64,000 bases of DNA from Pseudomonadales bacterium (GTDB lineage: Bacteria; Pseudomonadota; Gammaproteobacteria; Pseudomonadales; Pseudohongiellaceae), in assembly GCA_012103535.1 (NCBI GenBank), contig WLWQ01000001.1, forward strand, positions 1,054,001-1,118,000. The letters are read 5' to 3'. Made by a program: the position numbers and the translations under genes. The notes under the pieces were generated by a model, which saw nothing but the letters and a program-made list of their open reading frames with translations, was not told the DNA's origin and ran no database searches. Within the stretch, counting starts at the first letter, position 1; each line of letters opens with the position of its first letter. Shown here piece by piece: positions 1 through 64,000 of this stretch.

Positions 1-171
1 TTTACATCAATTATAGTGTTAGATCTCGATTTCCGGGTCATGGAAGTAATTGGGATCGACGCAGGTGAAGCATCCGATATAGCGATACACAATCTCAGCG
101 CTTATGTAACTGTTGATCACAACCTTTTTGATGACCGGCCTCCGGTTTACAGATATGAACTATCACAGTAG
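1..171 (+). CDS. C-terminal end of an unidentified protein (truncated by window edge)
   Basis: Frame 1 is open from the first base to the TAG at 169-171, giving 56 residues with no start codon in view that fits an N-terminus. The tail is mixed and soluble-looking (ends ...VYRYELSQ) with no motif I recognise. It is on the same strand as the next genes, and its stop lies 16 bp before an attC-like sequence, so it could be the last part of an integron cassette gene. Function unknown; the open frame could also be chance, since 56 codons is short. Confidence 0.5.
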   Translation, partial: FTSIIVLDLDFRVMEVIGIDAGEASDIAIHNLSAYVTVDHNLFDDRPPVYRYELSQ

Positions 172-187
172 ATATTGGAGCAGGCGA

Positions 188-243
188 TACATAACAAACA
201 AATCAGAAAGGAAACGCGCGCCTATTGTTAAGGGCCTTATGTA
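188..243. other. attC-like recombination site (candidate integron cassette boundary)
   Basis: Outer arms TACATAA (188-194) and TTATGTA (237-243) are perfect inverted repeats. The 5' side continues as ...CATAACAAAC..TCA..AAGG and the 3' side reads TTAAGGGCCTTATGT, which resemble the R''/L'' and L'/R' ends of attC sites. The 3' core reads CTTATGT instead of the expected GTTATGT, so it may be degenerate. The next gene starts 25 bp downstream, as is usual in cassette arrays. This is pattern recognition only; inner L boxes are weak. Confidence 0.4.
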
Positions 244-267
244 CCGAAGTAGCCTGAGAATTAACAG

Positions 268-645
268 ATGAAAATTCAAGTTGTAAATCCATCGATAGAA
301 CTAGACAGTGCTGAAGAGATGGATTTTTTAGAATTTCCAAATTTTGGATCAGGTGGCACGGGTGCTTTTTGGTCTAATCCCGGCGGCCCGTCTCCATGGG
401 AAATGCATCCGGAATGTGATGAACTGCTACATATTATTGAAGGAAGAATTGAAGTTGAGATTCTACCTAAGGATGGCGGGGAAAGTATCATCTCTGTTCT
501 TCCCGCTGGTTCCTTTCTAGTAGTTCCGAGAGGTTGTTGGCATCGTCAACATATAATCGAGAGAAGCAAAGAATACTATGTTACTCCTGGGCCAACGCTT
601 CATTCTCATGATGATGATCCAAGGGCAAAAATTGAGGGCGCATAA
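268..645 (+). CDS. small cupin-fold protein
   Basis: The 125-residue protein looks like a single cupin barrel. Near residues 50-60 is a metal-site-like stretch (HPECDELLHIIEG followed by a basic/acidic strand). A second conserved turn (LPAGSFLVVPRGCWHRQ) lies around residues 78-92 and supplies the typical late His. There is no signal peptide, so it is probably cytoplasmic. Cupins of this size bind a metal and act as small isomerases, dioxygenases or sensory domains; the substrate cannot be told here. The TAA stop sits inside the 5' arm of an attC-like sequence, as is common for integron cassette genes, and the gene has no obvious promoter or strong ribosome site of its own. Confidence 0.75.
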   Translation: MKIQVVNPSIELDSAEEMDFLEFPNFGSGGTGAFWSNPGGPSPWEMHPECDELLHIIEGRIEVEILPKDGGESIISVLPAGSFLVVPRGCWHRQHIIERSKEYYVTPGPTLHSHDDDPRAKIEGA

Positions 646-678
646 CAAACCGTTCAAAGGGTTGCAGGCAGGTATTAA
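640..678. other. attC-like 5' half-site overlapping the cupin stop codon
   Basis: GCATAAC (640-646) followed by AAACCGTTCAAAGGG has the layout of an attC R''-L'' arm, and the cupin TAA stop (643-645) lies inside it. The first 20 or so bases closely match the 5' arm at 189-210. I do not find a convincing 3' arm (GTTATGC-type) before the next start at 679, so this may be a decayed or deleted site. Confidence 0.4.
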
Positions 679-1134
679 GTGAAATTTAAACTACAAGATT
701 ATGCACAAATAGCTGAGATTGTGTCCGCAATAGCGGTGATTGTAACTCTGTTGTACCTTGCCACCGAAATAAGAATCAACACCGAGGCCGTGCAAGACAA
801 TTCCGCACAAGAAGCGTCAAGGTATATGACTGAATTAAATGTAACGTTGATGGAAAATGATCATCTAATTAGGTTGGTTAGCTCCCTCGGCAGGGACGAT
901 CAAGAACTAAGTGCTGAAGATCGGATTCGATTACAGGCTTTTTATGCATACGTACTCTTTACTTTGGACAGCATGTACAAAGTAGCGCTTTCTGGAAACT
1001 TATCTGAAGAAGAGACGATTGCCGTGAACAATCGAGCAGGAAATTACGCCAATGTCCCAGGATTGCGCGAAGCAGCATTGAGTAATGAACATACACTCAC
1101 ACAAGGTTTTCTGAGCTGGATGGGTTATAGATAA
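679..1134 (+). CDS. hypothetical single-pass membrane protein
   Basis: The 151-residue product has one hydrophobic helix near residues 10-30 (IAEIVSAIAVIVTLLYLA) followed by EIRINTEAVQDN and a mostly helical soluble part. Proteins with this layout (short N-terminus, helix, then a IR.NT-type segment) are frequent in marine and environmental Proteobacteria and have no assigned function. The GTG start at 679 is the first in-frame start that keeps the helix; there is no clear ribosome site. The stop overlaps the left arm of another attC-like sequence. Role unknown. Confidence 0.65.
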   Translation: MKFKLQDYAQIAEIVSAIAVIVTLLYLATEIRINTEAVQDNSAQEASRYMTELNVTLMENDHLIRLVSSLGRDDQELSAEDRIRLQAFYAYVLFTLDSMYKVALSGNLSEEETIAVNNRAGNYANVPGLREAALSNEHTLTQGFLSWMGYR

Positions 1135-1201
1135 ACGCCAACGGAACTCAACGATCACTTCAATCGGAAGCTGTCTGCTCAGTCTTATTAAGGGCGTTAT
1201 A
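1131..1201. other. attC-like site between the membrane protein and the RsgA-type gene
   Basis: AACGCC (1134-1139, overlapping the upstream stop codon) is the inverted complement of GGCGTT (1193-1198). The right end, TTATTAAGGGCGTTATATA, is a classical-looking attC 3' arm and matches the right end of the 188-243 site at 16 of 20 positions. The next gene starts 20 bp further on. The inner arms are weak, so this needs a covariance-model test. Confidence 0.4.
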
Positions 1202-1220
1202 TAGAAGATAGATCGCCACT

Positions 1221-2150
1221 ATGCATGAAGCATTACATAAACTTGGTCTCGTTCCCTTTTTTACTCAACAACTAGCGGATACGGACCTAATCGAAAACCG
1301 CCTCGCGCGCGTTACTACAGTGCAACGCTCAGTAAATACGGTGATTAGCGAGGCGGGTGAGCAAACAGTAGAACTCTCCCCTTCTTTGCGACAATCACCT
1401 GCGATTGAACGGCCAACTGTAGGAGATTGGGTGGTACTGGATGAATCACTTTCTCGAATCGATCAAGTGCTTGAGAGAAAAAGTCTATTCAAGCGCGTTG
1501 GCGCGGGTAGCAACACAGAAATTCAGGCAATAGCTTCGAATATATACACTCTGTTCATCGTCACATCATGCAATGAAGAATTTAAAGAATCCCGATTGGA
1601 GCGTTACCTTGCACTGTGTGCTGACGCAGGCGCGATACCTGTTATCGTGCTTACGAAAATCGACCTTATTGATGATCCGGATGCATACGTTAGCCGAGCG
1701 CGCGACGTCCAATCCGGCGTGCCCGTTGAGATTGCTAATGCCCTTGATCCCTCAACTCTCGATGGAGTGCGCGCCTGGATCGACGAGAGTTCTACAGTCG
1801 CTCTCGTGGGTTCTTCTGGCGTAGGCAAATCCACGCTCCTGAATGCATTAGCAGGATACTCATTGGCAGCAACAAGCGAAATAAGAAACCAAGATAAGAG
1901 AGGACGACACACAACATCTCATCGTGAATTACACCGGTTAGCGTCCGGCGGGCTGCTCATCGATGTCCCTGGTATGCGAGAGCTAAGAGTGGCCGATCTC
2001 GATCAATCAATCGGGGCCGTATTCGAGGACATCGAGCGATTTGCAATGGAATGCCAGTTCGCTGACTATGAACACGAGACCGAACCTGAGTGTGCAGTAT
2101 TGCGGGCCATTGAAGAGAATAAAATTGATAGTCGCAGATTGGCCAATTAA
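1221..2150 (+). CDS. rsgA: RsgA-type ribosome-associated GTPase, C-terminally truncated
   Basis: This is a circularly permuted GTPase that in its family releases late 30S assembly factors. An OB-fold precedes the G domain in order G4 (TKID, 145-148), G1 (GSSGVGKST, 197-205), G2 (RGRHTT, 227-232) and G3 (DVPGMRE, 248-254). The zinc motif C-x4-C-x-H-x5-C is damaged: C278, H285 and C291 are present but the second Cys is Tyr283 (TAT, 2067-2069). Translation stops at residue 309 at TAA directly followed by TAG, while the same frame then encodes the missing C-terminal helices. It may be a divergent paralogue of the housekeeping gene, a pseudogene in the making, or affected by sequence errors. The catalytic core itself looks intact. 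Confidence 0.85.
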   Translation: MHEALHKLGLVPFFTQQLADTDLIENRLARVTTVQRSVNTVISEAGEQTVELSPSLRQSPAIERPTVGDWVVLDESLSRIDQVLERKSLFKRVGAGSNTEIQAIASNIYTLFIVTSCNEEFKESRLERYLALCADAGAIPVIVLTKIDLIDDPDAYVSRARDVQSGVPVEIANALDPSTLDGVRAWIDESSTVALVGSSGVGKSTLLNALAGYSLAATSEIRNQDKRGRHTTSHRELHRLASGGLLIDVPGMRELRVADLDQSIGAVFEDIERFAMECQFADYEHETEPECAVLRAIEENKIDSRRLAN

Positions 2151-2276
2151 TAGAAATTGAAGCGCGAGAATGCACTGGCAACAGCAACCCTGGCCGAGAA
2201 GCGTGCCAAGGGACGCGATTTCGCTAAAATGGTAAAACAAGCCAAACGCATGAAACAGAATAAAGGCGAGACTTGA
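2148..2276 (+). pseudogene. in-frame orphaned C-terminal tail of the RsgA-type gene
   Basis: After the tandem TAA-TAG (2148-2153) the same reading frame stays open for 40 codons to TGA at 2274-2276. It encodes a basic helix (KLKRENALATATLAEKR... then FAKMVKQAKRMKQ) that matches the usual RsgA C-terminus. Reading through both stops would give a protein of 351 residues, close to the family's normal length. Two adjacent base changes or a local sequence error would explain the break. No start codon or ribosome site suggests that it is translated separately. Confidence 0.7.
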
Positions 2277-2373
2277 ATCGGTGCTGCAGAACAATCAACA
2301 GCATGCGCTGTGGTGAGTCGGACCGCCAGGATGCGGTACTCTCGTTCTAATATCGATACCCAAGAGCAATATT

Positions 2374-2805
2374 ATGCCAACGAGCCACAACAATTCTGGA
2401 CAAGAGATTGCTGCACAATATGATCTCTCACTAAGTGAGAAATCGAATGCTTTGCTCGAATGTATCGAAGCCCAGCCAGGTGCTACCGCAAAACCTATGA
2501 CTCCCCCAAGAGCAACTGTACCCAATGTATTGATGTACAAAGTGATGAACAAGATGTTTGCTATCATGTCTATTCGTGGAGCTGAGGGAGTGATAGTAAA
2601 ATGTGATCCTGACCAGGCTCAATTCTTACGAGACCAATATGAAGGCATCGGGCGCCGCTCTCACTTAGACCCACGTTTTTGGATTAGTATAGGCTTGGAT
2701 TCAGACGTTCCGACTGAAGAAGTTCACCGCCTCGTCGAGCATTCCTATGAACTAGTGTGCTCGAAACTTACTCGGAAACAAAAATTTGAACTATCAAACT
2801 TGTAA
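2374..2805 (+). CDS. MmcQ/YjbR family protein
   Basis: The 143-residue protein carries the MmcQ/YjbR (CyaY-like fold) pattern. An N-terminal helix ends in QPGAT, a strand pair reads VLMYKVMNKMFAIMS (about 50-66), a VKCDPDQAQFLR segment follows, and the C-terminal part is LDPRFWISI..DVP..EVHRLVEHSYELVCSKL. The family is small and cytoplasmic; a DNA-binding role has been suggested from its fold, and its physiological role is uncertain. The N-terminal 20 residues are longer than in most relatives, so a later start is possible, but no better internal start is seen. It lies 100 bp after the broken RsgA gene on the same strand. Confidence 0.75.
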   Translation: MPTSHNNSGQEIAAQYDLSLSEKSNALLECIEAQPGATAKPMTPPRATVPNVLMYKVMNKMFAIMSIRGAEGVIVKCDPDQAQFLRDQYEGIGRRSHLDPRFWISIGLDSDVPTEEVHRLVEHSYELVCSKLTRKQKFELSNL

Positions 2806-2827
2806 TTTTTAGAGACTGACATTGAAC

Positions 2828-3208
2828 ATGAGAACTAAAGCATTTTTTGTCACCTTACTGTGTTTTTTCTGGCCCGCAATGGCCGCAGAGAAAACACTCA
2901 AAGATGGGATCTTCACTGAAGCCCAGGCGGAAAGAGGACAGATAGTGTATGGCGCCAGTTGTGAAGCCTGCCATAACGTCAGAGACTATCGCGCGATAAT
3001 GCATGGGCGAGCTAATCAGTCTTTAATAGATTTCTGGTATCAAATAGTTGCGGAAATGCCCTCAGACAATCCTGGATTCTTATCGGATCAGGAGTACACC
3101 GATGTCGTTGCTTATATATTGTCAGCAATAGGTTTTGAGGCAGGTGATACCGAACTCGATCCGAATAATGGAATGGAAAGTATAAAAATTGTTTCGCCCT
3201 ATGATTAA
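2828..3208 (+). CDS. small secreted c-type cytochrome
   Basis: The start is set at the ATG (2828); a TTG two codons earlier is also in frame. A signal peptide (about 1-20, ending AMAA) is followed by one heme motif, CEACH at 45-49, and a distal Met in a EMPSDNPG context that probably ligates the heme. The DGIFTEAQAERG stretch before the heme closely resembles the cytochrome at 35816-36250 that sits beside a PQQ dehydrogenase, so this is likely a paralogue carrying electrons from a periplasmic oxidase. No dehydrogenase lies next to it here. It follows the MmcQ gene by 22 bp. Confidence 0.85.
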   Translation: MRTKAFFVTLLCFFWPAMAAEKTLKDGIFTEAQAERGQIVYGASCEACHNVRDYRAIMHGRANQSLIDFWYQIVAEMPSDNPGFLSDQEYTDVVAYILSAIGFEAGDTELDPNNGMESIKIVSPYD

Positions 3209-3228
3209 AATAGTCTTAGACACACCTC

Positions 3229-3891
3229 ATGAACCGCAAAAGTGTCTTAGACGAGATTACTAATCAGCTTATAAGCATTCAGCAAGATCACCCTATAAGA
3301 GTAGGAATAGACGGTGTTGATGCTTCGGGTAAAACATCGCTTGCAAGTGAATTAGCGAGCTCAATTGAGGAAAAAGACTTAGACGTAATTTCATTATCAA
3401 TCGATGGATTTCACAATCCGAAAGCTGTTAGATACAAACAAGGTGAAGATTCTCCACTTGGATACTTTCAAGATTCATTCAATATCCGGGAGGTTTTAAA
3501 CGAAGTACTGGTACCACTGGGTCCAAACGGAAATCTCTCATACAAGCAGTCTGTCTTCGATTTAACAACTGACTCCCCTGTGGAAAGCCCAACAATTAAA
3601 GCCAACTCTCGATCAATACTCCTATTCGAAGGACTTTTTTTACATCGCCCAGAACTAATTGATCATTGGGATTTTAGTATTTTTGTTCATACAGATTTCG
3701 AAATTACAATTGAGCGCGCGATTAAAAGAGATATCGATCGTTTTGGAACAACTGAAGGAGTATGTTCAAAATATAGAAAGCGCTATATCCCAGGCCAGAT
3801 GATCTATCTCGAATCGGTAGATCCACAATCGAAAGCTACCTTGATAGTGAATAATAATGACATTGCCAATCCCGAGTTATTGGTAAATTGA
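3229..3891 (+). CDS. uridine kinase-like P-loop protein
   Basis: The 220-residue protein resembles the uridine kinase/phosphoribulokinase group. A Walker A motif (GVDASGKTSLA) lies near residues 29-39, a SIDGFHNP segment near 63-70 corresponds to the nucleoside-site strand, and ILLFEGLFLHRPEL near 124-137 fits the Walker B/lid-preceding strand. An Arg-rich lid helix (ERAIKRDIDRFG) follows. Such proteins phosphorylate nucleosides or related small molecules; the substrate is not evident. It starts 20 bp after the cytochrome and is probably co-transcribed. A stretch without genes follows. Confidence 0.75.
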   Translation: MNRKSVLDEITNQLISIQQDHPIRVGIDGVDASGKTSLASELASSIEEKDLDVISLSIDGFHNPKAVRYKQGEDSPLGYFQDSFNIREVLNEVLVPLGPNGNLSYKQSVFDLTTDSPVESPTIKANSRSILLFEGLFLHRPELIDHWDFSIFVHTDFEITIERAIKRDIDRFGTTEGVCSKYRKRYIPGQMIYLESVDPQSKATLIVNNNDIANPELLVN

Positions 3892-4367
3892 TTGGCGAGT
3901 ATCAGGAAGGTCATAGTAATTTAAGTCTGTAAAAAATCCGCGCCAAATTGATCCAAACTTTCGAAAATTGGCTAAATTCGTCTAAATCACTCAATCCGCC
4001 AAAACCACTAAGAAGTAGCTATTTCGACCAAAAGTCCGGCTCAAACCAGATGGTTCGAGTAATACGTTTCCTGCACTCTTTACAGCCCATCTCTATTGGT
4101 CTCTTTCCAGCCCTCTAGCTTTCTCTATGACTCCCATGTTTACTGGGCCGTACGGCTCCCAGGAAGGTGAGACTTTGATAGCAAAATACCGCAAGAAATC
4201 CATGAAAAACGGTTCAAAATACGATGAATTTATCAGTCTAATAGGCCAATATTGCAGTTGTTTTTATTCTGGCCTAATACTTGCAATATCTTGTTTTACG
4301 GTAGAAATTCTTTGTTAGCAAACAGAATGGCTAACAATTCTAAGAGCCAGAATGTAAGGAGAATCGG
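3892..4367. other. 476-bp region without a supported gene
   Basis: The stretch is AT-rich with scattered stop codons. A 63-codon open frame (4127-4318) has no ribosome site and no recognisable protein features, so I do not call it. The right part holds short inverted repeats: ATATTGCA/TGCAATAT around 4250-4290 and TTGTTAGC/GCTAACAA at 4312-4337. These are probably part of the leader of the following gene. Confidence 0.5.
4312..4337. promoter_or_regulatory. inverted repeat upstream of the 2TM-protein gene
   Basis: TTGTTAGC (4312-4319) and GCTAACAA (4330-4337) form a perfect 8-bp inverted repeat with a 10-base spacer, 30 bp before the start at 4368. It could be an operator or an mRNA hairpin. 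There is no T-tract, so a terminator is unlikely. Confidence 0.3.
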
Positions 4368-5237
4368 ATGTCAAAAATAATCAATTTTAAGACACGTGAT
4401 ATCAAAGAAACTGACGACCTAACCCGGACGGATTCAAAATTAGATCCGAGAGAATACAGTCCGGACGAAGTGTCTGACATCATTCGCCACGCCTTGCAAA
4501 AAGTAGACAACAGCGCAAATGATTCAGTAGTTCATAGTGAGCTCTTATCTATAGCAGAAGAATTTGGATTAGATGAGAGTGAAATTGAGCGAGCCTATGA
4601 AGAGTTGCTCGATCAGCGTGACATGGAACAAGTTAGAGAATACGCGAAATTTCAATTTAAAATGACCTGCCTTTTTATTGCATTTGTTGCGATAGTAATA
4701 ATTGCCGTTGATACATTCTTTATGCCTGATGTATTTTTTGCAATCTACGCATTACCAGGGATGTTAATTGCAGTACTAGCGGGTGCATTGAACATAAAAT
4801 ATCTTCCTGATCTACTTAAAAACGTTTTCAATATATCTTCCAGTCCGGAGTCAGGATCTTCTCCTACATTCACCACGAGGAAGATTCACCTTTCTAAATG
4901 GGGTATGTTTTTTTTCTCCGGTACGCAAATAGAAAAAGGAATACTTAGAATAGACGGAGACTCTCTGCTTATGGAATATCGTAAAGTAGATAGCCTTTTC
5001 GGTATGGCCAGGTCTAGAGTAAAGGAAGCCAGAATTCCCCTAAACGAAATAGTAGGTGTCGAATTAGATCGCAATTACTGGATGAGCCAGCTGAAGTTAA
5101 AAGCGAAAAGTCTAAAGACATTTGAAGACGTTCCAGGCGAATCAGATGGATATCTTAAATTGACCTTTACGCCACGGGCCAGGGTAGCTGTTATTAATCT
5201 TGCCAGGAAATTAGAAAGTCATATTTCAAAATCTTGA
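4368..5237 (+). CDS. 2TM-domain membrane protein with cytoplasmic PH-like tail
   Basis: The 289-residue protein has an acidic N-terminal region (about 1-95) containing an EVSDIIRHAL..E..LLSIAEEFGLDESEIERAYEEL helical module. Two hydrophobic helices follow (about 105-125 and 128-147), and the C-terminal domain is beta-rich (GILRIDGDSLLMEYRKVDSLFG, IPLNEIVGVELDRNYW) like bacterial PH-type domains. Helical-repeat plus 2TM plus PH-like layout suggests a membrane-associated scaffold or sensor; no enzymatic motif is visible. The ATG at 4368 has a good ribosome site (AAGGAG). It converges with the next gene. Function unknown. Confidence 0.7.
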   Translation: MSKIINFKTRDIKETDDLTRTDSKLDPREYSPDEVSDIIRHALQKVDNSANDSVVHSELLSIAEEFGLDESEIERAYEELLDQRDMEQVREYAKFQFKMTCLFIAFVAIVIIAVDTFFMPDVFFAIYALPGMLIAVLAGALNIKYLPDLLKNVFNISSSPESGSSPTFTTRKIHLSKWGMFFFSGTQIEKGILRIDGDSLLMEYRKVDSLFGMARSRVKEARIPLNEIVGVELDRNYWMSQLKLKAKSLKTFEDVPGESDGYLKLTFTPRARVAVINLARKLESHISKS

Positions 5238-5327
5238 TTTATGCCTTTGAAACTATTTTACTGAGTATGGTGGGATTATTAAGCAATCGCACCATAAGCT
5301 TACTTCCTACTTGACTGAAAATTCCTG

Positions 5328-6263
5328 CTACAAATCGGAATCCTGGATCAACCAATCCCCATTACTATTTATGAATCCGCGATCGCGAGCCGTTGTCATG
5401 ATTCTCTCCAGGTTCAATTGGTCATTTTGAATATCATAAACTTCGGCCAATACCTTCCAGTTTTCCATACGATCAAACTGACTCACCATAGCCAATGCCA
5501 ATTCCACCGCCTCAGCGGCATTGGACATCATTAACGGTAATTGTTGAGTCTCGCCATAGATGCGCTGATAGCTGTCATTACTGAAGTCAAATTGCGTATT
5601 GATACCTGTTTCCAGTTGCAAAATTAAGGTCTGGCCCGCGGCATCAATATTTCCCAGTCGTCGGTAAGCACTGATTAAATGACCGGTCACTATCCAGTTG
5701 TACTCACCCCCCTCGGCAAAGTACTGATCGTTGTAGGCAAGAAACGTATCCCAGTCTTCCTCGTCTAGTGCAAACCTTGCAAGCACTTGAATTGTTGCCA
5801 GACGATTGGCTTGATCCAGGTTCTGCAATTCTAGTGTGGCCGCATAAAAGAACTTCGCGTCGTCGAATTTATTCAACCGCGCAAAATAGCTAGCATAAGC
5901 TATTAGCACTCCGCCCTTTTCTTCATCTGATAAAGCTTCGAACTCTTCCAGTAGCGCGTTAAGTTCATTTAGCGCTTCATCTGTCTGGTATTCACTGAGA
6001 AGGGTGTTAACTTCTTCCAGAATTGACTTTAATTTGGTGTCTGCCAAGTCAGATTCAGCACTACCCTGCTCGACATAATTTGGCGGTAGTTGATTGGGCC
6101 AATTTTCATTAATGGCCAGATCAGAAGACAGATTACCACTTGCGATGGAATCTGATCGCTCATTGAAAGCTCGTTCTTCTTCATAATCCTCACCTATGAA
6201 TAAGACCGCAATTGAGCCAATTAGAACCGAAATTCCTATTATGGCCAGGACTTGTTTATCCAC
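5328..6263 (-). CDS. membrane-anchored TPR-like protein
   Basis: The 311-residue product has an uncleaved N-terminal helix (IIGISVLIGSIAVLFIG, about 8-24), an acidic linker, and then helix pairs of TPR/Sel1-like character. Examples are LLSEYQTDEALNELNALLEEFEAL, YASYFARLNKFDDAKFFYAATLEL and LISAYRRLGNIDAAGQTLILQLE. This suggests a periplasm-facing protein-interaction scaffold. It lies downstream of rdgC on the same strand with a 141-bp gap, so it may be separately transcribed. No partner can be named. Confidence 0.65.
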   Translation of the reverse strand: MDKQVLAIIGISVLIGSIAVLFIGEDYEEERAFNERSDSIASGNLSSDLAINENWPNQLPPNYVEQGSAESDLADTKLKSILEEVNTLLSEYQTDEALNELNALLEEFEALSDEEKGGVLIAYASYFARLNKFDDAKFFYAATLELQNLDQANRLATIQVLARFALDEEDWDTFLAYNDQYFAEGGEYNWIVTGHLISAYRRLGNIDAAGQTLILQLETGINTQFDFSNDSYQRIYGETQQLPLMMSNAAEAVELALAMVSQFDRMENWKVLAEVYDIQNDQLNLERIMTTARDRGFINSNGDWLIQDSDL

Positions 6264-6404
6264 AATACTTACCCGTTAGGAAGATGTTATTTTTTTAACA
6301 CGTAGAATAGAAAAAGGCAATGAAGTAAAAGATTAACTTGAACGATAATCAGGATCTGGAACCGAATTATTAGGCAGAGCTGGTATCCAATCTGAACACT
6401 GCTC

Positions 6405-7382
6405 TTATTCTTCTTTGTTCCTATTATCCGGCAATACTTTCAACTTTGGATCTTCTAGTCCCCCAAAAGCGCTGAATAATGATTTCAAAAATGCGCTGAT
6501 CTCCAAAGACATTAGCGCGAACTCCTGGTTAAATTTCTGAGCGGGACTTTCCTCTTCGAAACTTTCCGTTTCTTCTTTCATATTATCGAAGCGCAGACGC
6601 TTTACGCTTAAGTCCGTATCGATAACGCAACTCAAAATATTATTCCAGAGCACACCCAACTGTGAGACTTGTTTCCCTGCACTTAAGTGACTCTGTATCT
6701 CATCGCTAGTGAGATCCTGACTTTTGCAGCGGACGATGTTTGTCTGATCTTTTGGATTGACCAGTTCGCAGTCATCGTGAAACTCAAATTTGTCAGTGGC
6801 TTTTTGTTCTTTCAGCCAGCGCGTCATCACACTTCCCGGTTCACGCTTGCTATCAGGCAAAGCGACCGGAAAGGAACCTAATGTGTCTCGCAATAAATTC
6901 AGGAATTCTTCTGCCTTTGGAGCAGTCGCCGTGTTGACTACCAGGATTTTTTCTCGAATCGAGATATAGGCGTGGATTCGCGCCGAGCGTGTGAATGCGC
7001 GGGGAAGCAACGTGGAATAGACATCATCCTGAATTTCGCGGCGCTCTTTGCGATAGATCTTGCGTGATTGCCGTTGCTCTATTTCGGCGACCTTTTCACT
7101 AGTTGCCTCTCGAACGACCGTGGCGGGTAACAATCGGTCCTGCTTCTGTGCACAGATCATGATGTAGTCGCCAATGACATGAGTGAACATCGGCGGGCTT
7201 TCATCTCCTTCTTCCTCGCCTGCAGACACCGCAGTGTCAATCGGGCTCACCCAGCCTATGCGGGATTTTTCATAGTTGGAACAGGGAGTGAAAGCATTTT
7301 CTGCTAATTGAGCTTCAAATTCTTCTACTGATAAATCAAATTCTTGGGTCAGACAAAACAAACGAAGGTTCTTAAACCACAT
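6405..7382 (-). CDS. rdgC: recombination-associated protein RdgC
   Basis: The 325-residue protein starts MWFKNLRLFCLT, the typical RdgC N-terminus, and has family-like segments such as GWVSPID (about 44-50) and the KIYRKERREIQDDVYSTLLPRAF stretch near residues 107-129. RdgC forms a DNA-encircling ring dimer that can limit RecA filament activity. It is slightly longer than the approximately 300-residue E. coli protein because of acidic insertions near residues 55-62 and at the C-terminus. RdgC is essentially confined to beta- and gammaproteobacteria, which helps place the organism. It lies 89 bp downstream of the XRE regulator gene. Confidence 0.92.
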   Translation of the reverse strand: MWFKNLRLFCLTQEFDLSVEEFEAQLAENAFTPCSNYEKSRIGWVSPIDTAVSAGEEEGDESPPMFTHVIGDYIMICAQKQDRLLPATVVREATSEKVAEIEQRQSRKIYRKERREIQDDVYSTLLPRAFTRSARIHAYISIREKILVVNTATAPKAEEFLNLLRDTLGSFPVALPDSKREPGSVMTRWLKEQKATDKFEFHDDCELVNPKDQTNIVRCKSQDLTSDEIQSHLSAGKQVSQLGVLWNNILSCVIDTDLSVKRLRFDNMKEETESFEEESPAQKFNQEFALMSLEISAFLKSLFSAFGGLEDPKLKVLPDNRNKEE

Positions 7383-7471
7383 AACTACAACAACACGCTG
7401 AATACATTAGAAGGGAATCGGGCGCAGATTATGCAGCAAATCATTGAAAACAGATAGCGAGTTTTCCAATT

Positions 7472-7684
7472 TTACTTCTTGTACTGGAACACCTCCTCCA
7501 ATGGTTTTCCAAACACTTTAGCTATCTTAAAAGCCACCTCCAATGAAGGTGAATATTTATTCGCCTCTATCGCATTCACCGTCTGCCGAGTCACCCCCAC
7601 TAGTTTTCCTAACTCCTGCTGTGTCATGTCGCCATTGGCGGCGCGGAGCTCCCGAATATTGTTCGTTATTCCAACATCGGTCAT
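7472..7684 (-). CDS. XRE/Cro-type transcriptional regulator
   Basis: The 70-residue protein is almost entirely a Cro/C1 helix-turn-helix (NNIRELRA...MTQQELGKLVGVTRQTVNAIE, then YSPSLEVAFKIAKVFGKPLEEVF). I chose ATG 7684, not the TTG four codons upstream, because it has a GGAG ribosome site and overlaps the preceding stop (TGATG), which indicates translational coupling with the membrane-protein gene. Small regulators of this sort that follow a multi-pass membrane protein are a common pairing; the regulator probably controls the pair. Target operators are not obvious. Confidence 0.85.
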   Translation of the reverse strand: MTDVGITNNIRELRAANGDMTQQELGKLVGVTRQTVNAIEANKYSPSLEVAFKIAKVFGKPLEEVFQYKK

Positions 7685-8121
7685 CAGGAGCTCCAACGAT
7701 GCTGATAGATGATCATGCCGTACTTAATGAGCTCTGCTAATGCGATAGAAAATATTACAAGATTGCCGTTGAACCAGGAAAGGCGTCCAGGATGGTGAAC
7801 GATCAAAATAGCCGTGATAAACGCTAGTACCATAAAGCTGATGTAGGCGATTCGAGTTGCTTCGGCTTCGATTAAACGTTCTCGCTCATCTTTAGGCATG
7901 CGCTCATCAGGTGGCGTAAAAAAATACAATCCGACATGTAATAGGATTTCAAGAATAATGAATGCAACAATAGCGACTAAGGCCAATTCACTGAGATAGG
8001 CAAAACTTGGTTGAAAGTTTTCGGAAGTTATATAAGCGGTTAGCATCATCGGAAAATACACCGCTGATACTAAACCTATTACCGCAAAAGAAATCCAGGC
8101 GCGTTTTTCACGAAAAGGCAT
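7684..8121 (-). CDS. four-helix membrane protein coupled to XRE regulator
   Basis: The 145-residue protein has four predicted helices (about 10-32, 43-66, 91-110, 117-138) and a cytoplasmic loop (PPDERMPKDERERLIEAEATR) between the second and third. This loop motif is typical of small uncharacterised membrane proteins that sit with XRE regulators. A GAGG ribosome site lies 8 bases before the ATG. Its stop overlaps the regulator start by one base. Function unknown; it may sense a membrane condition and act with the regulator. Confidence 0.75.
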   Translation of the reverse strand: MPFREKRAWISFAVIGLVSAVYFPMMLTAYITSENFQPSFAYLSELALVAIVAFIILEILLHVGLYFFTPPDERMPKDERERLIEAEATRIAYISFMVLAFITAILIVHHPGRLSWFNGNLVIFSIALAELIKYGMIIYQHRWSS

Positions 8122-8172
8122 TAGCTATTCCTCATTGTTATTCCCTAGATAATTCGCAGCAGATCTTGCTGT

Positions 8173-8655
8173 CTATGGAGGTCCTACCAGAGCCACGCTG
8201 AAATTTGCACAGCTATCGAGTACCGCTGGATCTTCGCGCACGATATCTATCATCTGAGCAGGTATGGCCTTAATGTGATCTACCCACCCTTCCCGATCTC
8301 CATAGGGAAAATTCTCGCTGGTACGCACATAGGTAAACACACTGTTTTCATATTCTGCTAGTCCTACACTGTCAGCACCTACTGCGAATTCTTCCACAGT
8401 AATATCATACAGATCGACCCAGAATTGATCGGTACAGAGTTCGTAGTCGTTTTGTCGAATACTAAAGGTAAGCGAGTCATCTCCTATGTCCCCTGCTCGC
8501 TCTGCATTTTCATGCCCACCTCCATGTAGAAACATTCTTGCATTCGAATTATCACCTTCGCCACCATGTAGCGCAGAATTAACAGGCCCATGAAAGACAT
8601 GCATGCCAATAAATCCGGAAAGCGCAACGGCAACGATACCAATTAGGATTTTCAT
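8173..8655 (-). CDS. exported hypothetical protein under palindromic operators
   Basis: The start is placed at ATG 8655 (GGAG ribosome site); an upstream in-frame start at 8706 would run through the operator. The 160-residue product has a signal peptide or N-terminal anchor (about 3-20) and a His/Gly/Asn-rich segment (HGGEGDNSNARMFLHGGGH, about 30-50) that could bind metal. The following soluble domain contains two Cys (in ELCTDQFW and LDSCANFS). No family is recognised. The two palindromes upstream suggest tight regulation, possibly in response to a metal or stress, but this is inference. Confidence 0.65.
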   Translation of the reverse strand: MKILIGIVAVALSGFIGMHVFHGPVNSALHGGEGDNSNARMFLHGGGHENAERAGDIGDDSLTFSIRQNDYELCTDQFWVDLYDITVEEFAVGADSVGLAEYENSVFTYVRTSENFPYGDREGWVDHIKAIPAQMIDIVREDPAVLDSCANFSVALVGPP

Positions 8656-8686
8656 TGTTTTCTTTTCTCCTTTGCAGGTGAAATTT

Positions 8687-8706
8687 GTGTCAAATATTTT
8701 TGACAC
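8687..8706. promoter_or_regulatory. palindromic operator, copy 1
   Basis: GTGTCAAATATTTTTGACAC: perfect 8-bp arms GTGTCAAA/TTTGACAC around TATT. It covers the expected transcription start of the minus-strand gene at 8655. It is the near-exact twin of the copy at 8729-8748. Confidence 0.65.
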
Positions 8707-8735
8707 AGCCTAAACCGCCGAATCTTCCATGTCAA
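8707..8735 (-). promoter_or_regulatory. candidate sigma70 promoter for the 8173-8655 gene
   Basis: On the minus strand TTGACA (8735-8730), embedded in operator copy 2, is followed after 17 bases by TAGGCT (8712-8707). The -10 is imperfect. Operator copy 1 would then lie directly over the start point, a layout suited to repression. Confidence 0.4.
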
Positions 8736-8748
8736 ATATTTTTGACAC
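8729..8748. promoter_or_regulatory. palindromic operator, copy 2
   Basis: ATGTCAAATATTTTTGACAC differs from copy 1 in one outer base only. Start-to-start spacing is 42 bp, four helical turns, so both sites face the same side of the DNA. It could also influence the divergent carboxyltransferase gene at 8877. Confidence 0.65.
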
Positions 8749-8876
8749 GAAATATTGTTAGGCACTCACAACCCGGCCGCTAGAGCTTGATTTTGCTGGC
8801 TTGCGCCAGAACTGGCTTTCCATTGCCTTTGGCGCTCCCCGAATAAGAGTCGCGCAGCGAAATAAAGGCATTACGG

Positions 8877-10427
8877 ATGTCCTGGCAAGACGAAATCGAC
8901 GAAATAAAACGCCGCGAAGCCCTCGCCGAACAGATGGGCGGCGAAGAGCGTATTCAGCGCCAACACGATAATGGCCGTCTCACGGTGCGGGAAAGAATAG
9001 ACAAGCTAGTCGACAAAGACAGCTTTAATGAAATCGGCGCACTCGCTGGCAAAGCGGAATACGACGCCGAAGGCAACTTAGAAAATTTCACCCCTTCAAA
9101 TTTCGTCCTCGGAACTGCCGAAATAAATTGTCGTCGGGTCGTACTAGGCGGTGATGATTTTACTGTGCGCGGCGGTGCTGCCGATGCCAAGGTGGGTGAT
9201 AAATCCGGATACGGCGAACAATACGCTCTCGAAATGCGCCTGCCTCTAGTTCGACTCGTGGATGGCAGCGGTGGCAGTGTTAAAACCCTGGAGATGGTTG
9301 GCCATTCTTATGTGCCCGCACTAAAGGGTTTTGAAAAAACCATGCAGCTTATGGGCGTAGTCCCGGTTGTATGCGCTTGCATGGGTTCTGTCGCTGGATT
9401 GGGTGCAGTGCGCGTTACGATCTCCCACTTCTCATTGATGATTAAAGAAACCAGTCAGCTGTTTGTTGCCGGTCCACCCGTTGTAGAAAGAGGATTTGGT
9501 AAACCGGTTGAGAAAAACGAATTAGGTGGCGCCCAGATTCATGCCAATTTAAGTGGTGCTGTCGACAATGAAGTGGACAGCGAAGAAGAAGCATTCGAAA
9601 CCATTAAGCGTTTTCTTTCTTACCTGCCGCAAAACGTCTGGCAAGCTCCGCCTCGAATCGAAAGTGATGATCCAGTTGATAGACGGGACGAATCACTCTT
9701 ATCGGTAATTCCTCGCGATCGTCGCCAGATGTATGAAATTCGCGACATAATTCATCCTATCGTCGACAAAGAATCCTTCTTCGAAATTAATCCGGGTTAT
9801 GGCAATTCACTGGTTGTCGGGCTCGCTCGACTTAATGGTTATGCTGTCGGCATCATGGCCAATGACACTTGTTATGAAGGTGGTGCAGTTAACGCTACTG
9901 CTTCAGAGAAAATGATGCGCTTTGTCGACCTGTGCGACACCTTTCATCTACCTACGGTAAACCTGGTTGATAATCCTGGATTTCTGATTGGTATAAAAGC
10001 GGAAGAAGAAGGCACTGTAAGACTCGGCAGTCGCGCCTTAATGGCAGTCTATCAATCAACAATTCCCTGGGTTTCATTTCTTATTCGCCGCTGTTATGGC
10101 GTGGCCGGCGGCGGTCACGGCAGAGATGGTTTGAATCTGCGTTATGCCTGGCCATCGGCAGACTGGGGATCGCTTCCCATCGAAGGGGGTGTGCAAGCAG
10201 CCTATCGCCGCGATATTGAAGCCGCCGAGAATCCTGATGAGAGACGACGGGAACTTGAAGGTATGCTGGAACAGTACCGTTCACCGCTGCGCACCGCCGA
10301 AGCCTTTGGTATCGAACGTGTCATCGATCCGCGAGACACGCGACCCATCCTCTGCGACTGGGTGAATTTAGCTAACGAGATAATTCCAACCCAACTAGGA
10401 CCTAAAAGCCGAACACCACGTCCTTAG
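8877..10427 (+). CDS. acyl-CoA carboxylase carboxyltransferase (beta) subunit
   Basis: The 516-residue protein fits the biotin-dependent carboxyltransferase family (propionyl-, methylcrotonyl- or geranyl-CoA carboxylase beta type), which moves CO2 from carboxybiotin to an acyl-CoA. The N-terminal crotonase-like half has RLTVRERIDKLVD (about 34-46) and oxyanion-type GSVAGLGAV near 170-178. The C-terminal half has DNPGFLIG near 365-372 and ATASEKMMRFVDLCD. The AGGGHG/YAWPSADWG region fits the family's C-terminal domain. The usual partner, a biotin carboxylase/BCCP alpha subunit, is not in the window, so either it is encoded elsewhere or the enzyme differs. It is divergent from the palindrome-controlled gene. 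Confidence 0.88.
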   Translation: MSWQDEIDEIKRREALAEQMGGEERIQRQHDNGRLTVRERIDKLVDKDSFNEIGALAGKAEYDAEGNLENFTPSNFVLGTAEINCRRVVLGGDDFTVRGGAADAKVGDKSGYGEQYALEMRLPLVRLVDGSGGSVKTLEMVGHSYVPALKGFEKTMQLMGVVPVVCACMGSVAGLGAVRVTISHFSLMIKETSQLFVAGPPVVERGFGKPVEKNELGGAQIHANLSGAVDNEVDSEEEAFETIKRFLSYLPQNVWQAPPRIESDDPVDRRDESLLSVIPRDRRQMYEIRDIIHPIVDKESFFEINPGYGNSLVVGLARLNGYAVGIMANDTCYEGGAVNATASEKMMRFVDLCDTFHLPTVNLVDNPGFLIGIKAEEEGTVRLGSRALMAVYQSTIPWVSFLIRRCYGVAGGGHGRDGLNLRYAWPSADWGSLPIEGGVQAAYRRDIEAAENPDERRRELEGMLEQYRSPLRTAEAFGIERVIDPRDTRPILCDWVNLANEIIPTQLGPKSRTPRP

Positions 10428-10556
10428 TTCGATTCATCGGTTTCTCTCTTGACCCTAATCAATGTACTAATTCAACTCATGTGATTCGATTATCAAAATT
10501 GAATAGTAGTGTGCGTGACTTCCTGATTACTAGCGCACTTAAGTCGAGTTGTTCCA

Positions 10557-11753
10557 TTGATCAAGAAAATATTTCTAACATCATTTATCTTGTCGGCATT
10601 TAGCTTCGTACCCCTGCAGCAGTCTGTTGAAGCGGCAGAATTTCTATCTGGTGTCGAAGTGCTTATTGGCCCTGATGAAGTTCTGAATGAAGATGTTTAC
10701 GCTGTGGGAGGTCGCGTGATTGTATACGGGACCGTAAACGGTGATCTAGTAGCTGCCGGCGAGAATATCGAAGTCAATGGAATGGTTAACGGTGATTTGA
10801 TCGTTGCTGCAAGGTCCATCACGGTAAACGGAGCCGTCAAAGATGACATTAGAGCCGCAGGTGCAAACCTTCAGTTCTTATCGCCGATTGGTGGTGATTT
10901 AATCACTGCCGGTGATGAGATCAGTATCGAGCCAGACGCTGTGATTGGCGAAGATCTGGTAGTGAGAGCAAATACACTGATCGCCAGAGGTGACGTCGAC
11001 GGCAATCTCGATCTAAGCGTGGTTGAGGCCAGTATTGAGGGAACGATACAGGGTAATGTCGATGCAATCGTAGAAGAACGCCTCACACTCGGATCAGAAT
11101 CAACAATCGAAGGACAGCTGACTTACACCAGCGTAAACGATGTAACAATGCAGCCCGGCGCCGAAGTAGTAGGTGAAGTCACGCTACAAGTGCCAATGAT
11201 TAATATTCTTGGTAGCGAGTTTCAGGTCTCGGCAATCATTCAAGTTTTTAGCAAGATCATATCGCAGACAAAATGGTTTCTTGGCACCTTGCTCATTGGC
11301 CTGATTCTGATCTGGCTTATCCCCGAGACCTTACGCAGCGTAAATACCACGCTCTCGATATCACCATGGAAGAGTCTATGCATCGGGGTGTTTATAGTTC
11401 TCGTAGTTCCTATATTACTTCTGCTCATTATGATCATTGCTTTATCCATTTTAGGATTTGCGGCGTTTCCAATCGTCGCAGTCCCTGCGACGCTGTATGC
11501 AGCTCTATTACTGCTTGCAAAACCGGTGATAGCAATATCGATTGGTAGCTACGTTGCCAAACACGCCACGAAGCGCGAGGATTTTACACTCAGAAGCGCA
11601 TTGGTGATTGGCGCGGCTATACTGGCAGGCGTCGGACTAATTCCTTACCTTGACTCAATAGTGGGATGGCTAACATTATTTTTGGGATTTGGTATGTGCT
11701 TGCTTTTTATCTTTCGCCACTACCGCGCAGCACGAGTGACGCAAAGCGTTTAA
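10557..11753 (+). CDS. bactofilin-like beta-helix protein with C-terminal membrane domain
   Basis: The 398-residue product has a signal peptide (about 1-25) and then a long run of short repeats with G-D/G-N turns (NGDLVAAGENIEV, NGDLIVAARSITV, GGDLITAGDEISI, DGNLDLSVVEASI) up to about residue 215. This is typical of polymer-forming right-handed beta-helices related to bactofilins. Four or five hydrophobic helices follow (about 235-385). Exported helix plus membrane domain suggests a cell-envelope scaffold. The start is TTG at 10557 with no strong ribosome site, so it could be misplaced. Specific function unknown. Confidence 0.7.
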   Translation: MIKKIFLTSFILSAFSFVPLQQSVEAAEFLSGVEVLIGPDEVLNEDVYAVGGRVIVYGTVNGDLVAAGENIEVNGMVNGDLIVAARSITVNGAVKDDIRAAGANLQFLSPIGGDLITAGDEISIEPDAVIGEDLVVRANTLIARGDVDGNLDLSVVEASIEGTIQGNVDAIVEERLTLGSESTIEGQLTYTSVNDVTMQPGAEVVGEVTLQVPMINILGSEFQVSAIIQVFSKIISQTKWFLGTLLIGLILIWLIPETLRSVNTTLSISPWKSLCIGVFIVLVVPILLLLIMIIALSILGFAAFPIVAVPATLYAALLLLAKPVIAISIGSYVAKHATKREDFTLRSALVIGAAILAGVGLIPYLDSIVGWLTLFLGFGMCLLFIFRHYRAARVTQSV

Positions 11754-11792
11754 AGGCTAAATGACCAGAAAATAGTTTGATAAACACTATGC

Positions 11793-11900
11793 ATGGTGAT
11801 TCCGCTACTGCTTAACTTCACAGCACTCCCGCTTCTTATTCCTGCATTTTCAGCAGAAGCTACTTCGTTTATCATTCCGGCATCACTCCTCGCCCTTTAA
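11793..11900 (+). CDS. possible 35-residue hydrophobic small protein
   Basis: An ATG at 11793 opens 35 codons ending at TAA 11898-11900, nine bases before the next start. The product is almost wholly hydrophobic (LLLNFTALPLLIPAF...FIIPASLLAL), as in small membrane proteins or fragments of one. The ribosome site is poor. It may be a leader-type small protein, a gene remnant, or chance. Confidence 0.25.
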   Translation: MVIPLLLNFTALPLLIPAFSAEATSFIIPASLLAL

Positions 11901-11909
11901 GAGAAATCA

Positions 11910-12479
11910 ATGGCTTTAAATTGGGATAAATATTCCGACAAGATCACAGCCATAGGCGCTACCGTTACAGCCCTGGCGGCAATTTCTATCACTGTAATTG
12001 AAATGAGATCAGAGCAAGAGTTTCAGCGGATTTCAGTGGAACCTTACCTGGAGATGGGAAACAGCGGTGGCGCTCCGGGTTTTGATTTCTATCGTTTTGT
12101 AATTTCGAATACAGGGCTAGGGCCTGCAGTCATCAAAAGTTTTGAGTTTTACGTCGATGATCAGGAAGTATTAGCTTGGAGCGATGCACTCGAACTTCTA
12201 ACAAGCGGAGATGAAGAAATTAATTATAGCTATTCATCAATACTACCCATGCGCCGAATTAGCGCAGAAGAAACTCTTGTAGCAGTTGAGTTAACCCCGA
12301 GATCGCCAACAGTAGTTTCCTTTCACAGAGCCATGCCAGGGGATCGAGTCAAAATCGAACTCTGTTATTGCTCCGTTTATGACGATTGCTGGCAAAGCGA
12401 TTTTTCGGCTGCTTTCACGGAAGGTTTGCATCAGCCAGTGCGCGAATGCCCAATTGACGAAGATGGCTTTTCTAATTGA
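11910..12479 (+). CDS. hypothetical membrane-anchored protein
   Basis: The 189-residue product has one N-terminal hydrophobic helix (about 12-31, ITAIGATVTALAAISITVIE). A beta-rich domain follows that reads like an Ig-fold (VEPYLEMGNSGG, FYRFVISNTGLGPAVIKSFEFYVDD, DRVKIELCYCSVYDDCW). The last part contains Cys pairs that may form disulfides, suggesting that the domain faces the periplasm. Such proteins are common in environmental bacteria without known function. The following lipoprotein is on the same strand. Confidence 0.6.
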   Translation: MALNWDKYSDKITAIGATVTALAAISITVIEMRSEQEFQRISVEPYLEMGNSGGAPGFDFYRFVISNTGLGPAVIKSFEFYVDDQEVLAWSDALELLTSGDEEINYSYSSILPMRRISAEETLVAVELTPRSPTVVSFHRAMPGDRVKIELCYCSVYDDCWQSDFSAAFTEGLHQPVRECPIDEDGFSN

Positions 12480-12599
12480 CTCTTCTTCAGTCGAGGTATT
12501 AAATATTTACCTTGCGGTTATTGCTTATCCAACTATACAGCGACTAATTCTGGTGGCCCTATGTCAACACATCCAATTCAATATCATTCGGTATCGACT

Positions 12600-12875
12600 A
12601 TGTTGAAATATGTAACGCTCCTTCCAATATGCTTTCTGACTCTTTCCTGTCAGTCAGGTCCTAATTTCAGACAAATGTCTGCGCAGGAACTTGGCGCTTA
12701 CAATATGGACAAACCAGTTGAAGAGCGGATTTACTGTTATATGAAGGAGCATACGAGAAGCCGCATTCCTCGTTTAGTCTGTGAAACTTTGGCTCAGATT
12801 TATGGTGGGTCGGGCAGCGATGCCCAGGCAATTAACAATGCCATACCTACTGGTCCCGTTTTCGAAACCAATTAG
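12600..12875 (+). CDS. small lipoprotein
   Basis: From the ATG at 12600 the product is 91 residues with a lipoprotein signal ending LTLSC (Cys17). An in-frame ATG at 12561 would add 13 polar residues and weaken the signal, so the later start is preferred, although neither has a strong ribosome site. The mature part is short and polar with two Cys (YCYMKE and RLVCETLAQIYGG) and no recognised domain. The stop overlaps the convergent HDAC-family gene by 4 bp. Function unknown. Confidence 0.6.
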   Translation: MLKYVTLLPICFLTLSCQSGPNFRQMSAQELGAYNMDKPVEERIYCYMKEHTRSRIPRLVCETLAQIYGGSGSDAQAINNAIPTGPVFETN

Positions 12876-13993
12876 GCTGCAGAATTCAGCTTAGCCCCCA
12901 ACAATTCGAGACTCGATTCCCTCGCAGCGTCGATAGCTGCCTGTTGATTTGGTTGCAGATCATGCCATTGGTTTTCATATTTACCAAAGGGATCGATGAC
13001 TCCGCTGTCTTCGCCGCTTAAAGCTTCCATAATGGCGATGCCGCAGAATGGAACGTAGCCTGCTGAATAACCTCCTTCATGACAGATCAGCAAACGCCCA
13101 TCACAGAGTAACTCTGCAGCACTAACTAATTCCGTTGCCATATGGCAATAGTGATTCGACAACAGCATCATATGTCCCAGCGGATCCCAGGTGGATGCGT
13201 CCAGGCCATTTGCCACCAGAATCATGTCTGGCTTGAATAATTTTAATGCGGGAATAACAATCGATTCAAAAGACTGTTTGTAGGCGCCACCACCGCAACC
13301 GGGAGGAAGAGGAATGTTGATATTAAATCCTTCGCCAGCACCTTCGCCTTTTTCGTTTATGGTTCCAGTGTTATAGGGATATAAAGAATCTTCGTGCAGT
13401 GAAATGGTCAATACTGATGGATCATCGTAGAACGCAGATACCGTGCCGTTGCCATGGTGTACATCCCAGTCGACTACGGCTATCTTGTTTATATCATCTC
13501 TTAACAGAAATTCTTTTGCGGCGACTGCCACATTAGAAAAAATACAAAAGCCCCTGCCTCGATCTGCTTCGGCATGATGACCACAAGGCCTAACCAGGGC
13601 ATAGGCATTTTTAATATCACCATCGAGGATGGCATTGCCTGCCGCGATAACTCCTCCGGCGGCTAATAAGGCAATCTCATAACTGCCTGGCCCGAAAGGC
13701 GCAGATTCACCGGCATTGCCGCCCTTGTCGGCACTTAACTGTTTAATCCGTTCAACGTATTGCGCTGTATGCACCCGGCATATCTGTTCCACAGAAGCGG
13801 AGAAGGGTTCGATAGATTGCAATTTTTCTGTAAAGCCGTAGGCATCCATCAGGTTTTTTAGACGCCGTTTGGTTTCAGGATTTTCGAAGTGAGTCCAGGG
13901 CTGGAAATCGCCGGAAACCGGTAACACGCCGAGAGCATTACCTGTGTCATGCCACATGTACTTCTCGTGCCAAACGAATCCAGTCGATTTCAC
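12872..13993 (-). CDS. histone deacetylase family (class II-like) amidohydrolase
   Basis: The 373-residue protein carries the arginase/deacetylase-fold active site: tandem His (RPCGHHA, 139-140), metal ligands D177 and H179 in DWDVHHGNG, D265 in GLDAS, and a GGY turn near 315-317. Bacterial members deacetylate acetylated polyamines, small amides or lysine; the substrate is not evident. It has no signal peptide. The GTG start at 13993 has a clear AGGAG ribosome site. The carboxylesterase gene lies 27 bp upstream on the same strand, so the two are probably co-transcribed, perhaps for uptake and hydrolysis of an acylated compound. Confidence 0.9.
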   Translation of the reverse strand: MKSTGFVWHEKYMWHDTGNALGVLPVSGDFQPWTHFENPETKRRLKNLMDAYGFTEKLQSIEPFSASVEQICRVHTAQYVERIKQLSADKGGNAGESAPFGPGSYEIALLAAGGVIAAGNAILDGDIKNAYALVRPCGHHAEADRGRGFCIFSNVAVAAKEFLLRDDINKIAVVDWDVHHGNGTVSAFYDDPSVLTISLHEDSLYPYNTGTINEKGEGAGEGFNINIPLPPGCGGGAYKQSFESIVIPALKLFKPDMILVANGLDASTWDPLGHMMLLSNHYCHMATELVSAAELLCDGRLLICHEGGYSAGYVPFCGIAIMEALSGEDSGVIDPFGKYENQWHDLQPNQQAAIDAARESSLELLGAKLNSAA

Positions 13994-14020
13994 AATTGCT
14001 CCTGAAGAATCGATTACTAG

Positions 14021-15619
14021 CTAACGATTCTCCAGAAAGATTCGTTCCATGCGATCTAACTCTGCTTTGCGAGGGTGCACTGCAGAGCGAACTTCGGCAT
14101 CGAGGATTTGCACAGTGTCAGTAGCGGCATCAAAAGTTGGCCATTCTGGTAGACCTGGCCCGTTTGGATTTCCGCTTCTGGCAAAGTTTACCCAGTAATC
14201 CGCAACTGTTTCAGATAGCGCTCGGTCATCTGCATCCCAACCCACACCAACCAGATCGAGGTTATCGAATACATAGGCCAATTCTCCCGAGTGGTAAGCA
14301 CCTAATGTTCTCTGACCGCCATCATTATTAAGGTCTGTCATTTCTGGCACATACAGTCGAAACACGGGAGGCTTTCTGGAGAAATAATAAACGTAGGCAT
14401 CGTCACCACGATCTTCCACTAGTCTGCCCCACATGCGAGATGAAAGAATAAAGCCGTTGTCACCGGAAATTATCTTCTGGGCATCCAGCGGAGAGTCTGC
14501 GATTTCATCGGCATAGGCGGCTTTTATTTCGGCTGCATTTTCACCAAATGCGCGCTCTAAATAGCTATCTAAATCCGACTCTGAAATCTCAGGACTTAAA
14601 TGCTGCAATCCGAAATACTCATCTGCCAATCCTCCAACCATGACTGGTATACGATTCTGCTGACCGGATTCCAGCAAGTCATAGGGTCGACCAGGAAGCA
14701 CGTAGCCATCGATTACTGGACCGCCGCCAGAACCTGCCGTACTCATGGCCGCGACGATCTGCTGTGGTGGCATTTCCCGCATGGCTTCAATTGAACTCTC
14801 TCCAGTACCGGTAATTCCGAGCGCACCGGCAAAGCGTTCACCGGCTAAGTGTCCCTGCTCTGCCAGAGTATTTGACGATTTAACACAGCCTGGTGACTGA
14901 CCTATAACGCCGTGCACCAATCCTTCCGCTAAAGGCGATGACATAAGAATGCAAACATCGGTACCACCGGCGGATTGTCCGAAGATGGTTACCCGATCCG
15001 GATCACCACCAAAGCCTTCGATATTGTTTTGTATCCATTCAAGTACTTCCAGTTGATCGAGAATGCCGGAAGTGTTTTGTTCGGATTCACTGGTAAGAGC
15101 AGGATGCGCCAAAAATCCCATGGCGCCTAAGCGGTAATTCGCCGTTACAATTACTGCACCGCGTTCGGCTAAATTGGAGCCATCAAATATGAGTGGGCCA
15201 CCGTGACCGGCGGTATTGCCACCACCGTGAAACCACACCATCACTGGCACGTTGTCACCGGCATTCGATGCGCCGGTAAATACATTCAGATAAAGACAAT
15301 CTTCAGAGCGATTTAAGTTTCCGCGAGCATAGAGTGAAGCATCGGAGTTGCGCGCTTGCCAACAAGCCGGGCCGACACGATCGGCCTGCCGAACTCCGGC
15401 AAACGGAATGGCTGGTGCTGGCGGCTTCCAACGCAAATCTCTGACCGGCGCGGCGGCAAAAGCAATACCCTGAAAGGCTGTCACTCCATCCGCGTGTTGC
15501 GAGGAATGGCCTTGATAAGTACCAACTTCAGTGGCGACCTGCGACACTTCACTGGAAACAAATTGAATGGGTAGTAAAACTAAACAAGCAATAAGGATTA
15601 TTCGTTTTTTGACGGACAT
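14021..15619 (-). CDS. secreted type B carboxylesterase
   Basis: The 532-residue protein has a signal peptide (about 1-23) and the alpha/beta-hydrolase type B pattern: an EDCLYLNVF segment, oxyanion WFHGGG, nucleophile elbow FGQSAGG (about 213-219), and the late catalytic His in AYHSGELAYVF. It should hydrolyse carboxylic esters in the periplasm or outside the cell; the substrate is unknown. It has the usual length for the family. It is the middle gene of a minus-strand run (DUF3500, sugar dehydrogenase-like, esterase, deacetylase). Confidence 0.9.
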   Translation of the reverse strand: MSVKKRIILIACLVLLPIQFVSSEVSQVATEVGTYQGHSSQHADGVTAFQGIAFAAAPVRDLRWKPPAPAIPFAGVRQADRVGPACWQARNSDASLYARGNLNRSEDCLYLNVFTGASNAGDNVPVMVWFHGGGNTAGHGGPLIFDGSNLAERGAVIVTANYRLGAMGFLAHPALTSESEQNTSGILDQLEVLEWIQNNIEGFGGDPDRVTIFGQSAGGTDVCILMSSPLAEGLVHGVIGQSPGCVKSSNTLAEQGHLAGERFAGALGITGTGESSIEAMREMPPQQIVAAMSTAGSGGGPVIDGYVLPGRPYDLLESGQQNRIPVMVGGLADEYFGLQHLSPEISESDLDSYLERAFGENAAEIKAAYADEIADSPLDAQKIISGDNGFILSSRMWGRLVEDRGDDAYVYYFSRKPPVFRLYVPEMTDLNNDGGQRTLGAYHSGELAYVFDNLDLVGVGWDADDRALSETVADYWVNFARSGNPNGPGLPEWPTFDAATDTVQILDAEVRSAVHPRKAELDRMERIFLENR

Positions 15620-15660
15620 GATGTGACCTTGTCTAAATGAATGCTTAACGAAAATGTATT

Positions 15661-16863
15661 TTAGTTAACCGGCTCTAATCGTAATAAGGCACCCTCTTCC
15701 TCATCCACCAGCACATAGAGATTGCCATCGGGGCCTTGTTGTACTTCCGTGATTCGAGACTTCAGTTCACGCAGAATTCCTTCACGGCGAATTTCAGCGC
15801 CTCGACTATTGAACACGACTCTTTCGATGTGACCAGTGCCGGGAATACGACCTTCCATCATGGAGCCAACAAATAAATTGTTCTGCCATTCTGGAAATGA
15901 CTCACCAGAATAGAAAGTAATCCCTGACGGCGCTATCGACGGCCACCAGATGACTTGCGGTTGTTGAAAGTCATTAGACCATTGCGCATCGCTCACCCAG
16001 TCGCCGCGATATTGTCTGCTATAAGAAACAAGTGGCCAGCCGTAATTATTTCCGGCTTGAATAATATTGGCTTCATCGCCGCCCTGTGGTCCATTCTCTG
16101 TCGCCCATAGCTCGCCAGTCTGCGGATGAAAATCCAAACCAATAATGTTTCGATGTCCTACTGTGTATACCTCTGGCAGATATCCCCCACTCTCTACAAA
16201 AGGATTGTCCTCAACTGGACTGCCGTCATCATTCAGACGCAGTAACTTGCCGTAATGGACTGAAGGATCTTGTGCGAGCCCTTCGGTCCCTGCATACATA
16301 TACGATCCACCGATAGACATGAGTAATTTATTGTCTGGAGTAAAGTGCAATTGTGCTGCAGCAATACTTCGATCCACTCCTTCGGCCTGAAAGATTTCAG
16401 TGACATCACTGAGCCTGTTTTCTTGTATGCGGGCGCGCGCGAGGGTGACCGCCCTTTCTTCTTCACCATCAACCATAATAGGTTTGTGATAAGTAAGATA
16501 AACGATGCGATCATCATCGGGATGCAATGCCACCGCCATTAATCCCGAACGAAATTCGCCGGTGACGGTTTCTGGTACGCCGCTCAGGTCCTGCTCTAAC
16601 AATTCGCCATTGCGAATCACTCTAAGCTTTCCCGAATAACGTTCCGTAACCAGAATGTCGCCATTGTCTCGAAACGCCATTGAAAAGGGGTTTACTAATC
16701 CTCTAACAGGAACGACACGCACTTCGTCCACTTCGAAGGTATTGATTACGAAGGGCTGGCCGCGTTCATACATTGCGAGAATACTTTCGTCATTCTGAGC
16801 TAAGACTTGCCCGGTAAGCCCGACAATTGCAGCGAGAAGTAAAACCTTTTGCGAATTCCTCAT
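15661..16863 (-). CDS. PQQ-dependent sugar/sorbosone dehydrogenase-like protein
   Basis: I place the start at ATG 16863 (AAAGGG spaced 8 bases); in-frame ATGs at 16869 and 16884 are also possible. The 400-residue product has a signal peptide and the soluble glucose/sorbosone dehydrogenase beta-propeller pattern (GDILVTERYSGKLRVI, VALHPD, GTEGLAQD, GHRNIIGLDFHPQTGELWATENGPQGGDE). Family members oxidise sugars or polyols in the periplasm with PQQ. Only 10 residues or so of spacing separates it from the DUF3500 gene, so they form an operon. The substrate is unknown. Confidence 0.85.
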   Translation of the reverse strand: MRNSQKVLLLAAIVGLTGQVLAQNDESILAMYERGQPFVINTFEVDEVRVVPVRGLVNPFSMAFRDNGDILVTERYSGKLRVIRNGELLEQDLSGVPETVTGEFRSGLMAVALHPDDDRIVYLTYHKPIMVDGEEERAVTLARARIQENRLSDVTEIFQAEGVDRSIAAAQLHFTPDNKLLMSIGGSYMYAGTEGLAQDPSVHYGKLLRLNDDGSPVEDNPFVESGGYLPEVYTVGHRNIIGLDFHPQTGELWATENGPQGGDEANIIQAGNNYGWPLVSYSRQYRGDWVSDAQWSNDFQQPQVIWWPSIAPSGITFYSGESFPEWQNNLFVGSMMEGRIPGTGHIERVVFNSRGAEIRREGILRELKSRITEVQQGPDGNLYVLVDEEEGALLRLEPVN

Positions 16864-16894
16864 GCTCATATCCCTTTCTTTCATTATTTATTGA

Positions 16895-17962
16895 CTAGTG
16901 ATTGTGCCCGGGACCAAATGCCGACGCTGCCTGATAATGCATGCGAATCAAGTCACAACCAAAATCACCAGTGAAATCTCTCCAAACCAGATGGACATGA
17001 TTGGCATTGTTTTGGGTATTGTCATATTCGATTAAGAAACTTGGTCCCTGCACTCGATAGTAGTGCGCGTCACCTCTTTCTCTGCTGCCAATCCAAAGAA
17101 ACTTTATGTTGTCCAATCCATCTTCCCGTATTTGATCCATTCTCGCCGCAGCGATTGCATCTGGTTGGGTCGATGCCAGTTCCTCAATAAGCGATAGTAA
17201 AATAATTTTTTGTTGTGAAGTAAGCTGGGAATAGCTGACACCTACATCATCCAGGGGACCAACCTCTTGTTCGGCCGCTGTATAAATGTCACGTGGCGCC
17301 TCTATGGCGAGAAATGCGTCTGACATCTGAATTGAATCGAGAGAAGTGACCAAATCTCTTGCGATATCTTCTTCTGCTGATAACACGCGAGTTCCAATTT
17401 TATCGCCGGTTCTTACTTCCGCGGGATTAGTGCCAAAAAATTGCGGTGAGCTGGCGATTCCCATGCCACGAACGAAGGTCCAGTTGTAGGCCAGGTGATG
17501 GCCTTCATAACGCAGCGCCCAATTGCTGTCTAAACCGGGCGTACCAAACACAGTGAGGTAATAAAGTTCTGGATCGCGATCGAATCGACCATTAACTTCG
17601 ATTTCGGCTAAGACTGATTCAAGCCCTCTTACTGCTTCGGCTTTTTGATAGCCTTTGGCGCTGAAGAAAACCTGTAATAATTCCTGCGCCGCTTCCCGTT
17701 GTGAAGCATTCATGGAGCGGAAAGGAACGCCATTGCGATCTCGTGGAATAAAGTGCCAGTTAAAGCGCTCTTCGTCATCGAAATCATAAGTGCCATTGTT
17801 GCGCTGTTGCACAGTTAAACTGCCTAAAAACGCAGTAGTTGCATCCACCATGTCCTGATTAAGGTCGATGCGTGCCTGCTGGGCACTGGCAAGCATTGAT
17901 GTTGATAAAATTAGAAGCAGCGAGATTGCTTGTAGTAGGCGGTGAATTGGTAGTCTGAGCAT
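16895..17962 (-). CDS. secreted DUF3500 protein
   Basis: The 355-residue protein has a signal peptide (about 1-27) and resembles the DUF3500 family: DEERFNWHFIP (about 61-71), GLESVLAEIE, YYLTVFGTP, WALRYEGHHLAYNWT (about 148-162) and a final HVHLVWRDFTGDFG followed by HYQ. The many His residues suggest a metal or heme-type site, but the biochemical role is not known. A strong AGGAGG ribosome site precedes the ATG. It is first in the minus-strand operon with the sugar dehydrogenase-like gene, so it may help the same periplasmic oxidation. Confidence 0.85.
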   Translation of the reverse strand: MLRLPIHRLLQAISLLLILSTSMLASAQQARIDLNQDMVDATTAFLGSLTVQQRNNGTYDFDDEERFNWHFIPRDRNGVPFRSMNASQREAAQELLQVFFSAKGYQKAEAVRGLESVLAEIEVNGRFDRDPELYYLTVFGTPGLDSNWALRYEGHHLAYNWTFVRGMGIASSPQFFGTNPAEVRTGDKIGTRVLSAEEDIARDLVTSLDSIQMSDAFLAIEAPRDIYTAAEQEVGPLDDVGVSYSQLTSQQKIILLSLIEELASTQPDAIAAARMDQIREDGLDNIKFLWIGSRERGDAHYYRVQGPSFLIEYDNTQNNANHVHLVWRDFTGDFGCDLIRMHYQAASAFGPGHNH

Positions 17963-18148
17963 GGCGTGGTCCTCCTTTTATTCGAGCTATTTTTTTTGAG
18001 GAATTTTAGAGCATAAACCCGTGCCTACTGCGCGTCCAGCGCATTTATCGCTTCTCATTAACTGTGTGCAGATGGTGAATTGTCAGGGCCCGGGAATTCT
18101 GCCATAAATAGCAATATTCAACGCATTCTTCTTAACAGAGGTAGCTCC

Positions 18149-19117
18149 ATGAAAGCGGTAAGAGTCAAGGAATACGGTGGACCCGAGGCGATGTCCTATG
18201 AAGACATTGATAGGCCCGAGCTCGGCGACACTGATGTTCTGGTCAAAATCGAAGCATCAGGCATTAATTACATCGACACTTACCAGCGTTCTGGTCTCTA
18301 CCAGATTCCTCTGCCTGCCACCCTGGGATTGGAAGCGGCGGGAACCGTTGAGGAAGTTGGCTCGGCAGTGAGTTACTTTAAATCCGGCGATCGGATTGCC
18401 TACACCAGCGTGGCGGGAGCCTATGCAGAATACGCTGCAGTGCCGGAAGATAAACTTGTAGCAATACCCGAAGACGTTTCTTTTAACGCCGGGGCTGCCG
18501 CCATGTTGCAAGGCTGCACCGCACATTACCTTTGCAAATCCACTTACGTCGTGAAGGAAGGTGATCGCTGCCTGATTCATGCGGCTGCTGGTGGCGTTGG
18601 CCTGTTGTTGATTCAGATGGTTAAAAACGCTGGTGGCTTCGTTATAGGTACAGTGTCAACTGAAGAGAAAGCTCAACTAGCCAAAGATGCTGGCGCCGAT
18701 GAAGTCATTCTGTATTCAGAGCAGGATTTCGAAGTAGAAGTAAAACGCATCACCGATGGAGCTGGCGTGAATGTCGCTTACGATTCGGTTGGTAAAGCAA
18801 CGTTCGAGAAGAGTATCGACTGCCTGTCAAAACTCGGTTATATGGTGCTTTATGGTAATGCCAGTGGCCCGGTGACTGAATTCAATCCGGCGACGCTTGG
18901 GCCAAAAGGCTCACTGTTTTTAACACGACCGACACTTTTCGATTACACTGCAGACCGCGCTTCGTTAGAATGGCGCAGTGGTGATGTATTTAACTGGATT
19001 GCCGACGGCAGTTTGATACTGCGACTTGAGCATTTTTATCCATTGAGTGAGGTGCAACAAGCGCACATCGATCTTGAAGGGCGAAAAACCACGGGCAAAA
19101 TTATTTTGACGCCTTAA
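18149..19117 (+). CDS. NADPH:quinone oxidoreductase (zeta-crystallin type)
   Basis: The start ATG 18149 has an AGAGG ribosome site; an upstream in-frame start would add 23 unrelated residues. The 322-residue product belongs to the zinc-lacking quinone oxidoreductase branch of medium-chain reductases: N-terminal MKAVRVKEYGGPEAM, ASGINYIDTYQRSGLY, LGLEAAGTVEEVG, and nucleotide motif HAAAGGVGLLLIQMV (about 145-159). It has no structural zinc Cys cluster. It reduces quinones or enones with NADPH in the cytoplasm. The esterase at 19148 follows 30 bp downstream. Confidence 0.9.
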   Translation: MKAVRVKEYGGPEAMSYEDIDRPELGDTDVLVKIEASGINYIDTYQRSGLYQIPLPATLGLEAAGTVEEVGSAVSYFKSGDRIAYTSVAGAYAEYAAVPEDKLVAIPEDVSFNAGAAAMLQGCTAHYLCKSTYVVKEGDRCLIHAAAGGVGLLLIQMVKNAGGFVIGTVSTEEKAQLAKDAGADEVILYSEQDFEVEVKRITDGAGVNVAYDSVGKATFEKSIDCLSKLGYMVLYGNASGPVTEFNPATLGPKGSLFLTRPTLFDYTADRASLEWRSGDVFNWIADGSLILRLEHFYPLSEVQQAHIDLEGRKTTGKIILTP

Positions 19118-19147
19118 TTAGTAAAAATTATTACAACGGAACTAGCC

Positions 19148-20029
19148 ATGAAAAAACTACTTACTTTGCTTGCAACTTCATTGCTGCTTATCTCAACACA
19201 AATTGCGGCGCAGTCTATCGATTTTGGTCGCGGTGAATTACCAATAACGGTTCCTGAGAATTACGCGGAGGACACACCTGCCCCGCTCATCGTTTTGTTA
19301 CATGGCTACACCAGTTCCGGTCAAGGTCAGGATATGTACCTCGGCTTTAGCCGTGTCGCTGATCGTTACGGGTTTTTATTCGTTGCGCCAGACGGCACGC
19401 GAGAGATTAGCGATAGTCAAAACAGATTCTGGAATGCCAGTGATGCCTGCTGCAACTTTTTTAATTCTGAGATCGATGACAGCGAATATCTTATTGGCAT
19501 CATCAATAGGATGAAAGAAGAATACAACGTAGACCCTAACAGGGTTTATCTGGTTGGTCATTCCAATGGTGGCTTTATGTCCTACGACATGGCCTACAAA
19601 CATTCCGACAGTATCGCTGCAATCGCCAGCCTTGCCGGCGCCAGTCATCTTGAAGAACGAGATGCTCCTGCTAATCCAGTCCACGTGCTACAGATTCACG
19701 GCACCGATGACACTACCATTGAATATGCAGGTGGCGATCTTCAGGGCAACAATTACCCAAGCGCCATGGAAACTGTAACCCAGTGGGCCGACTACAATAA
19801 TTGCACGACGGAAGGCTCGGAACGAGAACTTCGCGATCTCGAATCTAACTTGCCTGGTCATGAATCTTCGGTAATGCTGTTTGAAGTTGGCTGTGCCACT
19901 GGAGGCTCCAGTGAACTATGGACGATTCAGAACGGCTCCCACGTACCGAGAGTTTCCGACAGTTTTAGCTCACAAATCGTCGAATGGCTCTATGCTCATC
20001 CAAAACAGTATGCCAGCTATGCTGACTAG
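19148..20029 (+). CDS. secreted esterase, PHB-depolymerase/feruloyl esterase family
   Basis: The 293-residue product has a signal peptide (about 1-22) and an alpha/beta-hydrolase core: oxyanion LHGYTSSG, the family WNASDACC segment (95-102), nucleophile GHSNGG with Ser139, an Asp in HGTDDT, and a late His in NGSHVPR. This combination is typical of the LpqC/PHB-depolymerase-like exported esterases, which cleave polyesters or phenolic esters. Its end overlaps the next gene's start, so the two are translationally linked. Confidence 0.88.
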   Translation: MKKLLTLLATSLLLISTQIAAQSIDFGRGELPITVPENYAEDTPAPLIVLLHGYTSSGQGQDMYLGFSRVADRYGFLFVAPDGTREISDSQNRFWNASDACCNFFNSEIDDSEYLIGIINRMKEEYNVDPNRVYLVGHSNGGFMSYDMAYKHSDSIAAIASLAGASHLEERDAPANPVHVLQIHGTDDTTIEYAGGDLQGNNYPSAMETVTQWADYNNCTTEGSERELRDLESNLPGHESSVMLFEVGCATGGSSELWTIQNGSHVPRVSDSFSSQIVEWLYAHPKQYASYAD

Positions 20030-20804
20030 ACTTCGACTGTTTTTCATTTTCCTGGTTATGGGAGTCAACACTGGCTCCCTCGCACAATCCGATAACGAAT
20101 GGATCAGCCTATTTAACGGAGAAAATCTCGACAACTGGCAGGTGAAATTTACCGGACAGCCTCTAGGTGAAAATTTCCGCGACACGTTTCGGGTTGAAGA
20201 CGGCTTGTTAACAGTGTCTTACGAAAATTGGGATGGCTTTGATAGTGAATTCGGCCATCTCTTTTATGGCCAGGTTTTTTCTCACTACATATTAAGAGTG
20301 GAATACCGTTTTATTGGCGACCAGGTTAACAATGGTCCCGGTTGGGCTTTTCGCAACAATGGCATGATGCTCCACAGTCAGGATCCTGCAAGCATGACAC
20401 TGGATCAGGAATTTCCTGTGAGTATCGAATCGCAACTCCTGGGTGGCAACGGCAGTGACCCCCGCCCCACTTCCAATGTCTGCACCCCAGGAACAAACAT
20501 GGTAATGGATGGTGAATTAGTTACCCGCCATTGCACCAACTCAAATTCCGATACATTCCATGGTGACCAGTGGGTAACTGCGGAAATGGAAGTTAGAGGT
20601 AGCGAAACTTTAATTCATCGCATCAACGGAAGAATTGTTTTCGAGCTCCACGATATTCAACTTGATCCGACTGATCCAGACGCCCAGGCGCTAATTGCGG
20701 CAGGCGCCGCTATTGAACTTAAAGAAGGATACGTGGCACTTCAAGCAGAGAGTCATCCAACTCAGTTTAGAACAATTGAGATCTTGCCGTTGTCCAGCGA
20801 TTAA
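20019..20804 (+). CDS. secreted DUF1080 (3-keto-disaccharide hydrolase-type) protein
   Basis: I place the start at ATG 20019 (an alternative ATG is at 20010), because the signal peptide (RLRLFFIFLVMGVNTGSLAQ) begins there; the longer frame would run through the upstream gene. The 261-residue beta-sandwich has DUF1080 features: WISLFNGENLDNWQVKF, FRVEDGLLTVSYENWDGFDSEFGHLFY, YILRVEYRF and GYVALQAESHPTQFRTIEI. Members bind or cleave glycans. It overlaps the esterase gene by 11 bp, suggesting that both act on the same polymer. Confidence 0.85.
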   Translation: MLTRLRLFFIFLVMGVNTGSLAQSDNEWISLFNGENLDNWQVKFTGQPLGENFRDTFRVEDGLLTVSYENWDGFDSEFGHLFYGQVFSHYILRVEYRFIGDQVNNGPGWAFRNNGMMLHSQDPASMTLDQEFPVSIESQLLGGNGSDPRPTSNVCTPGTNMVMDGELVTRHCTNSNSDTFHGDQWVTAEMEVRGSETLIHRINGRIVFELHDIQLDPTDPDAQALIAAGAAIELKEGYVALQAESHPTQFRTIEILPLSSD

Positions 20805-20913
20805 TTGACTAATCGACTAAGCCTCAAATTAGAATACCAAACTGCCTTGTCAGTGAAGAAATCCTGACACAGAGAAGATTGTTTAATCCTATAGACTTAA
20901 AACCACGAGCTCT

Positions 20914-22380
20914 ATGCAAAACTTGGTACGCACACTAAGCAAACTTCGAGAATCTGTACTTTTCTTGTATGTGATTGCATTTTTGGTTTCATGCTCTAAC
21001 TCTAGCAGCGAGGAAAACTCGATAGCTTTCAAGGAGCTGACTGGCGAATACGCATTATCTGTCGCCACTCTTCCAGGCTACCGTATCGAAGTAGTTGAGA
21101 CTGATGGCGACCTTTTTCTTGTTCCAATTGAACAAGCTCCAGAGAAACTGATTCAGAACTCTCAAGGTGAGTTCCGACTTGAACAATCTCCATCAATAAC
21201 CGTTAGTTTCAATGCCGATGAAAACGATGCTATCGCTGAACTACAAATTACCAATTTGTTTGGTACGCGCTATTACAAGCGATTGGCATTACTCGAACCA
21301 GAGAGTGAAAACCTCTATAGCGATCAAGTATCTAATCTTGGAAGGTCCTTCTATAACGTTCCCGAAGATCTGAATGATGGATTGTCTTCAAATACTTTAG
21401 AAAGTATTAGTACAAAGCCGGCATTAATCTATCGACTACTTGCAAACCTGGAGCAAGGATTTTTTGGAAACGTAAATAGCTTACTAATCGTTAAAAATGG
21501 CGAACTTATTGTAGAGCGATATTTCAATGACTGGTCGCAAGAGCAAACCCATCAACTCCGTTCAGTTAGCAAGAGCGTCACTTCATTACTAATTGGGAGT
21601 GCGCTAGATCAAGGTTACATCGATAGCATTGATGACCCTATTGGTAAATATCTACCGGATCACTCAGAGTTGTTAAGCGGTGGGAAGGAAAATATTCGAC
21701 TTAAAGACTTGCTAACAATGAGCGCAGGACTTAGTTGGGATCAATTGAGCGTTGACTACGCTAATACTGAGAATATAAATCAGCATGTAGAACAGAGTAA
21801 TGATTCAGTTGCTTTTGTGCTCTCCAGAGACTTGGTAAATGCACCGGGAGATGTGTTTAGTTACAGCGATGGTTACGCCTATGTAGCTGGTGAAATACTA
21901 AGGAATGCGACTGACTCGGGAAGCGTGCAAGCCTATATAGAAAATAGCGTATTGTCTCAGCTCAGTTTTGGCCCAACACCATGGTTACGTTTGGCCGACG
22001 GCAGACAGGCAACGGCTTTTGGCCTACAGTTAAGACCACGGGACCTTGCAAAAATTGGAACCTTAATTCTCAACGATGGACAATGGCGCGGTAGTATCTT
22101 ACTGAGCGAAAACTGGATTTCAGAATCTACTGCGCCCCATATATCGACATCGTCCTCACTATGGGAGAACTATGGCTACTTTTGGTGGGGAACCGAATTT
22201 CAAGTCGGTGGCGATAGCTATCACGCTGATCTGGCCGAAGGATTTGGAGGGCAATACATTGTCGTAGTCGACGCATTGGATCTAGTTGTTGTATCTACTG
22301 CCGAAAACTTCAATTTCCCTTATCAAAGTGTCATGTCAGACATTATGCGAAAGTTGATTATTCCCGCATTTCGACCCTAA
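20914..22380 (+). CDS. serine hydrolase lipoprotein (class C beta-lactamase fold)
   Basis: The 488-residue product has a lipoprotein signal (FLVSC, Cys27). An N-terminal domain of about 150 residues precedes a beta-lactamase/DD-peptidase-type domain. Its catalytic Ser217 and Lys220 lie in RSVSKS, the YSD motif lies at about 317-319, and an AEGFGGQY turn lies near the C-terminus in place of a KTG. Members are esterases or peptidases; true beta-lactamase activity is not implied. It faces the periplasm or outside and is followed by a hairpin terminator. Confidence 0.85.
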   Translation: MQNLVRTLSKLRESVLFLYVIAFLVSCSNSSSEENSIAFKELTGEYALSVATLPGYRIEVVETDGDLFLVPIEQAPEKLIQNSQGEFRLEQSPSITVSFNADENDAIAELQITNLFGTRYYKRLALLEPESENLYSDQVSNLGRSFYNVPEDLNDGLSSNTLESISTKPALIYRLLANLEQGFFGNVNSLLIVKNGELIVERYFNDWSQEQTHQLRSVSKSVTSLLIGSALDQGYIDSIDDPIGKYLPDHSELLSGGKENIRLKDLLTMSAGLSWDQLSVDYANTENINQHVEQSNDSVAFVLSRDLVNAPGDVFSYSDGYAYVAGEILRNATDSGSVQAYIENSVLSQLSFGPTPWLRLADGRQATAFGLQLRPRDLAKIGTLILNDGQWRGSILLSENWISESTAPHISTSSSLWENYGYFWWGTEFQVGGDSYHADLAEGFGGQYIVVVDALDLVVVSTAENFNFPYQSVMSDIMRKLIIPAFRP

Positions 22381-22388
22381 AAATTGTT

Positions 22389-22415
22389 GGAGCCCGTCTG
22401 AATCTGACGGGCTCC
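22389..22415 (+). terminator. hairpin between convergent genes (candidate terminator)
   Basis: GGAGCCCGTC (22389-22398) pairs perfectly with GACGGGCTCC (22406-22415) over a 7-base loop, directly after the 20914-22380 stop. The trailing T-run is poor in both directions, so termination may be partial. Confidence 0.5.
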
Positions 22416-22443
22416 GAAATTTACTAATATCGGTTCAGCGCAG

Positions 22444-23212
22444 TTAGCGTAACAATGACTGAATTTCGTCTGGAACCGCAAAATTAGCATCGGTTGCAGT
22501 ATCGAATACTACGCTGTCTATCGCTATAGTAAATTCCTGACCAGCCTGACTTATGGTCATCAAAGTTGGCTGCATGTAGCCATCAAAATCCTGATAATTA
22601 TCCAGGTAGGTTGATATTGGCAATTCACCAAGCGGTGTTGATGCAGTCGCATCTGACCTTACGAGATAATTCGACTCGACATCAAAATACAGATAGGTAT
22701 TTTTACCGCGATCATCGGTGAGTCTTACCTTGTAGGCGTCACTACCTAGATTCTCGACAATCTCTTCGGTAACCAAACCAGGACTCAATCCCAGATTCAA
22801 CGGTAAGTAATAATCAGACTGCTGCACTAAATCTGTGAGCGTGTCACCTTCCAGCAGGGAGTTCCCCTGCAAGGGATCGACAGTCCAGCCAATGTCGCCG
22901 TTATAGCCATTCTCGATTGTCCCGAATCCACCGAGCTCGATCGTTTGAGCTACGTGATTGGGTGCTCGGGAATGGATGGTGGCGGCGCCTTCGAGGCCAA
23001 AAGCGTCCATTTATCGTGGTGGACGAGTAGGAGCGAATGACATCTTCGCCACCTATCGCGTCAACGTATCGGGCAAATATCGCCCGTGGAGTCAGCAGTC
23101 CGTTCGCACCTACTTCGTTGCGATAATCCGGGCCTGTTGATGTCGTTGTCGCACAGCCGACTATGAATACCATTAAGCTGACGATGCTGAACGTACGAAT
23201 AAAGAATTTCAT
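22444..23212 (-). pseudogene. frameshifted lipoprotein gene
   Basis: The 5' part (from 23212) encodes a lipoprotein (lipobox IVGC, Cys20) with ARYVDAIGGEDVIRSYSSTTINGR near residues 45-70, and then runs out of frame. The 3' part (22444-about 23010) continues in the frame one base over, starting at DAFGLEGAATIHSRAPNH, and completes a beta-rich outer-membrane-lipoprotein-like fold (GTIENGYNGDIGWTVDPLQG, DRGKNTYLYFDVESNYLVRSD). One extra base, or two missing bases, near 23010 would restore a protein of about 255 residues. It is either a real frameshift or a sequence error; the rest of the protein is undamaged. Confidence 0.75.
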
Positions 23213-23299
23213 AGATAGTCCCCTTCTCTAACAGAGCCAATTGACTCTAACAAAATGACATTATTTCTTTTATTCAGTTATATAGATGCGACTAAACTC

Positions 23300-23414
23300 C
23301 ATCTAGATGCACTTCAGTCACTCTTTTTTTGCGCTCGGTGTTTTCTTATTATTAACATACAACTCAAGTGCATTTAGATGCACCCTAGTCACGATTTATG
23401 CGCTCGGTAATTTC
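23300..23414. repeat. direct repeat covering the 3' end of the ABC-membrane-domain gene
   Basis: A block at 23300-23345 (CATCTAGATGCAC, then CAGTCAC, then GCGCTCGGT, then TTTC) recurs at 23371-23414 (CATTTAGATGCAC, then TAGTCAC, then GCGCTCGGT, then TTTC), 71 bp apart. The right copy contains the last codons of the 23385-24233 gene, so the left copy looks like a degenerate duplicate of its 3' end (TERKKSD-stop versus TERINRD-stop). Confidence 0.5.
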
Positions 23415-24233
23415 GTGCAAGCGGGTCAGACTCTGCAGCGTAAAAGGTAGAACGATAGCTGCTTCTACGTAGGCCCAGCTGTAACTAATGATCGAATAGA
23501 TGGTTCCTGTAGTGATCTCCGGCAGGCTTGTGCCAAACCAGATGTTGTACAAAATGAAAGCAATGACCATGAGGAATATAACACCATACAGGACCGCTTC
23601 AGAATCTGAAATTTTAACTTCCCATTTTCGTAGTGCTTTCAAATGATTAATAATGTTCAGAGGATTACCACCACCTAATATACCTACCTGCTGTTCCATC
23701 TGCCCATTGAGGGATGCGTTTAAGGTGTAGAAGCGCCCATGAAAAAAACTGTAGAGCACGATCATGGCCAGCGTAACCAGAAATGCAGACACTGCTAAAT
23801 ACATATGGAAAAGCGCCAGCACGATGAGCGAGACAATTATTTGAATGACGCCGGTTAATACTTCAGGAACTTGCTGTTCTAGAAAGTCTACCAGCTCGCG
23901 CGACATATCGAGGCGAGCATTGCGGGCTGAGACTTCTAATTTTCCATGGCGAGAACTGACTTCTTTACCAAGTTCAACTCGGATAGTGCCATAAGCTCTG
24001 GTGTCATAAATTCGTCGCGCTACCGCAACGAATGTAAGCACTACCATCACAATGCCTAATGAAGTGAGCGCATCGAAACGGCCAGCTAACAGATCATCGA
24101 TGGCAAGACCGATCAATAGTGGAATTAGTGCCAGCAGCACATTTTCCAGCGCGACCAGAATCCAGGTTACGCCGATCTTAAATTTGAATGACTTTAAAAT
24201 TTCTTGGAGGGTGAGCTTCTTATCGGACAGCAT
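23385..24233 (-). CDS. ABC transporter six-helix membrane domain without ATPase
   Basis: The 282-residue protein has six hydrophobic segments and an ABC-exporter-like helix pattern, for example VTWILVALENVLLALIPLLIGLAIDDLL (about 18-45) and SLIVLALFHMYLAVSAFLVTLAMIVLY (about 135-162). There is no nucleotide-binding domain: the protein ends shortly after the sixth helix (RLHEITERINRD), with no Walker A motif in it or downstream. Such stand-alone six-helix proteins are a known group, so it is not necessarily truncated. A degenerate copy of its 3' end lies just beyond the stop. Function unknown. Confidence 0.75.
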   Translation of the reverse strand: MLSDKKLTLQEILKSFKFKIGVTWILVALENVLLALIPLLIGLAIDDLLAGRFDALTSLGIVMVVLTFVAVARRIYDTRAYGTIRVELGKEVSSRHGKLEVSARNARLDMSRELVDFLEQQVPEVLTGVIQIIVSLIVLALFHMYLAVSAFLVTLAMIVLYSFFHGRFYTLNASLNGQMEQQVGILGGGNPLNIINHLKALRKWEVKISDSEAVLYGVIFLMVIAFILYNIWFGTSLPEITTGTIYSIISYSWAYVEAAIVLPFTLQSLTRLHEITERINRD

Positions 24234-24358
24234 GGCGAAATCTCTGCAGGAAATACCTTCTACTCTATATGGGCCCCTAAAATCCTAAATTCAACTGTTT
24301 GACCCTAGGTTAGAACGGTTAGCTGAGCTATGCTTTGCCCAAAGTGAGGAATTCAATC

Positions 24359-25480
24359 ATGTTGAATAGACGCCAGTTGTTGCAGTCAATGGCAACTCTT
24401 CCACTGCTTGCGAGTTGCAACCTTGCAGTTCAAGGTGGTTCCCGAAATTACACTCCCTCTGGCCTGCCTTTGCGCCGGGTCGATGTGTCTGATGATCGAG
24501 TAATTCGAACGATAGCCGGACTTCGCCCTTATCGCTCGAAGGGATTTAACGTCAGTGCCGAGCGCATGAATGACAAGGTTGTAATTCATAATTACGGACA
24601 CGGTGGCGGTGGGATTACGCTCTCCTGGGGTACCTCTCACCTGGCGATGGAATTGGCTACCCAAACTCAACACCGACGCTGTGCAGTTTTGGGTGCAGGT
24701 GCAGCGGGACTTTCTGCTGCCAGGCTTATGCAGAACGCCGGCTGGGATGTCACGATCTACTCGAAAGATTTATCTCCTAACACCACTTCCAATGTTGCTG
24801 GGGGCCAATGGTCTCCTACTTCTGTTTATAGCGAAGATTCGGTATCACCTGCGTTCCATGATCAGTTTGAATCAGCAATGCGCCATGCCTATCGCTACTA
24901 CCAGAACTTAGTAGGCCCTAAATACGGTGTGCGCTGGATTAGCAATTACATGGTATTAAACCAACCAGAAGCTGACGACTCACTCTCGGCAACCTATCAG
25001 GATATGTATCCCCAGCGAATGCGTTTATCCCCATCCGAGCATCCTTTCGATGCCGAGCATGTTTTGCACATCGATACCATGCTCATTGAACCGGCTGTTT
25101 ATTTACCGGCAATGATGAACGATTTTCAGATTGCTGGTGGAGATATCGTTATCAAAGAATTCAGAGACCGCGGCGAAGTACTGCAACTCGATGAACCGGT
25201 AATCATTAACTGTACGGGTTTAGGTTCCCGCCAGCTTTTCAATGACAATGATCTTATCCCAATCAAGGGGCAGCTCACCTTTTTATTACCGCAAGAAGAA
25301 GTGGATTACATCATCATAGGCAATGGTGGACTTTATATGTTTCCCCGCAGTGATGGCATCCTGTTAGGCGGCACTTACGAGAGAAACCAATGGGATCCGA
25401 CCCCGGACCCTGAAGCGACCCGCCGCATAATCGATGGTCATCGGGCATTCTTTAATGCAATGGAGGATCCCTGGGCATGA
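24359..25480 (+). CDS. exported D-amino-acid-oxidase-like FAD protein with permuted motif order
   Basis: ATG 24359 (GAGGA ribosome site) gives 373 residues. The N-terminus has twin Arg (RRQLL) and a lipobox-like LASC (Cys20). Next come GLRPYR (54-59) and VIHNYGHGGGG (75-85), which in D-amino-acid oxidases form the C-terminal end (carboxylate-binding Arg and FAD loop). Only after these is the dinucleotide motif LGAGAAGLSAARL (111-123), with NTTSNVAGGQWSP and GGTYERNQWD later at the C-terminus. The order is thus rotated relative to known enzymes, whose chain ends meet in the fold. It probably oxidises D-amino or imino acids outside the cytoplasm. Its stop overlaps the next start by 4 bp. Confidence 0.8.
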   Translation: MLNRRQLLQSMATLPLLASCNLAVQGGSRNYTPSGLPLRRVDVSDDRVIRTIAGLRPYRSKGFNVSAERMNDKVVIHNYGHGGGGITLSWGTSHLAMELATQTQHRRCAVLGAGAAGLSAARLMQNAGWDVTIYSKDLSPNTTSNVAGGQWSPTSVYSEDSVSPAFHDQFESAMRHAYRYYQNLVGPKYGVRWISNYMVLNQPEADDSLSATYQDMYPQRMRLSPSEHPFDAEHVLHIDTMLIEPAVYLPAMMNDFQIAGGDIVIKEFRDRGEVLQLDEPVIINCTGLGSRQLFNDNDLIPIKGQLTFLLPQEEVDYIIIGNGGLYMFPRSDGILLGGTYERNQWDPTPDPEATRRIIDGHRAFFNAMEDPWA

Positions 25481-26085
25481 AAGCAACTTTAGGAGTTGCT
25501 CTCATTTTCGTGTTAACAATTCCGAAGTTTGCGATTGCACAAGATGATGAGCAAGCGGAAATTGAACAGACCGAAGCCGAACAAGTTGAAGCAGATGAAA
25601 ACGCTCGGCCTATAGAGCAGATTGACATTGTTGGCGAAAGATCGCTGGTGGGAATGCGTTATCAGATAAGAATCGCTGAAAGCACTCTCTACAATTTGTT
25701 CAACGAGTTGAACAAAGTTGAGAAATATCACATTCGCTGCCGCAATATCCGCCGCACCGGTACCTATATTCCAACACGAAGCTGTGAACCAAAGTTTTAT
25801 AAAGATTTCAGGCAAGAGGCAGCTCGCTTTGGACTATCTGAAATGCGTTCTGCGTTTAACAATGGCGGATTCGATCAAGCTATATTTCAACGAGGTCTTG
25901 ATCTGCTGGAACCCGAAAGCGAATTACGAGCTCAAGTAGTTGGCGATTATGAAGGCATGCAACAGGAAATGTTTCGAATAGCTACTGAGAACGAAGATTA
26001 TCTCCAACAACTGTTACGAGTTGGCGAACTCAAATCAGAATACGATGCGGCAAGAGCAGAACGCTTTGGTAAGACTGAAGACTAG
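25477..26085 (+). CDS. exported hypothetical protein, coupled to the FAD oxidase
   Basis: The 202-residue product has a signal peptide (about 1-22, ending AIAQ), an acidic repeat (EQAEIEQTEAEQVEADE, about 26-42) and then a helical domain with three Cys-containing turns (HIRCRNIRRTGTYIPTRSCEPKF). The start overlaps the oxidase stop (ATGA), so the two are translationally coupled and may work together. The 3' end is abrupt: its stop codon lies within the CTAG flanking the MITE-like element at 26086. Family unknown. Confidence 0.65.
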   Translation: MKATLGVALIFVLTIPKFAIAQDDEQAEIEQTEAEQVEADENARPIEQIDIVGERSLVGMRYQIRIAESTLYNLFNELNKVEKYHIRCRNIRRTGTYIPTRSCEPKFYKDFRQEAARFGLSEMRSAFNNGGFDQAIFQRGLDLLEPESELRAQVVGDYEGMQQEMFRIATENEDYLQQLLRVGELKSEYDAARAERFGKTED

Positions 26086-26262
26086 GGAGCCTCTGCACAA
26101 GTCTATGGCAGCTCTGCAGATCCTGAAACGTGCAGCTGCAAGGCGCAGTTCGCCGTTAATGGCCCAAGTCCTTAACAAGAATCGCAACGCGGCAGATGCG
26201 CGTTTCAGGACTGCCCTGCGGGGCCAAAGGTCAGAGCTGCCATAGACTTGTGCAGAGGCTCC
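26086..26262. mobile_element. 177-bp MITE-like element
   Basis: Terminal inverted repeats of 31 bp (26086-26116 and 26232-26262) match perfectly, starting GGAGCCTCTGCACAAG. Inner arms TCCTGAAACG/CGTTTCAGGA add a nested inverted repeat. It is too short to encode a transposase. Flanks are CTAG (26082-26085) and CTGG (26263-26266), possibly a worn 4-bp target duplication; IS5-type elements use such CTAG-like sites, so an IS5-like parent is plausible. It sits immediately after, and shares its flank with, the stop codon of the upstream gene. Confidence 0.75.
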
Positions 26263-26266
26263 CTGG

Positions 26267-26298
26267 ATAAAAAAACGGCGGTAGCAAGCTACCGCCGT
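26267..26298 (-). terminator. intrinsic terminator of the peroxiredoxin gene
   Basis: On the minus strand an 11-bp stem ACGGCGGTAGC/GCTACCGCCGT (26275-26298) with a 2-base loop is followed by seven T residues. It ends the peroxiredoxin transcript and abuts the MITE-like element. Confidence 0.85.
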
Positions 26299-26317
26299 GA
26301 AGTATGCGAGGCCACGT

Positions 26318-26893
26318 TTAAGCAGCCTGCGTTTGGAGAGACTTTTCCGACTGTGTTGAAGAATGTGACTGTCGTGCGCGGAGAAAGTTCAACATCGTTT
26401 CAGCATCGCTCACTTCAAAGGGATCACTTTCACAATTATCACTCTTTCCCGCTTCAGCAAAAATCTTGGTGACTTCGCCGTTTTCAACCAGCATGGAATA
26501 GCGCCAGGAACGATCACCGAAACCCAGGTTTTCTTTCTTCACCAACATATCCATGGCACGAGTAAAGTCTGCATTGCCATCTGGAAGCATTTTCACTTTG
26601 CTAATACCTAGTTGTTTGCCCCACTGAAACATAGAGAACGCATCGTTAACACTGAGGCAATAAATTTCATCTACTCCTGCTTTACGTAGCTCGTCGTAAT
26701 TCCCTTCGAATCCAGGCAAATGAGTGCTACTGCAGGTTGGCGTGAATGCACCAGGCAAAGCCAATACGATCACCGTTTTATCATTGAATATTTCGTCACT
26801 GCTGACGTCCTGCCAGCGAAACGGATTTTCAGTATCGAGTGATTCGTCTCTTACTCGAGTTTTGAACACTACGTTCGGAATAGTTTGTTCCAC
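26318..26893 (-). CDS. peroxiredoxin, Prx5 type
   Basis: The 191-residue protein has the Prx5 motif PGAFTPTCSSTHLPGF with peroxidatic Cys54, and a further Cys in SDNCESDPF that may resolve the sulfenic acid. It reduces hydrogen and organic peroxides using glutathione or glutaredoxin/thioredoxin. The GTG start at 26893 has an AAGGGG ribosome site. The C-terminal tail (after about 172) is a polar extension. It is monocistronic and ends in a strong terminator. No clear OxyR box was found upstream. Confidence 0.92.
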   Translation of the reverse strand: MEQTIPNVVFKTRVRDESLDTENPFRWQDVSSDEIFNDKTVIVLALPGAFTPTCSSTHLPGFEGNYDELRKAGVDEIYCLSVNDAFSMFQWGKQLGISKVKMLPDGNADFTRAMDMLVKKENLGFGDRSWRYSMLVENGEVTKIFAEAGKSDNCESDPFEVSDAETMLNFLRARQSHSSTQSEKSLQTQAA

Positions 26894-27161
26894 AATGATC
26901 CCCTTTCCTTCAAATTCATTTGTTTTGATGAGATAACAATAGCGCCCTATTATTAATCGGTAAAATGATTTATTTCGATCGATTCAATCGAATTTTTCGA
27001 TGAGTAATTGTTTTTTAGATGGCTCGATTTCAGCGGATTGTTTGTTACAGAGTGGCACAAATCAAACCCGAGTTTCGGGGCCTGCAGCCCCGCTATCTGT
27101 AGACAAATCAGTGAATTAGGATTAGAGTTTGATGCACTCAAAATAACAAATAGGAAGAGAT

Positions 27162-28529
27162 ATGAAGCTCCCTACTAAGCCCCTATTTACCGCCCTCGCA
27201 GGCATATTCGCAGCAGGCGCATTTTCTGCCGTAAATGCTCAGGGCGAAGCGCCGTCTTTTTACGCTGATGCCCTGCCAGTTTTTCAGAAAAACTGTGTTG
27301 CCTGTCACCAGGATAATCCACCTGATGTTGGCGGAATTTTCGCGCCAATGGCTCTGGATAACTATGAGCAGGCGAAAATCTGGGCGCCGGTTATTAAGAA
27401 CGCGTTGCTTACCAATTACATGCCACCCTGGGGTGCCCACGAACGTCACCGCGGTGAATTCAAGGGCGAGCGCTATATGGATCAGCAAGAGAAAGATCTA
27501 TTGGTCGCCTGGGTAGATTCCGGTGCAATAGAAGGAGATCCTTCTGATGCCTCTAGTGGTGCTTCCTTGGTTGCCAATGGTGCTGGCACCACGCTTCCAC
27601 CATCAGGTTGGTGGATTGGCGATCCTGATCTAGTCGTGCAGTTCGAACAAGAGGTGTACGTACCAGACGAAGTCATGGATTGGCAGCCAACTATTCAAAT
27701 GCCTGTTCCAGAAGGTGCCCATGAAAATCCTGCCTGGATTTCCAGAGCAGAGCTCGATCCGGGCGGCCCCTGGGTTCATCACATCGTTTCCAGTCACATG
27801 GGTGTAGGTGTTCCAGGTCGTGGACCTTTTACCTATCCGGAAGGCTGGGGCGTATTACTGCCGGAAGATCCATTCATTACAGTAAATATGCACTACCATA
27901 AGGATCCGGGCGAAGGCACTGCGGTCAATGACCTGACACGCGCCGGATTTAAGTTTTACGAAGAAGGCGATGTTATCGACCACGTGGTTGAAACCAATCT
28001 GCTGCCTCACCGTGGTTGGACAATTCCTGCCGGTGATCCTAATTACGAAGTGAATAACACCTACGCTATTGAAGAAGATATCTTTCTTCTTTCAATGGGT
28101 CCCCACATGCACTATCGCGGCAAAGCCATGCGCTATGAATTGGAATACCCCGATGGCGAAAAAGAAGTTCTGCTCTGGGTACCTGATTATGATTTCAATT
28201 GGCAGTTTCTCTATGAATATGAAACACCAAAATTCATCCCTGCTGGATCGACTATGCACATGAGCTGGTGGTTCGATAATTCAGAGGGCAATCGATTTAA
28301 CCCTGATCCAACCCAGGATGTCGTATACGGTGCAGCTACTACTGATGAAATGGCCAATGCCCGCATTTACTACGCACCGACTACGCCGCGCGGAATCGTA
28401 GTAGGCGATCCAATTCCTCAAGATGTAATCAAGACAGCGCAGGAAGAAGATGCGCGTCGCCGCGAATTTTCACGCTTGTTCGATCCGACAGCTGATGACT
28501 TTTCCTGGTTAGAAGAAGATAGCCCGTAA
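27162..28529 (+). CDS. cytochrome c fused to copper type II monooxygenase-like domain
   Basis: The 455-residue exported protein (signal about 1-26) starts with a single-heme domain (CVACH, 45-49; a Met in NYMPPWG near 87 may be the distal ligand). It then has a two-part domain resembling PHM/DBH-type copper monooxygenases: WVHHIV (His206-207), MHYH (243-246), PHMHYRG (314-320), MHMSWWFDNS (365-374) and a C-terminal DEM. The conserved His/Met pattern fits two copper sites. A heme fused to this fold could deliver or accept electrons. It is followed 27 bp later by a secreted hypothetical gene. Confidence 0.75.
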   Translation: MKLPTKPLFTALAGIFAAGAFSAVNAQGEAPSFYADALPVFQKNCVACHQDNPPDVGGIFAPMALDNYEQAKIWAPVIKNALLTNYMPPWGAHERHRGEFKGERYMDQQEKDLLVAWVDSGAIEGDPSDASSGASLVANGAGTTLPPSGWWIGDPDLVVQFEQEVYVPDEVMDWQPTIQMPVPEGAHENPAWISRAELDPGGPWVHHIVSSHMGVGVPGRGPFTYPEGWGVLLPEDPFITVNMHYHKDPGEGTAVNDLTRAGFKFYEEGDVIDHVVETNLLPHRGWTIPAGDPNYEVNNTYAIEEDIFLLSMGPHMHYRGKAMRYELEYPDGEKEVLLWVPDYDFNWQFLYEYETPKFIPAGSTMHMSWWFDNSEGNRFNPDPTQDVVYGAATTDEMANARIYYAPTTPRGIVVGDPIPQDVIKTAQEEDARRREFSRLFDPTADDFSWLEEDSP

Positions 28530-28556
28530 ACTTAGAACGCAGGTGAGGAGAATCTC

Positions 28557-29549
28557 ATGGAAAAACTGACAATAAGAAAAGCAATCAATGGCATTCTCCT
28601 CACCACAGCTGTTCTGGGCATGTCGATTGCCGCGGCCCAGGACTACATCGTTCCCCGAACCGCAGATGGTCAGCCTGATTTTTCTGGCGTATGGACTAAC
28701 GACACCATCACCCCAATGGAACGCCCTGCTTCGTTGCAAGGTCGTGCCTTTCTTACCGAAGATGAAATTGCGTCGATGGAAAGCAATCTTGCCGAGCGTC
28801 GTGAAGCGGCTGATAACAATATCGTGGTTGAAGTTGGCGGAAACATAGGCGGTTACAACCAGGTTTGGTTGGATTCTGGCGATACTGTTCTGTCCACCGG
28901 ACAGACTTCTCTAATTGTTGACCCACCGAATGGACGCGCTCCTCTGCGTGAATCTGCTGCCGCAGTTCGCGACTATTATTTCGCTCACGTTGAAGATCAC
29001 TACATCTATCACACAGTTTGGGATCGTTGTTTAACCCGTGGTGTTCCTGGCTCGATGTTGCCGGCCGGTTACAATAATGCCTATCGTTTTATACAGACAC
29101 CTGACACCTTTACTATCGTCTATGAAATGATTCATGACGTACGCACCATCCACCTGAATAAAAATGGCCACATCGATGACAAGGTGAAGCTCTATATGGG
29201 GGATTCAGTCGCCCATTGGGAAGACGATACCTTGGTGGTTGAAACGACCAACTATAACGATCGCGGCATGATTGCCAGCAGTAGCGCCGGTGCTCGACTC
29301 AAAGCTGTTCCTGTTACCGAAGATTTGCATGTGGTTGAGCGTTTCACGCGAGTGAGCGAAGGAACAATTATCTGGTCAGCAACTATTACCGATCCAGAAA
29401 TCTACACCCAACCTTTTACAATCTCTATGCCGCTGACGAATGAGCCTGATTACGTCATGTATGAGTACGCCTGCCACGAAGGAAACTACGCGATTCCCAA
29501 TATCCTCAGTGCCGGCCGCGCTAAAGAGCAACAAGCTAGCAACCAGTAG
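28557..29549 (+). CDS. secreted hypothetical protein
   Basis: The 330-residue product has a signal peptide (about 1-26) and begins its mature part with a TADGQPDFSGVWTND segment, common at the start of uncharacterised exported proteins of marine and soil bacteria. Other conserved-looking parts are YIYHTVWDRCLTRGVPGSMLPAGYNNAYRF (about 150-180) and VAHWEDDTLVVETTNYND (about 219-236). It has no catalytic motif that I can name. A good ribosome site (GAGGAG) follows the monooxygenase-like gene closely, so they form an operon and may share a substrate. Confidence 0.65.
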   Translation: MEKLTIRKAINGILLTTAVLGMSIAAAQDYIVPRTADGQPDFSGVWTNDTITPMERPASLQGRAFLTEDEIASMESNLAERREAADNNIVVEVGGNIGGYNQVWLDSGDTVLSTGQTSLIVDPPNGRAPLRESAAAVRDYYFAHVEDHYIYHTVWDRCLTRGVPGSMLPAGYNNAYRFIQTPDTFTIVYEMIHDVRTIHLNKNGHIDDKVKLYMGDSVAHWEDDTLVVETTNYNDRGMIASSSAGARLKAVPVTEDLHVVERFTRVSEGTIIWSATITDPEIYTQPFTISMPLTNEPDYVMYEYACHEGNYAIPNILSAGRAKEQQASNQ

Positions 29550-29686
29550 CGCTAGCCCGAAACATAGCCGCTCGACTTTACTCACTGCGGCAACCCTCAA
29601 CAGAAGTTACCCGTATCTATCCAGGTACTGGTAACTTATTCTCGAAAAATAAGTAACTAGTTCGACCTGGTTAAGAGGACTCAGTA

Positions 29687-30394
29687 ATGACAGAGCAAGC
29701 AACGGTATCGAAAGAAGAATGGCTCGAAGCCCGCCGCGCATTTTTGGAGAAAGAAAAAGAATTCACCAGGCTCAGAGATGAATTAAGTGAACAGAGGCGA
29801 CAACTTCCTCGAGTCAAAATTGAAAAGAACTACCGCTTCATTGGCAACGAAGGCGAACTAGGTTTGGCGGATCTATTCGGTAACAACTCACAACTTGCCG
29901 TCTATCACTTCATGTTTGGACCGGAATGGGAAGAAGGTTGTCCAAGCTGTTCGTACTGGGCTGACAATTACAATGGTATGGATATCCATCTCGCCCATCG
30001 CGACATCAAACTTATTGCTATTTCCCGAGGCCCATTAGAAAAATTAAATGCTTATAAAGAACGCATGGGTTGGAATTTCGATTGGTACTCTTCACTAAAC
30101 AACGATTTTAATTTCGACTTCAATGTTTCATTTACCGAAGAGCAGCAGGCATCGGGCAAGCCAATTTACAATTTCGATACGATGCCTTTCCATATCGAAG
30201 AAGCGCCGGGCTTTAGTGTGTTTCAGAAAGATGAGCAGGGAGATATCTACCACACCTATTCAACGTTTGCGCGAGGCTTGGATATATTTAACATGGCCTA
30301 TCACATCATGGATATGACGCCGAAGGGACGCGATGAAGACGACTTACCGTTTACTATGGGCTGGGTGCGGCGCCATGATCAGTATGAGGATTGA
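29687..30394 (+). CDS. DUF899 thioredoxin-like protein
   Basis: The 235-residue cytoplasmic protein matches the DUF899 family: an N-terminal coiled helix (EEWLEARRAFLEKEKEFTRLRDELS, about 10-34), ELGLADLFG, FMFGPEWEEGCPSCSYWADNYNG with a CxxC (about 87-90), and RGPLEKLNAYKERMGW. The fold is thioredoxin-like, and the CxxC suggests a disulfide or peroxide chemistry, but the role is unknown. The AAGAGG ribosome site is well placed. Whether it is transcribed with the preceding gene is unclear, because a 137-bp gap with small hairpins lies between them. Confidence 0.85.
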   Translation: MTEQATVSKEEWLEARRAFLEKEKEFTRLRDELSEQRRQLPRVKIEKNYRFIGNEGELGLADLFGNNSQLAVYHFMFGPEWEEGCPSCSYWADNYNGMDIHLAHRDIKLIAISRGPLEKLNAYKERMGWNFDWYSSLNNDFNFDFNVSFTEEQQASGKPIYNFDTMPFHIEEAPGFSVFQKDEQGDIYHTYSTFARGLDIFNMAYHIMDMTPKGRDEDDLPFTMGWVRRHDQYED

Positions 30395-30549
30395 AAACCA
30401 GCTGTGCATTGAAGAACAGTTTTTACTGTATGTAAATACATGAGAATTACCACCCATACTTTCTAAGATCAGAAAAGACTAGCCTGTACTCTCACACAAC
30501 AGAGGGGCACGGAGCTCACCAGAGCCCATAAGCCCCCGAGAGGTACAAC

Positions 30550-31830
30550 ATGACTTTTCCGAGAACCGTTGGATCGATGCTGCATTACCTGGGCATCCTG
30601 AAAAACGAATGGCGCTTGAAGTTTTTTCAATTCCGAAAAGTAAGTGCCAATCAAATATCCTTCCTATTCCTTTTTGTTGTAATTAGCACTTCCGCATCAG
30701 CAACCGCGTCGGATGTTGCATGGTTTGAAAGCCAAACCAATACACTGATGCTACCGAGAGTGAGCCTGTCGGAAGCAGGTTTTACCTCAATGGAGCTGCA
30801 AATAACTGAGACAGCACCCGACCTGATACTTACATTGAATAATAGCGAGGAATTGAATGGAACTGGTGAGAGCATAGCCTACTATTCAAGTGATACTGGC
30901 TTGTTGAATATTCCTCAACTGCAAGTTGGAGAAGATTTCTGGATGCTAACGTTGCAACAGATTTCAGACACAACACAATTTAGCGTTGCATCAGCAGCAC
31001 CTTCACCTCGAGTTTCCATTCTCGAAATCGAAGACTCTGAAACAATCCCTTATGTTTTTGCATTCGGCAATGAGTATGCCATTCCATCACTAGATTCAAA
31101 TGGTACTCTGCGAGGAATTGACTATTTAAAATCTGAAACAGAGCTGATCAGTTTTCGATTTGATGCTATCGGCAATCTTGAACGCATTAAATTTCCCAAT
31201 TTTGAAGCGTCTTATGCCTACTCATTTGGAGTGTGGTTCTCCTTATCCGGTAATGGCACCAGCAGCAGTGCATGGACCACCGGGGAAGAATTAAATACCT
31301 ATCTTGCTCAGAATGTAGATCCGTTGGAAACTGAATTTCTGAGGCAGATAATTCTTGAGTTTAATCAGCTATCGCAAGAGGAAGATTTATTGTCATCGGT
31401 TGACAGCGAATGGGATAAAGTCGTCACGCAGATTTCCGAGAGTTTACCTTCGGACGACAGACTATTTCCTTTACTCAAAGCGGCAACACTCGCTACTAGT
31501 ATCTATGCCTGCTCCCTGAGCCTGGAAGATGCTCCCTATCGTCTCTCCTGCGAATCAGCCCTGCAATCCTATGCTAGCTTAATCTCTAAAAATGATGCCG
31601 AACACAATGCAAGGTTTGCCGCAGCGATCGGTCTTGAAGCAATCCAGTGTTTTTATGTTGACGGTTCAAATAGCTGTGTAGATTTGAACAATTTGACTTT
31701 TTTCGGGATTGTTTTTTGGAATGAGTCGAGTTCTTTGGAGGGAAGCTGCACCTACGCCGGAAATGATCCAAACGCGATGTACACTGATTGCTACAGCAAT
31801 TCCGATGGTCAAAATACAGACTATGAGTAA
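30550..31830 (+). CDS. hypothetical exported protein
   Basis: The 426-residue product has a long N-terminus with a hydrophobic export segment (about 38-54, FLFLFVVISTSASATA). A later start in the same frame would give a more typical signal peptide, so the start is uncertain. The mature protein is mostly beta with acidic, polar loops. Late Cys residues (YACSLSLEDAPYRLSCE, CFYVDGSNSCVDL, GSCTYAGNDP, YTDCYSN) suggest disulfides in an exported domain. No family is recognised. It runs convergent to the NosR-like gene. Confidence 0.55.
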   Translation: MTFPRTVGSMLHYLGILKNEWRLKFFQFRKVSANQISFLFLFVVISTSASATASDVAWFESQTNTLMLPRVSLSEAGFTSMELQITETAPDLILTLNNSEELNGTGESIAYYSSDTGLLNIPQLQVGEDFWMLTLQQISDTTQFSVASAAPSPRVSILEIEDSETIPYVFAFGNEYAIPSLDSNGTLRGIDYLKSETELISFRFDAIGNLERIKFPNFEASYAYSFGVWFSLSGNGTSSSAWTTGEELNTYLAQNVDPLETEFLRQIILEFNQLSQEEDLLSSVDSEWDKVVTQISESLPSDDRLFPLLKAATLATSIYACSLSLEDAPYRLSCESALQSYASLISKNDAEHNARFAAAIGLEAIQCFYVDGSNSCVDLNNLTFFGIVFWNESSSLEGSCTYAGNDPNAMYTDCYSNSDGQNTDYE

Positions 31831-31872
31831 AGATTGATTTCTCAGTAAGCCTAAGCTTTCGCAGAGAAATGA

Positions 31873-33894
31873 CTAACTGGTTGCGCCTACCGCATCCCAG
31901 TGTTTGATGCGAACCTTGACTGTTTCCATGTCGTGTTTACACACACCAGAACGGGCAATCAGTTTCGATTCGCAAATATCACAACGAACACATTCCTTGA
32001 AATCTATGTTGGGACCACGGATAGCTCCGGTAGGACAGGAGTGCTCGCAAACTTTGCATACATCACATTGAGAAACGCGCTTTATGCGCCAGGGTGAGAT
32101 CAACGCTAATACGCCGAGCCCTGCTCCTAATGGGCAGGCATAACGACAGTAAAAGCGAGAGATAAATACCGAAGCGAGGATGAATGCAGCGAGTATTCCC
32201 CATAACAAGTAAGACTGACTGAAATAGAAGATCGTTCCAAATGGTTCGAAGTATTGAAACAGACTCAAATTCGTAAACGAGATCGCCATGACGATTAAGA
32301 ACGCAAGGATTGCATACTTAATGTAAATCGCCTTGTCGTGAATCGCAGCTGGAAGTTCTTTCTGAAAATGCCGTGGCATGAAGTGAGCGATTAAATCCTG
32401 TAAGGCTCCGAACGGACACAGCGACGAGCAGAAGACTCTTCCCCAAAACAATGTAGTAACAAGAGTAAATATAATAATTAACAATTGCGGTAAATCACTT
32501 CTAAACATCAAAGGACCAATCTTCACAAAATTTGTAATGTGAGAGACTGAAACGAATCCACCATCCATCCAGCCCAGGTATACCAGAGTAAATACCAGAG
32601 TAGCCCAACGAATCGCCGCACTCTTTCTTAAGAACGCAGTCATCACCATAGCGAGCAGTAGTAGTAAGATTGCCACATCCATCCACGGCGCATCGTTAAT
32701 TAAACTGGCATAGAGTCCTTCATTTTGAAACGCGGTTAAATCGTCTTCATAATCAGGTAGCAGTTCAGGAGGAATTGGTGTTCCAGTAGCGAGCGCGAGT
32801 GGAATCTGCGGCACTTGGTAAGACGCACGAGCAATCGTGCCAAACTCACCGACTCTGCCACCAGTGTTGTAAAGCACATCAAAGGGTTGCGTAAGATCGA
32901 TGGCCGGATCCAGCACCATGGCACCGGCGAAGCGCACGCGATTAGCGATCTTGCCGTAATCAGCACTACCAACGTAAACGAAGCGGCGTCTTTCAATGGG
33001 GTAAACATCCTCACCCTGTTGAACTACCAGCCGCTCCTGGCGAAAAGGTTGCGATGAATTGCCATCGATGCCAACCAGCAGCATATTACCGTCCCGTACT
33101 CGGGCACTGGCTTCACGGTCTGCTCGGGAGTAATCCACTTCTCCAACTAGCAATTCGCCTAAACGGTCGTGACCCATAAAGGCCAGGGCCAAATGCAGTT
33201 CTGTCATATCGGGTTGAGGAATAACCCAATTCACCACCAGCTTATTTTCGATCATGTCGTCCCAGCTTTGGCCAGCCAAGACTTGAAGCGCAACAGCGTC
33301 TGCGGTGGTTAATGCAACAAATTCGGAATCGCTTAGATAAGTTTCAGCAATTCGCCGTGCCGCATTGCGAACTCCGCGGGAAACTGCCCAACTGGTAATG
33401 GTTGCACGGGATATGCCATCGACATCGCGGCCGATGCGAAAACCCTCGACAATGTTTTTATCATCGAATTGCTGGGGAAAATATTCGCTGTTAATAAAGT
33501 CACCACGAATACTGCGATAGGATTCGATGTAGTGAAGAATTTTAATGCCGGTTATGGTGCCACGCATATCCATGCCAACGAGTACGTCCACTGGCGCTGA
33601 ATAACCAATTTCCTCTGGCGGTAAATCTGGCGTCTCAAATAGATAGCCAACAGTTTCCAGCTCGCTGGACTCTGGATTTTCTCGCAGGGCTCTATATACC
33701 GGAGGATTACCTTCTTTTGGTGAGAACTCTTGGGCCTCAGGAAATACTTCCCGCAATACTTCTTCAGTCACCTCAATCGGTGGCTGCGCATAGACTTGGG
33801 AAGCTGAAAAAAGCGTTAGAAAGGAAAAAACCAGCGGGAAAAATTGGATGAAGTAGTGCTGGAAAATACGCTTCATTGTGTTTGACGACGGCAT
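31873..33894 (-). CDS. NosR/NirI-like membrane flavo-ferredoxin protein
   Basis: ATG 33894 (alternative 33876) gives 673 residues. The layout is signal helix, periplasmic FMN-binding-like domain with a SRATITSWAVSRGV segment, several membrane helices, a Cys pair region (CSSLCPFGAL) and CRYACPLGAGLG, then two 4Fe-4S motifs, CDVCKVCEHSCP and CVRCDICE followed by a last Cys. Family members carry electrons across the membrane, classically to nitrous oxide reductase. No nos genes are present here. Instead a PQQ dehydrogenase and a cytochrome lie divergently 180 bp away, so it may serve a different electron route. Confidence 0.85.
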   Translation of the reverse strand: MPSSNTMKRIFQHYFIQFFPLVFSFLTLFSASQVYAQPPIEVTEEVLREVFPEAQEFSPKEGNPPVYRALRENPESSELETVGYLFETPDLPPEEIGYSAPVDVLVGMDMRGTITGIKILHYIESYRSIRGDFINSEYFPQQFDDKNIVEGFRIGRDVDGISRATITSWAVSRGVRNAARRIAETYLSDSEFVALTTADAVALQVLAGQSWDDMIENKLVVNWVIPQPDMTELHLALAFMGHDRLGELLVGEVDYSRADREASARVRDGNMLLVGIDGNSSQPFRQERLVVQQGEDVYPIERRRFVYVGSADYGKIANRVRFAGAMVLDPAIDLTQPFDVLYNTGGRVGEFGTIARASYQVPQIPLALATGTPIPPELLPDYEDDLTAFQNEGLYASLINDAPWMDVAILLLLLAMVMTAFLRKSAAIRWATLVFTLVYLGWMDGGFVSVSHITNFVKIGPLMFRSDLPQLLIIIFTLVTTLFWGRVFCSSLCPFGALQDLIAHFMPRHFQKELPAAIHDKAIYIKYAILAFLIVMAISFTNLSLFQYFEPFGTIFYFSQSYLLWGILAAFILASVFISRFYCRYACPLGAGLGVLALISPWRIKRVSQCDVCKVCEHSCPTGAIRGPNIDFKECVRCDICESKLIARSGVCKHDMETVKVRIKHWDAVGATS

Positions 33895-34074
33895 TCTTGT
33901 TCTTCGTAAAACTTCTGGTGAACCTATGCTACACAGATTGAATGGTGAGTAACACTGCGGGCACAGGATGGAATGAAACAAAATGTGTCAATGTCCCACC
34001 CCTACAGCTCTGGACTGGGATTCCTGTAGTGTTTATTCTGCTCTATTCAAGAACAAAGCGAAGGTCACTAAGCA

Positions 34075-35838
34075 ATGATAAAAAAGACACTATTCGCAAT
34101 TATCAGCTTATTCTGCGTTGTCAGCCCCTTTAGCAATTCTCAAATTCTCGATTACGAATCAGTAACCGATGAAATGCTGCAAAATCCGAGCGCCGAACAG
34201 TGGTTGAGTTGGCGCGGCACGCCACGCAGTTGGGGTTACAGCCCGCTCGATCAGATCGATACCGACAATGTGGGGCAACTCCAACTCGTTTGGTCATGGG
34301 CACTGGATGACACTGGCGCCGGCCAGGCTGCACCGCTTGTACGTGACGGCGTCATGTTTGTGCCGGGTCCACGTGGTGTTGTGCAGGCACTGGATGCAGC
34401 CACTGGTGATCTATTTTGGGAATACCGGCCTGGCATTACTCCTTCTATAGATGGAACCGATCGAGAAATTACTGCCGAAGAATTAAGCGATGCTGCTATG
34501 GCAGCAACGGCATTCGCTGGTGTCGGTCGCGGGGTACAGAAGAACCTCGCAATTTACGGCGACATGGTTTTCTACGCGACAGAAAATGCCAGCATCCGCG
34601 GCTTGGATGCACGCACCGGCCGATTGGTTTGGGAAACACAAACCGCCGATCCCGCCTTAGGTTACTACTACACAGCAGGCCCAATAGTTGCGAACGGCGT
34701 TTTAGTAACTGGCATTACTGGCTGTGGGCGCTATAAAGATGGGAATTGCTATTTCACCGGACACGATCCGCAAACCGGTGCAGAACTTTGGCGCTTTGAA
34801 ACGGTAGCCGCACCTGGAACACCGGGCGGTGACACCTGGGGCGATTTACCCTTACACTTTCGCGCCGGTGGCGATTCCTGGCAAGCCGGTAGTTACGATC
34901 CTGATTTAAATCTTGTCATTATGGGCACTTCTCAAGCGAAACCCTGGGCACGAGCAGTACGTGGCACAGACGGTGATGCGCTTTACACCAATTCTACAAT
35001 TGCACTGAATCCCAGTACTGGTGAAATGAATTGGTACTATCAACACCTTCCTGGTGAAACTCATGACATGGATGAAAATTTTGAAACGGTATTAATCGAT
35101 ATCGATGGTCGAGATTCGCTCTTTAAGATGGGAAAGCTTGGCATTCTGTGGCAGCTGGATCGTGAAAGCGGTGAAATAATTCGAGCTACCGATGTGGGCT
35201 ATCAAACCATCGTTAATGTAAATCCAGTTAACGGCAACATCTCCTATCGCGACGGCATGATTCCTCGCATAGGCCAGCAAATAGACATGTGCCCTAGCAC
35301 GTCTGGATTTAAGAGTTGGCGTGCCATGGCCTACTCGCCACAAACCGAAGCCATGTATATCCCCATTACTTTAAATTGCGAACTGGCAACCTTCGGACCC
35401 ACGGAACAAGTGTTAGGTGGTGGCGGGCCTGGCCCGGTAAGACGGATTAATTATCCTCATCATGACGCCGATGAGAATTTAGGTGAGCTGCTGGTAATGA
35501 ACATTCCGGACGGCGACATCAAATGGCGCTATCGACAACGTGCACCGATTAATACAGCCGCATTAACAACAGGTGGTGGTTTAGTTTTCATCGGTGATTG
35601 GAATCGTTATTACTATGCCTTCGATGCAGAAACCGGCGACAAGCTCTGGCAAACACGAGTCACGACTTCGGCTCAGGGCTTCCCTATGTCTTACATGATA
35701 GACGGCAAACAATATATCGCCATGCCGGTAGGAGTTGGTGGTGCAAGTTGGTCTGGCATGTTGCCCAGGGATCTCGCACCGGAATTAGTGAGCCCTCGTA
35801 ATGGAAATTCGATTCATGTCTTTGCACTTCCTGACTAG
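34075..35838 (+). CDS. PQQ-dependent alcohol dehydrogenase-type quinoprotein
   Basis: The 587-residue product has a signal peptide and the repeated W-motif propeller blades of PQQ dehydrogenases (LVWSWALDD, DLFWEYRPG, RLVWETQT, ELWRFETV, EMNWYYQHLPGETHDMDEN, ILWQLDRESGE, DIKWRYRQRAP, KLWQTRVTT). The family oxidises alcohols or aldols in the periplasm and passes electrons to a cytochrome c. Its length fits the short ethanol/methanol dehydrogenase group. I do not see a vicinal Cys-Cys in the expected region. The cytochrome gene overlaps its end, consistent with a dedicated acceptor. Confidence 0.88.
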   Translation: MIKKTLFAIISLFCVVSPFSNSQILDYESVTDEMLQNPSAEQWLSWRGTPRSWGYSPLDQIDTDNVGQLQLVWSWALDDTGAGQAAPLVRDGVMFVPGPRGVVQALDAATGDLFWEYRPGITPSIDGTDREITAEELSDAAMAATAFAGVGRGVQKNLAIYGDMVFYATENASIRGLDARTGRLVWETQTADPALGYYYTAGPIVANGVLVTGITGCGRYKDGNCYFTGHDPQTGAELWRFETVAAPGTPGGDTWGDLPLHFRAGGDSWQAGSYDPDLNLVIMGTSQAKPWARAVRGTDGDALYTNSTIALNPSTGEMNWYYQHLPGETHDMDENFETVLIDIDGRDSLFKMGKLGILWQLDRESGEIIRATDVGYQTIVNVNPVNGNISYRDGMIPRIGQQIDMCPSTSGFKSWRAMAYSPQTEAMYIPITLNCELATFGPTEQVLGGGGPGPVRRINYPHHDADENLGELLVMNIPDGDIKWRYRQRAPINTAALTTGGGLVFIGDWNRYYYAFDAETGDKLWQTRVTTSAQGFPMSYMIDGKQYIAMPVGVGGASWSGMLPRDLAPELVSPRNGNSIHVFALPD

Positions 35839-36250
35839 TTCTAAAAAACTTTTCGCTCTAACTGTATTTAGTTGCAGTCTGCTGATTGCACCAAACGTAT
35901 TTGGTCAATCACTTCAGGATGGAGTATATACAGACTCCCAGGCCGAACGCGGCGCCGAGGAATACGCATCACGCTGCGCCTCATGCCATTCCGCAGATTT
36001 ACGAGGTAATAGCAATTCACCCAGCCTTATTGGCTTAAGTTTTATGTTTATCTGGGAAGGTAAAAGCCTTGGAGAACTCTTCACCAAGATGAGCAATGAA
36101 ATGCCAACTGAAGATCCTGGCAGTTTGTCTAAACAGAGTTATGCCGCCATTCTCGCTTACATTCTTAAATCTAACGAGTTCCCTGCAGGTGATATCGAGC
36201 TTGCATCGAATGCGAATGCGCTTGAGGAAATCCTAATCTCATCTCAGTAA
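35816..36250 (+). CDS. cytochrome c partner of the PQQ dehydrogenase
   Basis: I chose ATG 35816 because it begins a good signal peptide (LFALTVFSCSLLIAPNVFG); an ATG five codons earlier is in frame. The 144-residue product has one heme site (CASCH, 54-58) and a likely distal Met in NEMPTEDPG. The gene overlaps the dehydrogenase by 23 bp, a strong sign that it accepts the enzyme's electrons. It is a close relative of the small cytochrome at 2828-3208, including the DG.YT.SQAERG stretch. Confidence 0.9.
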   Translation: MSLHFLTSSKKLFALTVFSCSLLIAPNVFGQSLQDGVYTDSQAERGAEEYASRCASCHSADLRGNSNSPSLIGLSFMFIWEGKSLGELFTKMSNEMPTEDPGSLSKQSYAAILAYILKSNEFPAGDIELASNANALEEILISSQ

Positions 36251-36329
36251 ACTAAGACTTGGGAAGACAATGGAGCATTTGAACACTACAAATTAGCTGA
36301 ATTTATATGCAAACCATTGTGTTAAGTAA

Positions 36330-37301
36330 ATGATTAACCGCAAATCCATTACATACTTCGTTGCAGCATTTGTTGCGATCGCGATAGGCTCGATTTGGTA
36401 TCTATCAATTGAGTTACAGAGCAGCCAATTGCCCTATGAATATAATCAAACTGACCCTCTAGTTCAGAATGTACGCCGAAATGAATTTGAACTTCAAATT
36501 CCACCTCATTTAGTAGCTCACTTAAATGCCTCCGAAAATCACGGTCTATTTTGGATTTCGGATTTTGAAGTAAAATTTGCAGAAGCAATCCCTAAAGGAT
36601 TGGCAATTGCGATACTGGAAGATCTTAGTCTTAGGCTCGACGGCAAGAGAATAAGATTTTTAGAAGCACGTAATCCTCAATTTTTTACTAATTCGTTCGC
36701 TGGCGAAGAAGTCACGCCAGACCTCCGAATCATGTTTTTAGATAGCCCAACACAGATCGGTGTTAGAACACCTCGGGTACTGAGAGATATGTATGGTAGC
36801 TCCAGCTCATTTACTGAACTGTACAATAGTCCTGACAACCAAACACTGCATATTCGTAGTGATTTAATTGAAATCTATAAAAAACAATTTGAACTGATTT
36901 TAGAAAATCCACGAGCCTATACGCAGCTTCAACAATTTACTGAAAACATTAGCAACTTAAAGCCAGAAGATGCTTCTATTCAATGGTATACAGATCTCGT
37001 ATATCTACCTGAATCGATGTTTTCAGAATTTGAAGAAAGCTTGGCGAACTCTGACCCAGCGGAATTTGCAGCTGGTTGGTCATCAATGATAGAAGCAGAT
37101 TATAAAAAAGTAAGTGCTTTGAATATTAGCCCTTTAACTAATCTATATACGGTAGAGGTAGAAAGATATGGTTTGGAGCAGAATCAACTGTATGCAGAAT
37201 TTGAGCAAATAGGTACGAAAGACTATCCCGCGAGTTCGAATGCAGATATAAACGCTATCTATAGTAATGGTACCTGGAAATTAGTGTTCCCATTTTTTTA
37301 G
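36330..37301 (+). CDS. hypothetical membrane-anchored protein
   Basis: The 323-residue product has one N-terminal hydrophobic helix (about 8-26, YFVAAFVAIAIGSIWYLSI) and a soluble remainder of mixed helix and strand with no Cys and no motif I recognise. Segments such as AIPKGLAIAILEDLSLRLDGKRIRFLEA and QFELILENPRAYTQLQQF suggest a helical domain facing the periplasm. It follows the cytochrome by 79 bp on the same strand but may be independent. Function unknown. Confidence 0.55.
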   Translation: MINRKSITYFVAAFVAIAIGSIWYLSIELQSSQLPYEYNQTDPLVQNVRRNEFELQIPPHLVAHLNASENHGLFWISDFEVKFAEAIPKGLAIAILEDLSLRLDGKRIRFLEARNPQFFTNSFAGEEVTPDLRIMFLDSPTQIGVRTPRVLRDMYGSSSSFTELYNSPDNQTLHIRSDLIEIYKKQFELILENPRAYTQLQQFTENISNLKPEDASIQWYTDLVYLPESMFSEFEESLANSDPAEFAAGWSSMIEADYKKVSALNISPLTNLYTVEVERYGLEQNQLYAEFEQIGTKDYPASSNADINAIYSNGTWKLVFPFF

Positions 37302-37331
37302 CTTGGATTGTAAATAAATTTGCTTATTTGA

Positions 37332-37349
37332 GTTAATACTAATATTAAC
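37332..37349. promoter_or_regulatory. small inverted repeat in the intergenic region
   Basis: GTTAATA (37332-37338) and TATTAAC (37343-37349) form a perfect 7-bp inverted repeat with a 4-base spacer, about 95 bp before the next start. It may be an operator; evidence is limited to its symmetry. Confidence 0.25.
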
Positions 37350-37444
37350 CAGGTTCCCGCAGCTGGAGTAATAAAAAGCACATTGAATTCAGTGTTAAAC
37401 TATCTCTAATCCATTTCAGTTATTTTGGCAGCAGAAAAGTGAAT

Positions 37445-37855
37445 ATGCGTTTTGTATCCGGCATGCTAGCAGGATTCGTCGTCTGGTGGGCTGCGTTCTA
37501 TGCCATTGGAGGAATCATTCTTTTGATTATTCCAGGGTTTCCCGAGGCTGGTAGGATTGCCGTTGACGAGAATGACTGGAGTCATTTCACGACCGTGATG
37601 CTACTGCCATTGATCGCCATGTATTTTGTAATTAATCCACTTGCCGGTTGGTTAACCGTTTTTATTTCAAAAAATCGACATTTAGTGTGGGCGACAATGG
37701 CCCCTCTGTTTCTTTACGCCGCTCATTCTCACCTCATTCGTTTGTGGGACAACTTGCCGAATTGGTACAACGTAGCAGTTGTCGTACTGATTCCCCCTTT
37801 AATGTATCTAGGAAGTAGATTGGCTAAATTAGAGCCGTCTGCAGAACAAACTTGA
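37445..37855 (+). CDS. small multi-pass membrane protein
   Basis: From ATG 37445 (a GTG two codons upstream is also possible) the product is 136 residues with about four hydrophobic segments (about 4-30, 46-72, 77-96, 108-124). The loops contain charged and Trp residues (GRIAVDENDWSHF, HSHLIRLWDNLPNWY). No family is recognised. Its end overlaps the next gene's TTG start (ttGA), so both are translationally coupled and probably interact. Confidence 0.6.
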   Translation: MRFVSGMLAGFVVWWAAFYAIGGIILLIIPGFPEAGRIAVDENDWSHFTTVMLLPLIAMYFVINPLAGWLTVFISKNRHLVWATMAPLFLYAAHSHLIRLWDNLPNWYNVAVVVLIPPLMYLGSRLAKLEPSAEQT

Positions 37856-38202
37856 TTGTCACCAAGTCCAAAATAGCGCTTTCGCTTTTCCTGTTTCCAG
37901 CTTTATCTTTCCTGATATTTTTCAACTGGGCACAATCCATTGCCAACGATCCAAGCTACCTAGATGCTGGAGCGGCAGTGCTTCAATATGTTCTTGTTTT
38001 TGGCACTACTGTTGGATGTAATTCCCCTGTGTTTTGGATACTGGGGCTAATCATTGCCTTGGGTTTTGTAATCTACGGCATGCTTAGAAGAAATCTTACC
38101 TCCTACCTACTTTTAAATTGCGCCTTGTTCGCAATTTTTTTAATCCCGATAATTCTCGCCGTAACCGGAACCTCTAGATTTTGCCTAAACTTTTTAGCTT
38201 AG
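37852..38202 (+). CDS. small multi-pass membrane protein, coupled to the upstream gene
   Basis: The 116-residue product begins at TTG 37852, overlapping the previous stop. It has about four hydrophobic stretches (about 7-24, 34-50, 57-75, 86-110) with few charged residues. It is probably the partner of the upstream membrane protein. No known domain. The overlapped start without a visible independent ribosome site relies on coupling. Confidence 0.55.
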   Translation: MIVTKSKIALSLFLFPALSFLIFFNWAQSIANDPSYLDAGAAVLQYVLVFGTTVGCNSPVFWILGLIIALGFVIYGMLRRNLTSYLLLNCALFAIFLIPIILAVTGTSRFCLNFLA

Positions 38203-38301
38203 CTAATAAATAGGCAATCAATTTTCGCTTAAAGCATTGTCCCCTTCGCTCCAGCCCTTTACTATCTAGAGCCTGCACCATGTACAAAATTTGGGGGATA
38301 T

Positions 38302-39591
38302 ATGGGTCGCTTTACTGCAATACTGCTGCTTCTTTCTTCTTTTATATACACAAATTCTTTTGCCCAGGATGAAGTTAAGGTCATCAGAGCAGGCCAGTTG
38401 CTGGATGTTGCCAGTGGCTCCATGCTTAGCAATCAAATTATCGTCGTTCGCAACAACATCATAGAGGCGGTAGGCGATGTCGGCAGGATTAACATTCCCG
38501 CCGGTGCTATCGAAATAGATCTCTCTAATTCAACCGTGCTTCCGGGACTTATGGATGCCCATGTCCACCTAACAAGTGATGCCTCAGTAAATGGTTACGA
38601 TTCCCTGAGCCGTTCTGCCATTCGCAACGCCTTGTATGGATCTTATTCCGCAGGTCTCACTCTGCGGGCTGGTTTCACCACGGTTCGCAATGTGGGCGCG
38701 GCTGCATATGGCGATGTAGCCCTGCGCGATACGATTGGCGCCGGTGAAGTTTCTGGGCCACGCATGTTAGTCGCTGGTCAATCATTAGGTATTACCGGTG
38801 GCCACTGCGACAGTAATTTATTGCCGCCGGAATACGAATTCAGAGGCGGCGGTGTCGCCGATGGACCTTGGGCGGTGCGACAAAAGGTTCGGGAGAACAA
38901 CAAATACGGCGCCAATCTTATTAAGTTTTGCGCGACCGGTGGTGTCATGTCCAAAGGAACTAATCCCGGCGCACAACAATTCACCCAGGAAGAGATGGAT
39001 GCCATCGTCGACGAAGCACATGCCTTAGGAATGAAAGTCGCCGCCCATGCTCACGGTACCGAAGGTATAAAAGCTGCCATTCGAGCCGGTGTCGATTCGG
39101 TCGAGCATGCATCGATCCTGGATGACGAAGCAATTCAACTGGCGCTGGAAAACAACACGACATTAGTTATGGATGTCTACGTTTCCGATTACATTCTGGA
39201 AACTGGAGCCGAAGTTGGCATGCTGGAAGAATCATTGGCCAAGGAAAGAGAAGTCGGTGCCGTGCAGAGAGAAAGTTTCAGACGAGCCCATGCCGCGGGA
39301 GTAAACATCGTGTTTGGTTCAGATGCTGGCGTCTATCCACATGGTTTAAACGGCAGACAGTTCGCCAAGATGGTTGAATTTGGCATGACGCCGATGGAAG
39401 CAATTCAAGCTGCCACTATTAAAGCTGCAGAGTTACTTGGATTGGAAAATCAGGCGGGCGTTCTCAATGAAGGTACTTTTGCTGACTTGATTGCAGTCGA
39501 AGGCAACCCGTTGGAAAACGTCGCTGTATTAGAAAATGTTGGCTTCGTCATGAAAGAAGGCGAAGTGTTTTTAAATGAAATTTCAGATTAA
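38302..39591 (+). CDS. secreted amidohydrolase-family metal hydrolase
   Basis: The 429-residue product has a signal peptide (about 1-21) and the amidohydrolase metal-site pattern: GLMDAHVHL (about 83-91), a bridging-Lys-region strand (LIKFCATGG), KVAAHAHGTEGIKAAIRAGVDSVEHAS with two ligating His, and GSDAGVYPHG. It resembles the imidazolonepropionase/Xaa-Pro-type exported amidohydrolases that cleave amide bonds of dipeptides or small cyclic amides. It is 18 bp upstream of a P1 peptidase gene, so the pair may process peptides outside the cytoplasm. Confidence 0.88.
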   Translation: MGRFTAILLLLSSFIYTNSFAQDEVKVIRAGQLLDVASGSMLSNQIIVVRNNIIEAVGDVGRINIPAGAIEIDLSNSTVLPGLMDAHVHLTSDASVNGYDSLSRSAIRNALYGSYSAGLTLRAGFTTVRNVGAAAYGDVALRDTIGAGEVSGPRMLVAGQSLGITGGHCDSNLLPPEYEFRGGGVADGPWAVRQKVRENNKYGANLIKFCATGGVMSKGTNPGAQQFTQEEMDAIVDEAHALGMKVAAHAHGTEGIKAAIRAGVDSVEHASILDDEAIQLALENNTTLVMDVYVSDYILETGAEVGMLEESLAKEREVGAVQRESFRRAHAAGVNIVFGSDAGVYPHGLNGRQFAKMVEFGMTPMEAIQAATIKAAELLGLENQAGVLNEGTFADLIAVEGNPLENVAVLENVGFVMKEGEVFLNEISD

Positions 39592-39609
39592 CAACCGAAT
39601 GCACATCTT

Positions 39610-40788
39610 ATGCTAAAAAAAATTCTTTGTTGCACAGCCTGTTTTCTCTTATGCGTCTATTCGATTACTGCGCTAAGCCAAACCAATGATCGACCTCGTG
39701 CCCGCGACATTGGTTTACAGGTTGGCATTTTTCCCACTGGCACTCATAACGCAATCACTGATGTAGACGGCGTATTAATCGGACACGAAACTAAAATTGA
39801 AGGCGATGATATCCGCACTGGTATTACTGCAATCATTCCTGCACCGGGAAATTTATATACCCACCCTATTCCCGCCTGGATTCATATCGGTAATGGCTAT
39901 GGCAAATTAATTGGCGAAACCCAGGTAAGAGAGTTTGGTGAAATAGAAACACCTATTCTCTTAACCTGCACTCTTTGTGTCTGGAGTGCTGCTAATGCAC
40001 TGAAGGAGTGGATCTACACCCAACCAGGAATGGGAGAACACACCGTCAATCCGGTCGTTGGCGAAACCAACGATTCCGTAGTAAACAACATGTGGGCCGA
40101 TCCCATTCAACGGGAAGAAGTCTTTGCCGCCCTCAACAGCGCCGACAGCGGACCCGTGCAAGAAGGTAGTGTGGGTGCCGGCACTGGCACTCAAGCCTTC
40201 GCCTGGAAGGGCGGCATAGGCACCAGTTCCAGAGTGCTACCGGATGAACTCGGAGGCTATACCGTAGGCGTGCTGGTACAAACCAATTACGGCGGAATCA
40301 TGAGTATTAATGGCGCACCGGTTGGCCGCGAACTTGGCACCTACCCTTATCGGGATTTAGTGCAAAACCAAAGTGATGAAGATCGTGAAGACGGTTCGAT
40401 CATGATTGTCGTTGCTACCGATGCCCCGCTTAATGCTCGCAGCCTCGATCGCATCGGTCTGCGTGCCATCATGGGATTAGGACGCACTGGATCCTATGCC
40501 AGCAATGGCTCCGGCGATTATGTTATCGCCTTCTCGACTCATCCGGCGGTCAGAAAACCCAGAACCAGCATCGAGCCTGTCGCCACGGAAGAATTAGTCA
40601 ATGCTGCCATGTCACCCCTATTTGCTGCCACAGCAGAGGCTACCGAAGAAGCAATCTACAACGCCATCTTGAAAGCCACCACGGTTTCCAGCAGTCGCGG
40701 TGAATTACGGGCGGTGCCAATCGATGAAGTTCGGGAAATTCTCGAAAAATACAACGCGTTGAATTGGCAGGAAAACATCGCCAATTAG
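39610..40788 (+). CDS. secreted P1-family (DmpA-type) aminopeptidase
   Basis: The 392-residue product has a signal peptide and the Ntn-hydrolase features of DmpA/BapA enzymes: an early RARDIGLQVGIFPTGTHNAITDVDGV (about 28-53), GTGTQAFAWKGGIGTSSRV, and the autocleavage site Gly262-Ser263 in DGSIMIVVATDAPLN. Ser263 becomes the catalytic N-terminal nucleophile after self-processing. The family removes N-terminal residues, including beta- or D-amino acids. It forms a likely operon with the amidohydrolase; a D-amino-acid-related role would be consistent with the oxidase at 24.4 kb, but this is speculative. Confidence 0.88.
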   Translation: MLKKILCCTACFLLCVYSITALSQTNDRPRARDIGLQVGIFPTGTHNAITDVDGVLIGHETKIEGDDIRTGITAIIPAPGNLYTHPIPAWIHIGNGYGKLIGETQVREFGEIETPILLTCTLCVWSAANALKEWIYTQPGMGEHTVNPVVGETNDSVVNNMWADPIQREEVFAALNSADSGPVQEGSVGAGTGTQAFAWKGGIGTSSRVLPDELGGYTVGVLVQTNYGGIMSINGAPVGRELGTYPYRDLVQNQSDEDREDGSIMIVVATDAPLNARSLDRIGLRAIMGLGRTGSYASNGSGDYVIAFSTHPAVRKPRTSIEPVATEELVNAAMSPLFAATAEATEEAIYNAILKATTVSSSRGELRAVPIDEVREILEKYNALNWQENIAN

Positions 40789-40962
40789 TATTACATGCTC
40801 ACAAATCTCTCCAACAGACTGACGCTAAGTGCCTATTTTTCTTCTGGAATTGTGATGGGATCGGAATAATTTCCCACAAACCCTAGGGCATTGCCTGAAG
40901 TAATAATCTAAACTTATCTAAATATTGAAACTGATAAGCGCCGGTCACGTCTTAAGTAATAG

Positions 40963-43900
40963 ATGAAAGAGTCTAAATCAACACAGAACCGACGAGTTAA
41001 AAGGAGTTTGCCTGGATTAAAAGCAAGCCTCTGTTCTGTGCTGTTGTTCCTTTTAGGTACCACAGCAGTCTCCGCGCAAACCATTCCTGAACTCGAATCC
41101 CCTTCTTCCTTAAGCGGTGCCAGCACCTCTGCGAGATTCATGGCGGGAGCAAGAGTAGGCAGCGCCGACTTCAGTAATAATTTTCAGCATACCGACCTTA
41201 TCGAATTGCAGATGGAAGTTGCGCCGGAAGCAGCTCATGTTGGCACTGCGGGCAACATCTATGCAGTCATTGTTGTTGGCGGCATCGCCTTAACCTTAAA
41301 CACTAACAATGAATGGATTGCTTTCGACGGTACAGTCGAAGGTTTGGGCGGCGTACTAAATCTCTCGGCACTTAACAGCGCCAATAATGTGTCCGTTACC
41401 AATGTTGCAGAGTTGACTGATACATCAGGCGTCATCGCCAACAGCGGTGTAGTGAGCTATGCCCTTTATATCGCCTACGACACAGTCGCCAATCCAGATG
41501 AAATATATTACAGCGGTTTGCCTTTGCAATTTTCCGTAACAGTACCCAGTGGTGATGCCAGCGCTTTTCAAATTTTCGAAACATCAATCGATGATCCTGT
41601 TATTCAAGCGCGTTGCATCAACTGTCATGTTGAAGGTGGCATTGCTCGTGATGCTGGAATCGTATTCCAACGCACCGGTCCTGCTTCAACATTGAATAAT
41701 TATCAGGTATTCGAAGATTTTATTGCCACCCGCAGCGATGCCAGAGATTACATCCTGACTAAAGCCAGCGGTGGCGATAATCACACTGGTGGCGTCCAAC
41801 TACCAGTAGGTGGTGCCGACTACAATAATTTGGCTTCTTTTCTTGATGCCTTGATTTCTGGTGGCAGTGGCAGCACCAGTAATCCAGTGGATCTCTTTTT
41901 TCAGGGCGTTTCGGCACAGCCCTTAGAATCAACCCTACGTCGTGCCTCAATGATATTTGCCGGGCGCGCTCCAACCACTGCAGAATTATCAGCGGTTGCC
42001 AACGGCAATGAATCAACCTTAAGAAATTCTATTCGTAACCTGATGGATGGCGATGGCTTTCATGAATTCCTGTTAAATGGCGCCAATGACCGCCTGTTAG
42101 TGCGCGGTACCGCCGACGGTACCTTCCTCGATGGCGGCGGTGTATTTCCCAATTTTCTGAATACCAGAGTCGATCTTAATCTCGAAGCGCGAGAAAATGG
42201 TCAAACCTGGAACTTCGAGCTTGCATTACTAAACAATGCTACTGATCGTGGCCTCAAAGATTCACCTCTCGAACTCATCGCCCATGTTGTCGAAAATGAA
42301 TTTCCCTATTCTCAAATTTTGACAGCGGATTACATGATGCTTAATCCCATGGCCAATTTTTCCGTGGACGGGACGGCAAGCTTTAACGATGATGAAGATC
42401 AGAGTGAATTCCAGCCAGGTAGGATGAATCGATACTATTCTTTTAGTGATTCCACTGAAGAGGAATTCGTAGATGAAATACAGCAAACCCGAATCATCGA
42501 TCCTGGTAATGTGTTTTTCGATTTCCCCCATTCTGGTGTATTGAACACTCAGTCCTTCTTATTTCGGTATCCAACTACAGCAACCAATCGAAATCGGGCA
42601 CGGGCCAGGTGGACCTTTTTCCATTTTCTCGACATAGATATCGAACGCTCAGCACAGCGTACTACTGATCCTGTAGCGCTAGCTGATACCAATAACCCAA
42701 CTATGTTCAATGAGAACTGCACAGTTTGTCACGCAACTATGGATCCTGTTGCGGGGGCTTTCCAACTCTATGGTACTGAGGGGCATTATAGAACCGCATA
42801 TAACGGCACAGATTCTCTCGACAATTTCTATAAATATCCTGAAGACGGCAGCATTTCGCCATACCAATTTGGTGATACCTGGTATAGAGACATGCGTGAA
42901 CCGGGGATATTTGATCAGGATGCCCCAAGCTCTGGTAGCAGCATGCAGTGGTTGGCAGAACAGATCGTGCAGGAACCAGCGTTCGCTCGAGCTGCTGTTA
43001 AGTTCTGGTGGCCGGCAGTAATAGGCTCTGAAGCCCTGCGCCTACCGGAAGTCGAAGAAGATGCCACCTATCAAGCTCAATTGCTGGCCTATGATGCGCA
43101 GGCAGCCACTATTCAATCCCTGGCTGATGATTTTAGTGCAAATGGCATGAATCTAAAGGATGTGCTGGTAGAAATGGCAATGTCACTCTGGTTCCGTGCT
43201 GACAGTGTTAATACAGCATCGCTTTCTACCACCCAAATCGACGCACAAGAGATCGCCAGTTTGGGCAGCGAAACTCTCCTTACACCAGAACGGTTATCGC
43301 GTAAAACACGCGCGCTAACAGGCTATGGCTGGAATAGTGGCATTCGCTTTGACGACTATACTGTCGAGACAGGTCTAAGTTCAGAATATGCACTTTATTA
43401 TGGCGGCATCGACTCTGCAGCGGTAACCAAGCGATCTACAGAAATGACTCCTTTAATGAGTACGGTTGCTACTACCCATGCGTTGGAATCCTCATGTCCC
43501 ATCGTGCTCAAAGATTTTATTTTCAGCGACGGTTCCCGGCGACTGTTTAACGATATCAGCGAATACTTGACTCCTATTACTGAAGGAGTCGGTGAATTTA
43601 CATTAGAGACTAATTCAACTCAGCAATTCTCAAACCAAAGCGTTGTTATCCCGCTTTCAACGGGCAGCAAAGTCGCGACTGTAAGCCTGAAAGATGGATT
43701 CTGTGACTGGGATGAAGAAACAGAATCCTGTACAACCGACACTTATTTATCTGTGCAGTCAATTGAGATTCGCCCTCCAGGTGCCAGCACTGGTACAGTA
43801 ATTAATGCGCTGGAAAACTTCTCTACAGATAACGGATGCGCCTGGAACGATGGATCTGGTTCAGTGCATATGGCCGGTTCCTGTCAGATTGAAATTCCAT

Positions 43901-44436
43901 TTAGCGCATCAGTAACAGGAGACCACACCATCGTTGCCAATGTGGCTGGAGTCGTTAACGGTACTGTAGTTGAAAATGCTGAAACAGTTGAAGTTGCAGT
44001 GGGAGTAAATACGACAGGAACAGCTGCCGCTTCATCGGCGCTCGGTGCAACTCAGATTCAAGAAAAACTTGTGGATTTGCATAGCCAATTATTAGGAAAA
44101 TCCTACTCGGTTAATAGCCCAGAGATTCAACTTGCCTATGATCTGTACGTCGAATCCTGGCAAGAACGCGTGGACTCGGGCCAGGAAGGGTTTCTAATTT
44201 GGGACAATCAAGAGCAGTGTAACTGGTGGAACGATGCATTCTATTTCGAAGATCTGCCACTTAGTGGAGAGTCTCACGCAATTGCTTATGGGGAAAATGG
44301 CTATCCCTATTTTGAGCTCACCGAAAGCGCCGCAAATTTAGTCGTTAAAAATGCCGGCGACCCTTCCCACGCGATGGGAACCTGGGTCAGCGTTGTTACT
44401 TATTTGTTGTCTCACTACCACTATTTGTACGAGTAA
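40963..44436 (+). CDS. large secreted di-heme-motif protein (DUF1588/DUF1592-like)
   Basis: The 1157-residue exported protein (signal about 1-40) has a beta-rich N-terminal domain of about 150 residues. A first heme motif (CINCH, 218-222) and a long helical DUF1592-like part (LRRASMIFAGRAPTTAELSAVANG, about 325-348) follow. The second heme motif is CTVCHATMDPVAGAFQLYG (from 586), in a segment resembling DUF1588. C-terminal Ig-like beta domains carry Cys pairs. Related proteins with DUF1501 partners are known from planctomycetes and marine bacteria. The DUF1501 gene follows 3 bp later, so the two proteins very likely act together, probably in exported redox or glycan chemistry. Confidence 0.75.
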   Translation: MKESKSTQNRRVKRSLPGLKASLCSVLLFLLGTTAVSAQTIPELESPSSLSGASTSARFMAGARVGSADFSNNFQHTDLIELQMEVAPEAAHVGTAGNIYAVIVVGGIALTLNTNNEWIAFDGTVEGLGGVLNLSALNSANNVSVTNVAELTDTSGVIANSGVVSYALYIAYDTVANPDEIYYSGLPLQFSVTVPSGDASAFQIFETSIDDPVIQARCINCHVEGGIARDAGIVFQRTGPASTLNNYQVFEDFIATRSDARDYILTKASGGDNHTGGVQLPVGGADYNNLASFLDALISGGSGSTSNPVDLFFQGVSAQPLESTLRRASMIFAGRAPTTAELSAVANGNESTLRNSIRNLMDGDGFHEFLLNGANDRLLVRGTADGTFLDGGGVFPNFLNTRVDLNLEARENGQTWNFELALLNNATDRGLKDSPLELIAHVVENEFPYSQILTADYMMLNPMANFSVDGTASFNDDEDQSEFQPGRMNRYYSFSDSTEEEFVDEIQQTRIIDPGNVFFDFPHSGVLNTQSFLFRYPTTATNRNRARARWTFFHFLDIDIERSAQRTTDPVALADTNNPTMFNENCTVCHATMDPVAGAFQLYGTEGHYRTAYNGTDSLDNFYKYPEDGSISPYQFGDTWYRDMREPGIFDQDAPSSGSSMQWLAEQIVQEPAFARAAVKFWWPAVIGSEALRLPEVEEDATYQAQLLAYDAQAATIQSLADDFSANGMNLKDVLVEMAMSLWFRADSVNTASLSTTQIDAQEIASLGSETLLTPERLSRKTRALTGYGWNSGIRFDDYTVETGLSSEYALYYGGIDSAAVTKRSTEMTPLMSTVATTHALESSCPIVLKDFIFSDGSRRLFNDISEYLTPITEGVGEFTLETNSTQQFSNQSVVIPLSTGSKVATVSLKDGFCDWDEETESCTTDTYLSVQSIEIRPPGASTGTVINALENFSTDNGCAWNDGSGSVHMAGSCQIEIPFSASVTGDHTIVANVAGVVNGTVVENAETVEVAVGVNTTGTAAASSALGATQIQEKLVDLHSQLLGKSYSVNSPEIQLAYDLYVESWQERVDSGQEGFLIWDNQEQCNWWNDAFYFEDLPLSGESHAIAYGENGYPYFELTESAANLVVKNAGDPSHAMGTWVSVVTYLLSHYHYLYE

Positions 44437-44439
44437 AGC

Positions 44440-45732
44440 ATGCAAAAAAGAGACTTCTTAAAAAAATTACTCATTGCCAGCGGCATGGCGAGCTTTCCCG
44501 CGCTTAACCATCCACTGCTTGCTCAGTCATCGTTTAATGGCAAGTTAGTCATGGCATTACAGCTCCAGGGCGGAGTTGATGTAACCGCGTTTTGTGATCC
44601 GAAAGAGAACCAATCAGGTGAGCCAGAAATAAACTGGTGGGCACGTAATGATGTAACTCGAAGTGCAGGTAATATTGACTACGCACCCTTTGCAGATAAT
44701 CAAGCGTTTTTTGAAAATCACTTTCAGAACATGTTGGTCATTAATGGTGTAGATGCACAGACAAATTCTCACTCGGTAGGTGTGGTAAATAACTGGAGCG
44801 GCCGAAATTCAGAAGGCTATCCTTCCCTTACTGCACTATATGCAGCAATTAACGCTCCCGACCTACCTATGTCTTATTTGAACTTTGGCGGCTACGGGAA
44901 CACTGCAAGTCTTATTCGTAGTACGCGAGTAGACGACGTCAGTCAGATTCAAAATATTATATTCCCCAATGAAGATCGATATGATTCAGCGGCAAGCTTT
45001 CGTACCGACAGTGATTGGCAGCGAATTCAGAATTATCAGGCTCAGTCCATTGATCTACTGAATCAGGAGTCCGGCCTACCCGCAGCGAATAGAAATAATC
45101 GTGAATTTTATCTGCAGGCATTGGAACGAGCAGAAGGCATCAAAGTATTTGGCAACATGATTCCTGACGAAGACTCCATACAGGAAGTACGTGAACTCGA
45201 GCAAAATCATTACAGTTCCTTGCACCAACAAATCCAGGTCAGTTTACTGGCATTTTCATCCGGAGTAGCCATTTGTTCCGGTCTTTATCAGGATGGCTTC
45301 GATTCCAATGAAAGCAACGATGCCGATCAGAGTGTATTGCTTAGTACCACAACTGACGCAATAGACTACCTCTGGAGTACCGCAGAAGAACTAGGTTTAG
45401 CAGATCGCATCGTCTTGGTTATCGGTTCCGATTTCGGCCGTACTCCTCATTATAATTCTGGAGAAGGAAAAGATCATTGGCCTATAGGTAGCTATATCGT
45501 GATGGAGAGAAATGCCTCTTACACTAATCAGGCATTTGGTGAAACTGATGGAGGCCACAATGCATTTTCTATTAACACCGAATCAGGACAGCGAGATGAT
45601 GTTAATGGAGTGACAATTAAGCCGGCCCATGTTCATCTGGCACTGCGAAACTATCTAGGCATTAACAACAGCAGCCAGGCCAGCCAATTTCCTTTTAATA
45701 ACACCGAAGATTTCAATTTCTTTGGCAGCTAA
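44440..45732 (+). CDS. DUF1501 family exported protein
   Basis: The 430-residue product has an N-terminal Tat-like signal (KRDFLKKLLIASGMASFPAL, Lys-Arg instead of Arg-Arg). It shows the DUF1501 alkaline-phosphatase/sulfatase-like fold: LVMALQLQGGVDVTAFCDP (about 32-50), NSHSVGVVNNWSGRN, DRIVLVIGSDFGRTPHYNSGEGKDHWPIG (about 325-353) and GHNAFS. The SDFGRTP.....G.DHW motif is diagnostic. Its partner, the di-heme-motif protein, is 3 bp upstream. Biochemical function of the family is unknown; co-transport through Tat suggests that it folds in the cytoplasm. Confidence 0.9.
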   Translation: MQKRDFLKKLLIASGMASFPALNHPLLAQSSFNGKLVMALQLQGGVDVTAFCDPKENQSGEPEINWWARNDVTRSAGNIDYAPFADNQAFFENHFQNMLVINGVDAQTNSHSVGVVNNWSGRNSEGYPSLTALYAAINAPDLPMSYLNFGGYGNTASLIRSTRVDDVSQIQNIIFPNEDRYDSAASFRTDSDWQRIQNYQAQSIDLLNQESGLPAANRNNREFYLQALERAEGIKVFGNMIPDEDSIQEVRELEQNHYSSLHQQIQVSLLAFSSGVAICSGLYQDGFDSNESNDADQSVLLSTTTDAIDYLWSTAEELGLADRIVLVIGSDFGRTPHYNSGEGKDHWPIGSYIVMERNASYTNQAFGETDGGHNAFSINTESGQRDDVNGVTIKPAHVHLALRNYLGINNSSQASQFPFNNTEDFNFFGS

Positions 45733-45870
45733 CTTCCTCAATTAGTTTCTTCCCAGACACTACTTAGACCCCTGCAAAGACGAGAGCTGATGAGATACAC
45801 TTAGCTCTCATTGTCCTTTTGAGGTCAACCCTCAATCGGCGTCCAAAAACAATAATAATGGGCTTCTAAC

Positions 45871-46770
45871 ATGAAAAAATCTCTCTGTCTGGCGCTTTTC
45901 TCTACTCTTATCTTTCTGGCTTCGGCAACTGCAAATGCTCAGCTATCAGACACTGCAGCCTGGGCCGCAACCGTACAAAACGATTTCAGAGTTACACCTG
46001 ATATCACTTATCATCGCGCCAATGGCGTCGAATTGAAAATCGACGTCTATCAATCCCGTGATGCTGACGGACCCGCTCCGACGTTTATTTATTACCATGG
46101 CGGCGGTTGGGTTGGTGGCTCGAAGGAAGCCAATGTTCTTCGCCTGATTCCATATCTAGAGCAAGGCTGGGCGGCGGTAAATGTGCAGTATCGACTTGGC
46201 AATGTCTCGTTAGCACCAGCGGCAGTCGAGGACAGTCTTTGTGCTTTACGCTGGGTTGCACGTAATGCTGAACAATATGGCTTTGATACAGAAAAACTTG
46301 TGGTTTCTGGTAATTCCGCTGGCGGGCACCTCGCCTTAACAACCGGTATGATTCCCTCTGATGCTGGCCTCGATCGCCAGTGCCTGGGAGATGAAACTCC
46401 AGAAGTCGCAGCCATTGTGAATTGGTATGGCATCACCGATGTTGGTGATTTATTAGATGGTGTAAATCAGAAGAGTTATGCAGTGCGCTGGTTAGGCTCT
46501 CTGCCAAACATGCTCGACATAGCCCATCGTGTTTCGCCTCTTAGTTATATTCATTCTAACCTTCCACCGACTATTACTATCCACGGCGATGCCGATCCTG
46601 TTGTGCCTTACGATCATGCAGTGAAATTACATCGCGGCTTGGATCAAGTAGAAGTAGTCAATGCGTTAGTAACAATACCCAATGGTTTACACGGTGGCTT
46701 TCCAGCCGATGAAATGTTGAGAGCCTACGGTTCGATTTTTTCATTTCTTGATTCGAACGTCGTTAATTAG
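45871..46770 (+). CDS. secreted alpha/beta hydrolase (HSL-like esterase)
   Basis: The 299-residue product has a signal peptide (about 1-24), HGGGW (76-80) as the oxyanion motif, and GNSAGG (147-152) with nucleophile Ser149. An Asp in HGDADPVVPYDHA and a late His in GLHGGFPADE follow. The HGGGW plus GxSAGG combination identifies the hormone-sensitive-lipase branch of carboxylesterases. It should hydrolyse short-chain or aromatic esters outside the cytoplasm. It stands between the DUF1501 pair and the PAS-containing protein; coupling with either is unclear. Confidence 0.88.
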   Translation: MKKSLCLALFSTLIFLASATANAQLSDTAAWAATVQNDFRVTPDITYHRANGVELKIDVYQSRDADGPAPTFIYYHGGGWVGGSKEANVLRLIPYLEQGWAAVNVQYRLGNVSLAPAAVEDSLCALRWVARNAEQYGFDTEKLVVSGNSAGGHLALTTGMIPSDAGLDRQCLGDETPEVAAIVNWYGITDVGDLLDGVNQKSYAVRWLGSLPNMLDIAHRVSPLSYIHSNLPPTITIHGDADPVVPYDHAVKLHRGLDQVEVVNALVTIPNGLHGGFPADEMLRAYGSIFSFLDSNVVN

Positions 46771-46789
46771 TTAAGAACATCAAGAGCAA

Positions 46790-47839
46790 ATGGAAATATT
46801 GGTTTATCAGGAAGTTCTGTCGCAACTTTTTGCTTGCATTTTAGTACTCGCTCTCGCGACAGGATTCTGGGTAAGTTACTTAAATTCGCGCAAACGCTAT
46901 CTATCTATAATAGCGCTCGCGGCCATCGTTGAAGCATCACGCCTGCTTCCAGATTCGATTCTGGTTTATTATCCTGATAATGTCATTGCGCTATTTGGAA
47001 ACTTATTACTGCAGTTTTTGGGTACCGCATTTCTCGTCTATGCACTATTTGTAGCTAACCACAGAAGCCGACAGTACCAACGAAATGTTTTGACCAGCCT
47101 TGGCAAAATATTCATAGTTTCTGTTGGTTATCTGTTTACCCAAGTCGAATATTCTCAGCCTTCGCTTGATGCCTTCATAAGTGTATTGGCCGTTTTATCG
47201 GCAACCGCAATTCTGATATGGGAAGGATGGCGCTTCAATACAAACATAAGTGCTAGCCGAATCCTCTTTTCTCTTTCGGCTATGAGCTTGTTCGTGCTAC
47301 GGGCGGTGCAACCCTCAATGCCAATAGACGAATTGTTTCTGGCAATCTATTACATGGAGCTGATTGCCTATCCAATAATCATTGTTTCCCTGATGCTGGC
47401 TGAAGTTGAAAACACCAATAGAAGAATCAATGATTTGTTGGCTGAAAAGGCGCAATCAGAAGCAGATTTAAAATTTATCGTAAACAACACCCTGGATATT
47501 ATCCTGGTCAGTGACGAAGTCGGTTTGCTGCAATCCTGGAGCCAGAAAGCACAGGAAAAGTTTGGCTACACAGAAGATCAGGCTATCGGCAAGATTCACA
47601 TGGATGAACTGTTTATCGGCGATCCGATCGCTGTAACTGAGAATAGTGACCTGAATTACAAAGCAAAAATTGAAAGCATGGACGGATCTCAATTTGAAGT
47701 TGACGTTCGCATGCAGACCGTTGCCCAGAAAGGTGAGATCTATAGTATTTATGTACTAAGGGAAACCACGATAAATCCAACGGAAGGTATACTACAGAAC
47801 TTATTGGACGCTGAAGAAAAAGAAACGGTAGTTGAGTAG
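46790..47839 (+). CDS. seven-helix membrane protein with PAS domain, no output domain
   Basis: The 349-residue product has about seven hydrophobic helices in residues 10-205. A short coiled linker (EVENTNRRINDLLAEKAQSEADL, about 203-225) leads to one PAS domain (KFIVNNTLDIILVSDEVGLLQSWSQKAQEKFGYTEDQAIG, about 226-265, and the following strands). It ends after the PAS core and a short acidic tail. No kinase, GGDEF/EAL or other signalling output is present. It may influence a partner protein. Nine bases separate it from the PQQ lipoprotein gene, so a link to control or assembly of that enzyme is possible. Confidence 0.7.
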   Translation: MEILVYQEVLSQLFACILVLALATGFWVSYLNSRKRYLSIIALAAIVEASRLLPDSILVYYPDNVIALFGNLLLQFLGTAFLVYALFVANHRSRQYQRNVLTSLGKIFIVSVGYLFTQVEYSQPSLDAFISVLAVLSATAILIWEGWRFNTNISASRILFSLSAMSLFVLRAVQPSMPIDELFLAIYYMELIAYPIIIVSLMLAEVENTNRRINDLLAEKAQSEADLKFIVNNTLDIILVSDEVGLLQSWSQKAQEKFGYTEDQAIGKIHMDELFIGDPIAVTENSDLNYKAKIESMDGSQFEVDVRMQTVAQKGEIYSIYVLRETTINPTEGILQNLLDAEEKETVVE

Positions 47840-47848
47840 GAACTTACT

Positions 47849-49822
47849 ATGAATAAATTTAGAGTCTTACTTCTATTAACTTATTGTACTGCAATAGTTA
47901 CGAGCTGCAGTGATCAATCATCTGAGTCAGAATCGGAATTAGCCAATGCCGAATGGCATCACCATGGCGGCGATCACTTCTCCTCAAAATATGCGCCATT
48001 CGAGCAGATTAATGGCGACAATTTCGACCAACTGGAAGTTGCCTGGCGCTGGCAGTCTGCTGACCTGCGCATTCCTGAAGATATGCTCTATCCCAGTGGG
48101 GATTACCGGGCGACACCGCTTTATATCAATGGAATCATTTACACCAATACCAATCACGGTCAGGTAGTCGCATTGGATCCAATATCCGGTGAAGAACTTT
48201 GGCTATTCGATCCTGAAAGCTACCGATTTGGACCGCCAAATTTTTCGCCGGTGCAGACTCGTGGTATCGAGTATTGGACCGATGGCGAAGTAGAGAGAAT
48301 TTTCCTTGCAACTCTCGGCAAGCAATTGGTCTCAATCGATATCCACACTGGCCAGCCCGATCCTGAATTTGGCGACAACGGCTATGTCGATTTGAAACAA
48401 GATCTGGGACGTCTCGAATTTGAGATGAATAACATTACCCATGGTGCACCACCTATTGCTGTGGGCAATTCAGTCATCGTTGGCTCAAAGATATTCGATT
48501 ACAGCATGAATAACCGCGCCCCACCGGGGCATGTGCGTGCTTACGATACCCGCAGCGGTGAGTTTAAGTGGCGTTTCAATACGATTCCCCAGCCAGGCGA
48601 GGAATTTAACGAGACCTGGGAAAACGGATCCTGGGCGATTGCAGGTAATACCAATGTCTGGACCTATATGTCCGCAGACGATGAACTTGGAATGGTTTAT
48701 CTGCCAACCTCTACTCCAACGAACGACTACTGGGGCGGTTATCGCTTAGGCGAAAATCTTTATGCCGAAAGTATCGTGGCGTTGAATGCCGAAACCGGTG
48801 AGCGAGTTTGGCATTTTCAAACGGTGCATCATGGACTTTGGGATTACGATATTGCATCGGCACCGAACTTAATCGACATCTCGGTTGATGGCGAACCGAT
48901 AAAAGCCATTGCCCAGGTTTCAAAGACCGGTTTTACCTATGTATTCAACAGAGAAACAGGTGAACCAGTTTGGCCAATCGAAGAAGTCGCGGTCCCACCT
49001 TCCACAGTTCCAGATGAGAGAGCACATCCAACCCAACCAATTCCAACTCGTCCTGCTCCTTTTGAACAAATTGGTGCTACCGAGGATGACTTAATTGACT
49101 TCACACCGGAGTTAAGAGAAGCAGCGCTGGAAATTGCCAGCAATTTCGTTCTTGGCGACATATTCACCCCACCGATCGTACAAGGGCAGGATGGTAAGTC
49201 ATCCACCTACGTTGTACCTGGAGCAGGTGGTGGCGCGAACTTTCCTGGTGCCTCAATGGATCCGGAAACACAAACCATTTACATTCCGTCTGTGACTAGA
49301 CCCACCGGTATGGCATTGGTAGAGCCACCGGACGGCACCTCTGACTGGCCTTACGTTATTCGCTATGACCGAACCCAGGGCCCGGAAGGTTTGCCGTTAT
49401 TGAAACCGCCTTATCGCCGAATTACAGCTATCGATTTAAATACCGGAGAGCATGTTTGGCAAGTTCCACTCGGTAAGGGTCCAACTGATCACCCCGCCAT
49501 TGCCCATTTGAATCTCGGCGATATGGGTACAGTATTTAATGACGTGGTAGCAGAAGGCGGCGTACTCGTCACCAAATCTCTGGTAGTCTCTTATCTGGCT
49601 TCTAAAGATGAGATTGGACCGGAAGAAACAGGATCTATCCTTGTGGCGTTTAACAAGGTAACCGGCGCAAAAGAAGGCGAATTAGTTGTCGATCAACGCC
49701 TGCATGGACCGATCATGAGTTACCAGCACGCTGGCAAGCAATATATCGCCGTTGCAGGTGGAGGACGCGATAGTGATGACGAACTACTGGTCTTTGCACT
49801 GCCCGATTCATCGGGTGAATAA
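47849..49822 (+). CDS. PQQ-dependent dehydrogenase lipoprotein
   Basis: The 657-residue product has a lipoprotein signal (lipobox IVTSC, Cys20) and the W-motif propeller of membrane-bound glucose-type quinoprotein dehydrogenases (VAWRWQSADLRI, ELWLFDPESYR, EFKWRFNTIPQPGEE, RVWHFQTVHHGLWDYDIASAPNLID). It also has a PTPTNDYWGG-like segment and EDDLIDFTPELR near residues 413-424. The latter closely matches the partial protein at 63168-64000. It oxidises a sugar or alcohol at the periplasmic side with PQQ. It is followed by a cupin-like gene 42 bp later. Confidence 0.9.
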   Translation: MNKFRVLLLLTYCTAIVTSCSDQSSESESELANAEWHHHGGDHFSSKYAPFEQINGDNFDQLEVAWRWQSADLRIPEDMLYPSGDYRATPLYINGIIYTNTNHGQVVALDPISGEELWLFDPESYRFGPPNFSPVQTRGIEYWTDGEVERIFLATLGKQLVSIDIHTGQPDPEFGDNGYVDLKQDLGRLEFEMNNITHGAPPIAVGNSVIVGSKIFDYSMNNRAPPGHVRAYDTRSGEFKWRFNTIPQPGEEFNETWENGSWAIAGNTNVWTYMSADDELGMVYLPTSTPTNDYWGGYRLGENLYAESIVALNAETGERVWHFQTVHHGLWDYDIASAPNLIDISVDGEPIKAIAQVSKTGFTYVFNRETGEPVWPIEEVAVPPSTVPDERAHPTQPIPTRPAPFEQIGATEDDLIDFTPELREAALEIASNFVLGDIFTPPIVQGQDGKSSTYVVPGAGGGANFPGASMDPETQTIYIPSVTRPTGMALVEPPDGTSDWPYVIRYDRTQGPEGLPLLKPPYRRITAIDLNTGEHVWQVPLGKGPTDHPAIAHLNLGDMGTVFNDVVAEGGVLVTKSLVVSYLASKDEIGPEETGSILVAFNKVTGAKEGELVVDQRLHGPIMSYQHAGKQYIAVAGGGRDSDDELLVFALPDSSGE

Positions 49823-49864
49823 CTCGAGAACATGAAGAAAAGATACTTTCTTACGGAGTAATTT

Positions 49865-50584
49865 ATGAAATCATTTAGAATTCGATTCAGGAGGAAGGCT
49901 CTTGGCATACTGGCAATTGGCGCCATTGCAGCAGTCGTACTTTCTGTTAGGGATGGCGGTTTCTGGTCTGAGATTTCCGCACAGCAAACTGATTATTCTG
50001 ACGAGAAGGTGGTACATCTATTAGATGAACCTCGCCATCGCACGGTTCACAATGAAGGCAATCTGTACTTGCTGGATGTGCAAGTAAATCCTGGTGATAC
50101 TTCCTTCGCTCACGTCCATGACCAACCGATTCTCCTAACCACAATCAGAACTGGCGCAGGCCCGGCCAATGGACCCGTTCGGGCCATACCTGAATACTAC
50201 TCTGAACCAATAACCCACAAAGTCTCAAATGATGGGCCTGGGCTGTTACGTATCATTGCTTTTGTTAATGGTGGTGATGGAGTCGAAGGCAACGCCGACG
50301 CACCCTCTGGCATGAGTGGAGACCCAGACGTATACAACCCCTGGTTTCGTTCTTACAGACTCGAACTAGGTCCGGGTGAACAAACAGAATTACAAACCCA
50401 TGACAATCACACCGTCGTGGTGCAAGGCTCTGCTGGCTTAGTCCATGTAACGCGAGACGATGGACTTACACGCGAGCTAGATGCGGCCGGCGAATGGGAG
50501 TGGCGTACACCGGGATCTTCTTTCCTGGTTCGCAACATGGGAAATGCACCGGTAATCGTCGCAATAAACGAAGGCAGAGAATAA
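49865..50584 (+). CDS. exported double-cupin-like protein
   Basis: The 239-residue product has an N-terminal anchor or signal (about 10-30, LGILAIGAIAAVVLSV) and two similar beta-barrel-like halves. The first (about 40-115) has LYLLDVQVNPGDTSFAHVHDQPILLTTI, and the second (about 155-235) has YRLELGPGEQTELQTHDNHTVVVQGSAGLVHV. The HxH-type turns in AHVHD and THDNH suggest one metal site per half. Fusion of two cupins in an exported protein is uncommon but known. It is probably co-transcribed with the PQQ lipoprotein and ends in a terminator. Confidence 0.65.
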   Translation: MKSFRIRFRRKALGILAIGAIAAVVLSVRDGGFWSEISAQQTDYSDEKVVHLLDEPRHRTVHNEGNLYLLDVQVNPGDTSFAHVHDQPILLTTIRTGAGPANGPVRAIPEYYSEPITHKVSNDGPGLLRIIAFVNGGDGVEGNADAPSGMSGDPDVYNPWFRSYRLELGPGEQTELQTHDNHTVVVQGSAGLVHVTRDDGLTRELDAAGEWEWRTPGSSFLVRNMGNAPVIVAINEGRE

Positions 50585-50599
50585 AAGTCGAAAATTTAG

Positions 50600-50641
50600 A
50601 ACCCGGCCTCTTTTCGTGAATAAGAAGTGGTCGGGTTTTTT
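50600..50641 (+). terminator. intrinsic terminator after the cupin-like gene
   Basis: AACCCGGCC (50600-50608) pairs with GGTCGGGTT (50629-50637) with one G-T pair over a 20-base loop, followed by a run of T (50635-50641). Confidence 0.75.
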
Positions 50642-50675
50642 GTGTCTGGCGTATTACCAAAAAGAGGGCTGAATC

Positions 50676-51176
50676 ATTAACGAAGTAATATTCCAGTGGG
50701 TAGACTCGAACTTAGGTCTCGCGATCTTTTTAATACCGTTATTTGCCTTTGCCGAGGCCTGCATCGGCATAGGTCTGTTTATTTCTGGAATTTTTTTAGT
50801 CGCAATTGCATCTATCGTACTAGATCAAGAAATAGCTGGTTTACCAGTCATTGCGACACTAGCTTTCTTTGGCGCTCTAGCTGGAGATCATGTTGGTTTT
50901 TATGTAGGGCGATGGAGCGGCCCTCACTTTCATCATTTGTCGTTTGTCGAAAAACATAGAGAATCTTTCGATAAAGCTGAAAGGCTGATTCGCTACTATG
51001 GTCCGTTCGCGGTTTTTATCGGACGATTTATTCCTGCAATTCGCAGCATTATTCCAGCGCTGTTAGGAATAACGGAATTTGAAAAGATAAAGTTTTCTAT
51101 TCTCGATTGTTTGGCCTGTTTGCTGTGGTCAATTGCCTTAGCAGCAATCGTTTATGGCATTGATAATATTTTTTAG
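50676..51176 (+). CDS. DedA/SNARE-associated-like membrane protein, apparent ATT start
   Basis: The frame opens after TGA (50670-50672) and encodes 166 residues of DedA type: hydrophobic N-terminal part (AIFLIPLFAFAEACIGIGLF, about 15-34), the GALAGDHVGFYVGRW motif (about 67-81), and RYYGPFAVFIGRFIPAIRSIIPALLG (about 105-130) with the family Arg in GRFIPAIR. DedA proteins are membrane proteins required for membrane homeostasis and may flip lipids. No ATG, GTG or TTG occurs before the conserved region; the first candidate is ATT at 50676, 8 bases after AGAGGG, a rare but known initiation codon. It converges with recQ, overlapping it by 4 bp. Confidence 0.75.
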   Translation: MNEVIFQWVDSNLGLAIFLIPLFAFAEACIGIGLFISGIFLVAIASIVLDQEIAGLPVIATLAFFGALAGDHVGFYVGRWSGPHFHHLSFVEKHRESFDKAERLIRYYGPFAVFIGRFIPAIRSIIPALLGITEFEKIKFSILDCLACLLWSIALAAIVYGIDNIF

Positions 51177-52969
51177 GCAGCAAGGTGATCGCTGATTACT
51201 CTTACGAATCCAGGTCCGTATTTTTCCAACTTGCGTTCGCCTACTCCATTTAATAATTCAAACTCCTCCATGTTTTGCGGCATGCGCAGGCACATTTCCT
51301 GCAAGGTGGAATCGTGAAATACGACATAGGGAGGAACTCCCATCTCTTCGGCAAACTGACGTCGGCAATCACGCAGTGCTTCCCATAAGGCCACATCAAC
51401 TTCCGGTGCGAGTCGGGTTTTGGTTTGTTGTTTCGCAGTTTTAACTTTGCTGTCTTTTCTTAAGGCAATTGTTTCTTCGCTACGCAACAGCGGTCGGCAT
51501 TTTTCTTCAAGGCGCAAGGCACCAAAGCGTTCCAGATCAACACTCATATAACCCCGCGCTACCAGCTGTCGGAACACTGATCGCCACTGGTTTTTATCAA
51601 TCTCTTTCCCAATTCCGTAGACGGGCAAATGCTGATGTCCGAACTGAAATATTTTGTCCGTGTCGGTGCCCAACATCACATCGATTAGATGATTAACACC
51701 GAAGCGTTGTTCTGTACGAAATGCAACGCTAAGAGCCATACGAGCAGCCTCGGTGCCGTCCCAAGTTTCTGGCGGTTCCAGACAGGTGTCGCAATTACCA
51801 CAAGGTTCCGGCAGCGCCTCACCGAAATAATCCAGTAATGCCTGGCGGCGACAACTGGTTATTTCACAAAGTCCTAGCATGGCATTGAGCCGATGCTGTT
51901 CGGCCCGTTTGTGAGCCTCACTGCCTTCTGATGAATCCATCATTTGCCTCAGTTTGATGACGTCTTGCAAGCCGTAAATCATCCAGGCATCGGCAGGCTC
52001 ACCATCGCGACCCGCCCGCCCTGTTTCCTGGTAGTAGGATTCGACAGTCTTCGGTAAATCAAGATGGGCAACGAAGCGAACGTCCGGTTTGTCGATGCCC
52101 ATACCAAAAGCGATGGTGGCAACGATAATCACACTTTCTTCGCGCAGGAATTGCTCCTGGTGCCTGGCCCGTGACTCATTGCTCATACCGGCATGATAAG
52201 GAAAGGCGTTAAATCCTTGTTCGCTTAGCCAATGCGCTATGTCTTCAGTTTTTTTCCGGGATAAGCAATAAACGATACCGGCATCATGCAGATGTTCGTT
52301 TTTTAAAAATTTCAGCAATTGCTGTTTGGCGTTTTGCTTTAGAGCAATTCGATAGCGAATATTCGGTCGATCGAATCCTGCAATAAATTGCTCAGCTTTT
52401 TGCAGCTGCAATCGCTCGCTAATCTCCTGTCTGGTACGATCATCGGCCGTCGCGGTTAACGCTATGCGTGGCACGGCTGGAAAAAGCTCATGGAGTAGAC
52501 TGAGCTGCAGGTAGTCCGCGCGAAAGTCATGACCCCATTGCGAAACACAATGGGCTTCATCAATTGCAAACAGTGCAATATCAATCTCCCTGAGCAACTG
52601 CAATGTTCTAGCCTGGGTCAATCGCTCCGGTGCTATATAGAGAAGATCGAGTTCGTCTGCCCGTAGTTGTTGCTCAATAGCATCGGCTTCAAGGGCTGAT
52701 AGCGTGGAGTTTAGAAACGCAGCCTCAATGCCCAGCAGCTCAAGCGCACTGACCTGATCTTGCATCAGCGCAATAAGCGGCGAGATCACTACGCCACAAC
52801 CCGATCGAATAAGTGCTGGAATCTGATAGCACAGGGATTTACCACCACCGGTAGGCATTAGTACCAGCGCGCCACCGCCGGCAACTAGCGTATCGATAAT
52901 TTGATCCTGAGGCGGGCGAAAATCAGAATAGCCGAAGACTTGTTGCAGGATTTGTTGGGAATTACTCAT
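51173..52969 (-). CDS. recQ: ATP-dependent DNA helicase RecQ
   Basis: ATG 52969 (an ATG 12 codons earlier is less typical) gives 598 residues. The RecQ order is visible: motif 0 YSDFRPPQDQII near residue 15, Walker A MPTGGGKSLCYQ (about 41-52), DEAHCVSQWGHDFR (motif II, about 133-146), TGRAGRDG (motif VI, about 312-319), and the zinc-binding Cys cluster CEITSCRRQ..CGNCDTC (about 366-392). A winged helix and an HRDC domain follow at the end. It unwinds DNA in recombination and replication-fork repair. It is slightly shorter than the E. coli enzyme. Confidence 0.95.
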   Translation of the reverse strand: MSNSQQILQQVFGYSDFRPPQDQIIDTLVAGGGALVLMPTGGGKSLCYQIPALIRSGCGVVISPLIALMQDQVSALELLGIEAAFLNSTLSALEADAIEQQLRADELDLLYIAPERLTQARTLQLLREIDIALFAIDEAHCVSQWGHDFRADYLQLSLLHELFPAVPRIALTATADDRTRQEISERLQLQKAEQFIAGFDRPNIRYRIALKQNAKQQLLKFLKNEHLHDAGIVYCLSRKKTEDIAHWLSEQGFNAFPYHAGMSNESRARHQEQFLREESVIIVATIAFGMGIDKPDVRFVAHLDLPKTVESYYQETGRAGRDGEPADAWMIYGLQDVIKLRQMMDSSEGSEAHKRAEQHRLNAMLGLCEITSCRRQALLDYFGEALPEPCGNCDTCLEPPETWDGTEAARMALSVAFRTEQRFGVNHLIDVMLGTDTDKIFQFGHQHLPVYGIGKEIDKNQWRSVFRQLVARGYMSVDLERFGALRLEEKCRPLLRSEETIALRKDSKVKTAKQQTKTRLAPEVDVALWEALRDCRRQFAEEMGVPPYVVFHDSTLQEMCLRMPQNMEEFELLNGVGERKLEKYGPGFVRVISDHLAA

Positions 52970-53136
52970 CGCGGGCGAAGTATAGCTATTGCCAGTGCTG
53001 AGCACCTAATTTTTCAGAGATTACTACTGCCACTGAAAATCGCTTTAGAGCTCCCGATTCTGCACGCATTCCAATGCATCTTGTTACAAAAAAGCGTCAC
53101 ATTGACTCATTTAAACCACCAGCACTCAACAGCACG

Positions 53137-53165
53137 TTGCACTTGGCAATTCCCTTGCATATGCT
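53137..53165 (+). promoter_or_regulatory. candidate sigma70 promoter of the molybdopterin-subunit gene
   Basis: TTGCAC (53137-53142), 17-base spacer, TATGCT (53160-53165), 41 bp before the ATG at 53206. The match to consensus is moderate and it lies in the recQ/molybdopterin-subunit divergent gap. Confidence 0.4.
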
Positions 53166-53205
53166 ATGTCCCACAAAAGCAATTAGGCTTGAGAGAGGCT
53201 TGGTT

Positions 53206-55614
53206 ATGGCATATTCATTGATCGGCAAAGACTTCACCCCGCCTGATGTCCATGGCAAGGTTACCGGCAAGGCGAAATATGCCGAAGATTTTAAAGTCGA
53301 CGGTATGCTCTATGCCCGCCTGTTAACCAGCCCAATTCCCCACGCTCGCATAGTGCGCCTGGATGTTTCAGCGGCACTGCAGATGGAAGGCGTGATCGCG
53401 ATCTTAACCGCGGACGATGTGCCGCAAATGCCCAATCTTGGCAATCCCATTCTTACCAATGAGCCGGCTTACGTTGGTGATCCTATACTGGCAGTCGCTG
53501 CGGTGGACGAACAAACAGCAGAAGATGCAATCGAAGCGATAAATTTTGATTTCGAACCACTGCCGTTTGTGGTTGATCCGCTTACTAGCTTAAAACCCGG
53601 TGGACCCCACGCACGCACTCAGGGCAATGTTGGTAACGCGACGATGCAGGATGATTTTCGTTCCGTTCACTGGAGCGATGATGAATTTGCTTCACTCAAC
53701 AACGGTGAAATGCCCCAGGGCGAAGCAGCACGCGAATGGACCGTAGGCGATTTAGAGGCCGGCTTCGCAGCCGCAGATTACATAATCGATGAAAGTTTCG
53801 TCACCGCCAGTTTTTCTCATAATTCCATGGAACCACGCTCGGCAATGGCGTATTGGGAAAATGGAAAGTGTTTTCTTTACGGTTCCAGTCAGAGTCAGAG
53901 TTTTCCAGTACCCGCATTAGCTGGCTACATCGGCATTGATCCTGCTGATTTGGTATTTGTAGCAGAATTTTGTGGCGGCGGTTTTGGCTCTAAAGGTGGC
54001 GCCTACCCCGCTATGTCGATACCTGCCCACATGTCTCGCCTGACTGGCCGTCCTGTGATGATGCGCGTAAGCCGAGAAGAAGAATACTACATTGGCTCCG
54101 CCCGGCATGGATTTCAGGGTCGGGCAAAAATGGGTTTTAGAGATGATGGCCGCCTCACCGCCGTTGATCTTTACGTGGTGCAAGACAATGGTGCCAATTC
54201 CGGATTTTCTGACTGGCTCTCCGCCGGTGATGCTGTATCTCTGGTGTATCAACCGGAAGCGATGCGCTTTCGCGGAATACCCGTATTTACCAACACGCCA
54301 TTAAAAGGTCCACAACGGGGACCAGGGCAAAACCAAATTCACTCTGCCATAGAACCACTGTTAGATAAAGCTGCGCGAGAGTTAAATCTGGACCCACTAA
54401 CAATTCGTAAGATCAATGCCCCACTGTCTGAAGACACCTACGGCGCTAACTCAAGTTCATTAACCAGTTCTCACTTATCCGAAGCCTTAGCCATTGGCGC
54501 AGAGCAATTCGACTGGGAAAGCAAACGTGCACAAAGCGGCCAACGCAATGGCAGCAAAGTAATAGGAGTCGGTCTTGGTCAGGCTTATCATTCCGCCGGC
54601 AGCAACGGCTTCGACGGATTAGTGCGGATTACTCCCGAAGGTAAATTGCACATCCATACCGGCGTTGGCAACCTCGGCACTTATTCCCATACCGGCACCT
54701 CAAGAGTTGCTGCCGAAGTGCTGAAGTGCAACTGGGATAACTGCGTCATTGAAAGGGGCGATAGTAGAAAACATCTCCCGTGGAATTTCGGTCAGTTTGG
54801 ATCCAATACCTCATTCACCATGACTCGAACCAATTATGTTGCAGCCATGGATGCCCTGGACAAATTACTTGAGATCGCTGCCATTGAGTTAGGAGGATCT
54901 ACTGCAGACTACGATATTGGCGACGAACGTGTATTCCGCAAAGAAGATCCTTCGGTGTTTATCACTTATGCCGATGCGGCTACTAAAGCCATAGAGCTGG
55001 GTGGCAAATATTCTGGTCAGAATGTACCGGAAGATATCAATGCAATGACCAGTCGCTCGGTTGCGGGACTCGCAGGAACAGGTCTTATCGGTGTGGCAAA
55101 AGACAACCTGGAAAAAGAAGGAACCGTACCGGCTTTATCAGCAGGATTTATTCAAATTGAACTGGACTTGGAAACCGGTAAATACGAGATATTAGATTAT
55201 CTGGGTGTAGCCGATTGCGGCACGGTCTTGCATCCACGGGGTTTGGAAATTCAAGTGAAGAGTGCTGCCGTAATGGGATTCGGCATGGCAGGCTTCGAGC
55301 GTCATGCCTATGACCCGCAGAATGGATTGCCATCTGCTACTGGACTCCACAATGCAAAACTACCGACCTATCTCGATGTTCCTTCTCCTATGGACTGGGC
55401 CGCGACCGATATCCCCGATCCACAGAATCCAGTTGGCGTTAAGGGTGTGGGCGAACCTATTCAAGGATGCGCAGCGGCTGCGCTACTCTGCGCAATATCC
55501 GATGCATTAGAGGGACACATTTTTAATCGCGTGCCAGTAACTGCGGACATGATCGTCAATGTCACTAGTGGCAGAGAACAGTCGCAGAGCCCATTGTCTA
55601 CGAACACCACATAG
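53206..55614 (+). CDS. xanthine dehydrogenase family molybdopterin-binding subunit
   Basis: The ATG 53206 has a GAGAGAGG ribosome site; the longer open frame upstream lacks support. The 802-residue product has the molybdenum hydroxylase large-subunit pattern: GKDFTPPDVHGKVTGKAKYAEDF at the start, CGGGFGSKGGAYPAM (from 256), ARHGFQGRAKMGF, and GVKGVGEPIQGCAAAAL with the catalytic Glu near 750. It hydroxylates an aldehyde or N-heterocycle, passing electrons on through iron-sulfur and flavin subunits. No small FeS or FAD subunit gene is next to it. Its substrate is unknown. Confidence 0.9.
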   Translation: MAYSLIGKDFTPPDVHGKVTGKAKYAEDFKVDGMLYARLLTSPIPHARIVRLDVSAALQMEGVIAILTADDVPQMPNLGNPILTNEPAYVGDPILAVAAVDEQTAEDAIEAINFDFEPLPFVVDPLTSLKPGGPHARTQGNVGNATMQDDFRSVHWSDDEFASLNNGEMPQGEAAREWTVGDLEAGFAAADYIIDESFVTASFSHNSMEPRSAMAYWENGKCFLYGSSQSQSFPVPALAGYIGIDPADLVFVAEFCGGGFGSKGGAYPAMSIPAHMSRLTGRPVMMRVSREEEYYIGSARHGFQGRAKMGFRDDGRLTAVDLYVVQDNGANSGFSDWLSAGDAVSLVYQPEAMRFRGIPVFTNTPLKGPQRGPGQNQIHSAIEPLLDKAARELNLDPLTIRKINAPLSEDTYGANSSSLTSSHLSEALAIGAEQFDWESKRAQSGQRNGSKVIGVGLGQAYHSAGSNGFDGLVRITPEGKLHIHTGVGNLGTYSHTGTSRVAAEVLKCNWDNCVIERGDSRKHLPWNFGQFGSNTSFTMTRTNYVAAMDALDKLLEIAAIELGGSTADYDIGDERVFRKEDPSVFITYADAATKAIELGGKYSGQNVPEDINAMTSRSVAGLAGTGLIGVAKDNLEKEGTVPALSAGFIQIELDLETGKYEILDYLGVADCGTVLHPRGLEIQVKSAAVMGFGMAGFERHAYDPQNGLPSATGLHNAKLPTYLDVPSPMDWAATDIPDPQNPVGVKGVGEPIQGCAAAALLCAISDALEGHIFNRVPVTADMIVNVTSGREQSQSPLSTNTT

Positions 55615-55654
55615 TAATCATTTCTTTCTAAGTCGCTGTCTCACAAAGTTATTA

Positions 55655-55763
55655 GACGTGGATCTGGTGTTCAATTGCGTGACCGTCGCCCGCAGGGAGC
55701 GGGCGCCGAGCCTACAGGGATGTATTTACGGCGCGTCACGGAAATGAATGCCAGATCCATGTC
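55655..55763. repeat. 109-bp palindromic intergenic element
   Basis: Outer arms (55655-55667 and 55751-55763) match at 12 of 13 positions, and continuing inward to GCGTGAC/GTCACG the match is about 24 of 29. The middle holds a perfect hairpin CGCCCGC-AGGGA-GCGGGCG (55687-55705). It has no coding capacity. Its nested symmetry fits a MITE- or REP-type element; no target duplication is clear. It lies between the molybdopterin-subunit and the 158-residue-protein genes. Confidence 0.65.
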
Positions 55764-55790
55764 GGTCACTGAACAATCCCGTTGGGCAGC

Positions 55791-56267
55791 TCATTCTTCT
55801 GGCACGTTAAATACTTCAACCATGTAATTCTGGTAAGGACCTTCCACCAGAAAATTGTTGAATATTTCATGGAGCAAATTAATTGAAGTTTTTGCGGCTT
55901 CGCCAGCATCACCAGCATCAAATCCAATCTTAATCGATAAATTTTCCGACCGATTCTTACACTGAAATGAAAAACGCTCACTGTCTAAGCGCCGATGACT
56001 GGGAAGGGAATCAGCGCAACGTTCAACTAAGAAATCTCGAAATGCTTTGTCCATGTCGGAGCGGTAAGGAACCGCAGGCAGCACATCTTTTAATTCCAAT
56101 TCACACTTATCGGTATTCAGCCGCAGATGAAAGGGTTTTTCTGCTAGCCAGTTAAACCGATACTCAGCACTACTACCATTTGGTTCTCGAGCGCTGAAAT
56201 TTTGAAAAATCCCACGATCCGCATAGCTCTGCAGTTCAGCTTTCACATTGGCGAAGACGGCACTCAT
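55791..56267 (-). CDS. hypothetical soluble protein downstream of the ThDP enzyme
   Basis: The 158-residue product lacks a signal peptide and membrane helix. It is mixed helix/strand with the pattern FHLRLNTDKCELELKDVLPAVPYRSDMDKAFRDFLVERC and SENLSIKIGFDAGDAGEAAKTSINLLHEIFNNFLVEGPYQNYMVEVF, suggestive of an alpha/beta cytoplasmic domain. It is the last gene of the minus-strand group with the cytochrome and ThDP enzyme, 26 bp from its neighbour, so it may serve them. No family is recognised. Confidence 0.6.
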   Translation of the reverse strand: MSAVFANVKAELQSYADRGIFQNFSAREPNGSSAEYRFNWLAEKPFHLRLNTDKCELELKDVLPAVPYRSDMDKAFRDFLVERCADSLPSHRRLDSERFSFQCKNRSENLSIKIGFDAGDAGEAAKTSINLLHEIFNNFLVEGPYQNYMVEVFNVPEE

Positions 56268-56293
56268 CTCTACTAGCGGGCTAATTCACCAGC

Positions 56294-58276
56294 CTATTTA
56301 TAATAAGCCAGTGCGCCTGGTGCGAAATGTCGCGGCATCGACGGCGGATACTGGTTGGTCCAGAATTCCTTCTTACCCTGGCAATTAATCAGAGTAGAGA
56401 TTCCTTCGTCAGAAGCCAGCTTGTAGGCGCGCTCCAAGGCCGGCGTCATCTGCTCCGGACTCGTTACGTATTCGCCGTTACAACCGAGTGCTTCTGCAAT
56501 TTTTTCGTAACGTAAATTTTCCTGGAACAAATACATGTGTTGAGCACGAACTGCGCCGCGACCACCACCGGAAGTCCATACCCCCCAGGCGTTGTTGTTA
56601 TACACAATCATGATTGCTGGAATTCGGTATTTACCTAGTGTATCGAATTCCATGATTGAATAGGCCGCTCCAGCATCACCAGTAATGCCAACAACGGGGG
56701 CACCTTTATAGGGTGCCTGAGGTCCCACTCCATTCTGTACTGCGGCGCCAACTCCTACTGTGTAACCAATATCGGGACCGATTGCACCGTATTGATAGGC
56801 TCCATTACAAATCTGGCCGGGACGAAAGGCGCGTAAATAGCGGCGTGTATAGCGTCCGATACCGTATCCTCCGGATACCACCGTAGTCTGATCCGGCGCT
56901 ATATCACCGTCGTACAAAAAGTCGTGCAGATGTTTACCGATTACCGCGGGATGAATGGATTCTGTGTCGGCGCTGTATTGCAAACCCAGGTTATAGTACT
57001 CATCACTCTGATCATCAAAGGCTTTGCGTGCTGCCGCCAACTCATCACGCCAACCCTGTCGATTGCGGGAAGGCAATGCGTCTTCCAATGCCTCCAGTGC
57101 AGCTTTTTCTGAACTGACTATGCCGAGATCGATGGGTACATTGCGGCCAATGTCGGTGGCATCAGGATCGATGCGTATCCACTTGGCATCAGGACCGAAT
57201 GCGAACTCGCCAATGGAAGGCATACAATACTGACCTACCAGAATGACCAGGTCGGCACTGCGCACTGCATCCAGCCCGGTGCTTGCAGACAATTCGTGAC
57301 CATCGGAAAAATGGCCACGCATAGGCGCAGACTCGGTAACGGCAATGTCGTTCTTTTCCGCCACTCTTAACAATGCTTCCCAGGCCTTGTCATAAAACAC
57401 ACCGGTGCTGGCGACAATCATCGGTCGCTCAGCTCTCTGAATCATTTCTACGGCGGCGGTGATATCAGCCGGATTTGGGTGCGCTTTCGATTCCGTGCGA
57501 TAGCGAGTCTTATCGTAGTAGTACTGCAGCTCCCCCGGCTCTTCGAAGCGTGCGCGAGAAATTTCCCCAGGGAAATCCAGGTGTACAGGTTTTGGTACTC
57601 CGGTTTTCAGTTGTCGAAAGGCGTAGGCAGAATACTCGTAGATTCGATTCGGTGTGATTAGCCGTTTGCCCCATTTCTTCAGGCCATCGGTCTGGGATTG
57701 TTGATAGGCAGTCTGAATCCCATGTTCGGTGTCGTCTTCGCCGATGGTCTTATTGCTAGCTATAACCAATAAGGGCGTACGCGAAGAGTTTGCGGCACCA
57801 ATATTCATGATCATATTAGTGAAACCTGGCCCCTCTGTGCCCGACGTCGCCGCGATCTCTCCGGTGACCCGAGAAAAGCCATCTGCAGCTGAAGTCATAT
57901 TGCCTTCACCGCGCCCACCGTAGGATGGAATCCCTTCTGCGGCGATAGCGTTAATCATATTGTAATTGCCTGGGCAGCAGAAAAATCCGGCGACACCTTC
58001 GTCACTCATAAACTTTGCGAACACTTCCGCGCCAGTCATTGGAAAGTTAGCCGGTTTTGCCGCTTCCGCTAGAGTACGAGGAATCTCTTCGGGAATCTTG
58101 ATATCCACCGCATCTGCCGGATGCGCTTCACTGGATTCTGACTGCAACATTGCTGCTGCGCCCGCTCCAGCTAAAGCCGTTCCTTTAATAAAGTTGCGCC
58201 GAGAAACGACTTTTTCATTTTCGGCATTTTCCTTAGTTGTTTTTTCTTGTTGAGGTTGTTTCTTCTGCTTGGCCAT
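56294..58276 (-). CDS. Tat-exported thiamine-diphosphate-dependent enzyme
   Basis: ATG 58276 has a GGAAA ribosome site; the upstream in-frame start adds 27 unrelated residues. The 660-residue product carries a full Tat signal: SRRNFIK (25-31), then a [13 protein letters not shown] helix. The remainder is a ThDP-dependent decarboxylase/acetolactate-synthase-like enzyme: PYR domain with catalytic Glu in [15 protein letters not shown] (Glu124), a middle domain, and a PP domain with GDAGAAYS (from 533) and YNNNAWG, the ThDP/Mg site. Periplasmic ThDP enzymes are rare. The preceding cytochrome suggests a 2-oxo acid oxidase that passes electrons to cytochrome c. Confidence 0.8.
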
Positions 58277-58293
58277 AAGGGTTTCCTCAATAT

Positions 58294-58701
58294 TTATTCT
58301 TTTGTGGGTCTCGTTTCTTCGGGTCCGATGTTTAATACGTGGGCAACTATTTGCCAAATTGTTTCATCTTCCAGGGTGTCTTCGAACGGCGGCATTTCCA
58401 ATCCAGCCCCAAACTTAATACTGCGAAAAATATGCAGAGGCGTGGTTCCGTAGTACCAGGTATCTGGCGCGGTTAAATCCGCCGCGATAAAGTCGATGTT
58501 GGCGAGCGCTCTGCCATCAGCGTCGTGGCATTGCTGACAATTAATAAGGTAAAAGCTTTTACCTCGTTCAGCGCCAGACTTGGAATCGGCGATAGGATCT
58601 GGCTCAGTTGGCATTCCTTCCTGAGCAGAAATAGCAGTTAAATGAGCACTGCCAAATAGCAGCGCTAAGATTGTGGCAATTTGTGAATATCGCGATCTCA
58701 T
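58294..58701 (-). CDS. c-type cytochrome upstream of the ThDP enzyme
   Basis: ATG 58701 begins a 135-residue product with a signal peptide ([22 protein letters not shown]) and one heme motif (CQQCH, about 56-60). A likely distal Met lies in [11 protein letters not shown], followed by a C-terminal helix ([14 protein letters not shown]), as in small class I cytochromes. The larger frame upstream has no signal and is not supported. Its stop lies 17 bp before the ThDP enzyme start, so the two form an operon, and it is the natural electron acceptor of that enzyme. Confidence 0.88.
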
Positions 58702-58974
58702 TATTGTTCGATATCTCTCGATTTCGGGACTTATCACCTGCTGTAGTTTATGAGGATTTGGTGGGCTAAACCAGTTACTTTGTGCGACTAGTGACTGCAA
58801 TCCAGAAGCCCGGTGAAATATTCTGCGAAACCTCGTAATTAGTGCGCTGAAGAGCCCTAGAATATGTAAATCAGGGCGCTTTTTTGCGTCAGACCAGCCC
58901 AATCGGTGATAGACTGAAGCGACGCTGAACAACTAAAGCTATAAAAACAAAGACTTGGAGCGCCGCACCCTGCT

Positions 58975-60546
58975 ATGAAGATCCTAATGATCTATCCACA
59001 GATCGATGCCCCTCTGGGCACCAATCACGGCATTGCCTCTTTGGCTGGTGTGCTACACGCGAATGATCACGAACTGGATTTGATGCATGTGTCTGAAAAA
59101 TACCAGCCGGTTCCTTCAAGCGAAGATCTAATCGAATACATTCGCGAAACAAATCCAGGCATGGTTGGATTCTCGGTCATGTCCCAGCAGTACGAATGGG
59201 TCGAAGAAAAAAGCAAAGACATTCGCCGGGAAATGCCTGAACTGGTTCAAGTAATCGGCGGCGTACATTGCACCATGGTGCCTGACGATGTGCATAAATC
59301 GAAACTGTTCGACTACGTTTGCGTAGGTGAAGGAGATTGGGCTTTATTAGAATTAATGGATGCATTAGAGAAAGGTGACACTCCCCATACTCTCGCCAAC
59401 TTCAGATCATGGATGGGCGGTGTTCCAGTATCTAACCCGGTTGCACCTTTCCCAGATTTAGATGAGTTGCCACCCCTGGATTATGACGTTTTCGATATGC
59501 AGGCAGTCATGAAAGAAACCCGCGGTTGGATGGGCATACTCACTTCGCGCGGCTGCCCTTACAAATGTACTTATTGCTTTAATATCGAGATTGTCGATCA
59601 ATATATCGAAGATGGCGCGGCAAAAAACGTAAAAGATTTTCTCCGTCATTTCCCGGTCGATGTGATGATGGATGATCTCAAAAAACTGGTAAGAGAAAAT
59701 CCGGAGATTAATACTTTTATCTTTGATGACGACCTGTTTACGCTAAACACCGACTACGTCATAGAATTTTGTGAAGCCTACAAAGCGCATAAGGTGGGCA
59801 TTCCTTTTGTTGTAAACGGCCATGTAAATTGTTTCGATGAGCGCGCTGCGAAAGCATTGAAAGAAGCTGGCTGTATTATTGTTAAATTCGGCTTGGAGTC
59901 AGGTTCACCAAGGGTGCGCCGCGAAGTTTTAAAACGCTATATGAAAAATGCGCAGATAGAACACTCTTTCTATTCTGCCCATGCCTACGATCTCCATAGT
60001 TCTGCCTTTATTATGTTTGGCCTGCCATATGAATCTCGAGAAGAGATCATGGAGACCATTGAACTCTGCGCCAAAGTAAAGATGGGGCGCTTCCGTTGGG
60101 CATTGTTTTTCCCCTTTAAAGGTACTGCCGGTTATGAAATCGCTAAGCCACTGATCGATGAATCTAAAATGGCAGGTAAAGGTAATTATTTCGATGGATC
60201 CTGTTTGAATTTCGGCGAGGACCACGATCTGTTCCTCGATAAGTTAGCCAAGCTGTGTAATTGGTATGTGAATGCCGAGACTGATTGGGAATGTGCACCT
60301 ATCTACCGTAGGCTAGTGGAAAAAGTTGAAGCCATGGACCGCGATACCTGGCTACAAGAATACGAAGATCTGGTTGCCTACGATCGTGACTTATCCGAAC
60401 AGTTAATGGCAGAAGATAAGATTCACTACACGATTCGTTATTCGAATGTCATGGGTGTGCGCTCAGATTACATTAAGCAAGAGCGTGAGCAGATGGCAAC
60501 TGGCCAGAAAAAAGAAGCAGTCGCTTACACACTCGATCAAAGTTAG
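58975..60546 (+). CDS. B12-binding-type radical SAM protein
   Basis: The 523-residue cytoplasmic protein has a Rossmann-type N-terminal domain (MKILMIYPQIDAPLGTNHGIASLAG, about 1-25; VIGGVHCTMVPDDV, about 93-106) typical of B12-binding radical SAM enzymes, but no His of the base-off DxHxxG motif is evident. The radical SAM cluster CPYKCTYC (Cys194, 198, 201) follows, with VKFGLESGSPRVRREVLKRYMK later. These enzymes often methylate or rearrange lipids, tetrapyrroles or sugars. The two GT9 genes that follow 23 bp later suggest a cell-envelope glycan or lipid substrate. Confidence 0.85.
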   Translation: MKILMIYPQIDAPLGTNHGIASLAGVLHANDHELDLMHVSEKYQPVPSSEDLIEYIRETNPGMVGFSVMSQQYEWVEEKSKDIRREMPELVQVIGGVHCTMVPDDVHKSKLFDYVCVGEGDWALLELMDALEKGDTPHTLANFRSWMGGVPVSNPVAPFPDLDELPPLDYDVFDMQAVMKETRGWMGILTSRGCPYKCTYCFNIEIVDQYIEDGAAKNVKDFLRHFPVDVMMDDLKKLVRENPEINTFIFDDDLFTLNTDYVIEFCEAYKAHKVGIPFVVNGHVNCFDERAAKALKEAGCIIVKFGLESGSPRVRREVLKRYMKNAQIEHSFYSAHAYDLHSSAFIMFGLPYESREEIMETIELCAKVKMGRFRWALFFPFKGTAGYEIAKPLIDESKMAGKGNYFDGSCLNFGEDHDLFLDKLAKLCNWYVNAETDWECAPIYRRLVEKVEAMDRDTWLQEYEDLVAYDRDLSEQLMAEDKIHYTIRYSNVMGVRSDYIKQEREQMATGQKKEAVAYTLDQS

Positions 60547-60569
60547 TCGCAAGAATAAGTTCCAACACT

Positions 60570-61622
60570 ATGCTGCCGGCAATACAGTCTATTGATAGTC
60601 TGGTAGTTCGCTGCCCTAACTGGGTCGGCGACATCGTCATGGCGACCCCGGTTTTTCAATGCTTACGGCAAAACTTCCCCCACGCTACGATTACCGCACT
60701 GGTTCGGCCCTATGCCAAAGGAATATTGGAAGACAGCCCCTGGTTTAATTTTGTCGTGGATTGTCAGGATAAAAACATAAAAGGCCTCAGAGTAATTCGT
60801 GATTCCTTCGCTCGCACGAAACCGCAAATGGGATTGCTGCTGCCCAATACCACACACTCCTATCTGACTTTTAAGTTTGCTGGCGTCCCACAGGTGTATG
60901 GCTATCGCAGAAATCTGCGCAAATGTTTTCTCAATGGTCCCAGCCCAATTAAAGAAGCCGGCAAGTTTAAACCAATGCGCATGCAGGATTACTATTTGGA
61001 ACTTTGTCGATTCCTGGACCTAAAACTTCCAGACAATCCCAAACCGAAACTTTACATATCAGATCAATTGCAACAAAAAGCTAATGCTCGTCTCCACAGT
61101 TATGGCATACAGCCTAGCGACTTAGTGATTGGCCTGAATCCTGGAGCCAGTTTCGGCTCTTCAAAATGCTGGCCACCCGAACACTTTAGTGCTCTGGCTG
61201 AAAAACTTCATAAGAAGTACGGCTGCAAGTTGTTATTGCTGGCAGGACCTGGAGAAGAAGGAATTGCGGAAGCCATTGTCGAATCTTGTTCAGTCGACAT
61301 AATCAATACTTCCCGGGATAAAATCGATTTGGCAGAATTGAAACCACTAGTTAAACGCTGTAATTTACTGATCACAAACGATACCGGGCCCCGTCACTAT
61401 GCAGTGGCATTTGATATTCCTCATATCGTTTTAATGGGCCCTACAAACCCAATCTACACCAAGAGAAATCTGGAACACTCTGTAGTCATGCAAAAGGATT
61501 TAGCTTGTATCCCCTGCCATAAGAAAACCTGTCCGCTTGGTCATCATGCTTGCATGCGCGAGCTTATGCCCACCGATGTGTTTGAGGCCTGTATCTCGAC
61601 GTTAAACGGGATCGCAAGTTGA
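60570..61622 (+). CDS. GT9 glycosyltransferase, LPS heptosyltransferase II-like
   Basis: The 350-residue protein is GT-B fold of the ADP-heptose:LPS heptosyltransferase family. N-terminal VVRCPNWVGDIVMATPVFQCLRQNFP (about 11-36) and the C-terminal nucleotide-site motifs GLNPGASFGSSKCWPPEHFSALAEKL and LLITNDTGPRHYAVAFDIPHIVLMGPT are visible. A cluster of Cys near the end (CIPCHKKTCPLGHHACM) is typical of WaaF-like proteins. It would add heptose to lipid A core or a related glycan. It overlaps the next gene by 4 bp. Confidence 0.85.
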   Translation: MLPAIQSIDSLVVRCPNWVGDIVMATPVFQCLRQNFPHATITALVRPYAKGILEDSPWFNFVVDCQDKNIKGLRVIRDSFARTKPQMGLLLPNTTHSYLTFKFAGVPQVYGYRRNLRKCFLNGPSPIKEAGKFKPMRMQDYYLELCRFLDLKLPDNPKPKLYISDQLQQKANARLHSYGIQPSDLVIGLNPGASFGSSKCWPPEHFSALAEKLHKKYGCKLLLLAGPGEEGIAEAIVESCSVDIINTSRDKIDLAELKPLVKRCNLLITNDTGPRHYAVAFDIPHIVLMGPTNPIYTKRNLEHSVVMQKDLACIPCHKKTCPLGHHACMRELMPTDVFEACISTLNGIAS

Positions 61623-63112
61623 AGTTGAATTACTACCAGGAGCGATGGCAGGATTTAAAAGACGGCGCAAATCCGGATTTAATCGAATCCCTTTCAAAGC
61701 GTGTTGCTTCTAGATTTATCGATCGTTACTACTACAGTGATGAATACAATCGTGAGCTTATTCACCTACTCTGTGAAATGGCTACTCATTTCGAAGATGA
61801 TTCACTTAATCAAATCGCTGCCCGTACTTTATTTGGTACCGTAATCGAACGTCTTTGTGACGACTTCGAAGAATTACAAACCGAAACCTATAATCGCCTG
61901 ATATGCCAGGTTGTCAATTTCCTGTGCCAATTACCAGAAGGTAGTGATATAGAATCTGAACTCTATTCCTTTCATCTGCGCACAGAGGAACAGCTTTATC
62001 AACGCATCGAATCTATTCGCTTAACACCAGACCGTCGCCTTCCTGCTAACGTTCACCCGAAGAAAATTCTTATTCTTTCACGCGTCACAATTGGTGCCGA
62101 TGTCGCTATAACCTCTGTGATCTGTCAACGAGTTGCCCAGTTTTATCCCCAGGCTCAGGTGGTCGTAGTGGGCAACGCGAAGCTTAAACAAATTTTTGCG
62201 GACGAATCCAATATCCAGGTGCATGAGCTGAATTATGCGCGCCGTGGAGGTTTGTTGGAAAAATTTCAGGCTTGGTTGCAGCTTCTGGCGGAAGTCAGAG
62301 CGCTTATTGCACATCTGTCACCGGCAGAATTTTTAATTCTGGATCCTGACTCACGCCTGACCCAGCTAGGTGTGCTACCACTGGTTCCTTTGCAGAACTA
62401 TCGCTTCTTTAACTCTCGAAGCAAGAAAGGTTCGTCCAAGCAAGCATCAATGGCGCAGCTTACAAACCTATGGCTGGACAATATCTTGGGCACTAAAGAT
62501 TTTCGCTACCCAAAAGTATGGGCAGGAAATTCGAACTTGCAAGCTGTTGAAAAATTTCGTTCAGTTGCAGACACTGATGGCGATCGCACATTTATAACAA
62601 TTAATTTAGGCGTTGGCGGCAACGAGCGTAAGCGAGTTCCCGGTAGCTTTGAACAAAACCTACTAGTAACTTTATTGCAAGATTCCAACACCAGTGTCTT
62701 ACTCGATTTAGGTGCGGGAGATGCGGAGCGAGCGCAAACTTCTGCACTACTTCAAGCCGCCGAGGAAGCAGGCATCACTACTGCAGAAACAGCATTCTCG
62801 CAGATTCAACAAGTTGACACTGACGCTCGCTTGATTGGCGTTGAATGTTCAATTGGAGAGATATTTGCATTAATTAGCAAAAGCGACGAATTCATCGGCT
62901 ACGACTCTGCCTGCCAACATATTGCTGCAGCAGAAGGCATCAAAACTTTTACAATCTTTGCTGGAACTAACAATGTGCGCTTCATTCGCCGCTGGCAAGC
63001 ATGCGGTCAAAACACTAGCGAGATTATTTACGTCGACACATTATCTAAAGATGGCTATATCGATAACGAAGACATTATCGCCACCTTAATGGATTTCAGA
63101 ACTCCTGACTAA
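61619..63112 (+). CDS. GT9-like glycosyltransferase with N-terminal extension
   Basis: The 497-residue product starts at TTG 61619, overlapping the upstream stop. Residues 1-140 are helical and unlike the family. The rest resembles GT9: PKKILILSRVTIGADVAITSVICQRVAQFYPQAQVVVVGN (about 148-187), FITINLGVGGNERKRVPGSFEQNLLVTLL, and a nucleotide-site GYDSACQHIAAAEGIKTFTIFAG near the C-terminus. It lacks the Cys-rich tail of WaaF. Together with the preceding transferase it probably builds a surface glycan. The extension may bind a partner or membrane. Confidence 0.7.
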   Translation: MKLNYYQERWQDLKDGANPDLIESLSKRVASRFIDRYYYSDEYNRELIHLLCEMATHFEDDSLNQIAARTLFGTVIERLCDDFEELQTETYNRLICQVVNFLCQLPEGSDIESELYSFHLRTEEQLYQRIESIRLTPDRRLPANVHPKKILILSRVTIGADVAITSVICQRVAQFYPQAQVVVVGNAKLKQIFADESNIQVHELNYARRGGLLEKFQAWLQLLAEVRALIAHLSPAEFLILDPDSRLTQLGVLPLVPLQNYRFFNSRSKKGSSKQASMAQLTNLWLDNILGTKDFRYPKVWAGNSNLQAVEKFRSVADTDGDRTFITINLGVGGNERKRVPGSFEQNLLVTLLQDSNTSVLLDLGAGDAERAQTSALLQAAEEAGITTAETAFSQIQQVDTDARLIGVECSIGEIFALISKSDEFIGYDSACQHIAAAEGIKTFTIFAGTNNVRFIRRWQACGQNTSEIIYVDTLSKDGYIDNEDIIATLMDFRTPD

Positions 63113-63125
63113 ATATAATTGGCAT

Positions 63126-63156
63126 AAAAAAACCCGGCGGAACCGCCGGGTTTTTT
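63126..63156. terminator. bidirectional intrinsic terminator
   Basis: AACCCGGCGG (63131-63140) and CCGCCGGGTT (63143-63152) form a perfect stem over a 2-base loop, with A-run on the left and T-run on the right. It can end both the glycosyltransferase transcript and the convergent PQQ-enzyme transcript. Confidence 0.88.
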
Positions 63157-63167
63157 GTGTGCGTCTA

Positions 63168-64000
63168 TTAGTGAGCTGCGCTTGTTTCTTGTGCAGCCGG
63201 TAGTGCTAATGCAGTTAGCTTCGAAGAAGTCTGCAACATGATGTACTGATGACCATCATGAGTCCAAGAGCTCATACCATAGCTACTGCGAGCTGGTGCT
63301 TCAATTTCTCCAATGATCTCACCGCTGTCTTTGTCGATTGCCCAAAGCATCGGTGTACCGTCGGATGCCGTATCAGAATAAACCAGCATAGTTGGAGTGG
63401 CGACCATAGGTACTAGTGCACCTGTACCAGTGTTACCGTACTCACTTTCGGAAACTCCATAGCGTTCAAATACATCTTTGTAACGCTGCGGAGTTTCACC
63501 GGTAGGAATAGTGAATTTCTTCTCGCCGGTGTTCATGTCGTAAGCAACGATAGAGCTGTAAGGCGGCTTCCAGATTGGTAAACCTGAAGGATGACGTGGA
63601 GGTCGCGCCGTCGCGCCAGGTACGCCATTAGCATATTGCGCGGTAGTCGTACCGGTAGAGTTCGGGAACAACAAGTCCGCTTCTTCACCTGGAATCAAAC
63701 GTAGAGCAAAGCAGGCAGTGTGTTCATTCACATAGAGAGTGTTTGTATTGGGATCAGCGACTGGAGGGCTGGTGATATTCACACCCCCTGCACCACCGGG
63801 GCAGTTCATAGCTGCATATTTGCCTTCGGCATTGTCGGCATGGATTGGTGGATTAAACAAACCACCCATCACATAGTCTTCCATTGCCACCAGTGCTTCG
63901 GCTTTTAACTCCGGGGTGAAATCGATTAAATCGTCTTCGCCAATTCCCTGCATTGAATAGGGCTCAGGCCATGTCACATGTGGTTGAGTCGGTGACAAAA
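63168..64000 (-). CDS. PQQ-dependent dehydrogenase, C-terminal part (window edge)
   Basis: The frame runs from the right edge to its stop at 63168; at least 277 residues are in view and the start is outside. The visible part has EDDLIDFTPELKAEALVAMEDYVMGGLFNPP, also present in the lipoprotein quinoprotein at 47849, then CPGGAGGVNITSPPVADPNTNTLYVNE, KPPYSSIVAYDMNTGEKKFTIPTG, and IDKDSGEIIGEIEAPARSSYGMSSWTHDGHQYIMLQ. This fits the end of a glucose-type quinoprotein propeller. It lies convergent to the glycosyltransferase cluster, separated by a terminator. Confidence 0.88.
   Translation of the reverse strand, partial: LSPTQPHVTWPEPYSMQGIGEDDLIDFTPELKAEALVAMEDYVMGGLFNPPIHADNAEGKYAAMNCPGGAGGVNITSPPVADPNTNTLYVNEHTACFALRLIPGEEADLLFPNSTGTTTAQYANGVPGATARPPRHPSGLPIWKPPYSSIVAYDMNTGEKKFTIPTGETPQRYKDVFERYGVSESEYGNTGTGALVPMVATPTMLVYSDTASDGTPMLWAIDKDSGEIIGEIEAPARSSYGMSSWTHDGHQYIMLQTSSKLTALALPAAQETSAAH

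Follow-up and report, generated by a model that had tools for sequence, protein, structure and literature searches.

A sequence-level circular permutant of the D-amino-acid oxidase family with a Tat/lipoprotein-type leader

The flavoprotein gene and its surroundings

We analysed a 64,000-nucleotide stretch of a Pseudomonadales genome (hereafter, the window), in which an open reading frame at 24359..25480 (+) encodes a 373-residue protein that, from its translation and a match to the Pfam DAO family, is a flavoprotein resembling D-amino-acid oxidase (DAAO) and D-aspartate oxidase (DASPO) in circularly permuted form. A putative ribosome-binding site, GAGG at 24346..24349 (+), can be read in the sequence 9 nt 5′ of the ATG at 24359. 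The chain begins with a predicted leader (24359..24418, +), recognized in the sequence by RR at residues 4-5, a hydrophobic stretch and Cys20 within a lipobox-like LASC. This is followed by an N-terminal segment, residues 46-104 (24494..24670, +), which alignments, profiles and a rotation scan equate with the C-terminal segment of canonical DAAO/DASPO, and by a core, residues 105-373 (24671..25477, +), which sequence and structure matches equate with the N-terminal 260-270 residues of canonical DAAO. Alignment places two conserved motifs in the N-terminal segment: GLRPYR (residues 54-59; 24518..24535, +), the equivalent of GFRP.R, and HNYGHGGGG (residues 77-85; 24587..24613, +). The core carries the dinucleotide-binding motif GAGAAG (residues 112-117; 24692..24709, +), Tyr326 (25334..25336, +; assigned by alignment) and, in the structure model, a helix at the new C terminus (residues 351-366; 25409..25456, +) that is the last element before the cut. 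The translation confirms the positions given in an earlier note on this DNA for GLRPYR (54-59), VIHNYGHGGGG (75-85) and GAGAAG (112-117).

The protein scores above the gathering score of Pfam DAO (PF01266; 124 bits against a cut-off of 27.9, E 1.4e-35), matching in two stretches, the best of which places residues 108-368 on profile positions 2-300 of 353. All 68 aligned relatives match the same family at E ≤ 0.001. None of the 25 NCBIfam models listed (of 70) reaches its own cut-off for this protein, including glycine oxidase ThiO (TIGR02352; 63.4 bits against 250.8) and D-amino acid dehydrogenase DadA (29.5 bits against 494 for NF009074 and 22.9 against 383 for NF001933). Plasmid relatives, where annotated, are called only ‘FAD-dependent oxidoreductase’. 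With no name from the listed NCBIfam models, a best Pfam stretch covering the core alone and such generic plasmid annotation, a permutant of this kind is easily missed.

The stop codon of the flavoprotein gene (25478-25480) overlaps, as ATGA, the start of a 202-residue open reading frame with a signal-peptide-like beginning (25477..26085, +), whose product matches neither Pfam nor NCBIfam at E ≤ 1. The earlier note had described a coupled hypothetical protein; the overlap is real locally, but the pairing is not conserved. Among 20 own-genus loci (L001-L020, including the window, two of them with <650 bp of downstream sequence), a clear downstream homologue is present at 5 (the window among them) and a weak one at 1, while in a further 14 loci it is found once (at L060, which coincides with one of the 5) and is missing from 13. 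Homologues were detected in 31 of the 58 genomes searched, every one from the genus of the window, often as several copies and with up to 8 matches in one genome. The 202-residue protein is a local neighbour from a genus-wide multicopy family of small proteins lacking a known domain, not a partner across the flavoprotein family.

Neighbouring open reading frames, called with a simple gene caller, were surveyed at 80 loci, of which 63 gave usable rows and 17 gave none. Of the 93 neighbours that passed limits on length, strand and gap, 91 were scanned against Pfam (43 on the same strand and 48 on the opposite strand; the two from L106 were left out). No family among these 91, including any that would mark a D-amino-acid operon, recurred often enough to point to an operon: on the same strand the most frequent one, Proteasome, was found in 5 of 43 neighbours (among the first 25 of 74 families listed), and the commonest opposite-strand families in 3 of 48 each (among the first 25 of 65 listed). 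We therefore rejected the neighbourhood as a clue to function or substrate. Elsewhere in the window, at 22444-23212 (-), two overlapping open reading frames in different frames, of 103 residues (with a lipoprotein-like start) and then 188 residues (with no Pfam match), resemble one exported protein split by a frameshift. At 27162-28529 (+), a single chain has cytochrome c-type and copper type II monooxygenase C-terminal matches, all below the Pfam cut-offs.

Rotated order of the conserved segments

Using phmmer, we found that the best match in the PDB is human DASPO (6rkf, 2.4e-32), in two swapped stretches: residues 106-359 align with chain positions 13-265 (independent E 1.6e-23), and residues 49-105 with positions 280-339 (independent E 2e-05). 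With a 68-sequence profile the same two stretches reach 2.3e-35 and 1.5e-10. Two stretches are likewise matched in 16 of the 17 listed DAAO/DASPO sequences, the order having been read from five alignments. A profile built from the N-terminal piece of 60 sequences retrieved 17 distinct PDB sequences at E ≤ 0.01, every one of them a DAAO or DASPO matched close to the C-terminal end of its chain.

In a rotation scan, the leaderless protein was rotated at every sixth residue and compared with a profile of 26 canonical-order relatives. The native order scored 166.5 bits over profile positions 3-257 of 316, while the peak, with the start at residue 106, reached 215.7 bits over positions 6-314 as one domain; the only other single-domain rotations were the neighbouring starts at 100 and 112. 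Scores above that of the native order also arose at some other cut points (183.6 and 185.9 bits, for instance), none of them as one domain. As a control, four canonical proteins, themselves members of the profile, were permuted in the same way and dropped from 394-417 to 287-299 bits. Rotation raised the score in all 149 permuted relatives described below, with a median gain of 62.6 bits and a least gain of 29.4.

The earlier note had suggested a structure prediction. The AlphaFold2 model is confident (pLDDT 94, pTM 0.89) and its nearest solved folds are DAAO/DASPO. Order-keeping matches between the model and solved structures agree on the DAAO fold for residues 102-373, and such alignments cover the core alone. 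For residues 46-104, sequence and secondary structure agree with the canonical C-terminal placement, but when the 68-residue N-terminal piece was modelled alone, the model was poor (pLDDT 77.5, pTM 0.52) and yielded no Foldseek match at E ≤ 0.001. In one detail the model corrects the earlier note, which had the chain end with the strand that precedes GFRP: it ends instead in helix 351-366, which in the 68-sequence profile alignment aligns with the DASPO region directly before its GLRP strand, and the strand leading into GLRPYR (residues 48-59) sits on the N-terminal side.

Both segments are thus homologous to their canonical counterparts and present as single copies, with their order exchanged and one continuous match after rotation. 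In the canonical form these motifs are C-terminal and follow GxGxxG; here, GLRPYR and HNYGHGGGG precede GAGAAG, and we accordingly file the protein in a permuted branch of DAAO/DASPO, not as a canonical member. Pairwise alignment, profile searches, the rotation scan and the structure model all support the sequence rotation proposed in the earlier note, as does the same order in the 149 relatives; at the level of sequence, the protein is a circular permutation of the DAAO/DASPO family, beyond what chance would give. Structurally, the canonical C-terminal segment (the GFRP strand, the HNYGHGG loop and the last helix) would have been shifted to the N terminus, where a turn some six residues long would lead into the first FAD-binding strand; the new chain ends would fall after the helix that follows the GGT strand and before the GFRP strand.

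Distribution and origin of the permuted branch

A database search for the same N-terminal order, also suggested in the earlier note, gave 215 open reading frames, counted only where the core scored at least 40 bits; with identical cores counted once, these reduce to 175 distinct relatives, 149 permuted and 26 canonical. This ratio is not a census, because the permuted protein, or an alignment of it, was the query that retrieved most of the loci. When genome contigs were scanned, the best 80 of 578 confirmed loci all aligned with the window protein without any exchange of segments; a contig end truncates one of these 80. Phage records gave no match. The rotated form occurs in strain or complete-genome records of Luteolibacter pohnpeiensis, Ekhidna lutea, Dokdonella fugitiva, Sphingomonas sp. 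7/4-4 and Nonomuraea gerenzanensis, and on a Rhizobium plasmid.

With the window protein as query, 28 of 37 sampled genomes of its own genus match at E ≤ 1e-90, as do 0 of 21 from the rest of the order, where one match at 1.6e-14 is also permuted. Across its phylum, 15 of 299 sampled genomes match at E ≤ 1e-20, all of them permuted; a canonical Streptomyces query finds 8 of 299 genomes of this phylum at E ≤ 1e-15, every time at a site also found by the permuted query. In the phylum of a Gemmatimonadota genome, 33 of 150 genomes match at E ≤ 1e-15, 30 of them with a continuous permuted match as judged by match ranges (28 of 148 without G354 and G359, two carriers known beforehand); the other three matches are fragments or core-only. 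Both orders were found in the remaining two phyla: in that of an Acidobacteriota genome, 16 of 149 genomes match, 10 permuted (including the centre genome) and 6 canonical, and in that of Ekhidna (Bacteroidota), 18 of 198 match, 3 permuted (including the centre genome) and 15 canonical. One genome of the Acidobacteriota sample (G404) has four permuted DAAO-like matches (L165, L183, L184 and L185).

A careful, unrooted tree was constructed from 66 rows, comprising 40 of the 149 permuted relatives (15 chosen and 25 random) and all 26 canonical ones. The permuted rows form one side of a branch with support of 71/60, present in 66% of bootstrap trees, and shuffling the order states gave a mean of 20.7 changes. 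This tree gives moderate support to a single origin. A quick unrooted tree of all 175 rows shows two order changes instead of one, with the canonical row L235 among the permuted rows, apparently because L235 sits on a long branch. Other enzymes of the DAO family have the canonical order, and we therefore take that order as ancestral; on these sequence trees, the rotation probably arose once. The probable route is duplication of a canonical gene and fusion of the two copies, after which the outer ends were lost.

The search for a duplicated intermediate, with the segment at both ends, found none among the 175 distinct open reading frames. Such an absence would be expected if separate half-genes had been re-joined in the other order by fission and then fusion, instead of being duplicated, fused and trimmed. 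We regard this route as rather unlikely: a stand-alone core is absent too from those 175, in a search that was not designed for separate halves, and the intermediates of either route may be extinct. A further reading, in which the N-terminal segment would be an additional copy of the C-terminal DAAO motif serving another purpose, next to a truncated catalytic domain, seems very improbable. The order-preserving structure alignments, which see only the core, are what such a copy would give, but the segment is the only copy in each of the 175 frames, includes the substrate Arg, which is invariant, as well as the HNYGHGG loop, is more conserved than the protein as a whole (mean column identity of 63% against 42%) and, once rotated, completes one continuous, near-full-length match. 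An assembly misjoin, which the earlier note had named as a refutation, would be conceivable where many relatives come from metagenome-assembled genomes, as they do here; it is ruled out because 149 distinct relatives, spread over several phyla and including isolates with strain or complete-genome records, show this order within an open frame, and we give practically no credence to an artefact, whether a misjoin, a frameshift or a chance arrangement of short motifs.

Predicted chemistry, location and relation to known enzymes

From the alignment, we take R56, Y326 and G83 to be the equivalents of DAAO Arg283, Tyr228 and Gly313, respectively. In DAAO, according to passages of PMC6279847, these three residues bind the carboxylate and amino group of the substrate. 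All three positions are retained in the window protein by alignment. R56 is kept in 149/149 permuted and 26/26 canonical relatives, G83 in 148/149 and 26/26, and the glycines G112, G114 and G117 of the dinucleotide-binding motif in every relative of both kinds (149/149 and 26/26). Position 326 is more varied, with Tyr in 94, His in 36 and another residue in 19 of the 149 permuted relatives, and Tyr in 24 of the 26 canonical ones. With the Tyr228 equivalent replaced in this way, some members of the permuted family may have a different substrate chemistry, and the His-bearing relatives suggest a substrate switch in a subgroup.

The Tat/lipoprotein-type leader described in the earlier note is present, and R4, R5 and C20 are each at least 90% conserved in the 68-sequence alignment, whose row starts were chosen partly by RR. 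The combination of RR and lipobox, scored as a pattern on the upstream open frame and not with a signal-peptide predictor, occurs in 118/149 permuted relatives versus 0/26 canonical ones. A looser pattern of RR and a hydrophobic stretch is found in 144/149, and together with a lipobox in 113/149, although some of these positives are chance matches 5′ of the true start, as in the Rhizobium plasmid relative (L142). TatC is encoded in the same genome as the window protein. By eye, no leader is visible in L142 or in the Nonomuraea relative (L141), suggesting that the rotation does not require export.

On the basis of sequence and model, the likeliest role of the window protein is that of a Tat-exported, lipid-anchored FAD enzyme that deaminates D-amino acids outside the cytoplasm. 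In the host, it would fold and load FAD in the cytoplasm, be exported by Tat and be tethered as a lipoprotein. The DAAO fold and active site would be retained, with Arg56, Tyr326 and Gly83 standing for Arg283, Tyr228 and Gly313; if so, the enzyme would probably hold a D-amino acid, or a closely related compound, by its carboxylate and amino group and pass a hydride to FAD, the resulting imino acid hydrolysing to a keto acid and ammonia, with either O2 or an electron carrier as acceptor. FAD binding, substrate, electron acceptor and export are all predictions here. Taken together, we consider it likely that the protein is a natural circular permutant of DAAO/DASPO that has kept its fold and active site, is a Tat-exported lipoprotein and belongs to a branch of single origin.

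There is a real, though minority, chance that the permuted fold serves a different enzyme, namely an FAD dehydrogenase or an oxidase of other amines, such as imino acids or the D-residues found in peptides or cell-wall fragments, with a carrier and not O2 receiving the electrons. The export-type leader pattern of most permuted relatives would suit such an enzyme, as would the His at the Tyr228 position, a Pseudomonadota subgroup that lacks the usual GGT motif and the failure of the listed NCBIfam models to reach their cut-offs; the scattered neighbours include matches to peptidases, an amidase and an amino-acid permease, in one or two proteins each. However, the window protein keeps all three of the DAAO substrate-binding positions, and its nearest solved sequences and folds are DAAO/DASPO, not other enzymes of the DAO family. 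Returning to the D-amino-acid-deaminating lipoprotein, a more speculative extension is that one DAAO permutation gave rise to a large, unnamed family of extracytoplasmic flavoenzymes, in which the N terminus was freed for a Tat lipid anchor and part of which switched substrate through the change from Tyr228 to His. If true, moving the N terminus from the buried first FAD strand to the surface would have turned a cytosolic DAAO into a surface-tethered one.

Our searches of an open-licence collection of papers found no description of a circularly permuted DAAO branch. The available passages of PMC4432964 report 54 cases of circular permutation in a manual check of Pfam domains and leave them unnamed, and ‘oxidase’ and ‘DAO’ are absent from its main text; likewise, a study searching for bacterial DAAOs (PMC9844085) does not contain ‘permut’, ‘N-terminal’, ‘signal’ or ‘rearrang’. 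The DAAO/DASPO family is known; its circularly permuted, mostly leader-bearing branch appears to be new. DAAO is a textbook flavoenzyme with uses in sensing and biocatalysis, and a widespread natural permutant indicates that new chain ends at one particular site are compatible with its fold. The branch also points to a common, apparently unstudied bacterial oxidation of amino compounds, perhaps D-amino acids, outside the cytoplasm, ‘common’ here resting on the 30 of 150 genomes in the Gemmatimonadota sample.

Compared with known DAAO/DASPO enzymes (human DASPO 6rkf, pig DAAO 1kif and Rasamsonia DAAO 7ct4), the window protein has a rotated order, shifted termini, a Tat/lipoprotein-type leader and an activity that is predicted. 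Canonical bacterial DAAO-like proteins (Streptomyces L140, Bacteroidota L220-L231 and Acidobacteriota L176-L182) share near-full-length homology with it after rotation, as well as its conserved motifs, but have the usual order and lack the RR and lipobox pattern. ThiO and other PF01266 enzymes (MnmC, sarcosine oxidase and DadA) have the superfamily core in common with it. The permuted relatives L142 and L141 share the rotated order, but branch apart from the leader-bearing majority. On the Rhizobium plasmid, within positions 2491-6717 of L142, the leaderless relative is flanked by an FAD-binding oxidoreductase on one side and a thiamine-pyrophosphate-binding protein on the other, in an operon-like arrangement.
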